This document shows positions 1 to 64,000 of a stretch of DNA of 64,000 nt, one piece after another; within the stretch, counting starts at the first letter, position 1; every line of letters starts with the position of its first letter. The DNA is from Pseudomonas sp. MM213. GTDB taxonomy: Bacteria > Pseudomonadota > Gammaproteobacteria > Pseudomonadales > Pseudomonadaceae. The position numbers were made by a program, and so were the translations under genes. The stretch is taken from assembly GCF_020423045.1 (NCBI RefSeq), contig NZ_CP081943.1, forward strand, positions 5,952,001 to 6,016,000, written 5' to 3'. The notes under the pieces were generated by a model. The model had not been told where the DNA came from and made no database searches. It was given only the letters and a program-made list of their open reading frames with translations.

Positions 1-2004
1 CTCGGCGTACGCACCGGCATGGTGGTGGCGCTGGCGATTCCGCTGGTGTTGGCGATGACCTTCGCCTGCATGTATTACCTGGGCATCGGTCTGCACAAGA
101 TATCCCTTGGCGCGCTGGTGCTGGCGTTGGGCTTGCTGGTGGACGACGCGATCATCGCCGTGGAAATGATGGCGATCAAAATGGAGCAGGGCTTTGACCG
201 GATCAAAGCCGCGAGTTATGCCTGGACCAGCACCGCGTTCCCGATGCTCACCGGCACGCTGATCACGGCCGCCGGTTTCCTGCCGATTGCCACTGCGCAA
301 TCGGGCACTGGCGAGTACACGCGCTCGATCTTCCAGGTAGTGACCATCGCGCTGCTGGCGTCGTGGATTGCCGCTGTGGTTTTCGTACCGTATCTGGGGG
401 AAAAACTCCTGCCGGACCTGGCGAAGATTCATGCAGCGAAACACGGCATTGGTCAGCCTGATCCGTACGCCACGCCTTTTTATGAACGTGTCCGACGCCT
501 GGTGGAATGGTGCGTGCGCTGGCGCAAAACGGTGATCACGCTGACAGTGGTGTTGTTTATCGCCTCCATCGTGTTGTTCCGTTTTGTACCGCAGCAGTTC
601 TTCCCGGCCTCGGGACGACTGGAGTTGATGGTCGATCTGAAACTGGCCGAAGGCGCTTCGCTGAGCAACACCGCCGACGAGGTTAAACGCCTTGAAGGTT
701 TACTGAAGGATCACGCCGGCATCGATAATTACGTGGCCTACGTCGGTACCGGTTCGCCGCGCTTTTACCTGCCGCTGGATCAGCAACTTCCTGCGGCGAG
801 CTTCGCCCAGTTTGTCGTCCTGGCCAAGACCATCGAGGACCGCGAGACCCTGCGCACCTGGCTGATCGAAACCCTCAACGAGCAATTCCCGGCCCTGCGT
901 TCGCGGGTGACGCGTCTGGAGAACGGCCCGCCAGTGGGCTATCCGGTGCAGTTCCGGGTCACCGGCGAACACATCGAGGACGTCCGCGCCCTGGCTCGAA
1001 AAGTGGCGGCCAAGGTTCGCGAGAATCCCCATGTGGCCAACGTCCACCTGGACTGGGAAGAGCCGAGCAAAGTGGTTTATCTGAATGTCGATCAGGACCG
1101 CGCCCGCGCGCTCGGCGTGAGCACCGCGAATCTGTCGAAGTTTCTGCAAAGCTCGCTGACCGGTTCCAGCGTCAGTCAGTACCGCGAAGACAACGAGTTG
1201 ATCGAAATCCTGCTGCGCGGCACGTTGCATGAGCGCACTGAACTGTCGTTGCTGCCGAGCCTGGCGGTGCCGACCGACAACGGTCGCAGCGTGGCGTTGT
1301 CGCAGATCGCGACGCTGGAATACGGTTTTGAAGAGGGCATCATCTGGCACCGCAACCGCTTGCCGAACGTGACGGTCCGCGCCGATATCTATGGCAAGGA
1401 ACAACCGGCGACGCTGGTGCAGCAGATCATGCCGACGCTCGATCCGATCCGCGCGGAACTGCCTGACGGCTACTTGCTGGAAGTCGGCGGCACCGTGGAA
1501 GATTCCGCCCGTGGGCAGAATTCGGTGAAGGCCGGTGTGCCGCTGTTCATCGTTGTGGTGCTGACGTTGTTGATGCTGCAACTGCGAAGCTTCTCACGCA
1601 CGGTGATGGTGTTTCTTACAGCGCCATTGGGATTGATCGGGGTGACCCTGTTCCTGATGGTGTTCCGCCAGCCGTTCGGTTTCGTGGCCATGCTCGGGAC
1701 CATCGCGCTGTCCGGGATGATCATGCGTAACTCGGTGATTCTGGTAGACCAGATCGAGCAGGACATCGCCGCCGGGCTCAAACCGTGGCAGGCGATTATC
1801 GAAGCCACGGTGCGTCGTTTTCGGCCGATCGTTCTGACCGCGCTCGCCGCCGTATTGGCGATGATCCCGCTGTCCCGCAGCGTGTTCTTCGGGCCGATGG
1901 CGGTGGCGATCATGGGTGGATTGATTGTCGCGACGGCATTGACGTTGCTGTTTTTGCCGGCGCTCTATGCGGCATGGTTCCGCATCAAGAAAGAAACGGT
2001 TTGA
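1..2004 (+). CDS. RND-family multidrug efflux permease, 3' part (5' end outside window)
   Basis: This is the inner-membrane proton-driven pump of a tripartite RND exporter. The open frame runs from base 1, so the gene enters from the left; 667 residues are visible of the usual ~1,020. The paired Asp of the proton relay in TM4 is at bases 142-147, in the context LLVDDAII. A hydrophilic periplasmic porter domain follows, with the VGTGSPRFYLPL and ENGPPVGYPVQF stretches. The second TM block (about bases 1500-2000) ends in FLPALYAAWFRIKKETV. The overall pattern resembles TriC/MdtC-like pumps, and the exact subfamily is inferred. The periplasmic adaptor and outer-membrane partner would lie upstream, off the window. 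Confidence 0.85.
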   Translation, partial: LGVRTGMVVALAIPLVLAMTFACMYYLGIGLHKISLGALVLALGLLVDDAIIAVEMMAIKMEQGFDRIKAASYAWTSTAFPMLTGTLITAAGFLPIATAQSGTGEYTRSIFQVVTIALLASWIAAVVFVPYLGEKLLPDLAKIHAAKHGIGQPDPYATPFYERVRRLVEWCVRWRKTVITLTVVLFIASIVLFRFVPQQFFPASGRLELMVDLKLAEGASLSNTADEVKRLEGLLKDHAGIDNYVAYVGTGSPRFYLPLDQQLPAASFAQFVVLAKTIEDRETLRTWLIETLNEQFPALRSRVTRLENGPPVGYPVQFRVTGEHIEDVRALARKVAAKVRENPHVANVHLDWEEPSKVVYLNVDQDRARALGVSTANLSKFLQSSLTGSSVSQYREDNELIEILLRGTLHERTELSLLPSLAVPTDNGRSVALSQIATLEYGFEEGIIWHRNRLPNVTVRADIYGKEQPATLVQQIMPTLDPIRAELPDGYLLEVGGTVEDSARGQNSVKAGVPLFIVVVLTLLMLQLRSFSRTVMVFLTAPLGLIGVTLFLMVFRQPFGFVAMLGTIALSGMIMRNSVILVDQIEQDIAAGLKPWQAIIEATVRRFRPIVLTALAAVLAMIPLSRSVFFGPMAVAIMGGLIVATALTLLFLPALYAAWFRIKKETV

Positions 2005-2051
2005 TGTGTGGTCTTGGCGGCCTTCGGGCCGACCAGGTTCTTGGTTATTAA

Positions 2052-2364
2052 GTACATATCCATTTCTGCGGTTACGGCCGCTTATGGTTTCGCCCTTACG
2101 GCGAGGCACTTTTTTCAAACGCCAAAAAAGTACCCAAAAAGGCTCGCCCCGGCGTCCGGCTCCTCGCTAAGGCTCGGCGTACCCTCGCTCCGGTCCTGCT
2201 CCGTGGGCCCGCCGCCATCGGCCATCCATGGCCGGGGGCGGCTAACCCGGCATCCATGCCGGGTTGCCCACTGCGCAGAACCTCCACTCGGCCTCCCGAA
2301 GGGGCGGGTGGATCAAGATCAAGAGCTGCAGGCGAGCTAACGCTCGGCCTGATGAGTGGTGAGA
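2052..2364 (+). repeat. Long dispersed repeat element, copy 1 (second copy at 63349-63656)
   Basis: This non-coding element of about 310 bp shares sequence with 63349-63656 in the same orientation. Bases 2182-2295 equal 63475-63588 without a mismatch (114 bp). The left parts share the same start (GTACATATCC) but diverge. It contains two palindromes: CGGCCATCCATGGCCG at 2219-2234 and AACCCGGCAT-CC-ATGCCGGGTT at 2244-2265. Open frames cross it, but none looks like a protein. I see no transposase or terminal inverted repeats, so it may be a structured intergenic element moved in trans. The gene-free stretch 2005-2580 holds this element and REP sequences only. Confidence 0.75.
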
Positions 2365-2385
2365 AGCGAGTGTACGCCGATCCCC

Positions 2386-2411
2386 TGTAGGAGCCGGCTC
2401 GCTGCGGGCGG
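2386..2411. repeat. Single REP-like arm
   Basis: It starts with TGTAGGAGCCGGCTCGC and resembles one arm of the paired REPs in this window, but no facing inverted arm is adjacent. It is probably a degenerate solitary REP. Confidence 0.5.
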
Positions 2412-2467
2412 TGTTCCGACGATGGCGGCCTGACAGCCGACCTGTTTTCGCGGATGTACCACGCCTT

Positions 2468-2561
2468 TGTAGGAGCCGGCTTGCCGGCGAACGCGGTGTG
2501 TCAATCGACATCAAATTCGACTGATACTCTGTATTCGCCGGCAAGCCGGTCTCGCCCCCAC
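2468..2561. repeat. REP pair (BIME/REPIN), inverted arms
   Basis: The left arm TGTAGGAGCCGGCTTGCCGG faces a right arm CCGGCAAGCCGGTCTCG across about 45 bp. It lies just downstream of the DUF4197 gene (minus strand). Confidence 0.85.
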
Positions 2562-2580
2562 AATGGCGTTGTGTTGAGGC

Positions 2581-3270
2581 TTAGAGCGAACCAAACACCT
2601 TCTTCGCCAAGCTGGTCGCCGCCGCCGCAGGGTTCTGGCGAATGGTTTCTTCCTGTTTGCCGATCATCTCGAACAAACCGTTCAGGGCCTGCTCGGTCAC
2701 GTAGCTTTCGATGTTCGCGCTTTTCGCATCCACCACGCCCATGGTCGCGGCTTGTCCGGCGAACGAGTTGTACTGCTTGGCCAGGCCAACCTGGTCGGTG
2801 GCTTGTTTGACGATCGGCAGGAACTTGGCGCGGATCTGTTCGCGGCTGGTTTTGTTCAGGTATTGCGTGGCGGAGTCATTACCGCCGCTGAGAATGCCCT
2901 TGGCATCGTCGACCGTCATCTTCTTCACGGCATCCACGAGGATCGGCTGAGCCTGGACCACGGCCGTTTCCGCTGCTTTGTTCATGCTGGTTTCCAGCTG
3001 ATCGACCTGATCACCCATGCCGAATTGTTTCATTTTGCTGGCGACCTTGCCCAGTTTGCCCGGCAGTTCGATCTTCACGTCCGGGTTGTTACTGAAGCCG
3101 CCCGGCGTACCGAGTTGTTTCACGGCCAGTTGCGCGCCTTGGGTCAGGGCATCCTTGAGGCCGCCGGTAGCGTCCTTTTGCGACAAGTCACTGAGCGACA
3201 GCGCCATGGCACTGGCGGAAATCATCAAACCTGTACACAGGCCGGCAAAGCGAAGGGTAGGGCGGAACAT
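2581..3270 (-). CDS. DUF4197 domain-containing secreted protein
   Basis: 229 residues starting MFRPTLRFAG. An upstream Met (MNKEAA...) is in frame but lies before the natural signal peptide. The N-terminus is a typical Sec signal ending near Ala23 (SASAMA/LSLSD). The rest is a helical protein with segments such as GGLKDALTQGAQLAVKQLG and SYVTEQALNGLFEMIGKQE, characteristic of the DUF4197 family, whose function is unknown. It is most likely periplasmic. The lipoprotein gene upstream is only 25 bp away on the same strand, so the two are probably cotranscribed. Family assignment is from memory of the conserved LNGLF...IGxxExxIRxNP ending. Confidence 0.8.
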   Translation of the reverse strand: MFRPTLRFAGLCTGLMISASAMALSLSDLSQKDATGGLKDALTQGAQLAVKQLGTPGGFSNNPDVKIELPGKLGKVASKMKQFGMGDQVDQLETSMNKAAETAVVQAQPILVDAVKKMTVDDAKGILSGGNDSATQYLNKTSREQIRAKFLPIVKQATDQVGLAKQYNSFAGQAATMGVVDAKSANIESYVTEQALNGLFEMIGKQEETIRQNPAAAATSLAKKVFGSL

Positions 3271-3295
3271 GGCGGCTTCCTTGTTCAAAAAAGAA

Positions 3296-3694
3296 TTAGC
3301 GGACGGCGTCGACGCGAATTTTCAGTGGCTGCGGGTCGCTGCCATTCAGTTGTACGGCGTGATGTTCGGTGGTGATGAACATCAGTTGGCCATTCACTTC
3401 GATTCGCGCGCTGACGGAATAACGATGGCCGGGTTTGACCTGGGCCGGATCGTAACTCAGATGGAACGGCAGTGGCACCTGGCCTTTGACCGGGCCTTTC
3501 TGCTCGTCGAGTACCACGGCAGGAGCGTCGGCCAGCGATACGTCCTGCAAGCTGACGCTCAGGGTGGCAGTCGGCGGCAGGGCGATGCGTTGCAGGTAGA
3601 AGACTTCGCCATCGAGGCTGGTTTTGGCGGTGGGTTGCATGGACTGGCAGGCCCCCAGCAAAGCGGTCATGGCCAATAGAGAGAGTTTTTTCAT
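3296..3694 (-). CDS. YbaY-family lipoprotein
   Basis: 132 residues. The N-terminus MKKLSLLAMTALLGAC is a lipoprotein signal with lipobox LLGAC and acylated Cys16. The body (DGEVFYLQRIALPPTATLSVSLQDVSLADAPAVVL) matches the YbaY beta-sandwich family, which is typically outer-membrane or periplasm anchored and of unclear function. Position +2 after Cys is Gln, so outer-membrane sorting is expected. It sits directly upstream of the DUF4197 gene on the same strand and is followed upstream by a REP pair. Confidence 0.75.
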   Translation of the reverse strand: MKKLSLLAMTALLGACQSMQPTAKTSLDGEVFYLQRIALPPTATLSVSLQDVSLADAPAVVLDEQKGPVKGQVPLPFHLSYDPAQVKPGHRYSVSARIEVNGQLMFITTEHHAVQLNGSDPQPLKIRVDAVR

Positions 3695-3712
3695 CGAATA
3701 TCTCCAATCTAA

Positions 3713-3808
3713 TGTAGGAGTGAGACCGGCTTGCCGGCGATTGCGGTGTGTCAGTCAGCGATGAGGTGACTGAACCATTTTCGCCGGCAAGCCGGTCTCG
3801 CTCCTACA
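3713..3808. repeat. REP pair between ybaY-like and plsB
   Basis: The inverted arms TGTAGGAGTGAGACCGGCTTGCC and GGCAAGCCGGTCTCGCTCC flank about 50 bp of spacer. It lies immediately 3' of plsB (minus strand), a usual BIME position. Confidence 0.88.
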
Positions 3809-3819
3809 GGGGTTTTGCG

Positions 3820-6321
3820 TTATGTCTCGGGCTGTGTGGCGACCAGATCCGCCGCATCTTCGCTGCGATGCAACGCCACCTGACGGATCGACAAGCGGAT
3901 TTCCGCCGACAACACCCGTTTCGCCGCGCCTTCGGCCAGTTCGCCGAGCAGTTCGTGATAGCTCAGCTTGCCGGCCTCGTCACGCTTGAGCACGTCGAGG
4001 TCGAGCATCGTCTGGATGAAGTGGCGGAACAGGCTCTTGTCGAAAAACTCCGGCGCGTTCAGGCCATGCAGGATCGACAGGCGCTGGGCCATGACGGTGC
4101 AGAGGTCTTCCAGTTCTTCGGCACTGATACTGTTCTGGCCGCTGTTGAGCAGCAGCGAAACCGTCATGTAGAAGCGCTGCAAGGTCTGGGCGATGCTCTT
4201 CGACAGCAGCGTCAGCAACACGAAATGTCGCGAGCTTGGTGCCGGACGCAGGTAAACGTCGTTCTCGAAACGCAGCAGACCTTGCTCGACGAACGCTTCG
4301 AGCCATTGATCGATCACGGCATCCAGTTCGTCCAGCGACCAGCGAATGAACAGCTCCGATTGCAGGTACGGATACAGTGCGCGGGTGTAGCGCAGGATCT
4401 GCTCGCGGCTCATGCGCGACGCACTCTGGAAGAAACTCGCGAGCAACGCCGGCAACGCGAAAATGTGCAGCACGTTGTTGCGGTAGTAAGTCATCAGGAC
4501 GGCGTTTTGCTCATCCAGATAGAGGATTTTGCCCAGCGCATCGCTTTGCTCGGACAGCAGGTCCATGTCCTTCACATGCTCGATCAACGCACGTCCGTCA
4601 CCTTCCGGCAGCGTGGTGTGCGGCGAGTACGGAACCTTGCGCAGCAGCGCCAGATACAGATCCAGCACCCGCGCCATGGCGCGATCGTCCAGTGCCAAAC
4701 GACTGGTGGACAGCAATGCCAACGCCACGAGGTTGACCGGGTTGATCGCCGCCGCTTCGTTCAGGTGCTGCGCCACTTTCTCGCCGAGGCGGTTGGTGGT
4801 TTCGTTAAGCCAGGCCGGTTTGAACTGCGGGCCGAGTTCCTGTTGACGCCAGTCTGGCTGTTCGCTGTCGAGGAATTCCGCCAGTTTGATCGGCTCGCCG
4901 AAGTTCACCGCCACCTGGCCGAAACGCTGCTTCAGGGCGCCGATGACTTTGAAAATGTCGAAGATCGATTCTTTCTTCTTGCTCGCACCACGCAGTTCGC
5001 CAAGGTAAGTCCGGCCTTCCAGCACGCGTTCATAACCGATGTACACCGGCACGAACACGATCGGCATGCGCGAGGAGCGCAGGAAGCTGCGCAGGGTGAT
5101 CGCGAGCATCCCGGTTTTCGGTTGCAGCATGCGCCCGGTGCGCGAGCGGCCGCCCTCGACGAAATACTCGACCGGAAAACCTTTGGTGAACAGGGTGTGC
5201 AGGTATTCGTTGAACACCGAGGTGTACAGCGGGTTGCCCTTGAAGGTACGGCGCATGAAGAACGCACCGCCGCGACGCAGCAGGCCGCCGATCCCTGGCA
5301 TGTTGAGGTTGATCCCGGCGGCGATGTGCGGCGGGGTCAGGCCGTTGCGGAACAGCAGGTACGAGAGCAGCAGATAGTCGATGTGGCTGCGGTGGCACGG
5401 CACATAGATCACTTCGTAACCCGGTGCGACCTTCTGCACGCCTTCGATGTTGTTGACCTTGATGCCGTCGTAGATCTTGTTCCAGAACCAGCTCAGCACC
5501 ACTTCCATGAAGCGGATCGCGGTGTAGGTGTAGTCCGAGGCGATCTCGTTGCCGTAACGCAGGGCCTGGGCCTTGGCTTTCTCGGGGGGGATATTCCCGC
5601 GTTCGGCTTCGTCGAGGATCGCTTGCTTGACCAGCGGCTGGTTGAGCAGGCCTTTGACCAGGTTGCGACGGTGGGAAATGTCCGGGCCGATCACCGCGGC
5701 TTTGAGGTTGCGGAAGTGCACCCGCAGAATCCGTTGGGCCATGCGCACGGTGCGCTCGTGGCCCTTGTTGTGCTCGATCAGTTCACGCAGGTGGATCGGC
5801 GCAGAGAATTGCACGCGGGTCTTGCGCCCCAGCACGATGATGCTCAGCAAGCGGCGCAGGCGCCCGGTAACCGCCCAGCTATCGGCGAACAGCAGCTTCC
5901 ATGGACTCGATTCGCTGTCCGGCGACTGGCCCCAGAACACGCTGACCGGAATGATCTGCGCGTCTTCGGCAGCGTTCTGGCTCAGGGCGCTGACCAGTCG
6001 GGTCAGGGTCGGTGGCGCGCCGCGTTTGTCCTGGCGACCGAGCCAGTCGGGCTCAGGTGTCAGGTAAAAGAACGCGGCAGGCTCCAGCAGATTGCCGACA
6101 GACACCGGCAGCACCGGGCGCGGCAGGCCCGCCTTGCTGCATTCGGTGTCGACCACGGCGAGGTCGGTCAGCGAAGGGTTTTGCAGGACGTAGAACACCG
6201 GACGGCTGCGGTCGAGGTTGAGGGTGAACGACGACTGATTGATCGTCTCCGAGCGAACCCAGAGATAGAGCAGTCGGCGCAGGGTGCCAAACACAAGACG
6301 GCGGAACGGGGAACGGGTCAT
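3820..6321 (-). CDS. plsB: Glycerol-3-phosphate 1-O-acyltransferase PlsB
   Basis: This enzyme acylates sn-glycerol 3-phosphate at position 1, the first step of phospholipid synthesis, at the inner membrane. With the start at MTRSPFRR it is 833 residues, the family's usual length; the frame extends 30 codons further upstream without family similarity. The acyltransferase catalytic HX4D motif is HRSHID (His310-Asp315). It is followed by the [10 protein letters not shown] and [11 protein letters not shown] blocks that bind glycerol phosphate. The C-terminal third is the long helical domain typical of PlsB. It is monocistronic, flanked by a REP pair downstream and the divergent cold-shock gene upstream. 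Confidence 0.96.
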
Positions 6322-6422
6322 ACGGCTTCTGCATGAGTGGAATAAACCGAGCGTTTGCTCGGGCGGTCGATAGTGTGCCGGATTCACTGAAAATCGGCAA
6401 AAAAGCGGCAATCAAAGTGCTA

Positions 6423-6450
6423 TTGAGAGATTAAATGTCTGACATATACT
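6423..6450 (+). promoter_or_regulatory. Sigma-70-type promoter of the cold-shock gene
   Basis: A -35 box TTGAGA (6423-6428) and a -10 box TATACT (6445-6450) are separated by 16 bp. Transcription would start near 6457, leaving a leader of about 100 nt before the ATG at 6557, as is common for csp mRNAs. Predicted by eye only. Confidence 0.55.
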
Positions 6451-6556
6451 CGGCGCACTGTCGCCGTCACCCTCATGGGACCGGTATGCGCAGGCTGACG
6501 TTCCCGAGGCTTTCCTGCGAAAAGCCCGATCAATAATAAAAAGGGAGTATGAACAA

Positions 6557-6766
6557 ATGGCAACACGCGAAACCGGCAACGTGAAGTGGTTCAACGACGC
6601 CAAGGGCTATGGCTTCATCCAGCGCGAGGACGGGGTGGACGTGTTCGTGCATTACCGCGCGATTCGCGGTGAGGGGCATCGTTCGCTGACTGAAGGCCAG
6701 CAGGTCGAGTACGGCGTTGTGACGGGGGAGAAGGGTTTGCAGGCTGAGGATGTGGTGGGGCTGTAA
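6557..6766 (+). CDS. Cold-shock domain protein (CspA family)
   Basis: 69-residue single-domain OB-fold nucleic-acid-binding protein. RNP1 is KGYGFIQ and RNP2 is VFVHY, with the family signature [15 protein letters not shown]. It is expected to bind single-stranded RNA/DNA and melt secondary structure. An AGGGAG ribosome site lies 9 bp before the ATG. A nearby ATG at 6549 is out of frame. Divergent from plsB, with its own promoter and ~100-nt leader. Which csp paralogue it is cannot be told from sequence alone. Confidence 0.93.
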
Positions 6767-6795
6767 ACCCACCCTCCAGATCACCCAAAACCCAC

Positions 6796-6869
6796 TGTAG
6801 GAGCGAGGCTTGCCCGCGAAGGCGTCATCACTGACGCTAAAAGCTTCGCGGGCAAGCCACGCTCCTACA
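6796..6869. repeat. REP pair
   Basis: Inverted arms TGTAGGAGCGAGGCTTGCCCG and GGGCAAGCCACGCTCCTACA lie between the convergent csp gene and the hypothetical gene at 6888. Confidence 0.88.
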
Positions 6870-6887
6870 GGTTCGTGGTGTGATGGG

Positions 6888-7265
6888 TTAAGCAGTTTTC
6901 CAGGTGATCTCTTCTTCGCCATCGGCGCTGATGCGCATCCAGCGATCCGCTGTCTCTTCACCTTCTTCCTCGACCCAACTGCCCGGCGCACAACGTACTT
7001 CTACGTTCAGCGCGGCAAACGCGGCGCGGGCGCAGGCGATGTCGTCTTCCCACGGGGTCTGGTCGCTTTCCAGGTACAGGCTGTTCCATTTTCCTACCGC
7101 TTTCGGCAGCCAGGTCACTGGCACGTTGCCGGCCTTGCACTTGTAGGTCTGACCTTTCTGAACCCAATCGGTGCACGGGCCCAGAGCCGCGCCGAGCCAG
7201 GCGGATACGGCCTTGTGGTCGACGTCGGCGTCTTTCAGGTAAATCTCGATATCGGGTTGGCGCAT
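6888..7265 (-). CDS. Conserved hypothetical protein
   Basis: 125 residues from MRQPDIEIYL; the open frame extends 24 codons further upstream into non-similar sequence. The protein is acidic, soluble, with no signal or membrane segment. It has three cysteines (31, 43, 92) and many Trp (24, 34, 52, 60, 72, 98, 109, 122), ending in DGEEEITWKTA. I do not recognise the family. It lies 75 bp downstream of the rlmA-like gene on the same strand and may be the last gene of a dapE-rlmA transcript. Confidence 0.75.
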   Translation of the reverse strand: MRQPDIEIYLKDADVDHKAVSAWLGAALGPCTDWVQKGQTYKCKAGNVPVTWLPKAVGKWNSLYLESDQTPWEDDIACARAAFAALNVEVRCAPGSWVEEEGEETADRWMRISADGEEEITWKTA

Positions 7266-7340
7266 GGATGTCCTCACTGCGGGTCTGAAAAATCCATTCG
7301 CGGATTTAGCCGGCCTCAAGCTGCTGCTCAAGACCAAAAA

Positions 7341-8153
7341 TTAAGATTGAAGAACAAAGTAATCGTAGCGCATCGAAACAGTGACCTCGAACGGCTCGGT
7401 CTGCTCGATGACCGCCGCCCGGCGTTCGGCACTGGCGCGCCAGCCATGAGGCGTCATGGCCAACAGGTTGGCGCGATCCTGCCCACTTGCAAGCGTCAGC
7501 TGGAATTCCAGGGTTTCGCTGTGTTGCAAAGCCATACCTTCCGGCACCAAGGCCAGATGCTTGTCGTCGGTGTACTCACGCACTTCGTCGTACAGCCGCT
7601 CGCGCAATTCCATCAGGTGGCCGCTGGTCGGCCCGACTTTCATCAAGCCGCCGCCGGGGCTGAGCAGGCGTTTGGCTTCTTCCCAGTCCAGCGGGCTGAA
7701 GACGCTGGCGAGAAACTGACAACTGCCGGACGCCAACGGCACCCGCGCCATGCTGGCGATCAACCAGGTCAGCTGCGGGTTGCGTTTGCAGGCGCGTTTG
7801 ACCGCTTCCCGGGAGATGTCCAGCGCGTAACCGTCAGCGTTCGGCAACGCCTCGGCAATTTGCGCGGTGTAGTAACCCTCGCCACAACCGATGTCGAGCC
7901 AGCGCTGCGGCGCGTATTGCGCCGCCAGCTCAGCGAGACGCCTGGCCACCGGCGCGTAATGGCCGGCGTTCAGGAAGTCGCGCCGGGCTTCGACCATCGC
8001 CAGGTTATCCCCAGGGTCGCGGCTGTTCTTGTGCTGCACCGGCAACAGGTTCAGGTAACCCTGGCGCGCGCGGTCGAAACGATGCCCGGCGGGGCAGGCC
8101 ACGCCGTTGTCCACCGCGTTCAGCGGTTCGCTGCAGATCGGGCAGGCAAGCAT
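7341..8153 (-). CDS. rlmA: Putative 23S rRNA (guanine-N1)-methyltransferase, RlmA-like
   Basis: 270 residues. An N-terminal zinc knuckle (Cys4, Cys7, Cys20, His24) precedes a class I SAM-dependent methyltransferase fold with motif I LDIGCGEG at residues 86-93. This architecture is that of RlmA/RrmA, which methylates G745 (E. coli numbering) of 23S rRNA, and of TlrB, its relative acting at G748. The start codon overlaps the dapE stop by one base (TGATG), so translation is probably coupled. Substrate position is inferred from the family. Confidence 0.82.
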   Translation of the reverse strand: MLACPICSEPLNAVDNGVACPAGHRFDRARQGYLNLLPVQHKNSRDPGDNLAMVEARRDFLNAGHYAPVARRLAELAAQYAPQRWLDIGCGEGYYTAQIAEALPNADGYALDISREAVKRACKRNPQLTWLIASMARVPLASGSCQFLASVFSPLDWEEAKRLLSPGGGLMKVGPTSGHLMELRERLYDEVREYTDDKHLALVPEGMALQHSETLEFQLTLASGQDRANLLAMTPHGWRASAERRAAVIEQTEPFEVTVSMRYDYFVLQS

Positions 8154-9304
8154 CAGGCGAGCAACTTGATCAGGGTCTGGTAGTAGATTTCGGTCAGCAC
8201 GTCGAGGTCGGCGGCCAGCACGCGCTCGTTGACCTGGTGGATCGTCGCGTTGACCGGGCCCAGTTCAACCACCTGTGTACCCATGGTCGCGATAAAGCGC
8301 CCATCGGAGGTGCCACCGCTGGTGGAGGCTTTGGTTTCGCGACCGGTGATGTCCTTGATGCTCGACGCGACGGCGTCCAGCAACGCACCCGGTTCGGTGA
8401 GGAACGGCAGACCGGACAGCGCCCAGTCGATGTGCCAGTCCAGGCCATGCTTGTCGAGGATATCGGCGACGCGCTTCTGCAAGCCTTCAACAGTGGACTC
8501 GGTGGAGAAGCGGAAATTGAACACCGCTATCAGATCACCGGGGATCACGTTGGTCGCACCAGTGCCGGAATTCACATTGGAAATCTGGAAACTGGTCGGC
8601 GGGAAGAAATCGTTGCCGTGGTCCCAATGCTCGGCGGCCAGTTCGGCCAGCGCCGGGGCGGCGAGGTGGATCGGGTTCTTGGCGAGGTGCGGATAAGCGA
8701 CGTGACCTTGCACACCGCGTACGGTCAGCTTGGCGCCGAGGGAACCGCGACGGCCGTTCTTGACCACGTCACCGACCAGCGTGGTGCTCGACGGTTCGCC
8801 AACGATGCACCAGTCCAGACGCTCCTTGCGCGCCGCCAGACGTTCAACCACCGCTTTGGTGCCGTGGTGCGCCGGGCCTTCTTCATCGCTGGTGATCAGA
8901 AACGCGACTTTGCCCTTGTGATCCGGGTAATCGGCGACGAAGCGCTCGGCGGCCACGGTCATGGACGCCAGGCTGCCTTTCATGTCCGCTGCGCCACGAC
9001 CGCAGAGCATGCCGTGTTCGTCGATCAGCGCGTTGAACGGGTCGATCTGCCAGGCGGTCACCGGGCCGGTCGGGACCACGTCGGTGTGGCCGGCGAAACA
9101 CAGCACCGGGCCGTCGTGCTTGCCGTGGGTGGCCCAGAAGTTATCCACATCTTCGATGCGCATTGGCTCAAGCATAAAACCGGCATCGCCCAGGCGCTGC
9201 ATCATCTGCTTCTGGCAATCGGCGTCGACCGGCGTCACGGACGGACGGCGGATCAGGTCGATGGCGAGTTGAAGGGTCGGCGAAAGGTCGGCGTGGGCCG
9301 TCAT
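8153..9304 (-). CDS. dapE: Succinyl-diaminopimelate desuccinylase
   Basis: This enzyme hydrolyses N-succinyl-LL-diaminopimelate to LL-DAP and succinate in the lysine/meso-DAP pathway. 383 residues from [10 protein letters not shown], the family length; the frame runs 42 codons further upstream through REP sequence, so that extension is spurious. It is an M20 metallopeptidase with zinc ligands His73 and Asp107 (AADMKG), catalytic Asp75 and Glu141, and ligand Glu142 (SDEEGPA). It acts downstream of dapD and dapC, both also in this window. Translationally coupled to the rlmA-like gene. Confidence 0.96.
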
Positions 9305-9325
9305 GGAAAACTCCGGTGCTTTATC

Positions 9326-9414
9326 TGTAGGAGCGAGGCTTGCCCGCGAAGAACGATAATGAGGTGTATCTGTTACACCGAGTCGCTTCGTTCGCGGGCA
9401 AGCCTCGCTCCTAC
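9326..9414. repeat. REP pair upstream of dapE
   Basis: Inverted arms TGTAGGAGCGAGGCTTGCCCG and CGGGCAAGCCTCGCTCCTAC lie between the ndvB terminator and the dapE start. dapE transcription would have to start inside or just beyond it, or read through from ndvB. Confidence 0.88.
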
Positions 9415-9458
9415 GGGAAATGGGGGGCAAGGCCTGGAAAATGGCGGTTATCTTAAAG

Positions 9459-9485
9459 CAAAACGGCGGCCATTGGCCGCCGTTT
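9459..9485 (-). terminator. Terminator after ndvB
   Basis: A perfect stem, AAACGGCGGCC / GGCCGCCGTTT, has a 3-nt loop. It lies 18 bp past the ndvB stop in the minus direction and is followed by a T-rich run. It would end ndvB transcription ahead of the REP pair and dapE. Confidence 0.75.
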
Positions 9486-9502
9486 AGTGCATCTGCAAAG
9501 AT

Positions 9503-12094
9503 TTAGACTGCCGGTGCCGTTTCGGCCTCGACGGCCGGTTTCGGCAGCGAGGACAGGAACGCCATGATCAGCGCCGCCAGGTACGGCAGCGACTGCACCA
9601 GCAACATGATCACCCAGAAGCGCATGTCGTTGCTCGGCAGCCCGTTCACCAGGAAGATCCCCAGCGCCGCGCCCCACAACAGCAGCATGATGAACATCTC
9701 TTCACGCGCTTCCGAAATCGCCACCCAGAAGCCGTGGTTGTCGGCATTTTTCGGCGTGCGGAAGAACGGAATGCTGCTGGTGAAGAAGCCGTACAGCACC
9801 GCTTTGGCGATGGTGTGCGACAACGCCAGCCCGGCCAGCGCCGCGCAGAACGCGTCCTTGAGGTTCACGCCAACGGCGCGACGGTAGAGGAAGATGATCT
9901 TGCCGACCTTGAACACGAACAACGCCAATGGCGGGATCGCGAAAATCAGCAACGGCGGATCGACCCGCTGCGGCACGATGATCATCGCCGCCGACCACAA
10001 CAGTGCGCCCACGGTGAAGAAGATGTTCATGCCATCCGCCACCCACGGCAACCAGCCCGCGAGGAAGTGGTAGCGCTGGCCACGGGTCAGCTCGGTGTCC
10101 TTGCCGCGCAGCAGGCTGGCGGTGTGACGCTTGATGATCTGAATCGCACCGTAGGCCCAGCGGAAACGCTGTTTCTTGAAGTCGATAAAGGTATCGGGCA
10201 TCAGGCCTTTGCCGTAGCTGGTGTGGTAGTACGCCGCCGACAAGCCTTTCTCGAACACGCGCAGACCCAACTCGGCATCTTCGCAGATGCACCAGTCGGC
10301 CCAGCCGAGTTCCTCGAGCACCGAGCGCCGGGTCATGGTCATGGTGCCGTGCTGGATGATCGCGTCGCGGTCGTTACGGGTGACCATGCCGATGTGGAAG
10401 AAGCCTTTGTATTCCGCGTAGCAGAGCTTCTTGAAGGTGCTTTCGTTCTGGTCGCGATAATCCTGCGGCGACTGCACCACGGCGATTTTCGGATCGGCGA
10501 AGTGCGGCACCATGTGCTTGAGCCAGTTCGGGTCGACGCAGTAATCGGAGTCGATCACCGCAATCACTTCGGCATCTTTGGCGGTGTGCGGAATCAGGTA
10601 GTTCAGCGCGCCGCCCTTGAAGCCGGCCAGCGGTGCGACGTGGAAGAACTTGAAGCGCGGACCGAGGGTTGCGCAGTAATCGCGCACCGGCTCCCAGACG
10701 GCCGGGTCCTTGGTGTTGTTGTCGATGATCAGGACTTCGAAGTCCGGATAGTCGAGGTTGGCCAGGGCGTTGAGGGTCTGTTTGACCATCTCCGGCGGCT
10801 CGTTGTAGCACGGCACATGAATCGACACTTTCGGCCTGTAGTCCGAATCGCCCACCACCGGCAGGAATTCACGCCGGCGTTTGTGGGTCCAGACCGCTTC
10901 GGCCAGTTCATGCGCCTCGGTCAGCAGTACGATAAAGACCCCGAGTGCGCCGAGTGCGAGGAGAAATCCTACGGTCAGGCTGAACCAGGTGCTGTATTGC
11001 TGGCTGTAGTCGTAGCCGATCCACACCAGCACCGAACCGCACAAGAAGGCGATAAAAGTCAGGAAGGTGCGGCCACGTTGACGCAGCGCCGAGCCGTCAA
11101 TCATCAGCAAGGTCAAGGACAGCAGGGCCAACACCGCCGAGCCGATGGCCAGCACGCGCCATTGCGGGATCGCGACGACCGGGCCTTCGAAGTTGAATTT
11201 CTGCTGGCGCGCGGCGTTGAACACGCCCCAATACGCGCCCACCGAACCTTCGTCACTGGCCTTCCACGGCTGGTCGAACGCTTCGATCACGAAGTAGTTG
11301 AAACCCTGGCGGTTAAGCTTGTTCACCAGCGTACGCAGGTAGATCGCCTGATCTGCCGGGCTCGCATCGGTGCCGCCACGCATGCGGCCGTTGCTCGGCC
11401 AGCCAACCTCCGAGAGCAGCAGCGGTTTTTTCGGGAACATCTTTTTCAGATCGCGAGCGCGGTCGAGGACGAACTGGCCGGCCTTGTCCACCGGGATGTA
11501 TTCCCAGTAAGGCAGGACGTGCGCGGCAATCAGGTCGACGTGCTTGGCCAGTTCCGGGTGTTCTTCCCAGACGTGCCATTGCTCGGACGTGGTGACCGGC
11601 ACCTTCACGGCTGCGCGAACGCGATCAAGGAGCACGCTCAGTTCGGCAGCGGTAATTTCCTTACGGAAGATGGCCTCGTTGCCTACGACCACACGAACCA
11701 CGCTGCGTGAGGAGTTGGCGATTTCGATGGCCCGGGTGATTTCCCGCTCGTTGCGTTCCAGGTCCGGGCTGATCCAGATCCCCAGGGTGACCCGCAGGCC
11801 GAATTCCTCTGCCAGTTTGGGAATGTCTCCCAGGGTGCCATCGACCGAGTAGGTACGGATGTTATCCGTCAGCTTGCTCATGATCTCCAGATCGCGACGC
11901 ATTTGATCGTCGGTCGGGTACTGCTCTTTCTGCGGATACTGGCCTTGCTGGAACGGCGAGTACGAGAAACCGGAGATCTGTTCAGGCCAGTTGGGGGCGG
12001 TGACCGGGCGATTGATCAGCGCCCAGAAGCCGGTAAACAAGGCTGCGATGGCGAGCACCACGACCAGGTTGAGTCCAAATTTACGCGATGACAT
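9503..12094 (-). CDS. ndvB: Periplasmic/cyclic beta-glucan synthase, GH17 + GT2 fusion (NdvB type)
   Basis: 863 residues from MSSRKFGLNL. After a TM segment comes a GH17-like domain (about 40-300) with acid/base Glu140 (VGNEA) and nucleophile Glu229 (SEVGWPS). Then TM segments and a GT2 glycosyltransferase (about 420-700) with VIDSDY, QSPQDYRD, CEDAELG and QRFRWAYG, the processive synthase signature, and a C-terminal membrane block. Pseudomonas GH17 domains of this kind act as beta-1,3 transglycosylases, and NdvB in P. aeruginosa makes cyclic beta-(1,3)-glucans linked to biofilm antibiotic tolerance. The dapE-ndvB adjacency is as I recall it in P. aeruginosa. The symbol is assigned by architecture and synteny. 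Confidence 0.85.
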   Translation of the reverse strand: MSSRKFGLNLVVVLAIAALFTGFWALINRPVTAPNWPEQISGFSYSPFQQGQYPQKEQYPTDDQMRRDLEIMSKLTDNIRTYSVDGTLGDIPKLAEEFGLRVTLGIWISPDLERNEREITRAIEIANSSRSVVRVVVGNEAIFRKEITAAELSVLLDRVRAAVKVPVTTSEQWHVWEEHPELAKHVDLIAAHVLPYWEYIPVDKAGQFVLDRARDLKKMFPKKPLLLSEVGWPSNGRMRGGTDASPADQAIYLRTLVNKLNRQGFNYFVIEAFDQPWKASDEGSVGAYWGVFNAARQQKFNFEGPVVAIPQWRVLAIGSAVLALLSLTLLMIDGSALRQRGRTFLTFIAFLCGSVLVWIGYDYSQQYSTWFSLTVGFLLALGALGVFIVLLTEAHELAEAVWTHKRRREFLPVVGDSDYRPKVSIHVPCYNEPPEMVKQTLNALANLDYPDFEVLIIDNNTKDPAVWEPVRDYCATLGPRFKFFHVAPLAGFKGGALNYLIPHTAKDAEVIAVIDSDYCVDPNWLKHMVPHFADPKIAVVQSPQDYRDQNESTFKKLCYAEYKGFFHIGMVTRNDRDAIIQHGTMTMTRRSVLEELGWADWCICEDAELGLRVFEKGLSAAYYHTSYGKGLMPDTFIDFKKQRFRWAYGAIQIIKRHTASLLRGKDTELTRGQRYHFLAGWLPWVADGMNIFFTVGALLWSAAMIIVPQRVDPPLLIFAIPPLALFVFKVGKIIFLYRRAVGVNLKDAFCAALAGLALSHTIAKAVLYGFFTSSIPFFRTPKNADNHGFWVAISEAREEMFIMLLLWGAALGIFLVNGLPSNDMRFWVIMLLVQSLPYLAALIMAFLSSLPKPAVEAETAPAV

Positions 12095-12311
12095 AGCTAT
12101 TTCGGGTTCCAAAGGCTGTGGAACGAAGGAACGGTTGGCGATCGCCAAGGGGCGCGCATCCTACACCGGCAGTTCACTGAACGTACATCGGACAGGGAAT
12201 TGCACGACATTGGGCAATCGGCTTTCACATAAGTTCTTACACTTGTCGCTTGTGGCTTAGATCTTTTGGCGTGTGGCCCTATAATGCGCGCCGGTTTTTG
12301 GGGTAATGGTC

Positions 12312-13124
12312 ATGAGTACAGAAGATCCGCGGTTTGCAGGCATCGCCCGTTTGTATGGCATCGAAGGGCTAGAGCGCTTGCGCGCGGCGCACGTGGCGAT
12401 CGTCGGCGTCGGTGGCGTCGGCTCCTGGGCTGCGGAAGCGGTGGCGCGGTGTGGCGTGGGCGAGATTTCGCTGTTCGACCTCGACGACGTCTGCGTCAGC
12501 AATGCCAACCGTCAGTTGCATGCGCTGGACAGCACCGTCGGCAAGCCCAAGGTCGAGGTGATGGCTGAGCGCCTGCGCGGGATCAACCCGGATTGCACGG
12601 TGCATGCGGTGGCGGATTTCGTTACCCGCGACACCATGGCCGAATACATCACGCCGAACATCGACTGTGTGATCGACTGCATCGACAGCGTCAACGCCAA
12701 GGCTGCGCTGATTGCCTGGTGCAAACGCCGCAAGATCCAGATCATCACCACGGGCGGTGCGGGCGGGCAGATCGACCCGACGTTGATCCAGGTCTGCGAC
12801 CTGAACCGCACATTCAACGACCCGTTGGCCTCGAAAGTGCGCTCGACCCTGCGCCGCGATTACAACTTCTCCCGCACCGTGACCCGCCATTACAGCGTGC
12901 CGTGCGTGTTTTCCACCGAGCAGCTGCGTTATCCGAAACCGGACGGCAGCATTTGCCTGCAGAAGAGTTTTGTCGGGGATGGCGTGAAGCTGGACTGCGC
13001 GGGCGGGTTTGGTGCGGTGATGATGGTGACGGCGACGTTTGGCATGGTCGCGGCGACCAAGGCTGTGGACAAGATTGTGGCGGGTGTCCGGCGCCCGGCA
13101 GATCGCATCAAACCCGAGGTTTGA
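12312..13124 (+). CDS. tcdA: tRNA threonylcarbamoyladenosine dehydratase (ct6A synthase) TcdA/CsdL
   Basis: 270 residues. An E1-like (ThiF/MoeB) protein that uses ATP to cyclise t6A37 of tRNA to ct6A. The nucleotide-binding loop GVGGVG is at residues 32-37; the conserved NRQLHAL and CIDSVNAK segments follow. The C-terminal region TFGMVAATKAVDKI is typical of TcdA. The start at 12312 is preferred over ATG 12306 because it sits 7 bp from GGGG(T). The gene faces csdE-csdA, whose E. coli counterparts work with this protein. A -10-like TATAAT is at 12280-12285. Confidence 0.93.
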   Translation: MSTEDPRFAGIARLYGIEGLERLRAAHVAIVGVGGVGSWAAEAVARCGVGEISLFDLDDVCVSNANRQLHALDSTVGKPKVEVMAERLRGINPDCTVHAVADFVTRDTMAEYITPNIDCVIDCIDSVNAKAALIAWCKRRKIQIITTGGAGGQIDPTLIQVCDLNRTFNDPLASKVRSTLRRDYNFSRTVTRHYSVPCVFSTEQLRYPKPDGSICLQKSFVGDGVKLDCAGGFGAVMMVTATFGMVAATKAVDKIVAGVRRPADRIKPEV

Positions 13125-13135
13125 AACACCACCCC

Positions 13136-13223
13136 TGTAGGAGCGAGGCTTGCCCGCGAAAGCGGTATGTCAGGTACGGCGCCTTCGCGGGCAAGTCGGA
13201 TCGCCGCACCGCTCGCTCCTACA
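13136..13223. repeat. REP pair overlapping the csdE stop codon
   Basis: Inverted arms begin TGTAGGAGCGAGGCTTGCCCG and end CGCTCCTACA. The right end (CTCCTACA, 13216-13223) includes the csdE stop at 13219-13221, so the last bases of csdE are REP sequence. Confidence 0.85.
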
Positions 13224-13629
13224 GGGGCGCGGCCAACTCATTCATCCGCTGGAGCACGGCATTGAGGCCATTGCTACGCGAAGGCGACAACTGTCGGCTG
13301 AGTCCAAGCTGATTGAACCAGTCCGGCAAATCCACCTGCTGCAACTCGACCGCCGACAACCCGTTAACCCGCGCCAGCAACAACGCCACCAACCCGCGGA
13401 TCAACCGCGCATCGCTGCTCGCGGCAAACTGCCAGTGGCCGTCCTGCAACGATCCCACCAACCACACCTGACTTTCACAGCCATGCACGCGGTTGGCGTC
13501 GACTTTATCCACATCGCTCAACACCGGTAGCCGGTCGCCCCATTGCATCAGCAGTCGCGCGCGTTGCTCCCAGCCTGCGGCGGCCTGAAAAGTTTCGAGC
13601 GCCATTTCGGCATCAGCGGGGAGGTTCAT
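13219..13629 (-). CDS. csdE: Sulfur acceptor protein CsdE (SufE family)
   Basis: 136 residues. The protein accepts persulfide sulfur from the cysteine desulfurase CsdA; the acceptor is Cys51 in HGCESQVW. It is the usual SufE/CsdE fold and length. The csdA stop/csdE start overlap is 4 nt (ATGA), showing translational coupling. The terminal Leu codon and TAG stop are supplied by the adjacent REP end. The csdA pairing and nearby tcdA favour CsdE over SufE. Confidence 0.9.
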   Translation of the reverse strand: MNLPADAEMALETFQAAAGWEQRARLLMQWGDRLPVLSDVDKVDANRVHGCESQVWLVGSLQDGHWQFAASSDARLIRGLVALLLARVNGLSAVELQQVDLPDWFNQLGLSRQLSPSRSNGLNAVLQRMNELAAPL

Positions 13630-14831
13630 CGCAACAACTCCAGCGCTTGATCCAGCGCATCAAAGAACCGTTGCAGGTCCTCGGAGTCGTTGTAAAGCGC
13701 CAACGACACCCGAATCGCCCCGGCCAGTTCTAAGCTTTTCAGCAGCGGCATCGCGCAATGATGACCGGCGCGCACCGCGATCCCCTGTTCTGTCAGCAAG
13801 TGCGCCAGATCAGAGTTATGCACACCCTCGACGACAAAACTCGCCAGGGCCAGTTGCGGTTTGCCCAGCAAGCGAATGCCGTCGCGCGCCTCAAGACCTT
13901 TCAACAAATAGTCATGCAGCGCGGCTTCATGGGCCGAAACCGCATCCTGATCGAGGCCGGCGAGGTAATCGAGCGTCGCCCCGAGACCAATCACGCTGGA
14001 GATCGGCGGCGTTCCTGCCTCGAAACCGAGCGGAGCAGGACGAAAGCGCGCGTGCTGGTAATCCGCATCCAGCACCATTTCGCCGCCGAACTGCCAATGG
14101 CGCAGTTGCTTGAGCGCCTCATGGCGGCCGAACAACACCCCCAGGCCATCCGGGCCATAGAGCTTATGGCTGGAAAACACATAAAAGTCGCAACCCAGCA
14201 CCTGCACATCGTGCCGGCCATGGACCACGCCTTGGGCGCCATCGACCACGGTCAACGCGTTGTGTGCCTTGGCCAGCGCCAGCAGCGCGGGCAATGGCTG
14301 CCAGGCGCCGAGCACATTGGACAGCTGACTGACCGCCAGCAAGCGGGTTCGCGGGCCGATCAACGCGGCGGCGGTGTCGAGGTCGATCAAGCCGTCGGCG
14401 TCCAGCGGCAGGATCACCAGTTTGAGATCGCGACGGTGGGCCAGTTGCTGCCATGGCAGCAGGTTGGCGTGGTGCTCCAGGGCGCTGATGACAATTTCAT
14501 CGCCCGGATTGAAAAGATGTTCCAGGCCATAGGCGAGGAGGTTCAGCGCAGAGGTCGCGCCGTGGGTGAAGATGATCTGCCCGCAATCACCGGCATTCAG
14601 CCATTGCGCGACTTTGTTGCGGCTGTCCTCGAACGCCTGGGTGGCATGCGCGCCGGGCAAGTGTTGCGCCCGATGCACGTTGGCTGCGCCATTGGCGTAG
14701 TAATGCGCCAGGGCATCCAGCAGGGCTTGAGGTTTTTGCGTGGTGGCGGCGTTGTCCAGATAGGTCTGGTCTTGCCGTTGCAGGGCGGCGATGGCCGGAA
14801 AATCGGCGCGCCAGGGAGAGAGAATCATCAT
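13626..14831 (-). CDS. csdA: Cysteine desulfurase CsdA (class V aminotransferase fold)
   Basis: 401 residues. PLP enzyme that removes sulfur from cysteine and forms a persulfide. The Schiff-base Lys223 lies in SSHKLYGPDG and the catalytic Cys359 in RAGHHCAMPL, the group II (SufS/CsdA) signature. The LDNAATTQKP start block is intact. Two adjacent Met codons at the start (14831, 14828) leave a one-residue ambiguity. It overlaps csdE by 4 nt. The nearest upstream features are a REP pair and dapD. Confidence 0.93.
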   Translation of the reverse strand: MMILSPWRADFPAIAALQRQDQTYLDNAATTQKPQALLDALAHYYANGAANVHRAQHLPGAHATQAFEDSRNKVAQWLNAGDCGQIIFTHGATSALNLLAYGLEHLFNPGDEIVISALEHHANLLPWQQLAHRRDLKLVILPLDADGLIDLDTAAALIGPRTRLLAVSQLSNVLGAWQPLPALLALAKAHNALTVVDGAQGVVHGRHDVQVLGCDFYVFSSHKLYGPDGLGVLFGRHEALKQLRHWQFGGEMVLDADYQHARFRPAPLGFEAGTPPISSVIGLGATLDYLAGLDQDAVSAHEAALHDYLLKGLEARDGIRLLGKPQLALASFVVEGVHNSDLAHLLTEQGIAVRAGHHCAMPLLKSLELAGAIRVSLALYNDSEDLQRFFDALDQALELLR

Positions 14832-14897
14832 GCTATCGGGCCCTGCTAAACATGGGCGGACGTACGCCTGACCTGATGGTCTGGGCTACGCCGGACC

Positions 14898-14971
14898 TGT
14901 AGGAGCGAAGCTTGCTCGCGAAGGGACCGGTGAGATCCCCAAAAGCTTCGCGGGCAAGCCTCGCTCCTACA
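14898..14971. repeat. REP pair between csdA and dapD
   Basis: Inverted arms TGTAGGAGCGAAGCTTGCTCG and CGGGCAAGCCTCGCTCCTACA flank a short spacer. Confidence 0.88.
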
Positions 14972-14996
14972 AGAACAGGTGGTCGTGACGCTCTGC

Positions 14997-16031
14997 TTAG
15001 TTGTGAGCGTGCAGCGCTTCGTTCAGTTCGATCGCCGATTTGTGGGTTTTGCATTCCACGGCACCGGTTTCCGAATTGCGGCGGAACAGCAGGTCCGGCT
15101 GACCGGCCAGTTCACGAGCCTTCACAACTTTGACCAGCTTGTTGTTTTCGTCCAGCAGCGCCACTTTGGTGCCGGCAGTCACGTACAGGCCCGATTCAAC
15201 GGTGTTGCGGTCGCCCAACGGGATACCGATACCGGCGTTCGCGCCGATCAGGCAGCCTTCGCCAACCTTGATCACGATGTTGCCGCCGCCCGACAGGGTG
15301 CCCATGGTCGAGCAACCGCCGCCCAGGTCCGAACCCTTGCCGACGAACACGCCAGCGGAAACGCGGCCTTCGATCATGCCCGGGCCTTCGGTACCGGCGT
15401 TGAAGTTGACGAAACCTTCGTGCATCACGGTGGTGCCTTCGCCGACGTAAGCGCCCAGACGGATACGGGCGGCATCAGCGATACGCACGCCGGCCGGCAC
15501 GACGTAGTCGGTCATTTTCGGGAATTTGTCTACCGAGAACACTTCCAGCAGCTCGCCGCGCAGACGGGCTTCCAGTTGATGTTCGGCCAGTTCGGCGAGG
15601 TCAATCGCGCCCTGGCTGGTCCATGCGACGTTCGGCAGCAGCGGGAACACGCCGGCCAGGTTCAGGCCGTGCGGCTTGACCAGACGATGGGACAGCAGGT
15701 GCAGCTTGAGGTAAGCCTCAGGCGTGGAAGTCAGCGGTGCATCTTCGGCCAGAATGGTGGCGACCAGCGGCTTGTGGCTTTCGGCCAGACGGGTCAGCAG
15801 GGCGGCCTGGGCTGCGTCGACACCTTTCAGTGCTTCAGCCAGTTGCGAAGCCTGGGCGGTGCTGAACGCGATGGCCTGATTGCCTTCGGTGTAACCCAGA
15901 ACCGGCGCGATGGCCGCGACCAGATCGGCCGACGGGTTGAGCAGCGGCTGAGCGTAAAACACTTCGAGCCATGCGCCCTGACGATTTTGAGTGCCGACAC
16001 CAAAGGCCAGGCTGAATACGGAAGTGGACAT
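14997..16031 (-). CDS. dapD: Tetrahydrodipicolinate N-succinyltransferase
   Basis: 344 residues, the Pseudomonas length. It succinylates tetrahydrodipicolinate, the step before DapC and DapE in the lysine/DAP branch. The C-terminal half is a left-handed beta-helix made of hexapeptide repeats, seen in RIADAARIRLGAYVGEGT and GKGSDLGGGCSTMGTLSGG. It lies 33 bp downstream of yffB on the same strand and is probably cotranscribed with it. Because the island split the yffB 5' end from its original promoter, transcription of this gene (essential in most bacteria) may now start in or pass through the island. Confidence 0.96.
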   Translation of the reverse strand: MSTSVFSLAFGVGTQNRQGAWLEVFYAQPLLNPSADLVAAIAPVLGYTEGNQAIAFSTAQASQLAEALKGVDAAQAALLTRLAESHKPLVATILAEDAPLTSTPEAYLKLHLLSHRLVKPHGLNLAGVFPLLPNVAWTSQGAIDLAELAEHQLEARLRGELLEVFSVDKFPKMTDYVVPAGVRIADAARIRLGAYVGEGTTVMHEGFVNFNAGTEGPGMIEGRVSAGVFVGKGSDLGGGCSTMGTLSGGGNIVIKVGEGCLIGANAGIGIPLGDRNTVESGLYVTAGTKVALLDENNKLVKVVKARELAGQPDLLFRRNSETGAVECKTHKSAIELNEALHAHN

Positions 16032-16064
16032 GTAAATACCTCTAACAAAATTGAACGGGCTGGC

Positions 16065-16427
16065 TTACTTGAGCGCTGCCGCGTAGATATCTGGCTTGAA
16101 GCCAATCAGGGTTCGGTCACCGAGATCGAGCACCGGGCGCTTGATCATCGAGGGTTGTGCGAGCATCAGTTCGATGGCTTTCGGCTGGTCGAGATCGGCT
16201 TTGCGTTCGTCGTCGAGCTTGCGAAAGGTCGTGCCTGCACGGTTCAACACCACTTGCCAGCCGTGCTCGTCGCACCATTGGCTCAGGTGTTCGCGGTCGA
16301 TTCCGACCGCTTTGTAATCATGAAAGTCATAGCTGACAGCGTGTTCATCGAGCCAGGTGCGCGCCTTTTTCATGGTGTCGCAGGCTTTGATGCCGAAAAG
16401 CTGTAAGTGCTTGTTTTCATTGGGCAT
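16065..16427 (-). CDS. yffB: ArsC/Spx-family reductase YffB, chimeric N-terminus
   Basis: 120 residues with an ArsC-like thioredoxin fold. The single redox Cys16 is in GIKACDTMKKA. YffB proteins are probable glutathione-dependent thiol reductases of unknown substrate. The first nine codons (MPNENKHLQ) and the ribosome site (GGGGAAG on the minus strand) lie on the island side of attL, so the present start region is mobile-element DNA. The native start region survives at 21121-21176 and would read LTDSSKTLHLFGIKACDT. Reading frame and length are kept by the swap. dapD follows 33 bp downstream. Confidence 0.88.
   Translation of the reverse strand: MPNENKHLQLFGIKACDTMKKARTWLDEHAVSYDFHDYKAVGIDREHLSQWCDEHGWQVVLNRAGTTFRKLDDERKADLDQPKAIELMLAQPSMIKRPVLDLGDRTLIGFKPDIYAAALK
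16372..16400. repeat. attL: 29-bp direct repeat within yffB
   Basis: 29 bp, starting ATGGTGTCGCAGG and ending GCCGAAAAG, repeated without mismatch at 21121-21149 in the same orientation. It corresponds to yffB codons LFGIKACDTM. This is the expected product of site-specific integration by a tyrosine recombinase. Confidence 0.9.
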
Positions 16428-16433
16428 AAATTC

Positions 16434-16466
16434 TTCCCCAAAACTTCCCCAATACCGCCCAAAAAT
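16434..16466. repeat. Three 11-bp tandem repeats next to attL (candidate integrase arm sites)
   Basis: TTCCCCAAAAC, TTCCCCAATAC and a looser CGCCCAAAAAT follow each other at 11-bp spacing, about one DNA turn. A related TCCCCCAAAATG lies at 21000-21011 near attR. The first repeat, read on the minus strand, gives GGGGAA and serves as the Shine-Dalgarno of the chimeric yffB. The arm-site role is inferred. Confidence 0.5.
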
Positions 16467-16477
16467 TCAGCCGTCAA

Positions 16478-16725
16478 TTATGCCACGTCGATCCATTCTG
16501 CGCCTCGACTGTCGCGGTACAGATCGGTCATTGTGGCCGAACGGTGACCGAGCAGTTTCTGGGCATCGCGGCCTTCGACTTCGTGCAGACGTGCGGCAAG
16601 CCGAACACGCGACCACTGATCGGGTCGCGGTACGTGTAGTAAGTGACGCCATTGCGGGCGTCGGTCTTGCGGTAGAGATTGGGCGGAAGATCCTTTGACC
16701 CGGTATTACGCGGCCTGGGCGCCAT
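16478..16725 (-). pseudogene. Tyrosine recombinase (phage integrase), internally deleted
   Basis: The N-terminal arm-binding part (MAPRPRNTGSKDLPPNLYRK ... YTYRDPISGRVFGL) reads from 16725 to about 16597. It then joins, in another frame, the extreme C-terminus, LAARLHEVEGRDAQKLLGH...MTDLYRDSRGAEWIDVA, ending at the stop 16478-16480. The C-terminal His and the Tyr nucleophile (DLYRD) remain. The core-binding domain and most of the catalytic domain, including the Arg residues, are gone. Intact relatives are roughly 350-400 residues. The 5' end overlaps xis by 20 bp, a usual xis-int arrangement. Confidence 0.85.
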
Positions 16726-16948
16726 TGCGTGCTCTCTGTATTCTGCTAATCAGGCTGCCTCCGACAATCCGGACGGGCTGCTGGCCAGGGTTTTGGTAGT
16801 GGGCGTCGGACTCTACATAGTAGTTGCGCCCGTGCTTGACCGGTACCGGAGCGATCCGGCCCTCTCGCGCCCATTTACGCAGGGTGTTGGGGCTGGGCGG
16901 GGTCTTGAACACGGCCACCGCCCATTCGTCTAGGGTTACTTTGCTCAT
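16706..16948 (-). CDS. Phage excisionase (Xis)
   Basis: 80 residues from MSKVTLDEW; the frame extends upstream without family similarity. A winged-helix excisionase of the lambdoid type is indicated by LDEWAVAVF...PSPNTLRKWAREGRIAPVPVKHGRNYYVESDA, the segment that reads DNA and directs integrase to excise. It ends in an Arg/Ala-rich tail and overlaps the 5' end of the integrase relic. It looks intact, so it outlived its recombinase and may still bind the att region. Confidence 0.8.
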   Translation of the reverse strand: MSKVTLDEWAVAVFKTPPSPNTLRKWAREGRIAPVPVKHGRNYYVESDAHYQNPGQQPVRIVGGSLISRIQRARNGAQAA

Positions 16949-17031
16949 GAATACTCCATGCCGCGCGTGGCGGCAGAAGGTGGTTATTGGGCGAATTTGG
17001 CGAGCGCGGCGTCTGCGACCTTCATCGCGGC

Positions 17032-17960
17032 CTAGGCTTCGGTGGCATAGGCAGGATCGAATCCTCCGCACAGGTGGATGGTTGCTTGGCAGGCCCGGAG
17101 GTTTTCGCGAGTGAGCTTCAGCGCTGCGACGAGCTCTTCGCACGGCGCACGTTCTTCCCGGCCGATGTCCCAGAAGCGCTGACCCCAGTGCCCTGCCGGT
17201 GGCGGGTTACGGTTTTGCACGCCGAATGTCATCGCTCCCACGGCTGAATCGAGCAAGTCGCGCTTGTAGGCGTTGTCACCGTCGATGCTCAGGCCGCGCC
17301 GGCGAAGAGTTGAAACCACCTCATTGAGGTCAAGGCTTTTGTCCTGCAGGACAATGTCGAGCTCTGGTTTTTCAGGTGTGTAGATAGCCAAACAGATTTT
17401 TGCGCCGGGCGGCAGGCTGGCGCTGATCTTCTCCAGCGCCAGCCTGCGGTTTTGTGAAAACGGTTTAATGCAGACATGCGGATTCCTCGCCTGCCGTTCA
17501 TCAGCAGGCTGGTAGGTGGAAGAGGGGGAGTCGCCACAGAAGCAGTCGATGTCTTCGACGAGATAGTCGAAATCGAAATCGGTTTGTCGGGAGCGCTGTT
17601 CGGCTGACCAGCCCAGCGTTTTGTAATCGGCGCGATCCTGTCGGAACACCTGGCCGAAGCGCTCTTCAGTGCCGGACCACCAGATGACCCGAGTGGGGTC
17701 TTCCATAATTGTTTTCAGCAACTTGCCTTCGTTCTTCTTCCAGCACAGGTCGCAGTTTCCGAAATCAGAGCTCATGCCCAGATCGAAAGGCTGATCCTTC
17801 CAGAAGGTGGCGACATATTCATTGGTGATGCCTGCGGTGTACGAGGGGCAGAGGTTGTCCCAGCGGGTGCCGCCTCGATCATTGGCGGCCATCATGCGGT
17901 GATAACGTTTCGGCTCGTCGTAGCGGATACCGACGACACAGTCCCATTCGGTATAGAGAG
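17032..17960 (-). pseudogene. PAPS-reductase-like phage gene fused to a second phage segment, 5' truncated
   Basis: From about 17960 leftwards the frame reads TEWDCVVGIRYDEPKRYH, then FWKDQPFDLGM...FGNCDLCWKK and DIDCFCGD. These are the C-terminal half of phage phosphoadenosine-phosphosulfate-reductase-like proteins with a Cys pair. The N-terminal nucleotide-binding half is missing. The frame continues past the usual CFCGD end into a further segment (MTFGVQNRNPPPAGHWGQRFWDIG ... CGGFDPAYATEA) that looks like a separate phage protein. The open frame also extends upstream to 18330, but that part is the antisense of a structural gene. Family recognition is from memory. Confidence 0.55.
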
Positions 17961-17964
17961 AGGC

Positions 17965-18351
17965 GTAACCAAGCCTCGGTTCGCTGAATTCATCGACCCG
18001 GAAAGCGGTATCCGCGCCATAGCGAAGCTGATCCTGGCTTACCGTGGCAAAGACGGCATGCCAGGCATTGGCGGGAGCGGCATCGATACGGTGCGGGAGG
18101 TAATCAACCGTTGGGCGCCTGGCGTCGAAAACGACACCGAGTCGTACATCAAGGCTGTTGCTTCGCGCGTAGGGACCGAGGCCAATCAGACGATTGATCT
18201 TCGTAACTTCCGCACCCTGATCGCGCTGACTACTGGAATCATCCCGCACGAAAACGGGTCTGTTCCCTACGCTGCTTCCGTCATCGCCGAGGGGGGCAGA
18301 GAGCGTTGGCTTGATATGCTCGATTCTCACGGCGCTGAACTCAATGGCTGA
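17965..18351 (+). pseudogene. Phage structural protein, C-terminal remnant
   Basis: Plus-strand reading RFAEFIDPESGIRAIAKLIL...VREVINRWAPGVENDT...SYIKAVASRVG...FRTLIALTTGIIPHENG resembles phage structural/virion-associated proteins with a 'GIRAxAKLL ... INRWAPPxEN' pattern. The 5' part is lost: sequence left of about 17965 is the antisense of the PAPS-reductase-like remnant. The two genes are therefore joined head to head at a deletion junction between about 17955 and 17985. The last 25 bp overlap the convergent acyltransferase end. Confidence 0.55.
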
Positions 18352-19355
18352 TGCGCCTTAACCGGTCGCGTCACTTTTTTTGCGTATGTCAGGATTGGTC
18401 TTTCTACCAAATAAAAACTAAGGCTCGATACGACTACAATCAGGGACACGGCTAATGCAAGAGTAAGTGTGCCGCTCATATCAAATGCCACCTTAAGAAT
18501 TGCTACGTAGCAAATAACAATTACATGGCAGAGGTATGTCGAGTAGGACCAGTCGGCCAAACGGTTGAATAAACCAGCGTGCCTGAACAGCTTTTCCTGA
18601 GCTAGGAACGAAAAAACTATAACGGCGCAGGGGATGCCCTGCTTCCACGGACTGTGGGTCACCTCTCCGTAGTGTGAGATTGTCAGCAAAGATAAAATAA
18701 TCCCAATCGCTGAGGCGTAGGTCGGCACCCGGCTTGTGATATTCCGCTGGTGCAATATGGCTATCATGATGCCGAACAGGAATTCATACATGATGCTGTT
18801 GTTGTAAAAAGAAAGATCACCCCCTACCAATTGTGATGCTTTGTTAAGCACAATAATGCCTGCCACTATAGCTAGTGCCCTAGCTCTCGATGGAAGGAAC
18901 AGACATAGAAGGAATATAAGATAGAAGACCATTTCAAAGTTAAGTGTCCATCCGACAGTTACTAGTGGGAATAGACCTATCCCAGATGGGTTTTGCGCTG
19001 GTATGAAGAATAGGCTTTTTAACATAAAGGCCGAATCATATGTCGTTGACATTATTGAGTTCGGTATTGCCAATAGCGATACAGCAGTGATTATGGTGAA
19101 AAACCAATACACTGGCGCGATCCTCGCTATCCTGTGTATGGCAAAGTTTTTTGGTGATAGATTTTGTGCTTGGGTGGAGGTGTAAATTACAAATCCGCTA
19201 ATTATAAAGAATATATCTACGCCGATTGCTCCATATCTAAATAAAAACACAGATATAGGGTCTTGCAGTTTGAAGTTGTACACAACCTGCATGTAATGAT
19301 GGAATACCACCAGCCATGCAGCAAAAGCTCTTAACGTTTGAATCGAATTGAGCAT
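18327..19355 (-). CDS. Membrane acyltransferase, Acyltransferase-3 family (OafA-like)
   Basis: 342 residues with about ten hydrophobic segments. It has the family R-X10-H motif (Arg9 to His20 in LRAFAAWLVVFHH) and the GVDIFFIISGFVI segment. Such enzymes transfer acetyl or other acyl groups to surface polysaccharides, and phages carry them for O-antigen seroconversion. The coding sequence is visibly AT-rich with codon use unlike its neighbours, indicating recent transfer. It is full length and appears intact among degraded genes. The acyl donor and target cannot be read from sequence. Confidence 0.82.
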   Translation of the reverse strand: MLNSIQTLRAFAAWLVVFHHYMQVVYNFKLQDPISVFLFRYGAIGVDIFFIISGFVIYTSTQAQNLSPKNFAIHRIARIAPVYWFFTIITAVSLLAIPNSIMSTTYDSAFMLKSLFFIPAQNPSGIGLFPLVTVGWTLNFEMVFYLIFLLCLFLPSRARALAIVAGIIVLNKASQLVGGDLSFYNNSIMYEFLFGIMIAILHQRNITSRVPTYASAIGIILSLLTISHYGEVTHSPWKQGIPCAVIVFSFLAQEKLFRHAGLFNRLADWSYSTYLCHVIVICYVAILKVAFDMSGTLTLALAVSLIVVVSSLSFYLVERPILTYAKKVTRPVKAHQPLSSAP

Positions 19356-19357
19356 GA

Positions 19358-20176
19358 TTAATTCTTAATGATAGATTTTTGTGGGGCGGTGATTGTCGTT
19401 GATTTTTCGAATTCAGCAAAGCCTGGAAGTATTCTGTTCGGGCAGTTCGGGTCCTCAATGAAGCCGCGACCCGAGCATGCTGTGCAATCCTCGAACAGGT
19501 CGAACCGATCGCAGCACGACAGGCACAGGGTGAAAATGGAAAACAGTTCCTTTTCCCGTAACGCCACGAAGGTCGGCATGTCGCCTGACTCAAGCGCTAG
19601 AATCGAAGCGTCCAGCAGCGCGCGGTAGACATCCGGATCATCCAGTCGTTGGCGTATCCCATCTTCGAAGTTCCGATTCCTTTCTACAATGGCCAGCTTC
19701 TGCCCCGTCTCGGTGTAGATGTAGATGTAGATGTAGATGTAGATGTAGATGTAGATGTAGCGGTCGCGGATCACGCCGTAGTTCTGATAGGCCGCCGTTC
19801 TGATGCGGCGTTCAGGGTCGTCACGGCTGAACTGCGCGAAGAAGTGGCTCGGCCCGAAGTTCTTTTCTGGTGTGCCGAGAAAATACCGGTTCCCGTTGAT
19901 GTAGCCGACGAAGCTGGCAGCCTGGTTGTAGACGTCGTAGTCAGAGGCTGGGTGCATCCACTCCTGTGGATACTCCCCGGCGAAATGACAGTAGGCACCG
20001 GTCAGCAGTTCGACGAGCTCGAAACGTTCAAAGGCATCGATCATGCCGACGCACAGCATGTAGTAGGCGGAGCTCATCAAGCAGCTGTACTGGCTGCTCT
20101 GGTTCTTCCAGTCCTCATGGTTGTTCAGCCGTTTGTGCCACTCGGCCAACATTTCATCTCGGGTGTGTACAGGCAT
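19358..20176 (-). CDS. Unknown phage-island protein with (Tyr-Ile)n repeat
   Basis: 272 residues if started at MPVHTRDEML. An alternative start at 20203 (MSKQYLSLT) adds nine residues, and the frame stays open to 20374. The N-terminal half is helical (SSAYYMLCVGMIDAFERFELVELLTG). A hexanucleotide tandem repeat then encodes alternating Tyr-Ile. The C-terminal part carries LCLSCCDRFDLFEDCTACSGRGF, two CxxC-like pairs that could bind zinc. No family recognised. It ends 2 bp before the acyltransferase start, so the two are probably cotranscribed. Confidence 0.65.
   Translation of the reverse strand: MPVHTRDEMLAEWHKRLNNHEDWKNQSSQYSCLMSSAYYMLCVGMIDAFERFELVELLTGAYCHFAGEYPQEWMHPASDYDVYNQAASFVGYINGNRYFLGTPEKNFGPSHFFAQFSRDDPERRIRTAAYQNYGVIRDRYIYIYIYIYIYIYIYTETGQKLAIVERNRNFEDGIRQRLDDPDVYRALLDASILALESGDMPTFVALREKELFSIFTLCLSCCDRFDLFEDCTACSGRGFIEDPNCPNRILPGFAEFEKSTTITAPQKSIIKN
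19715..19760. repeat. Hexanucleotide microsatellite GTAGAT x ~7.7
   Basis: Seven perfect GTAGAT units and a partial eighth (46 bp). On the minus strand it reads in frame as ATCTAC and encodes Tyr-(Ile-Tyr)7. Unit gain or loss would change the protein by two residues without a frameshift. Confidence 0.95.
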
Positions 20177-20393
20177 GGTCAAGCTCAAATACTGTTTGGA
20201 CATACGGCAATCGAGAAAGCCGTTCGAAGACCAGTCAGGATGACGAATTGCGTAATAGGGAGAGGGTGAACGTCGGCAGAACGCCGTAGATGGATGTTGC
20301 TGAAAAGTCGCTGAAGGCAGCATGGATTCACATGAGTCCACAGCAACCTCCAACAACTTACCACTCAGAAACACCGGGTTTCATTGGGTCAAA

Positions 20394-20427
20394 TGGTGGG
20401 GGCTGGGAGGGATTTGAACCGCCGTCC
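20394..20427 (-). other. tRNA-like 3' fragment (T-arm, acceptor strand, CCA)
   Basis: The minus strand reads GGCGGTTCAAATCC (T-stem and TTCAAAT loop) followed by CTCCCAGCCCCCACCA, like the 3' third of a tRNA. No matching 5' acceptor strand (GGGGGCT) occurs within about 130 bp upstream. The T-stem has a mismatch and the spacing to ACCA is two bases too long. It is probably a degraded phage tRNA or an attachment-site remnant. Confidence 0.45.
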
Positions 20428-20451
20428 TGCCCGTTTGGTGCGGATAGCGTT

Positions 20452-20835
20452 TTATTGGCGTACCGCTGCAGCGACATTTTCTGGAGCGTCGACGACATCA
20501 CCCAGCTTTTCGCGAACTATTGCACGACACACTGCAATCGGTGCCGTCGATCCGCAAGACTCTTCATCGAAGCTTGAGCTGTAATTGGGAGTGCCATCCG
20601 CAGAGGCTGCCCACTTGGCGGCCTGGTAAATTCCAAGTCGAAACCTCTCAAGCAGTGGCCCGCATTGAAACCAATTCGTGGATGGCCCCCACCCATAGAC
20701 GCCCCCAACATTCTCGCCTTCATACCAAGTCCCGCAGATATCGTCGGAAACGTCAGTCGGGGAACAATTGAATGCGGCCTTTGCCACAGCCCAATCCAGT
20801 GCGGGTCCTATTACATCTGAGACCTGTAACTTCAC
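20452..20835 (-). CDS. NinX-like phage protein (DUF2591)
   Basis: 127 residues with a GTG start. It matches the lambdoid NinX/DUF2591 pattern: N-terminal GPALDWAVAKA, central PSTNWFQCGPLLERF, and C-terminal AVCRAIVREKLGDVVDAPENV. The function of NinX is unknown; in phages it lies in the nin region of early genes. The gene looks complete. Family assignment is from memory of the motif order. Confidence 0.65.
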   Translation of the reverse strand: MKLQVSDVIGPALDWAVAKAAFNCSPTDVSDDICGTWYEGENVGGVYGWGPSTNWFQCGPLLERFRLGIYQAAKWAASADGTPNYSSSFDEESCGSTAPIAVCRAIVREKLGDVVDAPENVAAAVRQ

Positions 20836-20999
20836 TACGACCTCTCCAAGTCGGTGCCATGCGCGCTCAACGTGACCTAAGACTTATGGTCTTGACTCGC
20901 AAAAATGAGCGCGGCGGAAATGTGATCAATATTCAGAAATTAAGGCGCGTCTGGCATACACCAGCAAATCCGCACATCGTTGTTTAAGGCGGAAAAATC

Positions 21000-21082
21000 T
21001 CCCCCAAAATGCAACCACAAGCATTTGATTTTATTGGCGTCACAAGGGGGGGTTGGGGCGGGGGTTTTAGGGGGATTTTGCA
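21000..21082. other. G-tract cluster and TCCCCCAAAA motif beside attR
   Basis: The motif TCCCCCAAAATGCA starts at 21000. G-runs follow on the plus strand: G7 (21046-21052), G4 (21055-21058), G5 (21060-21064) and G5 (21070-21074), with loops of 2, 1 and 5 bases. This fits a classical four-tract G-quadruplex. The surrounding 20836-21120 holds no gene that I can see and is probably the recombination arm region of the island. Confidence 0.6.
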
Positions 21083-21120
21083 CCTATCGTATTGATGCAA
21101 AAGGGTTTTAATCAATGCTT

Positions 21121-21149
21121 ATGGTGTCGCAGGCTTTGATGCCGAAAAG
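21121..21149. repeat. attR: 29-bp direct repeat
   Basis: Perfect copy of 16372-16400 in the same orientation. It marks the right boundary of the island and begins the displaced native 5' end of yffB. Confidence 0.9.
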
Positions 21150-21176
21150 GTGCAACGTTTTGCTTGAATCGGTCAA
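21121..21176 (-). pseudogene. yffB: Displaced native 5' end of yffB
   Basis: On the minus strand a TTG start at 21174-21176 reads LTDSSKTLHLFGIKACDT, in frame with the yffB protein through the att core. A GGGGG Shine-Dalgarno lies about 7 bp upstream of the TTG. This is what yffB's N-terminus would have been before integration. It is now cut off from the rest of the gene by 4.7 kb. Confidence 0.8.
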
Positions 21177-21253
21177 GGAATTGCCCCCTTTACAGGTGCT
21201 GGAAAAAAAGGTGACGGATTATGCCATGACCGTCCGGTTAAAACGCAAAACCC

Positions 21254-21345
21254 TGTAGGAGCCGAGCTTGCTCGCGAAAGCGGCAGGTCAGCCACTATCA
21301 ATGTTGAATGTCAGGCCGCTTTCGCGAGCAAGCTCGGCTCCTGCA
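21254..21345. repeat. REP pair between island and antiporter
   Basis: Inverted arms TGTAGGAGCCGAGCTTGCTCGCG and CGCGAGCAAGCTCGGCTCCTGCA. Apart from this repeat, 21177-21463 shows only the presumed native yffB promoter region (minus strand) and the antiporter leader. Confidence 0.88.
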
Positions 21346-21463
21346 GGGTTTGGGGTTTTTTCGAGGCTGGCGACAGCCTGCGACATTGGTACAACGGTCA
21401 ACCCGCAGTCTAAGCGGCTAATATGGCACTTCAATGCTGTCGATTGTCCGGGAACCGCGCTTT

Positions 21464-23095
21464 ATGCAAACCGCCTACACCGTCCTGATCCTGTTGATGC
21501 TGGTCAGTGTTTCGCGCCTGGTCGGACGCGTGATCCCGTTGCCATTGCCGCTGGTGCAAATCGGTGCCGGCGCCTTGCTGGCCTGGCCGACGCTCGGTTT
21601 GCACGTCGCCCTGGACCCGGAATTGTTTCTGTTTTTGTTTCTGCCACCGCTGCTGTTCTCCGACGGCTGGCGCATGCCCAAGCGCGAGCTTTGGCGACTG
21701 CGGGGGCCGATCCTGACCTTGGCGGTCGGCCTGGTGCTGTTTACCGTCGTCGGTGCGGGTTACTTCATTCATTGGTTGTTGCCGAGCATTCCGCTACCGG
21801 TGGCCTTTGCCCTGGCGGCGGTGTTGTCGCCGACGGATGCCGTGGCCGTCTCGGCGATTTCTCAAAACCGACTGCCGACACCACTGATGCACATGCTGCA
21901 GGGCGAGGCGCTGATGAATGACGCGTCGGGCCTGGTGACCTTCAAGTTCGCCCTGGTCGCGGCGGTGACCGGGGTGTTCTCGCTGGCCAACGCCAGCCTG
22001 ACGTTCGTGTTGGTGGCGGTTGGTGGCCTGGCGGTCGGTGTTGCGTTGAGCTGGCTGGTCGGGCGTTTGCGCTCGTGGATGATCGCTCGCGGTTGGGATG
22101 ATCCGGCGACTCACGTGGTCTTCATGTTGTTGCTGCCGTTTGCGGCATACGTGCTGGCCGAACGCCTGGGGGGCTCGGGGATTCTGTCTGCCGTGGCGGC
22201 CGGGATGATGCAGAGCTGGCTCGATCTGCTGCCGCGCCAGACCAGCACCCGACTGCTCAACCGCAGCGTCTGGTCACTGCTGGAGTTCGCGTTTAACGGG
22301 CTGATCTTCCTGCTGCTGGGTTTGCAGTTGCCGGACATCATCAAAGCCGTGGCCAGCCACGAAACGTCGTTGTGGCCAACGCTGCTGTATCGCTGCCTCG
22401 ACGTGGTGGCTATTTTCCTGGTGCTGGTGGTGTTGCGGTTTGTCTGGGTGCAGAGCATCTGGCGATTGTCGGGGCTGCTGCGTCGTTGGCGCGGCAAGGG
22501 CGAAATGACGCAAGTGCCGACGGCGCGCTCTTGCTGGTTGTTGACCGTCGGCGGGGTGCGCGGTGCGGTGACGCTGGCGGGTGTGTTGTCAGTGCCGATA
22601 CTGATGGGGAATGAGGCGTTTCCTGAGCGCGATCTGCTGATTTTCATCGCGGCCGGGGTCATTCTGCTGTCGCTGATTGCCGCGTGTATTGCATTGCCAT
22701 TGTTGCTTCGCGGCATCGAGAAGAGCCCTGACGACAAGCGTCGCAGTGAAGTGCGCGATGCCTGGCGCAAGACCGCCGAAGCCGCCATTCATGCGCTCGA
22801 AACCGAAGAGGCCAATCCGCAGGACGCCGCCCAGGCAGCGCTCGCTGTCGAACTCAAGGCACGGATCATGTCCGAGTATCGGCATCAACTGGAGGTGTTC
22901 AACGATTCGGCGGAAGCCCAGGCGCTGGCGTTTCAGATGGACCTGCTGGAACGGCGTCTGCGCTTGAAGGCGCTGCGGGCGCAACGCCTGGAGTTGTATA
23001 AGCTCAGCCGTCACCACCAGATTGGTGATGACGTATTGCGCGAGGTGCTGGGGGAGCTGGACTTGAGCGAAGCCAATCTGGGGCAGGTGAAATAG
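21464..23095 (+). CDS. CPA1-type Na+/H+ antiporter
   Basis: 543 residues from MQTAYTVLIL (the frame opens ten codons earlier). About 12 membrane segments occupy residues 1-430, with the conserved VLSPTDAVAVSAI and EALMNDASGLV blocks that carry the ion-binding acidic residues, and GGVRGAVTLA near the end of the membrane domain. The last ~120 residues are a charged cytoplasmic tail likely to form coiled coil (EAQALAFQMDLLERRLRLKALRAQR). It would exchange Na+ or K+ for H+ at the inner membrane for pH and salt balance. Monocistronic. Confidence 0.9.
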   Translation: MQTAYTVLILLMLVSVSRLVGRVIPLPLPLVQIGAGALLAWPTLGLHVALDPELFLFLFLPPLLFSDGWRMPKRELWRLRGPILTLAVGLVLFTVVGAGYFIHWLLPSIPLPVAFALAAVLSPTDAVAVSAISQNRLPTPLMHMLQGEALMNDASGLVTFKFALVAAVTGVFSLANASLTFVLVAVGGLAVGVALSWLVGRLRSWMIARGWDDPATHVVFMLLLPFAAYVLAERLGGSGILSAVAAGMMQSWLDLLPRQTSTRLLNRSVWSLLEFAFNGLIFLLLGLQLPDIIKAVASHETSLWPTLLYRCLDVVAIFLVLVVLRFVWVQSIWRLSGLLRRWRGKGEMTQVPTARSCWLLTVGGVRGAVTLAGVLSVPILMGNEAFPERDLLIFIAAGVILLSLIAACIALPLLLRGIEKSPDDKRRSEVRDAWRKTAEAAIHALETEEANPQDAAQAALAVELKARIMSEYRHQLEVFNDSAEAQALAFQMDLLERRLRLKALRAQRLELYKLSRHHQIGDDVLREVLGELDLSEANLGQVK

Positions 23096-23127
23096 CGTCG
23101 CTCGTGCCGGCAAGCCGGCACCTAAAG
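23096..23127. repeat. Solitary degenerate REP
   Basis: A short palindrome TGCCGGCAAGCCGGCA sits between the convergent antiporter and dapC genes. It matches the core of REP arms without the usual TGTAGGAG end. Confidence 0.5.
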
Positions 23128-23135
23128 GTTTGTGG

Positions 23136-24335
23136 TTATTTGCGGCGCTGGATGAAGGCGCGGATGCGTTCAGCGGCTTCCACACACTCGGCCAGTGGCG
23201 CAACCAGCGCCATACGCACCCGACCGGCACCCGGATTCGCACCGTCAACGTCACGGGACAGATAAGAGCCAGGTACCACGGTCACGTGTTCTTCGACGAA
23301 CAGATCGCGGCAGAACGCCTCGTCATCACCTTCAACATTCGGCCACAGGTAAAAACCGCCATCCGGGCGCTGCACGTCCATCACCGGGCCGAGGATTTCC
23401 AGCACCGCGTCGTACTTCTCGCGATACAACGCACGGTTGGCGCGCACATGCACTTCGTCATTCCACGCAGCAACGCTGGCCAGTTGAGTCTGAACCGGCA
23501 TCGCGCAGCCGTGGTAGGTGCGGTACAGCAGGAAGCCTTTGAGAATGTCGGCATCACCGGCCACGAAACCCGAACGCAGGCCCGGCAGGTTGGAGCGCTT
23601 GGACAGGCTGTGGAACACCACGCAGCGTTTGAAGTCCTTGCGGCCCAGTTCCGCGCAGGCGCTGAGCAGGCCGGCGGGCGGGGTTTGTTCGTTGAAATAC
23701 AGTTCGCTGTAGCACTCGTCCGCAGCGATCACGAAGTCGTACTCATCGGCCAGGGCGATCAGCTTTTTCAGGGTTTCGACCGGGATCAGCGCACCGGTCG
23801 GGTTGCCCGGCGAGCACAGGAACAGGATCTGGCAACGCTTCCAGATGTCCGGGGAAACGGCATCGAAATCCGGGTTGAAGCCATTCTCGTCCAGGCACGG
23901 CAGGTAATGCGGCTTGGCGCCGGCGAGGAACGCGGCACCTTCATAGATCTGATAGAACGGGTTCGGGCTGACCACCAGGGCGTCGTCGCCACGGTTGACT
24001 ACGGTCTGGGTGAACGCGAACAGCGCTTCGCGGGTGCCGTTCACCGGCAGCACGTTGCGCGCCGGGTCGAGCCAGCCGTTCGGCACGTTGAAGCGGCGTT
24101 CGCACCACGCGGCGATGGCTTCACGCAGGGCCGCAATGCCGAGGGTGGTCGGATACACGGCCATCTGGTCCAGATTGCTTGCCAGGGCTTCGGCGACAAA
24201 GCTTGGCGAACGGTGCTTCGGCTCGCCGATGGACAGCGCGATAGGGCGCTTGTCCGGGTTTGGCGTGACGCTGCCGAGCAGGGCGCGGAGCTTCTCGAAC
24301 GGGTAAGGCTGCAACTGGGACAGAGCGTTGTTCAT
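23136..24335 (-). CDS. dapC: Succinyldiaminopimelate transaminase
   Basis: 399 residues from MNNALSQLQP; the frame runs upstream through REP DNA. Class I/II PLP aminotransferase with the Lys loop in SLSKRSNLPG and the SPGNPTG motif. It transaminates N-succinyl-2-amino-6-ketopimelate between DapD and DapE. The position next to glnD and map agrees with the P. aeruginosa gene annotated dapC. A related aminotransferase role cannot be excluded from sequence alone, but all other succinylase-branch genes nearby support the call. Confidence 0.88.
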   Translation of the reverse strand: MNNALSQLQPYPFEKLRALLGSVTPNPDKRPIALSIGEPKHRSPSFVAEALASNLDQMAVYPTTLGIAALREAIAAWCERRFNVPNGWLDPARNVLPVNGTREALFAFTQTVVNRGDDALVVSPNPFYQIYEGAAFLAGAKPHYLPCLDENGFNPDFDAVSPDIWKRCQILFLCSPGNPTGALIPVETLKKLIALADEYDFVIAADECYSELYFNEQTPPAGLLSACAELGRKDFKRCVVFHSLSKRSNLPGLRSGFVAGDADILKGFLLYRTYHGCAMPVQTQLASVAAWNDEVHVRANRALYREKYDAVLEILGPVMDVQRPDGGFYLWPNVEGDDEAFCRDLFVEEHVTVVPGSYLSRDVDGANPGAGRVRMALVAPLAECVEAAERIRAFIQRRK

Positions 24336-24369
24336 CGGTAGATCTCGTTCAATGTGGAGGCCTGCCCTC

Positions 24370-24456
24370 TGTAGGAGCCGGCTTGCTGGCGATTGCATCA
24401 CTCCGGTACGACTGACACACCGAGGCGATGCTATCGCCAGCAAGCCGGCTCCTACA
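24370..24456. repeat. REP pair between glnD and dapC
   Basis: Inverted arms TGTAGGAGCCGGCTTGCTGGCGA and TCGCCAGCAAGCCGGCTCCTACA form a nearly perfect hairpin pair. Confidence 0.9.
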
Positions 24457-24490
24457 AAGGACAGGTCTCCACAGGGGGAAATTTGTTGGG

Positions 24491-27193
24491 TCAGATACTG
24501 ATTCGCGACAGTTTGATATCGGGTTCCTGGCTGACACTGAGCTGTTCGACGATCGCATCCTGCAAACGGCTGCACAACAGTGGGTCAGACAACGGTTGGT
24601 TGTTGGCGTCGGTAATGAAGAACACGTCCTCCACACGCTCGCCGAGCGTGGCGATCTTGGCGTTCTGCAGTGACAGGTCGAATTCCAGAAAAATCGTGCC
24701 AATCCGCGCCAGCAACCCTGGGCGATCCGGTGCGCTGAGCTCCAGCACCGTCACCGGGCGCTGGGCGTCGTTGTGGATCGTCACCTGAGGCGCGAACGCA
24801 AAATGCTTGAGCTGGCGCGGTACGCGACGCTGGATGATCGTCGGGTAGTCGTCGGGGTTGCGCAGGGCTTCAGTCAGGCCTTCGCGGATCTGTTTGACCC
24901 GGGCCGGGTTATCGCCGATCGAGTCGCCGTCGGTGTCGAGCACGATGTAGGTGTCGAGGGTGAACTGGCTGCTGGAGGTGATGACCCGGGCGTCGTGAAT
25001 GTTCAGGTTGAGCTGGTCCATCGCGGCCACGGTCACGGCGAAGAAGTCGTGCTGGTCCGGCGCGTAGATGAAGATCTGCGTGCCGCCCTCGAACTCGCGC
25101 TGGGTGGTTTCCTTGATCAGCACCAGCGGGCCGCCATCGGCCGGCTGCTGCAGGATCGCGTCAGTGTGCCAGGCCACATCGCCGGCGGTGTGACGCAGGA
25201 AATAGTCATCGCCCAGTTGCGACCACAACTGCTCGACGTCGTCGGGGTCGTTGCCGCCGCGTACCAGAATGTCCAGGGCGGCGCTCTGGGTCTGGCGGAT
25301 CTGCATTTCGCGATCCACCGGGTTTTCCAGGCCGCGACGCAACGCACGCTTGGTCTCGGTGTAGAGCTGGCGCAGCAGGCTGGCGCGCCAGGAATTCCAC
25401 AGCGTCGGGTTGGTGGCGTTGATGTCGGCGACGGTCAGCACGTACAGGTAATCCAGGCGGGTTTCGTCACCGACGATCTGCGCGAAATCATGGATCACTT
25501 GCGGGTCGGATAAGTCCTTGCGCTGGGCGGTGGTCGACATCACCAGGTGGTTCTGCACCAGCCACACGATCAGGCGGCTGTCCCAGATCGGCAATTGATG
25601 GCGCTGGCAAAAGGCTTCGGCGTCCACTGCGCCGATTTCCGAGTGATCGCCATGCCGGCCCTTGCCGATGTCGTGGTACAGGCCGGCCAGGTAGATCAGC
25701 TCGGGCTTGGGCAGCTTGCCCATGAGCTTGCTGGCCAGCGGGAATTTTTCCGACACTTGCGTGTACTGCAACTTACGCAGGTGCTTGATCAGATTCAGGG
25801 TGTGCGCGTCGACCGTATAGATGTGAAACAGGTCGTGCTGCATCTGCCCGACAATGAAGCCGAACTCCGGCAAATAGCGCCCGAGGATGCCGTAACGGTT
25901 CATCCGTCGCAGGTTGCGGTGGATGCCGATCTTGCACTTGAACAGTTCGATGAACAGGCTGGTATTGCGAATGTCGTTGCGGAAATCGTCGTCGATCAGG
26001 TGCCGGTTTTCCCGCAGCAGACGAATGGTGTCGGCGCGCACGCCTTTGATTTCCGGCTGCTGGGCCATCAGCACGAAGATTTCGAGCATGGCGAACGGCG
26101 TGCGGCGGAACACGTTGTCGTTGCGCGCCTCGATGTAGCCATCGTGCAACTGGAACCGCGAGTTGATCGGCTGCGGTGGCGCTTCGTCTTCGGGCGCGAG
26201 GATGACTTCCTCGAAGTGCTGGATGATCAGGTCGCTGAGCTGGGCGATGCTCATGACCACCCGGTAATACTGCTGCATGAAGTTTTCGATGGCTTGCTTG
26301 GCGTCATCACCCTTGAACCCCAGCAGGCCGGCAATCGAACGCTGGTGGTCGAACAGCAAGCGGTCTTCCGAGCGGCCGGCGAGCATGTGCAGTGCGTAGC
26401 GGACTTTCCACAGGAATTCCTGGGATGAAGCCAGCAAGGCGTTTTCGCTCTCGACCAGAAACCCTTCCCCGGCCAATGCCCGCAGGTTCAGGGTGCCGTA
26501 TTCGCGACGGGCGACCCACAGAATCGTCTGAATATCCCGTAGTCCGCCGGGCGAGCCTTTGACGTTGGGTTCCAGGTTGTATTCGGTGTCGTTGTACTTG
26601 TGATGACGGGCCTTTTGCTCGGCGCGCTTGGCCAGGAAGAACTCCTTGCTCGGCCACATGTGCGCAGTGCTGGTGACGTCGAGCATGCGCTGGCGCAAGT
26701 GCTCGGGGCCGCAGATGGTGCGGCTTTCCATCAGGTTGGTGACAACCGTCAGGTCGGCGCGGGCTTCAACGGCGCATTCTTCAACCGAGCGAACGCTCTG
26801 ACCGACTTCCAGGCCGATGTCCCACAACAACGTCAGAAAACGCTCGATGGAATCGCGGAAAACTTCGTGGTCGGCGCTGTCCAGCAGGATCAGCAAATCG
26901 ATATCGGAATAAGGGTGCAATTCCCCGCGACCGTAGCCGCCGACCGCGACCAGCGCGATGTCGGCATCTTCACTCCAGTTGAACTGCTCCCAGGCCTTTT
27001 GCAGGATGTTGTCGACGAACCACGCACGATCCTCGATCAGCCGGCGAATCTCCCGGCCGTTGCGAAAGCGCTCGTCGAGCACCTCGCGCGCCTGGCGGAT
27101 CGCCTTCTTGAAGGCCGCGATCGGGCTGGCCTTCAGGGCCAGTTCAGCCTGGAACTGGCCACGGTCGAAGAGTTCGGGATCCACCTGCGGCAT
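24491..27193 (-). CDS. glnD: PII uridylyltransferase/uridylyl-removing enzyme
   Basis: 900 residues. Sensor of glutamine that adds UMP to, or removes it from, PII proteins and so sets nitrogen assimilation. Domains in order: nucleotidyltransferase with [17 protein letters not shown] (Gly85 to Asp97/Asp99), a central helical region, an HD domain with [13 protein letters not shown] near residue 500 for deuridylylation, and two C-terminal ACT domains that bind glutamine (about 710-790 and 815-895). Downstream of map by 45 bp on the same strand. Confidence 0.97.
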
Positions 27194-27238
27194 CGATTGG
27201 CTTTCCTATCTATAAGGCTGAGAGCTGTGCGGACCGGA

Positions 27239-28021
27239 TCAGGCCGAAACGCGCGGGATGGTGTCGTCGCTGCGCAGGGTGAAGATCTCGTAACCGGTTT
27301 CGGTCACTGCCAGGGTGTGTTCCCACTGGGCCGAGAGCTTGCGGTCTTTGGTGATCGCGGTCCAGCCATCGCCCAATACCTTGGTGTCGGCCTTGCCCTG
27401 GTTGATCATCGGCTCGATGGTGAAGGTCATGCCCGCTTTCAGTTCCATGCCGGTGCCGGCTCGGCCGTAATGCAGGATCTGTGGTTCTTCGTGGAACACC
27501 TTGCCAATGCCGTGGCCGCAGAACTCGCGAACCACCGAGAAGCCGTTCTTTTCGGCGTGCTTCTGGATCACTTCACCGATGTCGCCCAGGCGGCAGCCGG
27601 GTTTGACGATTTCGATGGCCTTGTACATGCATTCCTGGGTCACTTGCGACAAGCGCTCGGCCCAGACCGGCACGGTGCCGACGTGGAACATGCGGCTGGT
27701 GTCGCCGTGGTAGCCGTCCTTGATGACGGTGACGTCGATGTTCAGCGTGTCGCCGTCCTTCAATGGCTTCTCGTTCGGGATGCCGTGGCAGACCACGTGG
27801 TTGATCGAGGTGCAGATCGACTTCGGATAGCCTTTGTAATTGAGCGGGGCAGGGATGGCTTGCTGCACGTTGACGATGTAGTCGTGGCAGATGCGGTCCA
27901 GTTCTTCAGTGGTGACGCCCGGCTTGACATGTTCAGCAATCATTTCCAGCACATCGGCGGCCAGTTTGCCGGCGACACGCATTTTTGCGATGTCCTCCGG
28001 GGTTTTGAGGGTGACGGTCAT
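27239..28021 (-). CDS. map: Methionine aminopeptidase, type I
   Basis: 260 residues. Removes the N-terminal Met from nascent proteins. The dinuclear metal site is visible: the two Asp in NIDVTVIKDGYHGDTS, the His in GHGIGKVFHEEP, the Glu in FTIEPM, and a C-terminal Glu. It is divergent from rpsB, an arrangement conserved in gammaproteobacteria, and sits upstream of glnD. A TAGAAT -10-like box reads leftward at 28104-28109. Confidence 0.97.
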   Translation of the reverse strand: MTVTLKTPEDIAKMRVAGKLAADVLEMIAEHVKPGVTTEELDRICHDYIVNVQQAIPAPLNYKGYPKSICTSINHVVCHGIPNEKPLKDGDTLNIDVTVIKDGYHGDTSRMFHVGTVPVWAERLSQVTQECMYKAIEIVKPGCRLGDIGEVIQKHAEKNGFSVVREFCGHGIGKVFHEEPQILHYGRAGTGMELKAGMTFTIEPMINQGKADTKVLGDGWTAITKDRKLSAQWEHTLAVTETGYEIFTLRSDDTIPRVSA

Positions 28022-28249
28022 ACAGGCTCTCTCTACGCTCGATGGCGCTTGTCAAAACGGAATGGGCAGTGTGCGATCAATCTTTACCGCCCTGAAAAAC
28101 GCGATTCTAACAGACGAACAGCGCAAATCTGAGCCTCTGTACATCGCTTCTCTCTATAGATAGGCGCATTCTTGAGCGATTCCAAGGGCGCGGATAAAGG
28201 CGCGCGTCAGGAATTGAGAATCCGGGTTCCGTTTTTGCGAGCCTTGTGA

Positions 28250-28257
28250 TATAAAAT
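28250..28257 (+). promoter_or_regulatory. -10 region of the rpsB promoter
   Basis: TATAAAAT at 28250-28257, about 140 bp before the rpsB ATG, with a poor -35 (TTCCGT, 28227-28232) at a normal 17-bp distance. GCGCCGC just downstream resembles the GC-rich discriminator of stringently controlled ribosomal promoters. Confidence 0.45.
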
Positions 28258-28394
28258 GCGCCGCTTTCCGGGGATACCCCGAAAGGCTTAAATCCACACA
28301 CGTGTCGACACGATGACCTGGGTGCCTTCAGCTGATGCTGCTGGTTGGTCATTGGGATACGTGGAGGCCAAACCCGACTTATTAAGGAACTATC
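28258..28394 (+). promoter_or_regulatory. rpsB 5' leader, candidate S2 autoregulatory RNA
   Basis: About 130 nt of structured leader: CCGGGGATACCCCG hairpin near 28269, then GTGTCGACACG and the GACCTGGGTGCCTTCAGCTG / GTTGGTCATTGGG region. Gammaproteobacterial rpsB mRNAs carry a leader bound by S2, so a homologous element is expected here. I cannot fold it reliably by eye. The remainder of 28022-28394 holds the divergent map and rpsB promoters. Confidence 0.4.
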
Positions 28395-29132
28395 ATGTCC
28401 CAAGTCAACATGCGCGATATGCTGAAGGCCGGTGTGCACTTCGGTCACCAGACCCGTTACTGGAACCCGAAAATGGGTAAATACATTTTCGGCGCGCGTA
28501 ACAAGATCCACATCATCAACCTTGAAAAAACCCTGCCAATGTTCAACGAAGCTCTGACTTTCGTAGAGCGTCTGGCCCAGGGCAAAAACAAGATTCTGTT
28601 CGTCGGCACCAAGCGTTCCGCTGGCAAGATCGTTGCTGAAGAAGCAGCACGTTGCGGTTCGCCGTACGTCGATCACCGCTGGTTGGGCGGCATGCTGACC
28701 AACTTCAAAACCATCCGTGCTTCCATCAAGCGTCTGCGTGACCTTGAAGTACAAGCCGAAGACGGTACTTTCGCCAAGCTGACCAAGAAAGAAGCGCTGA
28801 TGCGCTCCCGTGACCTGGAAAAGCTGGATCGTTCCCTGGGTGGTATCAAGGACATGGGCGGTCTGCCAGACGCTCTGTTCGTTATCGACGTTGATCACGA
28901 GCGCATCGCGATCACCGAAGCCAACAAGCTGGGCATCCCGGTTATCGGCGTAGTCGATACCAACAGCAGCCCGGAAGGCGTTGACTACATCATCCCAGGC
29001 AACGATGACGCAATCCGCGCTATCCAGCTGTACATGGGTTCGATGGCTGACGCAGTAATCCGCGGTCGCAACCACGTTGCTGGCGGCACCGAGCAGTTCG
29101 TTGAAGAAGCTCCGGCAGCTGCAGCTGAGTAA
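28395..29132 (+). CDS. rpsB: 30S ribosomal protein S2
   Basis: 245 residues. The N-terminus [27 protein letters not shown] and the [12 protein letters not shown] and [20 protein letters not shown] blocks are diagnostic. It enters the 30S subunit late, with S1. The Shine-Dalgarno AAGGAAC precedes the ATG. It is followed by a strong terminator and then tsf; some read-through into tsf is usual. Confidence 0.98.
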
Positions 29133-29159
29133 CTGACGCCTTGGCGTTGACTCAGTAAG

Positions 29160-29187
29160 CAAAAAAGGGGCTTGGCCCCTTTTTTGC
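29160..29187 (+). terminator. Terminator/attenuator after rpsB
   Basis: AAAAAAGGGGC-TTG-GCCCCTTTTTT, a compact hairpin with A- and T-runs, 28 bp after the stop codon. It separates rpsB from tsf and would set their ratio. Confidence 0.85.
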
Positions 29188-29325
29188 CACCTCGAAAACC
29201 ATTTGTCCGGTGGCGCATTTACATCATTTGTAACTTGCAGCTGCTAACAAGGGTGGTTCGGGAAGAATTGAACGCCCGTTCGATCGGGTGGAATGGTTGA
29301 AAACCTATCCAAGAGGAATTTTGAA

Positions 29326-30189
29326 ATGGCAGAGATTACTGCAGCGTTGGTCAAAGAACTGCGCGAGCGTACTGGCGAAGGCATGATGGACTGCAAAAAG
29401 GCCTTGACCAAGGCTGGCGGCGACATCGAAAAAGCCATTGATGACATGCGTGCTTCGGGCGCCATCAAGGCTGCCAAGAAAGCAGGCAACGTGGCTGCTG
29501 AAGGCGCTATCGCTCTGAAAGAAGACGGTAAATCCGCCGTTCTGCTGGAAGTGAACTCGCAGACCGACTTCCTGGCTCTGCAGGACGACTTCAAGGCATT
29601 TGTTGCTGCCAGCGTTGAAAAAGCGTTCGCCGACAAGCTGACTGACGTCGCTCCGCTGATCGAAGCTCAAGAAGCTGCTCGCCTGGTACTGGTCGGCAAG
29701 GTTGGCGAAAACGTCAACATCCGTCGCCTGGTTCGCGTTGAAGGTGATGTTGTTGGTGGTTACCTGCACGGCAACAAAATCGGTGTTGCGGTTGTTCTGA
29801 AGGGCGGCGACGTTGAGCTGGCCAAAGACATCGCTATGCACGTAGCGGCCAGCAACCCTGAGTTCCTGCTGCCATCGGAAGTTTCTGCTGAAGCTATCGA
29901 GCGCGAAAAAGCCGTGTTCCTGCAGCTGAACGAAGAAAAAATCAAAGGCAAGCCAGAAAACATTGTTGAGAACATGGTCAAAGGCCGTATCAGCAAGTTC
30001 CTGGCTGAAGCAAGCCTGGTTGAGCAGGCGTTCGTCAAGAACCCTGAAATCAAGGTTGGCGAACTGGCCAAGAAAGCCGGTGCAGAAATCGTTTCTTTCA
30101 CCTACTTCAAAGTAGGCGAAGGCATCGAGAAGCCGGTCGACAACTTCGCTGAAGAAGTTGCTGCCCAGCTGGCTGCCGCCAAGCAATAA
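29326..30189 (+). CDS. tsf: Translation elongation factor Ts
   Basis: 287 residues from MAEITAALVK, preceded by an AGAGG ribosome site; the frame opens 11 codons earlier. EF-Ts exchanges nucleotide on EF-Tu. The UBA-like N-terminus carries LRERTGEGMMDCKKAL; TDFLAL (from the NSQTDFLA signature, Asp-Phe that contacts EF-Tu) is at about residue 80. The C-terminal coiled-coil and core domains are complete. Downstream of rpsB in the conserved order. Confidence 0.98.
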   Translation: MAEITAALVKELRERTGEGMMDCKKALTKAGGDIEKAIDDMRASGAIKAAKKAGNVAAEGAIALKEDGKSAVLLEVNSQTDFLALQDDFKAFVAASVEKAFADKLTDVAPLIEAQEAARLVLVGKVGENVNIRRLVRVEGDVVGGYLHGNKIGVAVVLKGGDVELAKDIAMHVAASNPEFLLPSEVSAEAIEREKAVFLQLNEEKIKGKPENIVENMVKGRISKFLAEASLVEQAFVKNPEIKVGELAKKAGAEIVSFTYFKVGEGIEKPVDNFAEEVAAQLAAAKQ

Positions 30190-30215
30190 GACGGTTTTTT
30201 AACTGTCGCCCTGAA

Positions 30216-30248
30216 GAGGCTGCCCGCTTACGCGCGCAGCCTCTTTTC
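30216..30248 (+). terminator. Terminator after tsf
   Basis: GAGGCTGC (30216-30223) pairs with GCAGCCTC (30236-30243), followed by a short T-run. It lies in the 210-bp tsf-pyrH spacer, which also has a small CCAATTTTTAATTGG hairpin and presumably the pyrH promoter. Confidence 0.65.
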
Positions 30249-30399
30249 AGATGGGGCACCAATTTTTAATTGGTTTCCTTTTGGAACTGGCTTACAAAGC
30301 CATGTTCCGATGGCGCTGAAGCAGCGCCAAGCTAGAGTGAACGCCAGCTGTAAACAGCTCGCAAAGAATTTTTAAAATACGCCGCAGGAGAGATTCGCA

Positions 30400-31143
30400 A
30401 TGGCTCAGCAGGGCAGTGGTTATCAGGCTCGCTATAAACGCATTCTACTCAAGCTTAGCGGCGAGGCCCTGATGGGCTCGGAAGAGTTCGGGATCGATCC
30501 GAAAGTTCTGGACCGCATGGCGCTGGAAGTCGGCCAACTGGTCGGCATCGGCGTCCAGGTCGGCCTGGTGATCGGCGGCGGCAACCTGTTCCGCGGTGCA
30601 GCGCTGAGCGCGGCCGGCATGGATCGGGTCACCGGCGACCACATGGGCATGCTGGCCACCGTGATGAATGCCTTGGCCATGCGCGACGCGCTGGAACGTG
30701 CCAATATCTCGGCCATCGTGATGTCGGCGATTTCCATGGTTGGCGTGACTGATCACTACGATCGTCGCAAAGCCATGCGCCACCTGAACGCCAAGGAAGT
30801 CGTGATCTTCGCGGCCGGTACCGGCAATCCGTTCTTCACCACGGATTCGGCTGCCTGCCTGCGAGCAATCGAAATCGATGCCGATGTCGTGCTGAAAGCG
30901 ACCAAGGTCGATGGCGTCTACACCGCTGATCCATTCAAAGACCCGCATGCCGAGAAGTTCGATCATCTGACCTACGATGAAGTGCTGGATCGCAAGTTGG
31001 GTGTTATGGATCTGACCGCCATTTGCCTGTGCCGCGACCACAAGATGCCGTTGCGCGTATTTAACATGAACAAACCCGGCGCCCTGCTGAACATCGTGCA
31101 TGGCGGCGCTGAAGGGACCCTGATCGAGGAAGGCCAACAATGA
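30400..31143 (+). CDS. pyrH: UMP kinase
   Basis: 247 residues. Phosphorylates UMP to UDP; hexameric, of the amino-acid-kinase fold rather than the adenylate-kinase fold. Visible blocks are [23 protein letters not shown] and [34 protein letters not shown]. An AGGAG site precedes the ATG by about 8 bp. The stop overlaps the frr start by 4 nt (ATGA), beginning a long compact gene run to dnaE. Confidence 0.98.
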
Positions 31144-31697
31144 TCAACGAAATCAAGAAAGACGCTAAAGAGCGTATGCAGAAATCCGTCGAGTCGCTGA
31201 TGCACAACTTCGGCCGTATTCGTACTGGCCAGGCGCACCCAAGCATTCTCGAAGGCGTGATGGTGCCGTACTACGGTTCCGACACCCCGATCAAGCAAGT
31301 CGCCAACATCACCGTCAAAGACGCCCGTACCCTGCAAGTGGTCGCTTTCGAGCGCAACATGCTGGGCGCCGTCGACAAGGCCATCGGCAGTGCTGGTCTG
31401 AACCTCAACCCGACCAACCTGGGTGAGTTGCTGCTGATCTCCATGCCGGCTCTGACCGAAGAAACCCGCAAGGGCTTCACCAAGCAGGCTCGCGATGTCG
31501 CTGAAGATGCCCGTGTTGCCGTGCGCAACATCCGTCGTGATGCGAACAGCCAGCTCAAGGATCTGGTCAAGGAAAAGGAAATCAGTGAAGACGAAGAACG
31601 TCGCGCCACTGGCGAAATTGATGATCTGACCAAAAAGTACGTGGCTGAAATCGACGCGAATTTGGCGCAGAAAGAAAAAGACCTGATGGCCGTATAA
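31140..31697 (+). CDS. frr: Ribosome recycling factor
   Basis: 185 residues, the standard length. With EF-G it splits the post-termination ribosome. Recognised by [20 protein letters not shown], the [13 protein letters not shown] motif and the C-terminal [19 protein letters not shown] helix. It overlaps pyrH by 4 nt and precedes uppS by 13 bp. Confidence 0.98.
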
Positions 31698-31710
31698 GGG
31701 TCGCGTTTTC

Positions 31711-32466
31711 ATGGAAAAGACCAAGCAGTCAGTGCCGTCCGCGGTGCCGCGTCATGTCGCGATCATCATGGATGGCAATAATCGCTGGGCGAAAAAACGC
31801 TTTATGCCGGGTGTCGCCGGGCATAAAGCGGGCGTGGACGCGGTTCGTGCAGTGATCGAGGTGTGTGCCGAGGCCAAGGTCGAGGTATTGACCCTGTTCG
31901 CCTTCTCCAGCGAGAACTGGCAGCGTCCGGCCGATGAAGTCAGTGCCTTGATGGATCTGTTCTTCAAGGCGTTGCGTCGTGAGGCCAAGCGCCTCAACGA
32001 CAACAACATCAGTCTGCGCATCATTGGCGACCGTTCGCGTTTCCATCCAGAGCTTCAGGCTGCGATGCGTGAAGCGGAAGCGATGACCGCGGGCACCAAT
32101 CGCTTCGTTCTGCAGATCGCCGCCAACTACGGCGGTCAGTGGGACATCGCGCAAGCCGCACAGCGTCTGGCGCGGGAAGTTCAGGCCGGGCATCTGCGTC
32201 CGGAAGACATCACCCCGGAACTGTTGCAAACCTGCCTGGCCACTGGCGATCTGCCGTTGCCGGACTTGTGCATCCGTACCGGTGGCGAGCACCGCATCAG
32301 CAACTTCCTGCTGTGGCAACTGGCCTACGCCGAGTTGTACTTCTCCGACCTGTTCTGGCCGGACTTCAAACACGACGCCATGCGCACCGCGCTGGCCGAT
32401 TTCGCTTCTCGCCAGCGCCGCTTCGGTAAAACGAGCGAGCAGGTCGAGGCTGGGGCCCGGGTTTAA
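31711..32466 (+). CDS. uppS: Undecaprenyl diphosphate synthase
   Basis: 251 residues. cis-Prenyltransferase that adds eight isopentenyl units to farnesyl diphosphate to make the C55 lipid carrier for peptidoglycan and LPS. The catalytic Asp21 is in IIMDGNNRWAKKR; the FAFSSENWQRP and RTGGEHRISNFLLWQLAYAELYF blocks are intact. It is followed by cdsA with a one-base TAATG overlap. Confidence 0.98.
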   Translation: MEKTKQSVPSAVPRHVAIIMDGNNRWAKKRFMPGVAGHKAGVDAVRAVIEVCAEAKVEVLTLFAFSSENWQRPADEVSALMDLFFKALRREAKRLNDNNISLRIIGDRSRFHPELQAAMREAEAMTAGTNRFVLQIAANYGGQWDIAQAAQRLAREVQAGHLRPEDITPELLQTCLATGDLPLPDLCIRTGGEHRISNFLLWQLAYAELYFSDLFWPDFKHDAMRTALADFASRQRRFGKTSEQVEAGARV

Positions 32467-33272
32467 TGCTCAAACAACGAATCATCACCGCGCTGATCCT
32501 GTTGCCGATCGCCTTGTGCGGGTTTTTCCTGCTCGAAGGCTCCGGTTTCGCGCTGTTCATCGGGCTGGTCGTGACCCTCGGTGCCTGGGAATGGGCGCGT
32601 CTGGCGGGCTTCACTGAGCAGCCGATCCGCGTTGCCTATGCTGCAGTCGTCGCGTTGATGCTGTTTGTCATGCATATCCTGCCGGGCCTGGCACCTTGGG
32701 TGTTGGGCGCTTCGGTGCTGTGGTGGGGCGTGGCGACGTACCTGGTGTTGACGTATCCGCGTTCGAGCGAGCGTTGGTCCAGTGCGGCGACCAAACTGGT
32801 GATCGGTCTGTTGATTCTCCTGCCGGCCTGGCAAGGTCTGGTGCAGATCAAACAATACCCATTGGGCAACTGGTTGATCATGGCCGTCATGGTGCTGGTC
32901 TGGGGTGCCGACATCGGTGCTTACTTTTCCGGTCGGGCCTTCGGCAAGCGCAAGCTGGCACCGCAGGTCAGTCCCGGCAAGAGCTGGGAAGGCGTGTATG
33001 GCGGTCTGGCGCTGAGCCTGGTCATCACCGTCATTGTCGGCCTGGTTCGCGACTGGACGGTTGCCGAGCTTTTCAAAGGGTTGATCGGTGCCGCAATTAT
33101 CGTGTTCATCTCGGTAGTGGGTGACCTCACCGAAAGCATGTTCAAGCGCCAGTCCGGGGTCAAGGACAGCAGCAATCTGCTGCCCGGCCACGGTGGTGTA
33201 CTCGATCGCATCGACAGCCTGACGGCAGCGATCCCGGTGTTCGCGGTGTTGTTGTGGATGGCTGCACCGTGA
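32466..33272 (+). CDS. cdsA: Phosphatidate cytidylyltransferase
   Basis: 268 residues, polytopic. Converts phosphatidic acid and CTP to CDP-diacylglycerol, downstream of plsB in this same window. The C-terminal signature [21 protein letters not shown]...[13 protein letters not shown] is intact. About eight TM segments. It overlaps uppS by 1 nt and dxr by 4 nt (GTGA). Confidence 0.97.
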
Positions 33273-34459
33273 GCCGCCCTCAACAGATTACCGTTCTGGG
33301 GGCTACCGGCTCGATCGGTCTGAGTACGCTCGACGTCATCGCTCGTCATCCTGAGCGTTATCAGGTGTTCGCCTTGAGCGGTTTCACTCGCCTGAGTGAG
33401 TTGTTCGCGTTGTGCGTCCGTCATACGCCACGGTTTGCCGTTGTGCCAGAGCAGGGCGCTGCCCGAGGCTTGCAGGACGACTTGCGTGCGGCCGGGTTGT
33501 CGACCCGCGTTCTGGTGGGGGAGGAGGGGCTGTGTCAGGTCGCTGCCGATCCTGAGGTCGATGCCGTCATGGCCGCCATTGTTGGCGCGGCGGGCCTGCG
33601 CCCGACGCTGGCGGCGGTCGAGGCTGGCAAGAAAATACTCCTGGCCAACAAAGAAGCACTGGTGATGTCCGGTGCGTTATTCATGCAGGCCGTGCGTAAA
33701 AGCGGTTCGGTGCTGCTGCCGATCGACAGCGAGCACAACGCGATTTTCCAGTGCATGCCGCAGGATTTTGCTCGTGGGCTGGGTGCGGTCGGTGTCCGTC
33801 GGATCTTGCTGACAGCTTCCGGTGGTCCTTTCCGTCAGACGCCCATGGCTGAGCTGGTGCATGTAACCCCTGATCAGGCGTGTGCCCATCCGAACTGGTC
33901 CATGGGGCGCAAGATTTCGGTAGATTCGGCCAGCATGATGAACAAAGGCCTCGAGCTGATCGAAGCCTGCTGGCTGTTTGATGCCAAGCCGTCCCAGGTC
34001 GAAGTGGTGATTCACCCGCAGAGCGTGATTCATTCGCTTGTCGATTACATCGATGGTTCGGTCCTGGCTCAGTTGGGTAATCCCGACATGCGCACGCCTA
34101 TTGCCAATGCGCTCGCCTGGCCGGAGCGTATTGATTCGGGTGTCGCACCGCTGGATCTGTTTGCCATTGCGCGCCTGGATTTCCAGGCTCCCGATGAAGA
34201 GCGTTTCCCATGCCTGCGCCTGGCGCGTCAGGCCGCAGAGGCTGGCAATAGCGCGCCAGCCATGCTCAATGCGGCGAATGAAGTGGCTGTCGCGGCCTTT
34301 CTCGACGGGCGGGTTCGCTATCTGGAAATCGCGAGTATCATCGAAGAAGTGTTAAATCTCGAGCCCGTGGTTGCGGTGGATGATCTCGAGGCGGTGTTCA
34401 CGGCTGACGCGAAAGCGCGAGTACTGGCCGGGCAGTGGTTGAGTCGTCACGGGCGGTAA
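33269..34459 (+). CDS. dxr: 1-deoxy-D-xylulose 5-phosphate reductoisomerase
   Basis: 396 residues with a GTG start that overlaps the cdsA stop (GTGA). Upstream in-frame ATG 33254 lies inside cdsA and is not needed. Second enzyme of the MEP isoprenoid pathway, making MEP from DXP with NADPH. The NADPH loop [13 protein letters not shown] is at residues 10-22; the metal site includes [10 protein letters not shown] and the flexible loop ASGGPFR. ispD and ispF of the same pathway lie 20 kb downstream. Confidence 0.97.
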
Positions 34460-34511
34460 GTGCTGCAATACGTTGGCCCATGCAGCACCGGATAAGTTGC
34501 GGAGAAAGTAG

Positions 34512-35864
34512 ATGAGCGCGCTCTATATGATTGTCGGCACCCTGGTAGCCCTGGGCGTGCTGGTCACTTTCCACGAATTCGGCCATTTCTGGGTCGCACG
34601 TCGCTGTGGAGTCAAAGTGCTGCGTTTCTCCGTGGGCTTCGGTATGCCGTTGCTGCGCTGGCACGACAAGAAAGGCACTGAATTCGTGATTGCCGCCATC
34701 CCGCTGGGTGGCTACGTGAAAATGCTCGACGAGCGCGAAGGTGAAGTGCCGGCCGATCAGCTCGATCAATCCTTCAATCGCAAATCCGTCCGTCAGCGCA
34801 TTGCTATCGTGTCGGCGGGGCCGATTGCCAACTTCTTGCTGGCGATGATTTTTTTCTGGGTGCTCGCCATGCTTGGCAGCGAGCAGGTGCGGCCAGTCAT
34901 TGGTGCCGTTGAGTCCGGCAGTATCGCCGCCAGGGCGGGTTTGAGTGCAGGTCAGGAAATTGTTGCCATTGATGGTGAGCCGACTTCGGGCTGGGGTGCA
35001 GTAAATCTGCAACTGGTTCGCCGTCTTGGTGAAAGCGGTTCCCTTCAGTTGCTGGTTCGTGAGCAGGGTTCCACAGCGGATTCGCCGCGTGAGCTGGTGC
35101 TGGATAAATGGCTCAAGGGCGCTGACGAGCCGGATCCGATTCGCTCGCTGGGTATTCGCCCATGGCGTCCGGCGTTGCCGCCGGTGCTGGCGGAACTCGA
35201 TCCGAAAGGCCCGGCGCAGGCTGCCGGTCTGAAAACCGGTGACCGATTGTTGACCCTGGATGGCAAGGCGCTCGATGACTGGCAACAAGTGGTCGATATC
35301 GTCCGTATTCATCCTGATACCAAAATCATGCTGCGCGTCGAGCGCGATGGTGCTCAAATCGACGTCCCTGTGACGCTGGCTTCTCGCGGCGAGAAAAAGT
35401 CGCCCAGTGGTTATCTCGGTGCCGGGGTGAAAGCGATCGATTGGCCGCCGGAGATGATTCGCGAGGTCAGTTACGGTCCTTTGGCCGCGATTGGCGAGGG
35501 GGCTCGACGCACCTGGACCATGAGCATACTGACCCTCGATTCGCTCAAGAAAATGTTGTTCGGTGAGCTCTCGGTAAAAAACTTGAGTGGACCGATAACC
35601 ATTGCTAAAGTGGCGGGCGCTTCTGCCCAGTCGGGCGTCGCTGATTTCCTGAATTTCCTTGCTTATCTGAGTATTAGCCTGGGTGTTCTGAATTTGTTGC
35701 CCATTCCGGTACTGGATGGGGGGCATTTGTTGTTTTATCTGATTGAGTGGGCGCGTGGTCGCCCCTTGTCGGATCGGGTGCAGGGTTGGGGGATACAGAT
35801 CGGCATCAGTTTGGTGGTCGGGGTGATGTTGCTCGCTCTGGTCAATGATTTGGGTCGTCTGTAA
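34512..35864 (+). CDS. rseP: Site-2 intramembrane metalloprotease RseP
   Basis: 450 residues. Cleaves the anti-sigma factor (MucA/RseA type) within the membrane after site-1 cleavage, releasing the sigma-E-type factor. The zinc motif HEFGH is at residues 21-25; two periplasmic PDZ domains lie in the middle (GLSAGQEIVAIDGEP and GLKTGDRLLTLDGKA); the C-terminal LPIPVLDGGHL carries the third metal ligand. It precedes bamA, as in most gammaproteobacteria. Confidence 0.97.
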   Translation: MSALYMIVGTLVALGVLVTFHEFGHFWVARRCGVKVLRFSVGFGMPLLRWHDKKGTEFVIAAIPLGGYVKMLDEREGEVPADQLDQSFNRKSVRQRIAIVSAGPIANFLLAMIFFWVLAMLGSEQVRPVIGAVESGSIAARAGLSAGQEIVAIDGEPTSGWGAVNLQLVRRLGESGSLQLLVREQGSTADSPRELVLDKWLKGADEPDPIRSLGIRPWRPALPPVLAELDPKGPAQAAGLKTGDRLLTLDGKALDDWQQVVDIVRIHPDTKIMLRVERDGAQIDVPVTLASRGEKKSPSGYLGAGVKAIDWPPEMIREVSYGPLAAIGEGARRTWTMSILTLDSLKKMLFGELSVKNLSGPITIAKVAGASAQSGVADFLNFLAYLSISLGVLNLLPIPVLDGGHLLFYLIEWARGRPLSDRVQGWGIQIGISLVVGVMLLALVNDLGRL

Positions 35865-35884
35865 CACTTCGCTGAATTGCGAAT

Positions 35885-35910
35885 CTGCCGCATTTTGCGG
35901 CAGTTTGTTT
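35885..35910 (+). terminator. Hairpin with T-rich tail between rseP and bamA
   Basis: CTGCCGCA / TGCGGCAG forms an 8-bp stem, followed by TTTGTTT. It sits 20 bp after rseP and 29 bp before bamA and could be a weak terminator or attenuator within the operon. Confidence 0.55.
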
Positions 35911-35938
35911 ATTGCCAGTTGGAATAAGAAAGGACTTC

Positions 35939-38314
35939 ATGAAACGTCTGCTGCTAACTGCGGTTCTCACCGTATTGATGATCGCCGAAGTTCACGCCGA
36001 GTCCTTCACTATCTCTGATATTCGCGTCAATGGCCTCCAGCGGGTCTCCGCGGGTAGCGTCTTTGGTGCCTTGCCGTTGAACGTCGGTGAACAGGCGGAT
36101 GATCGTCGCCTGGTGGAATCCACTCGTGCGCTGTTCAAAACCGGGTTCTTTCAAGATATCCAGCTGGGCCGTGATGGCAACGTCCTGGTCATTACTGTAG
36201 TCGAGCGTCCGTCCGTCGCCAGTATCGAGATCGAGGGTAACAAGGCGATCTCCACTGAAGACCTGATGAAGGGCCTCAAACAGTCCGGTCTGGCCGAAGG
36301 CGAGATCTTCCAGCGCGCCACCCTCGAAGGTGTTCGTAACGAGCTGCAGCGCCAGTACGTCGCTCAGGGCCGCTACTCGGCTACCGTTGACACCGAAGTG
36401 GTGCCGCAGCCGCGTAACCGCGTCGGCCTCAAGGTCAATATCAACGAAGGCACCGTTGCAGCTATCCAGCACATCAACGTGGTGGGTAACACGGTCTTTC
36501 CTGATGAAGACCTGATCGACCTGTTCGAACTCAAGACCACCAACTGGTTGTCGTTCTTCAAGAACGACGACAAGTACGCTCGTGAAAAACTGTCCGGTGA
36601 CCTGGAGCGTCTGCGTTCCTACTACCTGGACCGTGGCTATATCAACATGGATATCGCTTCGACCCAGGTGTCCATCACCCCGGACAAGAAGCACGTCTAC
36701 ATCACCGTCAACGTCAACGAAGGCGAGAAGTACACCGTTCGTGACGTCAAGCTGAGCGGCGACCTGAAAGTTCCTGAAGACCAGGTCAAGTCCCTGCTGC
36801 TGGTGCAGAAAGGCCAGGTGTTCTCGCGCAAGCTGATGACCACTACGTCCGAACTGATCACCCGTCGCCTGGGTAACGAGGGTTACACCTTCGCCAACGT
36901 CAACGGCGTACCTCAGCCGCACGATGAAGACCACACCGTAGATATCACTTTCGCGGTCGATCCGGGCAAGCGTGCTTACGTTAACCGCATCAACTTCCGT
37001 GGCAACACCAAGTCCGAAGACGAAGTGCTGCGCCGTGAAATGCGTCAGATGGAAGGCGGCTGGGCTTCGACTTACCTGATCGACCAATCCAAGACCCGTC
37101 TTGAGCGTCTGGGCTTCTTCAAGGAAGTCAACGTCGAAACCCCGGCTGTACCGGGTGTCGATGACCAGGTTGACGTGAACTACAGCGTTGAAGAGCAAGC
37201 GTCCGGTTCGATTACCGCCAGTGTCGGCTTTGCACAGAGTGCCGGTCTGATCCTCGGTGGTTCGATCACCCAGAACAACTTCCTCGGTACCGGTAACAAG
37301 GTCAGCGTTGGCTTGACCCGCAGTGAATACCAGAGCCGCTATAACTTCGGTTATGTCGACCCGTACTGGACTGCAGACGGTGTGAGCCTGGGTTACAACG
37401 CGTTCTATCGCACCACTGACTACAAAGACCTCGACGTCGACGTTGCCAGCTATGCGGTAGACAGCTACGGTGCCGGCGCGAGCGTTGGTTATCCGATCAG
37501 CGAGACTTCGCGTCTGACGTTCGGCCTGACTGCACAACAGGACAAGATCAAGACTGGCCTGTACACCGTTGACGAAATCTTCGACTTCGTTAACAAGGAA
37601 GGCGACAGCTACCTGAACTTCAAGGCTTCGGCCGGTTGGTCCGAGTCGACCCTGAACAAAGGCGTACTGGCGACCCGTGGTCATTCGCAAAGCCTTGTGC
37701 TGGAAACCACGACCCCTGGCAGCGACCTGTCGTTCTTCAAACTCGACTACCGTGGCCAGTTGTTCCAGCCGTTGACCGAAAACTACACCATGCGCCTGCA
37801 TACCGAACTGGGTTATGGCGATGGCTACGGTTCGACCGATGGCTTGCCGTTCTATGAAAACTACTATGCTGGTGGTTTCAACTCGGTTCGTGGCTTCAAG
37901 GACAGCACCCTGGGGCCTCGCAGTACTCCAAGTACCGGCAAGAACCCTGGCACTGCGCTCGATCCGGACCAGGATCCGCTGCCGTTCGGTGGTAACGTCC
38001 TGATCCAGGGCGGTGTGGAGGTTCTTTTCCCTCTGCCGTTCGTCAAGGATCAGCGTTCCCTGCGCACCTCGGTATTCTGGGACGTGGGTAACGTGTTCGA
38101 CTCGCAGTGCAAGTCGACCACCAATGCCGATGGTTCGAAGTCCAATACACAGTGCAACGACATCAGCCTGAGCAACATGGCCAGCTCTGTCGGTGTAGGC
38201 GTGACATGGGTTACCGCACTGGGTCCTCTGAGTTTCGCGTTGGCCATGCCGATCAAGAAACCGGATGAGGCTGAAACTCAAGTGTTCCAATTCTCCCTCG
38301 GCCAGACGTTCTAA
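35939..38314 (+). CDS. bamA: Outer-membrane protein assembly factor BamA
   Basis: 791 residues from MKRLLLTAVL; the frame opens nine codons earlier. Central component of the BAM complex that inserts beta-barrels in the outer membrane. Signal peptide ends at about Ala20 (EVHA/ESF). Five POTRA domains occupy roughly 22-420, then a 16-strand barrel with the VRGFKDSTLGPR lid-loop motif (VRGF) and a C-terminal FSLGQTF ending in Phe. An AAGAAAGGA site precedes the ATG. Confidence 0.98.
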   Translation: MKRLLLTAVLTVLMIAEVHAESFTISDIRVNGLQRVSAGSVFGALPLNVGEQADDRRLVESTRALFKTGFFQDIQLGRDGNVLVITVVERPSVASIEIEGNKAISTEDLMKGLKQSGLAEGEIFQRATLEGVRNELQRQYVAQGRYSATVDTEVVPQPRNRVGLKVNINEGTVAAIQHINVVGNTVFPDEDLIDLFELKTTNWLSFFKNDDKYAREKLSGDLERLRSYYLDRGYINMDIASTQVSITPDKKHVYITVNVNEGEKYTVRDVKLSGDLKVPEDQVKSLLLVQKGQVFSRKLMTTTSELITRRLGNEGYTFANVNGVPQPHDEDHTVDITFAVDPGKRAYVNRINFRGNTKSEDEVLRREMRQMEGGWASTYLIDQSKTRLERLGFFKEVNVETPAVPGVDDQVDVNYSVEEQASGSITASVGFAQSAGLILGGSITQNNFLGTGNKVSVGLTRSEYQSRYNFGYVDPYWTADGVSLGYNAFYRTTDYKDLDVDVASYAVDSYGAGASVGYPISETSRLTFGLTAQQDKIKTGLYTVDEIFDFVNKEGDSYLNFKASAGWSESTLNKGVLATRGHSQSLVLETTTPGSDLSFFKLDYRGQLFQPLTENYTMRLHTELGYGDGYGSTDGLPFYENYYAGGFNSVRGFKDSTLGPRSTPSTGKNPGTALDPDQDPLPFGGNVLIQGGVEVLFPLPFVKDQRSLRTSVFWDVGNVFDSQCKSTTNADGSKSNTQCNDISLSNMASSVGVGVTWVTALGPLSFALAMPIKKPDEAETQVFQFSLGQTF

Positions 38315-38359
38315 GCGTCTGACCCAAGATAACGACAATGGATTTTGTAGGAGTGCATC

Positions 38360-38863
38360 GTGCGTAAGTTGACTCAATTGGTTCTCCTGGCGACCGTACT
38401 GGTAGCAGGCCCGGCTTTTGCCGACATGAAAATTGCCGTTCTGAACTATCAAATGGCTTTGCTGGAATCCGATGCGGCCAAGAAGTACGCCGTGGATGCC
38501 GAGAAGAAGTTCGGCCCGCAACTGACCAAGCTCAAGACGCTGGAAAGCAGTGCCAAGGGTATTCAGGACCGTCTGATGACTGGCGGCGACAAGATGCAGC
38601 AAGGCGAGCGTGAGCGTCTGGAGCTTGAATTCAAGCAAAAGGCCCGTGACTTCCAGTTCCAGTCCAAGGAATTGAACGAAGCCAAAGCCGTTGCCGACCG
38701 TGAAATGCTGAAGCAGCTCAAGCCGAAACTGGACAGCGCTGTGGAAGAAGTCATCAAGAAAGGTGCTTTTGACCTGGTCTTCGAGCGTGGCGCAGTGATT
38801 GATGTCAAACCTCAGTACGACATCACTCGCCAGGTTATCGAGCGCATGAATCAGCTGAAGTAA
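38360..38863 (+). CDS. skp: Periplasmic chaperone Skp (OmpH)
   Basis: 167 residues with a GTG start and a TAGGAG site 7 bp before. The signal peptide is cleaved after Ala21 (GPAFA/DMKIAV). The mature protein is a small core plus long charged helical arms (LKTLESSAKGIQDRL...RERLELEFKQKARDF) that form the trimeric jellyfish shape and hold unfolded outer-membrane proteins for BamA. Only 3 bp separate it from lpxD. Confidence 0.95.
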   Translation: MRKLTQLVLLATVLVAGPAFADMKIAVLNYQMALLESDAAKKYAVDAEKKFGPQLTKLKTLESSAKGIQDRLMTGGDKMQQGERERLELEFKQKARDFQFQSKELNEAKAVADREMLKQLKPKLDSAVEEVIKKGAFDLVFERGAVIDVKPQYDITRQVIERMNQLK

Positions 38864-38866
38864 TCC

Positions 38867-39922
38867 ATGACAGCGACCATAAAACTCGGCCAGTTGGCCG
38901 AGTTCCTCGGCGCCACCCTACGTGGCGACCCAGAGAAGGAAATTACTGGGCTAGCCACTTTGCAAGAGGCTGGCCCAGCTCAGTTGAGCTTTCTGGCAAA
39001 TCCTCAGTACCGCAAATACCTGGCTGACAGCCGGGCTGCAGCACTGTTGCTGAAAGCCGCTGACGCTGAAGGTTTTGCCGGGAATGCATTGGTCGTACCT
39101 GATCCGTACGCTGCCTACGCTCGTGTTTCCCACCTGTTCGATCCCAAGCCCAAGGCGGCTGCCGGCATTCATCCGACCGCAGTGATTGCGGCGGACGCGG
39201 TGGTTGATCCAGCGGCGAGCATCGGTGCCTTTGTGGTCATCGAGAGCGGGGCGCGAGTTGATGCAGGTACGACCATTGGCGCGCATTGCTTCATCGGCGC
39301 TCGTAGCGTTATCGGCGAAGGTGGCTGGCTCGCACCGCGCGTCACGCTGTATCACGACGTGCGTATCGGCAAGCGGGTGGTGATTCAGTCCGGTGCAGTA
39401 TTGGGTGGCGAAGGCTTCGGCTTTGCCAACGAGAAAGGCATCTGGCAGAAAATCGCCCAGATCGGTGGCGTTCTGGTCGGTGACGATGTGGAGATCGGCG
39501 TGAATACCGCCATCGACCGCGGTGCACTGGCCGATACCATTCTTGGTAATGGCGTCAAGCTCGACAATCAGATTCAGATCGCCCACAACGTTCAAGTTGG
39601 TGATCACACTGCCATGGCGGCGTGCGTGGGGATTTCCGGCAGCACCAAAATCGGCAAGCATTGCATGCTCGCCGGTGGCGTAGGGCTGGTGGGACATATC
39701 GAAATTTGTGACAAGGTTTTCATTACCGGGATGACCATGGTGACCCACTCGATTACCGAGCCGGGTTCCTATTCTTCCGGTACGGCCATGCAACCGGCTG
39801 CCGAATGGCGCAAAAGCGCGGCACGTATCCGTCAGCTCGATGACATCGCGCGGCGGCTGCGACAGCTGGAAAAGCGAGTAGGGGAAGTGACCCCTGACGG
39901 TATTGCTTCATCAGATGGCTGA
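38867..39922 (+). CDS. lpxD: UDP-3-O-acylglucosamine N-acyltransferase
   Basis: 351 residues. Adds the second 3-hydroxyacyl chain in lipid A synthesis. An N-terminal uridine-binding domain ([28 protein letters not shown]) is followed by a hexapeptide left-handed beta-helix with the catalytic His in the [17 protein letters not shown] region, and a C-terminal helical tail that binds ACP. Confidence 0.97.
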
Positions 39923-40030
39923 TACCATTTCCATATCAAGTGTGCACAGCCGCTAGACTGCCTCCTTGATTTGCTAGAGGAGCGCGCGTCAGTCGCGCGT
40001 TCCCAATCTTTACATAGGCTTCCCCCCGAA

Positions 40031-40471
40031 ATGATGGACATCAACGAGATTCGCGAATACCTGCCTCACCGTTACCCGTTCCTGCTGGTGGACCGGGTCG
40101 TGGATCTGGATGTGGAAGGCAAGCGCATTCGCGCCTACAAGAATGTCAGCATCAACGAACCGTTCTTCAATGGTCACTTCCCTGCGCATCCAATCATGCC
40201 GGGCGTACTGATCATCGAAGCGATGGCTCAGGCTGCCGGGATCCTTGGTTTCAAGATGCTGGACGTGAAGCCGGCTGATGGCACCCTGTACTACTTCGTA
40301 GGCTCCGACAAACTGCGTTTCCGTCAGCCGGTCAAGCCTGGCGACCAGTTAATCCTTGAAGCCACGTTCATCAGCTGCAAACGCAAGATCTGGAAGTTCG
40401 AATGCCAGGCATCGGTAGATGGCAAGCCGGTCTGCTCGGCCGAGATCATCTGTGCGGAACAAAAAGTATGA
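40031..40471 (+). CDS. fabZ: 3-hydroxyacyl-ACP dehydratase FabZ
   Basis: 146 residues from [10 protein letters not shown]. Hot-dog-fold dehydratase of fatty-acid elongation; competes with LpxA/LpxD for 3-hydroxyacyl-ACP, so placing it among lpx genes balances phospholipid and lipid A. Catalytic His49 (GHFPAHP) and Glu63 (IIEAMAQ). It overlaps lpxA by 4 nt (ATGA). A TAGACT box at 39954-39959 may be part of an internal promoter. Confidence 0.97.
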
Positions 40472-41244
40472 GTTTGATTGACCCTCGCGCAATCATCGAT
40501 CCGACGGCCATCCTGGCCGACGACGTCGAGGTCGGCCCTTGGTCGATCGTCGGCGCTGGTGTGGAAATCGGCGAGGGGACAGTGATTGGGCCGCATGTGA
40601 TTCTCAAAGGCCCGACCCGAATCGGTAAGCACAACCGCATCTACCAGTTTTCTTCGGTAGGCGAAGACACGCCCGATCTGAAATACAAGGGTGAAGAAAC
40701 CCGTCTGGTCATCGGTGACCACAACGTCATCCGTGAAGGCGTGACCATTCACCGCGGGACCATTCAGGACCGTTCCGAAACGACCCTGGGCGATCACAAC
40801 CTGATCATGGCCTACGCTCACATCGGCCACGACAGCGTCATCGGCAACCATTGCATCCTGGTCAACAACACCGCGTTGGCGGGCCATGTGCATGTTGAAG
40901 ACTGGGCGATCCTGTCCGGTTTTACCCTGGTTCACCAGTATTGCCACATCGGCGCCCACAGCTTTTCCGGTATGGGTACCGCCATTGGCAAGGACGTTCC
41001 AGCGTACGTCACGGTGTTCGGCAACCCGGCCGAAGCGCGCAGCATGAACTTCGAAGGCATGCGCCGTCGTGGTTTCAGCGAAGACGCGATCCACGCCCTG
41101 CGCCGTGCCTACAAGGTGGTTTATCGCCAGGGCCTCACGGTTGAGCAGGCACTCGCGGAGCTGGCCGAACCTTCGGAGCAGTTTCCGGAAGTTGCGGTGT
41201 TCCGTGACTCCATCCAGTCTTCGACCCGCGGCATCACACGTTAA
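40468..41244 (+). CDS. lpxA: UDP-N-acetylglucosamine acyltransferase
   Basis: 258 residues from [10 protein letters not shown]. First step of lipid A synthesis, 3-O-acylation of UDP-GlcNAc. The left-handed beta-helix of hexapeptide repeats is clear ([22 protein letters not shown]); the catalytic His is in [15 protein letters not shown] helical C-terminal domain ends the protein. Translationally coupled to fabZ; lpxB follows after 2 bp. Confidence 0.97.
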
Positions 41245-41246
41245 TC

Positions 41247-42377
41247 ATGGCTAATCTGCGTATTGCGCTGGTGGCGGGTGAGGCTTCCGGTGACATTCTG
41301 GGCGCCGGTCTCATGCGTGCGCTCAAGGCTCAGCATCCGGCGGTCGAGTTCATCGGTGTCGGTGGCCCGCTGATGCAGGCCGAAGGCCTGACCTCGTATT
41401 TTCCGATGGAACGTCTCTCGGTCATGGGGCTGGTGGAAGTGCTCGGTCGGCTGCGCGAGTTGTTGAAACGCCGCAAGAAGCTGATCGCAGACCTGATCGC
41501 CGAGAAACCGGACGTGTTCATCGGTATCGATGCGCCGGATTTCAACCTCAATATCGAACTGAAGCTGCGTCAGGCCGGGATCAAGACCGTGCATTACGTT
41601 AGTCCGTCGGTGTGGGCGTGGCGGCAGAAGCGGGTGCTGAAGATTCGCGAAGGTTGCGACCTGATGCTGACGCTGTTCCCGTTCGAAGCGAAATTCTATG
41701 AAGAGAAGGGCGTGCCGGTGCGGTTTGTCGGTCACACCTTGGCCGATGCGATACCCCTTGAGGCTGATCGTCGCGCCGCACGCGCCGAGCTCGGTTTGCC
41801 TGATGGCCCATTGGTCGCGCTGATGCCGGGCAGTCGCGGTGGCGAAGTCGGGCGTCTGGGCGCTTTGTTCCTCGATGCCGCCGAGCGTTTGCGTGCCATG
41901 CGCCCTGGCGTGCGTTTCATTATTCCTTGCGCCAGCCCTCAGCGCCGCGCGCAGCTTGAAGAGCTGCTGGCCGGTCGCGATCTGCCGCTGACCCTGCTCG
42001 ACGGCAAGTCCCATCTGGCACTGGCCGCCTGCGACGCAGTGTTGATTGCCTCCGGAACGGCGACCCTCGAAGCCTTGCTGTACAAGCGTCCGATGGTGGT
42101 GGCTTATCGCCTGGCACCGCTGACGTTCTGGATCCTCAAGCGCATGGTGAAAAGCCCTTACGTCTCGTTGCCGAACCTGCTCGCTCAGCGCCTCTTGGTA
42201 CCTGAATTGTTACAGGACGATGCAACGGTTGAAGCCTTGGCCCAGACGCTGTCGCCCCTGATCGAAGGTGGCGAAGAGCAGACCCGCGGCTTCGACGAAA
42301 TCCACCGGACCTTGCGCCTGGATGCCTCCAATCAGGCGGCGGACGCGGTACTGAATCTGATCGGCAAAACACAATGA
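41247..42377 (+). CDS. lpxB: Lipid-A-disaccharide synthase
   Basis: 376 residues. GT19 glycosyltransferase that joins UDP-diacylglucosamine and lipid X. Visible signatures are [19 protein letters not shown], the [18 protein letters not shown] block (YVSPSVWAW) and [23 protein letters not shown]. Overlaps rnhB by 4 nt. Together with lpxD, fabZ and lpxA it forms the conserved lipid A block. Confidence 0.97.
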
Positions 42378-43012
42378 CAAAAGCACAACAGATGGGCCTC
42401 GATTTCACCCTGGTCGCCGAAGTCGAAGAGCTGGTTGCCGGTGTGGATGAAGTCGGTCGCGGCCCGCTCTGTGGCGCTGTGGTGACGGCAGCGGTGATCC
42501 TCGATCCGAATCGTCCGATCCTTGGCCTCAACGATTCGAAGAAGCTCACCGAAGCCCGCCGCGAAAAACTCTTCGACGAAATCTGCGAAAAAGCCCTGAG
42601 CTGGTGCATCGCTCGCGCGGAAGTCGAAGAAATCGACGAGCTGAACATCCTGCATGCCACCATGCTGGCCATGCAGCGTGCGATCGAAGGCCTGCACATT
42701 CAGCCAAAACTGGCGATGATCGACGGTAACCGCTGCCCGAAACTGGCCATGCGCGCTGAAGCCGTGGTCAAGGGCGACAGCAAGGTCCCTGCCATCGCCG
42801 CGGCCTCGATTCTGGCCAAGGTCAGCCGCGACCGTGAAATGGCGGCATTTGAACTGATTTACCCGGGTTACGGCATCGGCGGTCACAAAGGCTACCCGAC
42901 GCCCGTTCATCTGGAAGCGCTGGCACGCTTGGGGCCGACGCCGATTCACCGCCGCTCGTTCGCACCGGTGCGGTTGGCGTATGAGGCGCGGGAAAGCCTC
43001 ATCGAGAGTTAG
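42374..43012 (+). CDS. rnhB: Ribonuclease HII
   Basis: 212 residues. Removes ribonucleotides from RNA-DNA hybrids and single misincorporated ribonucleotides. The active site begins with Asp25-Glu26 in [12 protein letters not shown]; the other Asp ligands are in AMIDGNR and the [14 protein letters not shown] block. Overlaps lpxB by 4 nt. Followed by a terminator-like hairpin before dnaE. Confidence 0.96.
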
Positions 43013-43034
43013 TCGCGAGGCTGATGTTTTCGCC

Positions 43035-43066
43035 AAGGCCCGGTACAATCCGGGCCTTGTTGTTTT
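43035..43066 (+). terminator. Hairpin between rnhB and dnaE
   Basis: AAGGCCCGG (43035-43043) and CCGGGCCTT (43050-43058) form a 9-bp perfect stem with a 6-nt loop, followed by GTTGTTTT. The loop TACAAT also resembles a -10 box. It could partly uncouple dnaE from the lpx genes. Confidence 0.65.
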
Positions 43067-43088
43067 CATGACATAACGCAGGATCACT

Positions 43089-46000
43089 ATGCCGGCTTCA
43101 TTCGTTCACCTACGCCTGCACACTGAATACTCCCTGGTCGACGGTCTGGTGCGGATCAAACCGCTGGTCAAGACCCTGGTCGGCATGAACATGCCTGCCG
43201 TAGCGGTCACTGACCAGAACAACATGTGTTCCCTGGTCAAATTCTATAAAGCCTCGATGGGCGCAGGCATCAAGCCGATCTGCGGCGCCGACTTGTGGCT
43301 GTCGAACAAGGACCCGGACAACGCCCTGAGCCGGATCAGCCTGCTGGCGATGAACGCTGTCGGCTATCGCAACCTGACTGAGCTGATCTCCCGCGGTTTC
43401 ATCGACGGCCAGCGTAATGGCTCGATCATCATCGAGCGTGAGTGGGTGGCCGAGGCCAGCGAAGGCTTGATCATGCTGTCGGCGGCGAAGGAAGGCGAAA
43501 TCGGCCTGGCCATGCTCAGCGGCAATCCGGCGGAAGCGGAAAAACTGGCACGCGAATGGATGGCGGTGTTCCCGGATCGTTTCTATCTGGAAATCCAGCG
43601 CACCAACCGCCCTAACGATGAAGAACAACTGCACGGCGCCGTGGCCCTGGCCGAGAAAATCGGCGCGCCACTGGTAGCGACCAACGACGTGCGCTTCATC
43701 AAGCAGGAAGACTTCGCCGCTCACGAAACCCGCGTCTGCATCGGTGAGGGCCGTGCCCTCGACGATCCGCGGCGGTCGAAGAATTACAGCGATCAGCAAT
43801 ACCTCAAAAGCGCCGAGGAAATGGCCGAGCTGTTCAGCGACATTCCCGAGGCGCTGGAAAACACCGTCGAGATCGCCAAGCGCTGCAACATCGAAGTGAA
43901 GCTGGGCACGCACTTCCTGCCCAACTTCCCGATTCCCGATGGCATGACCATCGACGAATATTTCCGCAAGGTGTCCTTCGATGGCCTGGAAGAACGGCTG
44001 ACCGTTCTGCTGCCCAAGGACACCACCGAAGACTATGAAGCCAAGCGCCAGGTCTACGTCGACCGGTTGAATTTCGAGCTGGATATCATCATCCAGATGG
44101 GCTTCCCCGGTTACTTCCTGATCGTTATGGACTTTATCCAGTGGGCCAAGAGCAACGGTGTGCCGGTAGGCCCTGGCCGTGGATCGGGTGCCGGATCGCT
44201 GGTGGCCTATGTACAGAAGATCACCGACCTCGACCCGCTGGAATATGACCTGCTGTTCGAACGGTTCCTTAACCCGGAACGGGTCTCCATGCCCGACTTC
44301 GACGTTGACTTCTGTATGGACGGTCGTGACCGCGTGATCGACTACGTGGCCGAGAAATACGGGCGCAACGCGGTAAGCCAGATCATCACTTTCGGTTCCA
44401 TGGCTGCCAAGGCTGTGGTCCGTGACGTGGCGCGGGTCCAAGGCAAGTCCTACGGCCTGGCGGATCGTCTGTCGAAGATGATTCCGTTCGAAGTCGGCAT
44501 GACCCTGGAAAAAGCCTACGAACAGGAAGAAATCCTGCGTGACTTCATCAAGGTCGATGAAGAAGCCGCGGAAATCTGGGAAATGGCGCGCAAGCTTGAA
44601 GGCGTCGTGCGTAACGTCGGTAAACACGCCGGTGGCGTGGTAATCGCGCCGACCAAGCTGACCGATTTCTCGCCGATCTATTGCGATGAGGCCGGTGACG
44701 GCCTGGTAACCCAGTTCGACAAGGACGACGTTGAAGCCGCCGGTCTGGTGAAGTTCGACTTCCTCGGTCTGCGGACCCTGACGGTCATCGACTGGGCGCT
44801 GAAAACCATCAACCGCGACCGCGCCAAGGTCAACGAACCGCCGCTGGACATCGCGTTCATCCCGCTGGACGACAAGCCGACCTACACGCTGCTGCAAAAA
44901 GCGGAAACCACCGCGGTGTTCCAGCTCGAGTCGCGCGGCATGAAAGAGCTGATCAAAAAGCTCAAGCCCGACTGCCTGGAAGACTTGATCGCACTGGTGG
45001 CCCTGTTCCGTCCGGGCCCCTTGCAATCCGGCATGGTTGACGACTTTATCAACCGTAAGCACGGTCGCGCCGAACTCGCGTACCCGCACTCGGATTACCA
45101 GTACGAAGGCCTGAAGCCGGTACTGGCGCCGACTTACGGCATCATCCTGTATCAGGAACAGGTGATGCAGATCGCCCAGGTCATGGCCGGTTACACCCTC
45201 GGCGGTGCGGACATGCTGCGGCGGGCCATGGGTAAGAAAAAGCCCGAAGAAATGGCCAAGCAGCGCGGCGGTTTCATTGAAGGTTGCAAGACCAACAATA
45301 TCGAAGCCGACCTGGCCGGTAACATTTTCGACCTGGTAGAGAAATTCGCCGGTTACGGCTTCAACAAATCCCACTCCGCCGCCTACGGGCTGGTGTCGTA
45401 CCAGACCGCGTGGCTGAAAACGCACTACCCGGCGCCGTTCATGGCCGCGGTACTGTCGGCGGATATGCACAACACCGACAAGGTCGTGACCTTGATCGAA
45501 GAAATTCGCACCATGAAGCTGCGTCTCGACGCGCCGGATGTGAATACTTCGGAGTTCAAGTTCACGGTGAACGACGAAGGCCGCATCATTTACGGCCTCG
45601 GCGCGATCAAGGGTGTGGGCGAAGGCCCGGTAGAGGCGATCACCGAGGCGCGTCAGGACGGTCCGTTCAAGGATCTGTTCGATTTCTGCGCCCGTGTCGA
45701 CCTCAAGCGCATCAACAAGCGCACCCTCGACGGTTTGATCCGCAGCGGTGCACTGGATCGTCTGGGCCCGTATTTCCATGACGAACCTAAAGCCTATCAA
45801 GCGAGCATCGACCAAAACCGCGCAGTGCTGCTGAATGCGATGGAAGGGGCGATCAAGGCCGCCGAACAAACCGCTCGTACCCACGACAGTGGTCACGCCG
45901 ATCTGTTTGGCGGGCTGTTCGTCGAGGCAGACGCCGACGTCTACGCCAATCACCGCAAGGCGAAAGAGTTGACCCTGAAGGAGCGCCTGAAAGGGGAGAA

Positions 46001-46610
46001 AGACACCCTGGGCCTGTACCTGACCGGTCACCCGATCGACGAATACGAAGGTGAAATCCGCCGTTTTGCCCGTCAGCGCATCATCGACCTGAAGCCGGCT
46101 CGCGATACACAGACCGTCGCGGGCATGATCATCGCCCTGCGTGTGATGAAGAACAAAAAGGGCGACAAGATGGGGTTCATCACCCTTGACGATCGTTCTG
46201 GGCGGATCGAAGCTTCGTTGTTTGCCGATGCGTTCCATTCGGCGCAGTCGCTGTTGCAGACTGATGCGATGGTTGTTGTCGAGGGCGAAGTCAGCAACGA
46301 CGATTTCTCCGGCGGTTTGCGCCTGCGGGTCAAGCGGGTGATGAGCATGGAAGATGCGCGCACCAACCTGGCCGAAAGTCTGCGCTTGAAGCTGCAGACC
46401 AAGGATTTGAAAGGCGATCAGCTACGCTGGCTGGGTGAGCTGTTCAAGCGTCACCGAGGTGCGTGCCCGATCACCATGGAGTACACGAGCCCCGATGCGA
46501 AGGCCTTGCTGCAGTTCGGCGAGACCTGGCGAATCGACCCGGCGGATGCGTTGATTCAAGCCTTGCGTGACCAGTTCGGGCGAGACAACGTCTTCCTCCA
46601 ATACCGTTGA
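43089..46610 (+). CDS. dnaE: DNA polymerase III alpha subunit
   Basis: 1,173 residues. Replicative polymerase catalytic subunit (C family). The N-terminal PHP domain starts at [15 protein letters not shown]; the palm domain carries the catalytic Asp403 and Asp405 in PDFDVDF; fingers follow with [12 protein letters not shown] and [13 protein letters not shown]; then helix-hairpin-helix and an OB domain ([28 protein letters not shown]). Length and all blocks match the gammaproteobacterial DnaE1 type. Confidence 0.98.
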
Positions 46611-46750
46611 CGGTCAGGTAGCAACTGAACGCCCTGATCTCGACCTGAATTTTTAATCTCGACCTGAACGCGCCTCTCCCTTAAGGTAGGGCGCGAATAG
46701 ACAACCGGCCGGCCCAAGCTCTCTTGGACGTCGACCCAAGACGGACGCCT

Positions 46751-47698
46751 ATGAACCCGAATTTTCTAGATTTCGAACAGCCGATCGCCGACCTGCAAGC
46801 CAAGATCGAAGAGTTGCGCTTGGTCGGTAACGACAATTCGCTGAATATCGGCGATGAGATCTCCCGCCTGCAGGACAAAAGCAGCACGCTGACCGAAGAC
46901 ATCTTCGGCAAGCTGACCAGCTGGCAGATCGCGCGTCTGGCGCGTCACCCGAAACGTCCATATACCCTGGACTACATCGAACACATCTTCACCGAGTTCG
47001 ACGAGCTGCACGGCGACCGTCACTTCTCTGACGACGCTGCCATCGTTGGCGGCGTGGCCCGTCTGGACGACCAGCCGGTGATGATCATCGGTCACCAGAA
47101 AGGCCGCGAAGTGCGCGAGAAGGTTCGCCGCAACTTCGGCATGCCGCGTCCGGAAGGCTACCGCAAGGCGTGCCGCCTGATGGAAATGGCCGAGCGCTTC
47201 AAAATGCCGATCCTGACCTTCATCGACACGCCGGGTGCTTACCCGGGCATCGACGCTGAAGAGCGCAACCAGAGCGAAGCGATTGCCTGGAACCTGCGTG
47301 TCATGGCTCGCCTGAAAACCCCGATCATCGCCACCGTCATCGGTGAAGGTGGTTCCGGTGGTGCACTGGCAATCGGCGTGTGCGATCAGTTGAACATGCT
47401 GCAGTACTCGACCTACGCGGTGATCTCGCCGGAAGGTTGTGCGTCGATTCTGTGGAAAACCGCCGAAAAAGCGCCGGATGCCGCTGAAGCCATGGGCATC
47501 ACCGCCGAGCGCCTGAAAGGCCTGGGCATCGTTGACAAAGTGATCGGCGAGCCTCTGGGCGGCGCTCATCGCGACCCGGTGGCGGCCGCTGCATCGATCC
47601 GTGCCGAGCTGACCTCGCAACTGGCGATGCTGAAGAAGTTCGATAACGACGCGCTGCTCAAGCGCCGTTACGAGCGACTGATGAGCTACGGTCTCTAA
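46751..47698 (+). CDS. accA: Acetyl-CoA carboxylase carboxyltransferase subunit alpha
   Basis: 315 residues from [10 protein letters not shown]; the frame begins nine codons earlier. With AccD it transfers CO2 from biotin to acetyl-CoA to make malonyl-CoA. Recognised by [45 protein letters not shown] and [13 protein letters not shown], the oxyanion loops. 140 bp after dnaE; a REP pair follows. Confidence 0.97.
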
Positions 47699-47717
47699 GC
47701 CGGGCGCGCAATACCCC

Positions 47718-47807
47718 TGTGGGAGCGAGCCTGCTCGCGATTGCGGTTTAACATTCAACTAATCGGTTGGCTGTTTGACCGCAATCGCGAGCAGGCTCGC
47801 TCCCACA
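47718..47807. repeat. REP pair between accA and tilS
   Basis: Inverted arms TGTGGGAGCGAGCCTGCTCGCG and CGCGAGCAGGCTCGCTCCCACA. This is a distinct sequence subtype (GAGCCTGCTCGCGA), shared with 54543-54639. Confidence 0.9.
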
Positions 47808-47831
47808 TTTGATTTGTGCAAAGGGAAAGAT

Positions 47832-49160
47832 ATGGATCGGCCCACGATTGATTTGCCTTCCCGGCTTTTGATGAATCTGAACCCGTGGCGCAATGCTGCG
47901 AAATGGCTCATCGCCTTCTCCGGTGGACTCGACTCCACGGTCCTTTTGCACCTTCTCGCCCATCTCGCCAAAACCGAACACCTCCCTGAGCTGAAAGCTA
48001 TCCACATTCATCACGGCCTCCAGTCTGTGGCCGATGCGTGGCCGGAGCATTGCCAGTCAGTCTGTGATGCGCTGGGAATACCGCTACAGGTCGTTCACGT
48101 CCAGGTTCAGCCCGGCGCCAGCCTTGAGCGTGCAGCCCGTGACGCGCGCTATGGCGCGTTCATCGAGGCTACTCAAGCCAATGAAGTGCTGTTGACCGCC
48201 CAGCATCGTGATGATCAGGCGGAAACCCTGTTGTTCCGATTGCTGCGTGGGGCAGGGGTGAGAGGGTTGTCAGGGATGCCACGTCAACGTGTGTTGGGCA
48301 AAGGGCATCTGCTGCGACCCTTGCTCGATGTCACGCGAGCAGAGTTGGAGGGGTACGCGAACGAGTACTCATTGAGCTGGATCGAGGATCCTTCCAATGA
48401 GGATCGACGTTTCTCGCGTAATTACTTGCGCAATCAGGTGTTCCCGGTGCTGACCGAACGCTGGCCTCAAGCGATGGCGACTATGGCTCGCAGCGCCGCG
48501 CATCTGAGCGAAGCGCAGGAATTGCTCGATGAGTTGGCGCAAATCGATCTGGCCCAGGCCGGCTCCATCAGTGAATTCGATTGGCTGGGTGTGCCGTCAC
48601 TTGAGCTTTCTACGCTTGTCAGCCTGTCCGCCGCTCGCCAGCGAAATGCAGTGAGTCACTGGCTCTCGGCATTGACCCGTTTACCGGATAGCGACCATTG
48701 GTCGGGTTGGGAAGATTTTCGTGATGCTGCCGCGGATGCCTCTCCGGTCTGGCGCTTGGCCGATGGGGAATTGCATCGGGCGAACGGGCGGATCTGGTGG
48801 TTGTCGGGCTGCTGGCTGCGAACGCCGCCGCCCGCGCCTGATTGGCCTTATCCCTCGAGATCACTGGCGTTGCCAGATAACGGCGTGCTCTCGCTCACCG
48901 GTCAAACCCCCGATGGCCCGCTGCATATCCGCTATCGTGAAGGGGGTGAGGTCATGAGTCTGCCCGAGCGCGGCCATCGTGATCTGAAGCGTTTGCTCAA
49001 CGAACGTGGGGTCCCGGGCTTCGTCCGTGGCAGATTGCCGCTGCTCTATCAGGGCGAGCAATTGTTGGCGGTGGCGAGGCTGCAAGGTTTGAATGGCAGT
49101 GAGCAGGACGGCTGGAATTTGCATTGGCAGCCACCGAACGAAGATCAAGGTTTGAGCTGA
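47832..49160 (+). CDS. tilS: tRNA(Ile)-lysidine synthase
   Basis: 442 residues from MDRPTIDLPS; the frame extends upstream through the REP pair. Converts C34 of the minor tRNA-Ile(CAU) to lysidine, making it read AUA. The PP-loop SGGLDS is at residues 30-35, and the RDARYGAF and HHGLQSVAD blocks are typical. The C-terminal substrate-binding domain ends in a PNEDQGLS tail. An AAAGGGAAAG site precedes the ATG. Confidence 0.95.
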   Translation: MDRPTIDLPSRLLMNLNPWRNAAKWLIAFSGGLDSTVLLHLLAHLAKTEHLPELKAIHIHHGLQSVADAWPEHCQSVCDALGIPLQVVHVQVQPGASLERAARDARYGAFIEATQANEVLLTAQHRDDQAETLLFRLLRGAGVRGLSGMPRQRVLGKGHLLRPLLDVTRAELEGYANEYSLSWIEDPSNEDRRFSRNYLRNQVFPVLTERWPQAMATMARSAAHLSEAQELLDELAQIDLAQAGSISEFDWLGVPSLELSTLVSLSAARQRNAVSHWLSALTRLPDSDHWSGWEDFRDAAADASPVWRLADGELHRANGRIWWLSGCWLRTPPPAPDWPYPSRSLALPDNGVLSLTGQTPDGPLHIRYREGGEVMSLPERGHRDLKRLLNERGVPGFVRGRLPLLYQGEQLLAVARLQGLNGSEQDGWNLHWQPPNEDQGLS

Positions 49161-49180
49161 AAGGGGCTTTCCGGTAGACT
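49152..49180 (+). promoter_or_regulatory. Candidate promoter upstream of pyrG
   Basis: TTGAGC (49152-49157) and TAGACT (49175-49180) at 17-bp spacing, overlapping the end of tilS. The remaining 49181-49434 shows no gene; it would form a leader of about 245 nt to pyrG. Confidence 0.4.
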
Positions 49181-49413
49181 ACGCTCCCTTCTTGATACAA
49201 CTTCTGTGGATTCGCCTGAATTGCAGGAGTTGCCGATTACCAAGCAGTCTTTGCTGGGCGATTCCAAAAAATGTGTAGCGAGCAACGTACCGGTGTTTCA
49301 TCTTCCGGTCTGTCCCAACGCGGCGGTTTTTTTGAAAGGTGCACTGTGATTAATGCAGGTGATCGGGGGCTTCGGCCTTCCTTCGCTTTCCCCGGCGGCT
49401 CGGACCGCTTTAA

Positions 49414-51917
<2,504 letters not shown>

Positions 51918-51953
51918 TCCTCATTTCTCCGGTAAAGTACCGCACGATTTGTT

Positions 51954-51975
51954 GCTCAGGCCCTCGGGCCTGAGC
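51954..51975. terminator. Strong hairpin in the kdsA-eno spacer
   Basis: GCTCAGGCCC / GGGCCTGAGC, a perfect 10-bp stem with a 2-nt loop, but no T-run after it. It may be a processing or regulatory hairpin rather than a simple terminator. Confidence 0.45.
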
Positions 51976-52022
51976 CTTATCGTCCGCAAGTCTGCCCGTT
52001 GCACATCACTTGCCGGCGATAA

Positions 52023-53363
<1,341 letters not shown>

Positions 53364-53450
53364 GCTGTAGAAGGTAAAAAGACACCGGATTGTGTCGGAA
53401 AAATCGCGACAGCGACGTTTTTGCCACTAATCTGATGCCTTAAGAGCACA

Positions 53451-53469
53451 AGCCTGGATTTTCCAGGCT
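53451..53469. terminator. Hairpin in the eno-ftsB spacer
   Basis: AGCCTGGA / TCCAGGCT forms a perfect 8-bp stem with a TTT loop, without a clear T-tract. Possibly a weak terminator after eno. Confidence 0.4.
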
Positions 53470-53534
53470 TCGTGCTATCAGAAGCTTCAAAGTTTTGGCA
53501 TGGCTGTCTTTTTTCACTGGATACCTGATATTCG

Positions 53535-53813
53535 ATGCGCAGTCCCAATTGGTTGTTCCTCGTCTTGCTCTTGTTGCTGGCTGGCCTGCAATACCGCCTG
53601 TGGGTGGGTAATGGCAGTCTGGCGCAAGTGGCCGAGCTGACTCAGCAGATCGCGGATCAACACGCAGAGAACGAAGGCTTGCTGGAGCGCAATCGGGTCA
53701 TGGACGCCGAAGTCAGTGAGTTGAAAAAAGGCATGGAGACCGTTGAAGAGCGGGCTCGCCATGAGTTGGGCATGGTCAAGGACGGTGAAACCCTTTACCA
53801 GTTGGCTCAATGA
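53535..53813 (+). CDS. ftsB: Cell division protein FtsB
   Basis: 92 residues. Bitopic septum protein that binds FtsL and FtsQ. One TM segment near the N-terminus (NWLFLVLLLLLAGLQYRLWVG) is followed by a periplasmic coiled coil (QVAELTQQIADQHAENEGLLERN) and a short Cys-free tail with RARHELGMVKDGETLYQ. It overlaps ispD by 4 nt, the conserved ftsB-ispD pairing. Confidence 0.95.
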   Translation: MRSPNWLFLVLLLLLAGLQYRLWVGNGSLAQVAELTQQIADQHAENEGLLERNRVMDAEVSELKKGMETVEERARHELGMVKDGETLYQLAQ

Positions 53814-54517
53814 ATTCCTCGTTACCGGCCTTCTGGGCCGTTATCCCTGCCGCGGGCGTCGGTGCCCGTATGGCCGCAGACCGTCCCAAGCAATATTTGC
53901 ACCTGGGCGGGCGCACTATTCTTGAACACAGCCTTGGCTGTTTCCTTGATCATCCTTCCCTGAAGGGACTGGTGGTCAGTCTGGCTGTTGATGATCCTTA
54001 TTGGCCCAATCTGGCATGCGCTGGCGATTCGCGTATTCAACGCGTTGACGGTGGCGCCGAGCGTTCCGGGTCGGTGCTCAATGCCTTGCTGCACTTGCAT
54101 GCGTTGGGTGCGGACGATGAGGATTGGGTGTTGGTCCACGATGCGGCGCGGCCGAATCTGAGCCGCGATGATCTGGACAAGTTGCTGGTTGAACTGGCTG
54201 ACGATCCGGTCGGCGGGCTGCTGGCGGTTCCGGCACGCGATACCCTGAAGCGGGTCGACAAGCACGGTCGTGTCGTTGAAACCGTGGACCGCAGCGTGAT
54301 CTGGCAGGCGTATACGCCGCAGATGTTTCGACTTGGCGCGTTGCATCGGGCGTTGGCGGACAGTCTGGTGGCGGATGCGGTGATCACTGATGAAGCGTCG
54401 GCGATGGAGTGGGCTGGTTCATCGCCACGCCTTATCGAAGGGCGTTCCGACAATCTCAAGGTCACACGTCCCGAAGATCTTGAATGGTTGAGACAGCGCT
54501 GGGCTAACCGCCGCTGA
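53810..54517 (+). CDS. ispD: 2-C-methyl-D-erythritol 4-phosphate cytidylyltransferase
   Basis: 235 residues. Third step of the MEP isoprenoid pathway, transferring CMP to MEP. The CTP-binding loop is PAAGVGARMAADRPKQYL and the conserved DAARPNLSRDDLD and TDEASAMEWAG blocks are present. Coupled to ftsB. ispF, the fifth-step enzyme, is 3.2 kb downstream beyond the formaldehyde genes. Confidence 0.96.
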   Translation: MNSSLPAFWAVIPAAGVGARMAADRPKQYLHLGGRTILEHSLGCFLDHPSLKGLVVSLAVDDPYWPNLACAGDSRIQRVDGGAERSGSVLNALLHLHALGADDEDWVLVHDAARPNLSRDDLDKLLVELADDPVGGLLAVPARDTLKRVDKHGRVVETVDRSVIWQAYTPQMFRLGALHRALADSLVADAVITDEASAMEWAGSSPRLIEGRSDNLKVTRPEDLEWLRQRWANRR

Positions 54518-54542
54518 TTGACTTGGGGTCAGTGTTATCCCC

Positions 54543-54639
54543 GATCGCGAGCAGGCTCACTCCTACAGGGTTCAACGGTGTACACAAGATGTGTGTTCGT
54601 CCCCGTCCACTGTAGGAGTGAGCCTGCTCGCGATAGCGG
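54543..54639. repeat. REP pair between ispD and the LysR gene
   Basis: Arms CGCGAGCAGGCTCACTCCTACA and TGTAGGAGTGAGCCTGCTCGCG lie with their TGTAGGAG ends facing inward, the opposite polarity to the other pairs in this window. Confidence 0.85.
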
Positions 54640-54681
54640 TAGTCCAGGCACTCGATTTCTTCCTGGCACACCAGCAACCGT

Positions 54682-55578
54682 CTAGCTTCGATACTCCGGC
54701 CGCTCAGCCAGCCCTTCCTTCAAATAATCCACCAACTTGCGCACCTTCGGCGACAGATGCCGCTGCTGTGGATAAAGCGCCCAAACGGCAGTATTCGGCG
54801 GCTGATGAGCCTCCAGCAGCGAAATCAAATCCCCGGTTTTCAGATGCTCCAGCACGTAGTAATCCGGCAGCTGACAGAGCCCGACGCCCTGTAACGCCGC
54901 ATCCAGCACCGCTTGCCCACTGTTGCAACGCCAGTTTCCCTGCACCCGCTGGGAAAATTCCCGCCCGTTCTGTTCCAGTTGCCACAGGTCCGAACTACCG
55001 ATGAGGCAGTTGTGGCGGCTCAATTCCGACAAGCTATGTGGGCGACCATACCGTTCCAGGTAGGACGGAGACGCGCACAAATACATGCGTCGCGGTGCCA
55101 GTCGCGTGGCGACCAGTCGCGAGTCCTGAAGGCGGCCGAGGCGGATCGCCAGGTCCAGGCCTTCATGCACCAGGTCGAGTTGACGGTTGCTCAGCTCGAT
55201 ATCAATCCGCAGTTGCGGATAAAGCCCCATGAATCGCGTCACCAGCGGCACGATAAAGCGCTCGCCGTAGGCCACCGCGCAGGTCATGCGCAACATGCCT
55301 TTGGGCTCGCTGGTCAGGTCGCCGACAGCTCTGAGTGCCTCTTCACGACCGTCCTGCAACCGTTGGCAATGCTGCAAAAACGTTTGCCCGGCTTCGGTCA
55401 GCGTGACTCGCCGGGTGCTGCGATAAAGCAGGCGCGTCTGAAGGCGTTCTTCGAGGCGTACTATTTGGCGACTGATGTGGGAGGAAGACACCCCAAGACG
55501 CTCCGCCGCCGCCGTAAACTGGCTGCACTCGGCCACGGCGACGAACTCGTCGATACCTTCCCAGCGGTTCTCGGACAT
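54682..55578 (-). CDS. LysR-family regulator, probable formaldehyde-detoxification regulator
   Basis: 298 residues. The N-terminal winged HTH (FVAVAECSQFTAAAERLGVSSSHISRQIVRLEERLQ) and the C-terminal effector domain are those of LTTRs of the AaeR/GcvA-like branch. It is divergent from adhC across 106 bp that contains AT-rich half sites such as GATTATCC and GGATTATTC. In P. aeruginosa the gene in this position is annotated gfnR, the activator of adhC-fghA; orthology is inferred from synteny. Confidence 0.88.
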   Translation of the reverse strand: MSENRWEGIDEFVAVAECSQFTAAAERLGVSSSHISRQIVRLEERLQTRLLYRSTRRVTLTEAGQTFLQHCQRLQDGREEALRAVGDLTSEPKGMLRMTCAVAYGERFIVPLVTRFMGLYPQLRIDIELSNRQLDLVHEGLDLAIRLGRLQDSRLVATRLAPRRMYLCASPSYLERYGRPHSLSELSRHNCLIGSSDLWQLEQNGREFSQRVQGNWRCNSGQAVLDAALQGVGLCQLPDYYVLEHLKTGDLISLLEAHQPPNTAVWALYPQQRHLSPKVRKLVDYLKEGLAERPEYRS

Positions 55579-55636
55579 TAACGATTATCCCTGTGTGGCA
55601 ATAATGTTTTGCTTTTGTCCGGATTATTCACCGTAA

Positions 55637-56797
<1,161 letters not shown>

Positions 56798-56805
56798 GGT
56801 CGGTC

Positions 56806-57651
56806 ATGAGCCTGGAAAATATCTCCTGCCAGAAAAGCTTCGGCGGCTGGCACAAACGCTACCGGCACCGCTCCGACGTGCTCGGTTGCGACATGGTGTT
56901 TGCCGTGTACCTGCCGCCGCAAGCGGAGCAGGGCGGCAAACTGCCGGTGCTGTACTGGTTGTCCGGCCTGACCTGCACCGACGAAAACTTCATGCAAAAG
57001 GCCGGCGCCATGCGCATGGCCGCCGAGCTTGGGTTGATCATCGTTGCCCCGGACACCAGCCCGCGCGGTCCCGATGTGCCGGGTGATCCGGACGGTGCCT
57101 GGGACTTCGGCCTCGGCGCCGGGTTTTATCTGAATGCCACGCAGGAACCCTGGTCGCGGCACTATCGGATGCATGACTATGTCGTGCAGGAATTGCCGGC
57201 ATTGGTCGAAGCCCATTTCCCGGCTTCGGACAAGCGCGGTATCAGCGGCCACTCCATGGGCGGTCACGGCGCGCTGGTCTGTGCGTTGCGCAATCCGGGG
57301 CGTTATCAGTCGGTGTCGGCGTTCTCGCCGATCAACAATCCGATGGATTGCCCGTGGGGTCAGAAAGCCTTTTCCCGTTACCTGGGCGAAGACCGTTCGA
57401 AGTGGCGCGAGTGGGATGCCTGTGCGCTGATTGCCGAGGCTGACGAGAAGCTGCCGCTGTTGGTCGACCAAGGTGATCGAGATGATTTTCTCGCCACCCA
57501 GCTCAAGCCTGAAGCCCTGCAACAGGCGGCCAAACTGGCCGGTCATCCGCTGACGTTGCGCTTGCAACCGGGCTACGACCACAGCTATTTCTTCATCGCC
57601 AGCTTCATCGATGAACACTTGCAGCATCATGGACGTGCTCTAAGCGCCTAA
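56806..57651 (+). CDS. fghA: S-formylglutathione hydrolase
   Basis: 281 residues. Esterase-D family alpha/beta hydrolase that releases formate and glutathione from S-formylglutathione. Catalytic Ser150 in [10 protein letters not shown], with Asp and His toward the C-terminus ([16 protein letters not shown]). Follows adhC closely; the pair forms the glutathione-dependent formaldehyde route. Confidence 0.96.
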
Positions 57652-57675
57652 TGACTGACAAAGCAGGTAGAATCA

Positions 57676-57705
57676 CGCCCTGACAAAAATCGGGGCGTTT
57701 TTTTT
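57676..57705 (+). terminator. Terminator-like hairpin abutting the ispF start codon
   Basis: CGCCC(TGA) pairs with (TCG)GGGCG at 57693-57697, followed by T8 that runs directly into the ATG at 57706. The only Shine-Dalgarno-like purines (GGGG, 57692-57695) are in the 3' arm of this hairpin. It could end adhC-fghA transcription and also hide the ispF ribosome site. Confidence 0.65.
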
Positions 57706-58179
57706 ATGCGTATTGGCCACGGCTATGATGTGCACCGTTTCGCTGAAGGCGATTTCATTACTCTGGGCGGCGTGCGCATTGCACACGGCTTCGGGCTGCT
57801 CGCTCATTCCGACGGTGACGTCCTGCTGCACGCCTTGAGCGATGCCTTGCTCGGCGCTGCTGCGCTGGGTGATATCGGCAAGCATTTCCCGGACACCGAC
57901 CCGACATTCAAGGGTGCCGACAGCCGTGTGCTGTTGCGTCATGTCGTCGCACTGGTCCACGCCAAGGGCTGGAAGGTCGGCAACGTCGATAACACCATCG
58001 TCGCCCAGGCGCCAAAAATGGCCCCGCATATCGAATCGATGCGTGCGCTGATTGCCGCGGATCTTCAAGTTGAGTTGGATCAAGTGAACGTGAAAGCTAC
58101 CACCACCGAAAAGCTCGGCTTTGTCGGTCGCGAAGAAGGTATTGCCGTGCACTCCGTTGCCTTGTTGCTGCGCGCATGA
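57706..58179 (+). CDS. ispF: 2-C-methyl-D-erythritol 2,4-cyclodiphosphate synthase
   Basis: 157 residues. Forms the cyclic diphosphate of the MEP pathway. Zinc ligands Asp8 and His10 are in [11 protein letters not shown]; the [17 protein letters not shown] and [11 protein letters not shown] blocks are typical. It overlaps truD by 4 nt. The start codon directly follows a T-tract of a terminator-like hairpin. Confidence 0.97.
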
Positions 58180-59221
58180 ACGAACTGCAATTGCTTGGCC
58201 CGCGTGCCTATGGTGAAGCCCTCGGCACCGCTGTACTGAAAGCTACGGCGGAAGATTTCCAGGTCGATGAAGTCCTCAATATTCCTCTCAGCGGCGACGG
58301 CGAGCACCTGTGGATCTGGGTGGAAAAACGCGGCCTGAATACCGAAGAGGCAGCACGTCGAATCGCCAAGGCGGCGGGCGTGCCGTTGCGCACCGTCAGT
58401 TACGCCGGTCTCAAGGATCGTCAGGCGTTGACGCGTCAGTGGTTCAGCGTGCAACTGCCGGGCAAGGCTGACCCTGATCTGTCGGCGGCGGAAAACGATA
58501 CGCTGAAAATCCTCAAGACCGGTCGGCACAAACGCAAGCTGCAACGCGGTGCCCACTCGGCCAACGGTTTCACCTTGCGTCTCACGCAATTCGCTGGCGA
58601 CAAAGCGGCGATCGATGCGCGTCTGCAACTGATCGCCAAACAAGGTATTCCGAATTATTTCGGCGCCCAGCGTTTCGGCTTTGACGGTGGCAACGTGGTC
58701 GATGCCCGTAGCTGGGCCGCGCGCAAGGCCTTGCCGGAGCAGCGCAACGTGCGTTCGCGTCTGCTTTCCACCGCCCGCAGTTTTCTGTTTAACCAAGTGT
58801 TGGCGGCGCGCGTTGCTGATGGCACCTGGCAGCAAGCGCAGGTTGGCGATCTGTTGGCGTTTACCGACAGCCGCAGTTTTTTTCCGGCCGGTGAGGCCGA
58901 GTGCAGCGACCCGCGACTGGCGATTCTAGACCTGCACCCGACCGGCCCGCAGTGGGGTGAAGGTGACTCGCCGGCGATGGGCGCTGTCCATGAACTGGAG
59001 CAGGCAATCGCCGCCCGCGAAGCAGACCTTCGCGATTGGTTGATTAATGCCGGAATGAGCCACGAACGTCGCATCCTGCGGCTGCCCATTGGTGGGTTGA
59101 CGTGGCATTATCCCGAGCCTGACATTCTGCAACTGGAATTCGTCCTGCCGGCCGGATGCTTTGCCACTGTATTGGTGCGCGAGCTTGTTGATCTGGTGCC
59201 GGTGGGGCAGACGGACAGCCC

Positions 59222-59234
<13 letters not shown>
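58176..59234 (+). CDS. truD: tRNA pseudouridine(13) synthase TruD
   Basis: 352 residues. Makes pseudouridine 13 in tRNA-Glu. The catalytic Asp81 is in [11 protein letters not shown], and EDFQVDEVL and NYFGAQRFG blocks identify the family; the TruD insertion domain lies in the middle. It overlaps both ispF (4 nt) and surE (13 nt), so translation is tightly linked. Confidence 0.96.
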
Positions 59235-60645
<1,411 letters not shown>

Positions 60646-60847
60646 GCATTTGTCCGGGCGCTGTGAATTCTCTTCGATTACCTCTGTCTTACAGCGGCGT
60701 CGATCGGTTAAACGGGTTTCATCGTCAGGTAGCAAACGTGTGCTTCGCTTCATTAAAGGTAAAGCCTGCACAGCCCGTTATACTGGTGACACTTCATGCC
60801 GGGAGCACGGCAATTCAATATTTCAGCCACCACAAAGGGAGCGGCGG

Positions 60848-61705
60848 GTGAGTCTCACAGTCATTGCGCAGCGAATGGGTATAACGAGCTTTCAGCGCCT
60901 GGTGACTGGCCTAGTCTTGAGTACCTTGCTGGTCGGTTGTTCCAGCAACAAGTCGAGCGACGTACGCGTCGTCGATCGCAACAATGCCGTGGCCCAGCGT
61001 CCGGCAGTGACCACGGGTCAGTATGTGGTTCGACCTAAAGACACCTTGTTCTCCATCGCCTTTCGCTACGGCTGGGACTACAAAGCCCTCGCCGCACGCA
61101 ACAACATTCCTGCGCCTTACACGATACATCCGGGTCAGACGATTCGCTTTGACGGTCGCACCGGTTCAACGCCGGCGGCGGTGGCCAGCCCGGCCGATTC
61201 GGCGCCTTCATCGTCGAGTAAAACCACAGTAATCCGGCGCCAGCCAAATGGCGCAACTACGACGACAACGGTGGTTGCACCGTCCGTCGCCAACAAGCCA
61301 GCACCCGCTCCGATGCCTCCTGCAGGCCCGGCCCCGACCGGCTGGGGGTGGCCTTCTAATGGCATTCTCATTGGAAAATTCTCTTCAAACGGTAGTTTGA
61401 ATAAAGGAATTGATATCGCCGGGGATTTGGGACAGCCTGTTTTAGCTGCGTCTGATGGGACGGTGGTATACGCCGGGAGTGGCTTAAGGGGCTACGGCGA
61501 ATTGGTCATCATCAAACACAGCGACACCTACGTCAGTGCCTACGGTCACAACCGCAGGCTGTTGGTTCGGGAGGGGCAGCAGGTCAAGGTCGGACAGACA
61601 ATTGCCGAAATGGGGTCAACGGGTACAGACCGGGTGAAACTGCATTTTGAGATTCGCCGACAAGGTAAACCTGTAGATCCGCTGCAGTTCCTGCCACGTC
61701 GTTGA
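60848..61705 (+). CDS. nlpD: Lipoprotein NlpD, amidase activator
   Basis: 285 residues from the GTG at 60848; ATG 60875 is an alternative. Lipobox LLVGC with Cys31. A LysM domain (YVVRPKDTLFSIAFRYGWDYKALAARNN) precedes a Pro/Ala/Thr-rich linker and a C-terminal M23/LytM domain. The LytM zinc residues are degenerate (NKGIDIA instead of HxxxD; KLHF instead of HxH), as in amidase activators that lack peptidase activity. The main rpoS promoter is expected inside this gene. A TATACT box is at 60779-60784 upstream. Confidence 0.93.
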   Translation: MSLTVIAQRMGITSFQRLVTGLVLSTLLVGCSSNKSSDVRVVDRNNAVAQRPAVTTGQYVVRPKDTLFSIAFRYGWDYKALAARNNIPAPYTIHPGQTIRFDGRTGSTPAAVASPADSAPSSSSKTTVIRRQPNGATTTTTVVAPSVANKPAPAPMPPAGPAPTGWGWPSNGILIGKFSSNGSLNKGIDIAGDLGQPVLAASDGTVVYAGSGLRGYGELVIIKHSDTYVSAYGHNRRLLVREGQQVKVGQTIAEMGSTGTDRVKLHFEIRRQGKPVDPLQFLPRR

Positions 61706-61810
61706 TTTGTTACCAGCCTGTTCCGTCACGTAGAGGGAACAGGCTCCAGCGTTGCCAAGGATAAAGGCGCCGCTTGAGCCTGAGGTCGAACTCACCAAAG
61801 GACTATAACA

Positions 61811-62818
61811 ATGGCTCTCAGTAAAGAAGTGCCGGAGTTTGACATCGACGATGAGGTTCTCCTGATGGAGACCGGCATCGGTACGGATTCGATGTCGAAT
61901 GATGAAGGGGCTGCTCCACCTTCCGTTCGTGCCAAATCCAGACACTCCGCCTCGTTAAAGCAACACAAGTACATCGATTACACGCGTGCGCTCGATGCCA
62001 CGCAGCTGTACCTCAATGAAATCGGCTTTTCCCCTCTGCTGTCCCCCGAAGAAGAAGTTCACTTTGCACGCTTGTCGCAAAGTGGCGATCCGGCCGGGCG
62101 CAAACGCATGATTGAAAGCAACCTGCGGCTGGTGGTGAAAATCGCCCGACGCTATGTCAATCGTGGCTTGTCGCTGCTGGACCTGATCGAAGAGGGCAAC
62201 CTCGGACTGATTCGGGCGGTAGAAAAGTTCGACCCCGAACGTGGCTTCCGCTTTTCGACCTACGCAACCTGGTGGATTCGTCAGACCATCGAGCGCGCGA
62301 TCATGAATCAGACCCGGACCATCCGGTTGCCGATCCATGTGGTCAAAGAGCTTAACGTGTACCTGAGGGCCGCACGGGAGCTGACGCAAAAACTCGATCA
62401 TGAACCCTCACCCGAAGAAATCGCCAACCTGCTGGAAAAACCGGTGGGCGAGGTCAAGCGCATGCTGGGCCTGAACGAGCGGGTTTCTTCGGTCGATGTC
62501 TCACTGGGTCCGGATTCGGATAAAACCCTGCTGGACACCCTTACCGACGACCGTCCGACCGATCCATGCGAACTGCTGCAGGATGACGACCTGTCCCAGA
62601 GCATCGATCAATGGCTCTCGGAACTGACCGACAAGCAGCGCGAGGTGGTGATACGCCGCTTCGGTCTGCGCGGTCATGAGAGCAGCACACTGGAAGATGT
62701 AGGCCTGGAAATTGGCCTGACCCGGGAACGCGTCAGACAGATTCAGGTTGAAGGCCTGAAGCGTCTTCGGGAGATTCTGGAGAAAAATGGCCTGTCGAGT
62801 GAGTCGCTGTTCCAATAA
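61811..62818 (+). CDS. rpoS: RNA polymerase sigma factor RpoS (sigma-38)
   Basis: 335 residues. Stationary-phase and stress sigma factor. Region 1.2 [21 protein letters not shown], region 2 with [30 protein letters not shown], region 3 and region 4.2 [28 protein letters not shown] are all present. 105 bp leader after nlpD. In Pseudomonas, RpoS is linked to the Gac/Rsm system, whose rsmZ RNA gene lies just downstream. Confidence 0.98.
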
Positions 62819-62840
62819 GCCAATCGCTTGAGCGGCATGC

Positions 62841-62870
62841 AAAAAGCCCCGACTGGTTCGGGGCTTTTTG
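62841..62870 (+). terminator. Terminator after rpoS
   Basis: AAAAAGCCCCGA / TCGGGGCTTTTT-type stem with loop CTGGT, ending in TTTTTG. A strong rho-independent hairpin 22 bp after the stop. Confidence 0.92.
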
Positions 62871-62918
62871 TTGTCTGGCTGACGCGCCTGCAATGACGAT
62901 ATGTTTGTAGTTTTGCGG

Positions 62919-62936
62919 TGTAAGTCTTGGCTTACT
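62919..62936 (+). promoter_or_regulatory. GacA upstream activating sequence of rsmZ
   Basis: TGTAAG-TCTTGG-CTTACT matches the Gac box TGTAAGN6CTTACA with one mismatch. It lies about 190 bp upstream of the rsmZ start; long UAS-to-promoter distances and an AT-rich linker are known for rsmZ. Here the linker (62937-63090) is AT-rich around 62955-63035. Confidence 0.8.
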
Positions 62937-63108
62937 CTTGCGTAAGTGTTCGCTATTTTTACACCCTGGAAGACGACTACTGTTTGCCGATGATTTTTTT
63001 AATGCTTTGATTTTTATAGGTATTTATAAAAATCAGGAGCATGTGACAGCGGATTTTTGCCGCGGAGGGCAATTGCTCTTGCTCGGGAATTCTCTAGTAT
63101 TCAGGTTG

Positions 63109-63237
63109 TGTCGACGGACAGACACGCCCTTCAAGGATGAGGGGAAAGGACATTGCAGGATGCGATTCATCAGGACGATGAAAAGGAACACAGGGAATAG
63201 GGAAAAAATGTGGGCGGGTCAAACCGCCCCTTTTTTT
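63109..63237 (+). ncRNA. rsmZ: Regulatory small RNA RsmZ
   Basis: About 129 nt. The 5' end TGTCGACGGACAGACAC resembles known P. fluorescens RsmZ, as does the GGATGCGATTCATCAGGACG region. Nine GGA triplets occur between 63116 and 63203, the sites that bind and titrate RsmA/RsmE. A terminator GGGCGG / CCGCCC (63212-63229) with T7 ends it. A -10-like TAGTAT is at 63095-63100. Its place downstream of rpoS and the upstream Gac box support the call. The RNA would relieve translational repression of secondary metabolism genes. Confidence 0.9.
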
Positions 63238-63291
63238 GTCTTTTTTTTGGTTTGGATGTCACTTTATTTTCGAGTTTTGCGTGGTCTCCCC

Positions 63292-63320
63292 TGTAGGAGC
63301 TGGCTTGCTAGCGATGGCGG
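63292..63320. repeat. Solitary REP arm
   Basis: TGTAGGAGCTGGCTTGCTAGCGATGGCGG, one REP arm just after rsmZ without an adjacent partner; it directly precedes the long dispersed repeat, as the single arm at 2386 directly follows copy 1. Confidence 0.6.
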
Positions 63321-63348
63321 CTTGATAGCCGACCGTTTTCTTCCTGGT

Positions 63349-63656
63349 GTACATATCCGTTTCTGCGGTAACGGCTTCTATTGGTTTCGCTCTTACAGCG
63401 AGTCACTTGGAAAAGCCCCAAGTAACCAAGGGCTCTTGCCCCTTTCGTTCGGTGCCTCGCTAATGCTCGGCATGCCCTCGCTCCGGTCCTGCTCCGTGGG
63501 CCCGCCGCCATCGGCCATCCATGGCCGGGGGCGGCTAACCCGGCATCCATGCCGGGTTGCCCACTGCGCAGAACCTCCACTCGGCCTCTCGAGGGGGCGG
63601 GTACCTCAAGATCAAAAGCTGAAGGCGAGCTAACGCTCGGCCTGATGAGTGGTGAA
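63349..63656 (+). repeat. Long dispersed repeat element, copy 2
   Basis: Second copy of the element at 2052-2364, same orientation; 63475-63588 is identical to 2182-2295. Both palindromes are conserved. The fdxA gene that often follows rsmZ in Pseudomonas is not in the window; 63238-64000 holds only repeats. Confidence 0.75.
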
Positions 63657-63679
63657 AATCAAAAGCAAACGCGATTCCC

Positions 63680-63779
63680 TGTAGGAGCGAGGCTTGCCCG
63701 CGAAAAACGACCGGACAACGCGTGCTGTCTGGATAGACGCGGCGCACTTGAATCCATCGCCAGCAAGCTGGCTCCTACA
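63680..63779. repeat. REP pair with unlike arms
   Basis: The left arm is of the GCGAGGCTTGCCCGCGAA type and the right arm is of the TCGCCAGCAAGCTGGCTCC type, so they pair poorly outside the shared TGTAGGAG ends. Looks like a recombinant of two REP subtypes. Confidence 0.75.
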
Positions 63780-64000
63780 GGAGTGGCGTGATCCCGGTTC
63801 TGTCTCACGATACAAAATTTGTAGGAGCCGGCTTGCTGGCGATGGTCGTTAACGATAACGCGTGAAACCTGCTTCAACGCGGCGTACTTGAATCCATCGC
63901 CAGCAGGCTGGCTCCTACAGGAGTGGCGTGATCCCGGTTCTCTCACACGACACAGAATCTGTAGGAGCTGGCTTGCCAGCGATGGTGGTCAACGATAACG
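63780..64000. repeat. Tandem BIME array, 140-bp period (continues off window)
   Basis: The block starting GAGTGGCGTGATCCCGG at 63781 recurs at 63921, exactly 140 bp on, with a few substitutions. Each unit contains a REP pair: 63820-63919 is complete and 63960 onwards is cut by the window end. Confidence 0.85.

Follow-up and report, generated by a model that had tools for sequence, protein, structure and literature searches.

Elements of this kind are already known, i.e., the dusA-associated islands, phage HK022 at torS, and prophage pp3 of Pseudomonas aeruginosa, which lies at the very same site as the element described here. The dusA islands enter a housekeeping gene at its 5' end, for which they substitute sequence of their own (Farrugia et al. 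2015, PMC4482086); in the available excerpts of that study, a putative promoter is present before and after insertion and the first beta strand is replaced (PMC4482086). They differ from the yffB phages in integrase family and in target (dusA/dusB 5' end versus yffB), and the same excerpts describe neither a promoter overlapping the integrase stop codon nor genus-wide scars (PMC4482086). For the HK022 prophage upstream of torS, a phage promoter near attL is reported to drive the adjacent host gene (PMC6814406). As in the yffB phages, int directly precedes the target (73 bp to the junction in HK022), but in the excerpted account torS keeps its own coding sequence, its expression rises, and there is no clear -10/-35 (PMC6814406).

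The excerpted report on pp3 of P. aeruginosa PA1 demonstrates that this prophage depends on its integrase for excision, that it circularises, and that it can be transferred and integrate at the same site (PMC5367828). There, pp3 and its relatives (LES prophage 3, phage phi2, and LPPA33) have the same target, the 5' end of an ArsC-family gene (PMC5367828). When the published 26-bp att of pp3 is reverse-complemented, it gives the core stretch seen in LESphi3. The integrases of phi2, LESphi3, and LPPA33 show 69% identity to those of fluorescens-group clade A. The protein is described as unchanged in pp3 (MTYVLY...), whereas in clade A residues 1 to 9 are replaced and TTG becomes ATG; as far as its excerpts go, the pp3 account is silent on any overlap with the integrase stop, arm, or IHF sites, on an attP mini-ORF, and on scars (PMC5367828). 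Relative to the open-licence PMC literature, in which absence is no proof, the swap of start codon and N-terminus, the overlapping code, and the widespread retention are new here.

The prophage remnant in yffB

The window analyzed is a 64,000-nt stretch of Pseudomonas sp. MM213 (NZ_CP081943.1, 5,952,001 to 6,016,000, forward strand). Positions below are those of the window, and genes and sites lie on its minus strand unless noted. yffB (16065 to 16427) encodes a member of the ArsC/Spx-like family (Pfam PF03960 [ArsC], E=2.7e-21) whose nearest solved structure is 1rw1 YffB (E=5.4e-64), and an ORF that we take to be dapD (14997 to 16031) starts 33 bp downstream. The original prediction placed a 29-bp perfect repeat inside yffB, an in-frame swap of the 5' end from TTG to ATG, and dapD 33 bp after yffB, and the window bears out each of these. 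The repeat copies are exact, lie at 16372 to 16400 (attL core, in yffB codons 10 to 19) and at 21121 to 21149 (attR core), and bound a 4.7-kb decayed prophage. On the attL side, yffB has an ATG start and reads MPNENKHLQ followed by LFGIKACDTM; the ATG and first nine codons (16401 to 16427), preceded by GGGGAAG (16433 to 16439), are supplied by the phage. Beyond attR, the minus strand reads TTG-LTDSSKTLH followed by LFGIKACDTISID-stop, with the displaced native 5' coding end at 21150 to 21176 and the native Shine-Dalgarno GGGGG at 21184 to 21188.

The window island is a prophage remnant only. Its integrase (16478 to 16725) has an internal deletion that leaves residues 1 to 43 and 328 to 367 (Pfam Arm-DNA-bind_1, E=9.9e-19; tblastn pieces). 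The remainder comprises an excisionase-like xis (16706 to 16948; Pfam PF07825, E=1.5e-28; PHROG 629) and, at 16949 to 21120 (no strand assigned), phage-like ORFs, an O-acetyltransferase, and a NinX-like ORF (Pfam/PHROG). A blastn search of the window module (109 nt) against 50,697 phage records yielded one 24-nt match (E=7e-3), which we took as chance.

Overlapping putative signals at the integrase end and attP

Two intact integrase relatives were scanned, the first of which matched PF09003 (E=2.5e-25) and PF00589 (E=1.7e-14), i.e., a lambda-type tyrosine integrase. The target of the element is the yffB 5' end with its ...GGCATCAAAGCCTG core, as in the pp3/LES prophage 3 kind. In lambda attP, the core is followed by IHF site H', then by arm sites P'1 to P'3, and then by int. 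In the yffB-phage attP, the core, a putative IHF site, arm-like repeats, and int come in a corresponding order, with the repeats and the IHF-consensus site at constant positions, and the Pfam lambda arm domain is common to both; the integrases of HK97 and 434 show ~40% identity. To our knowledge, the lambda P' arm codes for no host protein.

The new gene front shares its DNA with the integrase 3' end, arm-like sites, and an IHF-like site. TGGCATAAT (16477 to 16485), a putative extended -10, coincides with the last codons, stop codon, and next base of the integrase, and an identical native copy (21218 to 21226; repeat D11) lies at the other front, the two being ~50 nt before the ATG and ~42 nt before the TTG. 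The arm-like repeat P'1 (TTTTGGGGAAG, 16433 to 16443) contains the Shine-Dalgarno of the new start and is followed by P'2 (TATTGGGGAAG, 16444 to 16454) and a degenerate P'3 (TTTTTGGGCGG, 16455 to 16465); these repeats would presumably bind Int. The IHF consensus is WATCAANNNNTTR. The IHF-like site AAACAAGCACTTA (16404 to 16416) has one mismatch to it, encodes residues 4 to 8, and is a candidate for IHF binding; scored by this consensus, the site was perfect in 20 of 27 yffB-type versus 10 of 22 other relatives.

The sequence of free attP is MPNEIKHLQLYGIKAWDAA-stop, a mini-ORF that recombination would turn into YffB. We found it in six attP-like contigs (two with identical sequence). Arm-like repeats were present at -61 and -50 in 6/6 of these contigs, at -72 in two (L102 and L105), and at +136 in all five that were long enough. 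Phage LPPA33 has an equivalent attP arrangement for its own clade.

GCATAAT formed the integrase last codon, stop, and next base in 27/27 yffB-type integrases, which are related and therefore not independent, versus 1/22 relatives with different DNA downstream (L391). The yffB-type set includes truncated attL rows added by eye (L085, L092, L141, and L215) and retains L104, with a yffB-type attP inserted elsewhere; the 22 others include L093, with an integrase 96% identical to clade A, other DNA after it, and GCATAAA. For 40 of the 89 distinct integrases, fewer than 60 nt followed the stop and no class was assigned; 32 of these 40 end in GCATAA. Within the yffB-type set, the last Ala was GCA, the stop TAA, and the next base T (each 27/27), and the 20 other invariant Ala columns each used at least two codons. 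Single-codon use also occurred in nine other degenerate invariant columns, including column 362 (GGC) and three columns close to the beginning of int (10/172 overall; 5/115 among four- or sixfold columns). We conclude that GCATAAT at the integrase end is under nucleotide-level constraint, as judged from codon use. A candidate conserved promoter after the int stop, TTGACG-N17-TATTGG, was rejected since TTGACG varies between elements, whereas CATAAT does not.

The element supplies a start codon and an N-terminus, to judge from sequence comparison, and the constraint suggests that it may also supply a promoter, in which CATAAT would be a working -10 and on which dapD would depend. A consensus scan for sigma-70 promoters detected none at either end because there was no recognisable -35. 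MTYTLY-type fronts lack a Shine-Dalgarno next to the ATG. Per-sequence leader folding gave a mean z of -0.98 for this type (15/28 below -1) and -0.92 for 8 MSYVLY-type leaders, a signal that is suggestive only.

Native and phage-type fronts across Pseudomonas

Named Pseudomonas loci were selected by similarity to the window YffB. Among the best 80 of 413, CATAAT was upstream of yffB in 80, a TTG end was present in 68, and an ATG end was present in 12. The displaced 27 nt are exactly the yffB start of three of these best 80 of 413 (L011, L068, and L078), which excludes chance for the displaced end, and loci without the phage end showed the TTG end that had been predicted. TTG was the commonest start among 63 homologous native ends (TTG, 45; GTG, 12; ATG, 6), so that a TTG start is credible.

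The MPNE-type end was found in 18/398 genomes. In six of the 18, a displaced native end was also found, 4.7 kb away in the window and 41 to 57 kb away in five others, and all six start with TTG and have CATAAT upstream. In the five long, intact lysogens, the core continues into GGGATGC.GCATA, the right side of free attP. The predicted swap holds for them as well: their displaced TTG end is found across the prophage, contiguous with attP sequence. No displaced native end was found in the other 12 of the 18 (≤3 mismatches allowed); at least one of the 12, G026, has an intact integrase, and the absence may therefore reflect divergence. Intact integrases were present in 10/298 genomes (11 copies), and 10 of the 11 copies were ~90 bp from the yffB core.

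Phage-type fronts occurred in 37/119 sampled genomes, with no integrase gene found in 26 of the 37. CATAAT lay within 120 nt upstream of the core in 36/36 fetched phage-type fronts and likewise at 70/82 other fetched yffB fronts, so that its retention alone is no proof of phage origin. DNA upstream of the front resembled the integrase 3' end at p<0.001 in 23/26 integrase-less phage-type genomes versus 0/63 native-type ends (2/63 at p<0.01), with p-values that are per locus and uncorrected and loci that are related and not independent. The null was 18,274 random 42-mers, in place of a first 22-site null. Integrase-codon similarity in these scars spans 42 nt upstream of CATAAT, and with CATAAT masked, nhmmer still detected L223, L220, and L298 at E<1e-10. 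The idea that native fluorescens-type (TTG) ends could themselves be integrase scars was weighed against the 0/63 and 2/63 above and against MSYVLY-type ends, of which 1/7 resembled the integrase 3' end at p<0.01.

The original prediction had counted the MPNENKHLQ end in islandless strains as evidence against it. Such strains do exist, with an MPNE-type end and no adjoining integrase gene in 14/30 rows among those listed (10 distinct sequences); yet 13 of the 14 have a decayed integrase 3' end upstream and the remaining one, L170, keeps the phage module from ACGTGGCATAAT on, so that we read these loci as scars of lost prophages and not as contrary evidence. Among the rows listed, 11 had an intact integrase, with two strains appearing twice. 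On a quickly built 73-row host tree, in which 14/66 inner branches were weak, the MPNE-type end required a minimum of 7 changes, and all phage-type ends together a minimum of 13. The MTYTLY N-terminus resembles the MSYTLY found in certain hosts that have dapC immediately upstream, so that the peptide is hardly replaced there. A search of 398 genomes for the P. aeruginosa native end gave one match, reading MSYVLY.

Explanations and implications

We consider it very probable that a lambda-type phage, now a remnant, donated a ready-made yffB front that was later kept as a scar. A temperate phage of this type would integrate at yffB codons 10 to 16. Its attP, downstream of int, would be the replacement front: the int end would form the -10, an arm-like site would hold the Shine-Dalgarno, and an ATG would open an in-frame N-terminus, some of whose codons lie in the IHF-like site. 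In the free phage, the front would be a short ORF stopping just past the core; recombination would fuse it in frame to yffB, leaving yffB and downstream dapD still expressible, and the TTG start would shift to the far end of the prophage together with the native ribosome site and promoter region. The prophage would decay later, with the front retained. The swap, the mini-ORF in free-attP-like contigs, the attR junction between the native front and phage sequence, and the scars can be read directly from the sequences.

A serious competitor, to which we give slightly less than even weight, is ordinary site choice, i.e., a conserved core with an in-frame front that just keeps gene function, no regulatory meaning, and a CATAAT captured from a host. 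The same TGGCATAAT on both fronts fits it, as do the likeness of phage MTY[VT]LY to host MSY[VT]LY in one clade and the pp3 paper, whose excerpts report an unaltered protein and one and the same predicted -10 whether or not the prophage is present (PMC5367828). This explanation is compatible with donation of the front and denies only altered expression; clade A, however, changes nine residues and the start codon, and capture leaves the overlap of GCATAAT with the integrase last codon and stop unexplained.

It seems unlikely that the swap resets yffB-dapD expression, with ATG in place of TTG raising YffB and DapD. The change from TTG to ATG is seen in the window and in 12/80 named loci (best 80 of 413), but the putative -10 is identical at both fronts, and the stronger start codon comes with a weaker predicted Shine-Dalgarno pairing in the window (from -10.7 at the native to -5.5 kcal/mol at the new front; clade A median, -9.8). 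That the scars are convergent promoters, with TGGCATAAT evolved independently before yffB in many Pseudomonas, is highly improbable. In its favor, native-type ends also have CATAAT (80/80, best 80 of 413) with no detectable integrase similarity (0/63 at p<0.001; 2/63 at p<0.01). Against it, similarity to integrase codons reaches 42 nt upstream of CATAAT in 23/26 integrase-less phage-type loci (p<0.001) and persists at E<1e-10 in three with CATAAT masked.

Donation of the front by a phage makes it possible to count how often phage DNA has become the lasting front of a core operon; empty sites, lysogens, partial remnants, and scars are at hand for this. It also cautions annotators that the start codon of a core gene can be set by a phage scar. 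A single stretch of DNA may be read simultaneously as an integrase tail and stop, a putative promoter, arm-like sites, a ribosome site, an IHF-like site, and a host N-terminus, and there are signs of selection on its nucleotides. We hold the broadest reading tentatively, a little short of even belief: the yffB-dapD front would be phage DNA in ~1/3 of Pseudomonas species with at least 13 changes between phage-type and other fronts (73-row tree), mostly kept after phage loss, with a -10 that is the last codon and stop of a fossil integrase, a Shine-Dalgarno that is a fossil arm site, and first codons that are an IHF-like site. In that reading, because the prophage cuts dapD off from upstream promoters, the host would come to rely, with each integration, on phage DNA for making lysine and peptidoglycan precursors. 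If so, Int/IHF binding during excision would occupy the yffB-dapD promoter.

The island at yffB and its empty site

The island (16372 to 21149) lies within yffB (minus strand, 16427 to 16065). The original observation of a 29-bp direct repeat flanking it (16372 to 16400 and 21121 to 21149), with an in-frame ATG end of yffB at attL (MPNENKHLQ, 16401 to 16427) and a TTG end at attR (LTDSSKTLH, 21150 to 21176), was borne out by inspection of the window sequence; dapD begins 33 bp downstream of yffB. The island encodes an integrase remnant, an excisionase, an O-acetyltransferase, a NinX-like ORF, and further phage-like ORFs. The remnant, which belongs to an integrase with a lambda arm domain, retains only residues 1 to 43 and 328 to 367. 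On the basis of this gene content, the island is a decayed prophage instead of a functional element. A TGTAGA hexamer repeat in an island ORF (19714 to 19760) reads as a YIYIYI stretch. A 45-nt inverted repeat (93% complementary; 21240 to 21359) in the gap that separates the native yffB promoter region from the divergent Na/H exchanger gene looks like an intergenic REP-like element.

The displaced 27 nt had been expected to form the yffB start at empty sites, and they are identical to the native start in three Pseudomonas loci (L011, L068, and L078). A set of 80 named Pseudomonas loci was compared, namely the top 80 when 413 relatives are ranked by similarity to the window YffB: 68 carried the native end with TTG and 12 the phage end with ATG; CATAAT, a putative −10, was upstream of yffB in all 80. 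In a genus sample, the MPNE-type (window-like phage) end was detected in 18 of 398 genomes (0 with a reversed-pattern control). Six of these 18 also contained the displaced native end, each time with a TTG start and CATAAT upstream, at a distance from attL of 4.7 kb in the window and 41.3, 41.6, 42.8, 50.6, and 56.8 kb in the others. In these five long-distance genomes, the core is followed by GGGATGC.GCATA, as on the right flank of the free attP. Both the far-side TTG ends and this junction are as predicted by site-specific integration. In the other 12 genomes, a search (≤3 mismatches allowed) did not find the displaced end, which may have been lost, have diverged, or be cut off by a contig break; in one of them (G026), the integrase is intact.

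For dusA islands, it has likewise been described that the 5′ end of the target is exchanged for island sequence that brings putative promoters (Farrugia 2015, PMC4482086), a promoter driving torS was mapped within HK022 near attL (Carey 2019, PMC6814406), and P. aeruginosa pp3 is reported to undergo integrase-dependent excision, transfer, and integration at the same yffB site as the window island, leaving the target protein unchanged, with the same −10 noted (Li 2017, PMC5367828). The integration site and the principle of front donation are therefore already known. In the openly licensed literature, we found no report of N-terminus and start codon replacement at yffB, of a −10 overlapping an integrase stop, of an attP mini-ORF, or of retained scars (phage-type fronts without an integrase gene).

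Integrase family, attP, and overlapping code

The intact integrase was present as 11 copies in 10 of 298 genomes, 10 of these copies lying approximately 90 bp from the yffB core, and relatives are encoded at 78 loci in viral contigs. Six viral contigs (two of which, L112 and L158, give identical sequence) contain an apparent free attP consisting of int, arm-like repeats 11 bp apart, an ATG, and a mini-ORF, MPNEIKHLQLYGIKAWDAA, with a stop directly past the core (variants in L099 and L113). Two repeats match the motif in all six contigs and a third only in L102 and L105; an extra repeat is located at +136 in all five contigs of sufficient length. A second integrase clade (69% identical), from P. 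aeruginosa phages phi2, LESphi3, and LPPA33, has MTYVLYGIKAWDAR-stop in its attP (L122, LPPA33). Nine distinct relatives (L144, L145, L153, L437, L440 to L443, and L445) adjoin a downstream response-regulator-like frame, DCNMPIMNGYELTR, and keep similar repeats, with a perfect IHF-like site in six; in L144 and L145, an ATG opens a truncated version of this frame. In L104, a phage of clade A (MPNE type, fluorescens group) at a different insertion site (core, GGCATCAAGGCGTGGGATACC), the phage ATG opens a 186-codon frame.

Across all 27 distinct yffB-type integrases, the final int codon, its stop, and the base that follows are GCA TAA T; the other 20 invariant alanine columns of this set each use at least two codons, and GCA makes up 208 of 1,225 alanine codons. 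Of 22 relatives whose downstream DNA is of another kind, 3 end in a GCA codon, 7 have TAA as the stop, and 1 has GCATAAT; another 40 integrases, with fewer than 60 nt beyond the stop, were left unclassed. This signal is strong but not unique, because a single codon is also fixed in nine further columns among the 172 that are invariant and degenerate. We interpret the conservation of GCATAAT as reflecting a function at the DNA level that comes into play once the phage has integrated ahead of yffB. TGGCATAAT, which matches sequence approximately 42 nt before the native TTG, is taken as a putative extended −10; a promoter scan requiring a −35 returned no promoter at either the phage or the native end. 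The Shine-Dalgarno sequence of the phage start sits within the arm-like repeat closest to the ATG, and a match to the IHF consensus spans codons 4 to 8 of the clade A front. Judged by that consensus, the site is perfect in 20 of 27 yffB-type integrases and also in 10 of 22 other relatives and, therefore, probably predates its coding use.

Phage-type fronts without an integrase

Classification of N termini in 119 genomes (118 fetched and the window) yielded 37 phage-type fronts: nine with an intact integrase, two with a broken one (the window and L277), and 26 with none found. We compared the 42 nt upstream of CATAAT with integrase 3′ ends, using 18,274 random 42-mers as the null. Resemblance was detected at a P of <0.001 in 23 and <0.01 in 25 of the 26 integrase-less loci, and in 0 and 2, respectively, of 63 native-type ends. 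With CATAAT masked, nhmmer recovered L223, L220, and L298 (E < 1e−10) and L251, L305, and L250 (0.007 to 0.02), while most remaining scar loci were weak or not found. CATAAT itself occurs within 120 nt upstream in all 36 fetched phage-type loci, yet also in 70 of 82 others; it was absent upstream of yffB in 12 of the 118. Relative to the intact consensus, clade A scars (8 distinct scars versus 11 intact rows) showed identities of 0.60 and 0.74 in the arm-like repeats P′3 and P′2, 0.84 in P′1/SD, and 0.93 in the start region.

A quick host tree was built from yffB and dapD of the window, 12 named rows, and 60 genomes out of the 119; support was weak for 14 of its 66 inner branches. With each change being either a gain or a loss, this tree requires a minimum of 7 changes to explain the MPNE-type end, 13 if all phage-type ends are taken together, and 16 when five types are distinguished. 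L292, whose integrase is intact, clusters with L222 and L286, two loci without CATAAT, so the phage front there would supply a promoter where relatives show none. Similarity to dapC stops, in both L317 and L318, 29 nt before the yffB core, approximately 10 nt before the yffB start. Comparison of L181, L192, L243, and L248 with the native ends of the fluorescens type showed that L181, which belongs to another host clade, has a similar native-type front (CATAATCC..CACC..GGGGCAA..TGACC..TTGCACCTTT); thus, this front may be a module that has spread in its own right.

Expression of yffB and dapD

ATG is a stronger start codon than TTG. Predicted anti-Shine-Dalgarno pairing was −5.5 kcal/mol for the window phage front, −10.7 for the native end, and −9.8 (median) for clade A. 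By these two measures, the swap could either raise or lower expression. MTYTLY-type fronts, another phage type, have no Shine-Dalgarno sequence beside the ATG (median, +0.4), and many of their leaders contain GGAG, a hairpin, and then ATG. In L180, L205, L240, L269, and other MTYTLY/MAYTLY-type leaders, the order is GGAG, a G-run/C-run hairpin, approximately 10 nt, and ATG; the hairpin possibly bridges the distance from GGAG to ATG within the ribosome site. The folding signal of these leaders (mean z, −0.98; 15 of 28 below −1) is weak and unspecific, with the MSYVLY-type leaders of host ends scoring alike.

We infer that dapD depends on the putative phage-front promoter. P. aeruginosa dapB and lysA mutants are described as requiring DAP or lysine (PMC12723192). 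The best-supported reading of these sequences is that the phage supplies a complete gene front, which would keep the cost of integration low, and that this front is retained after phage loss.
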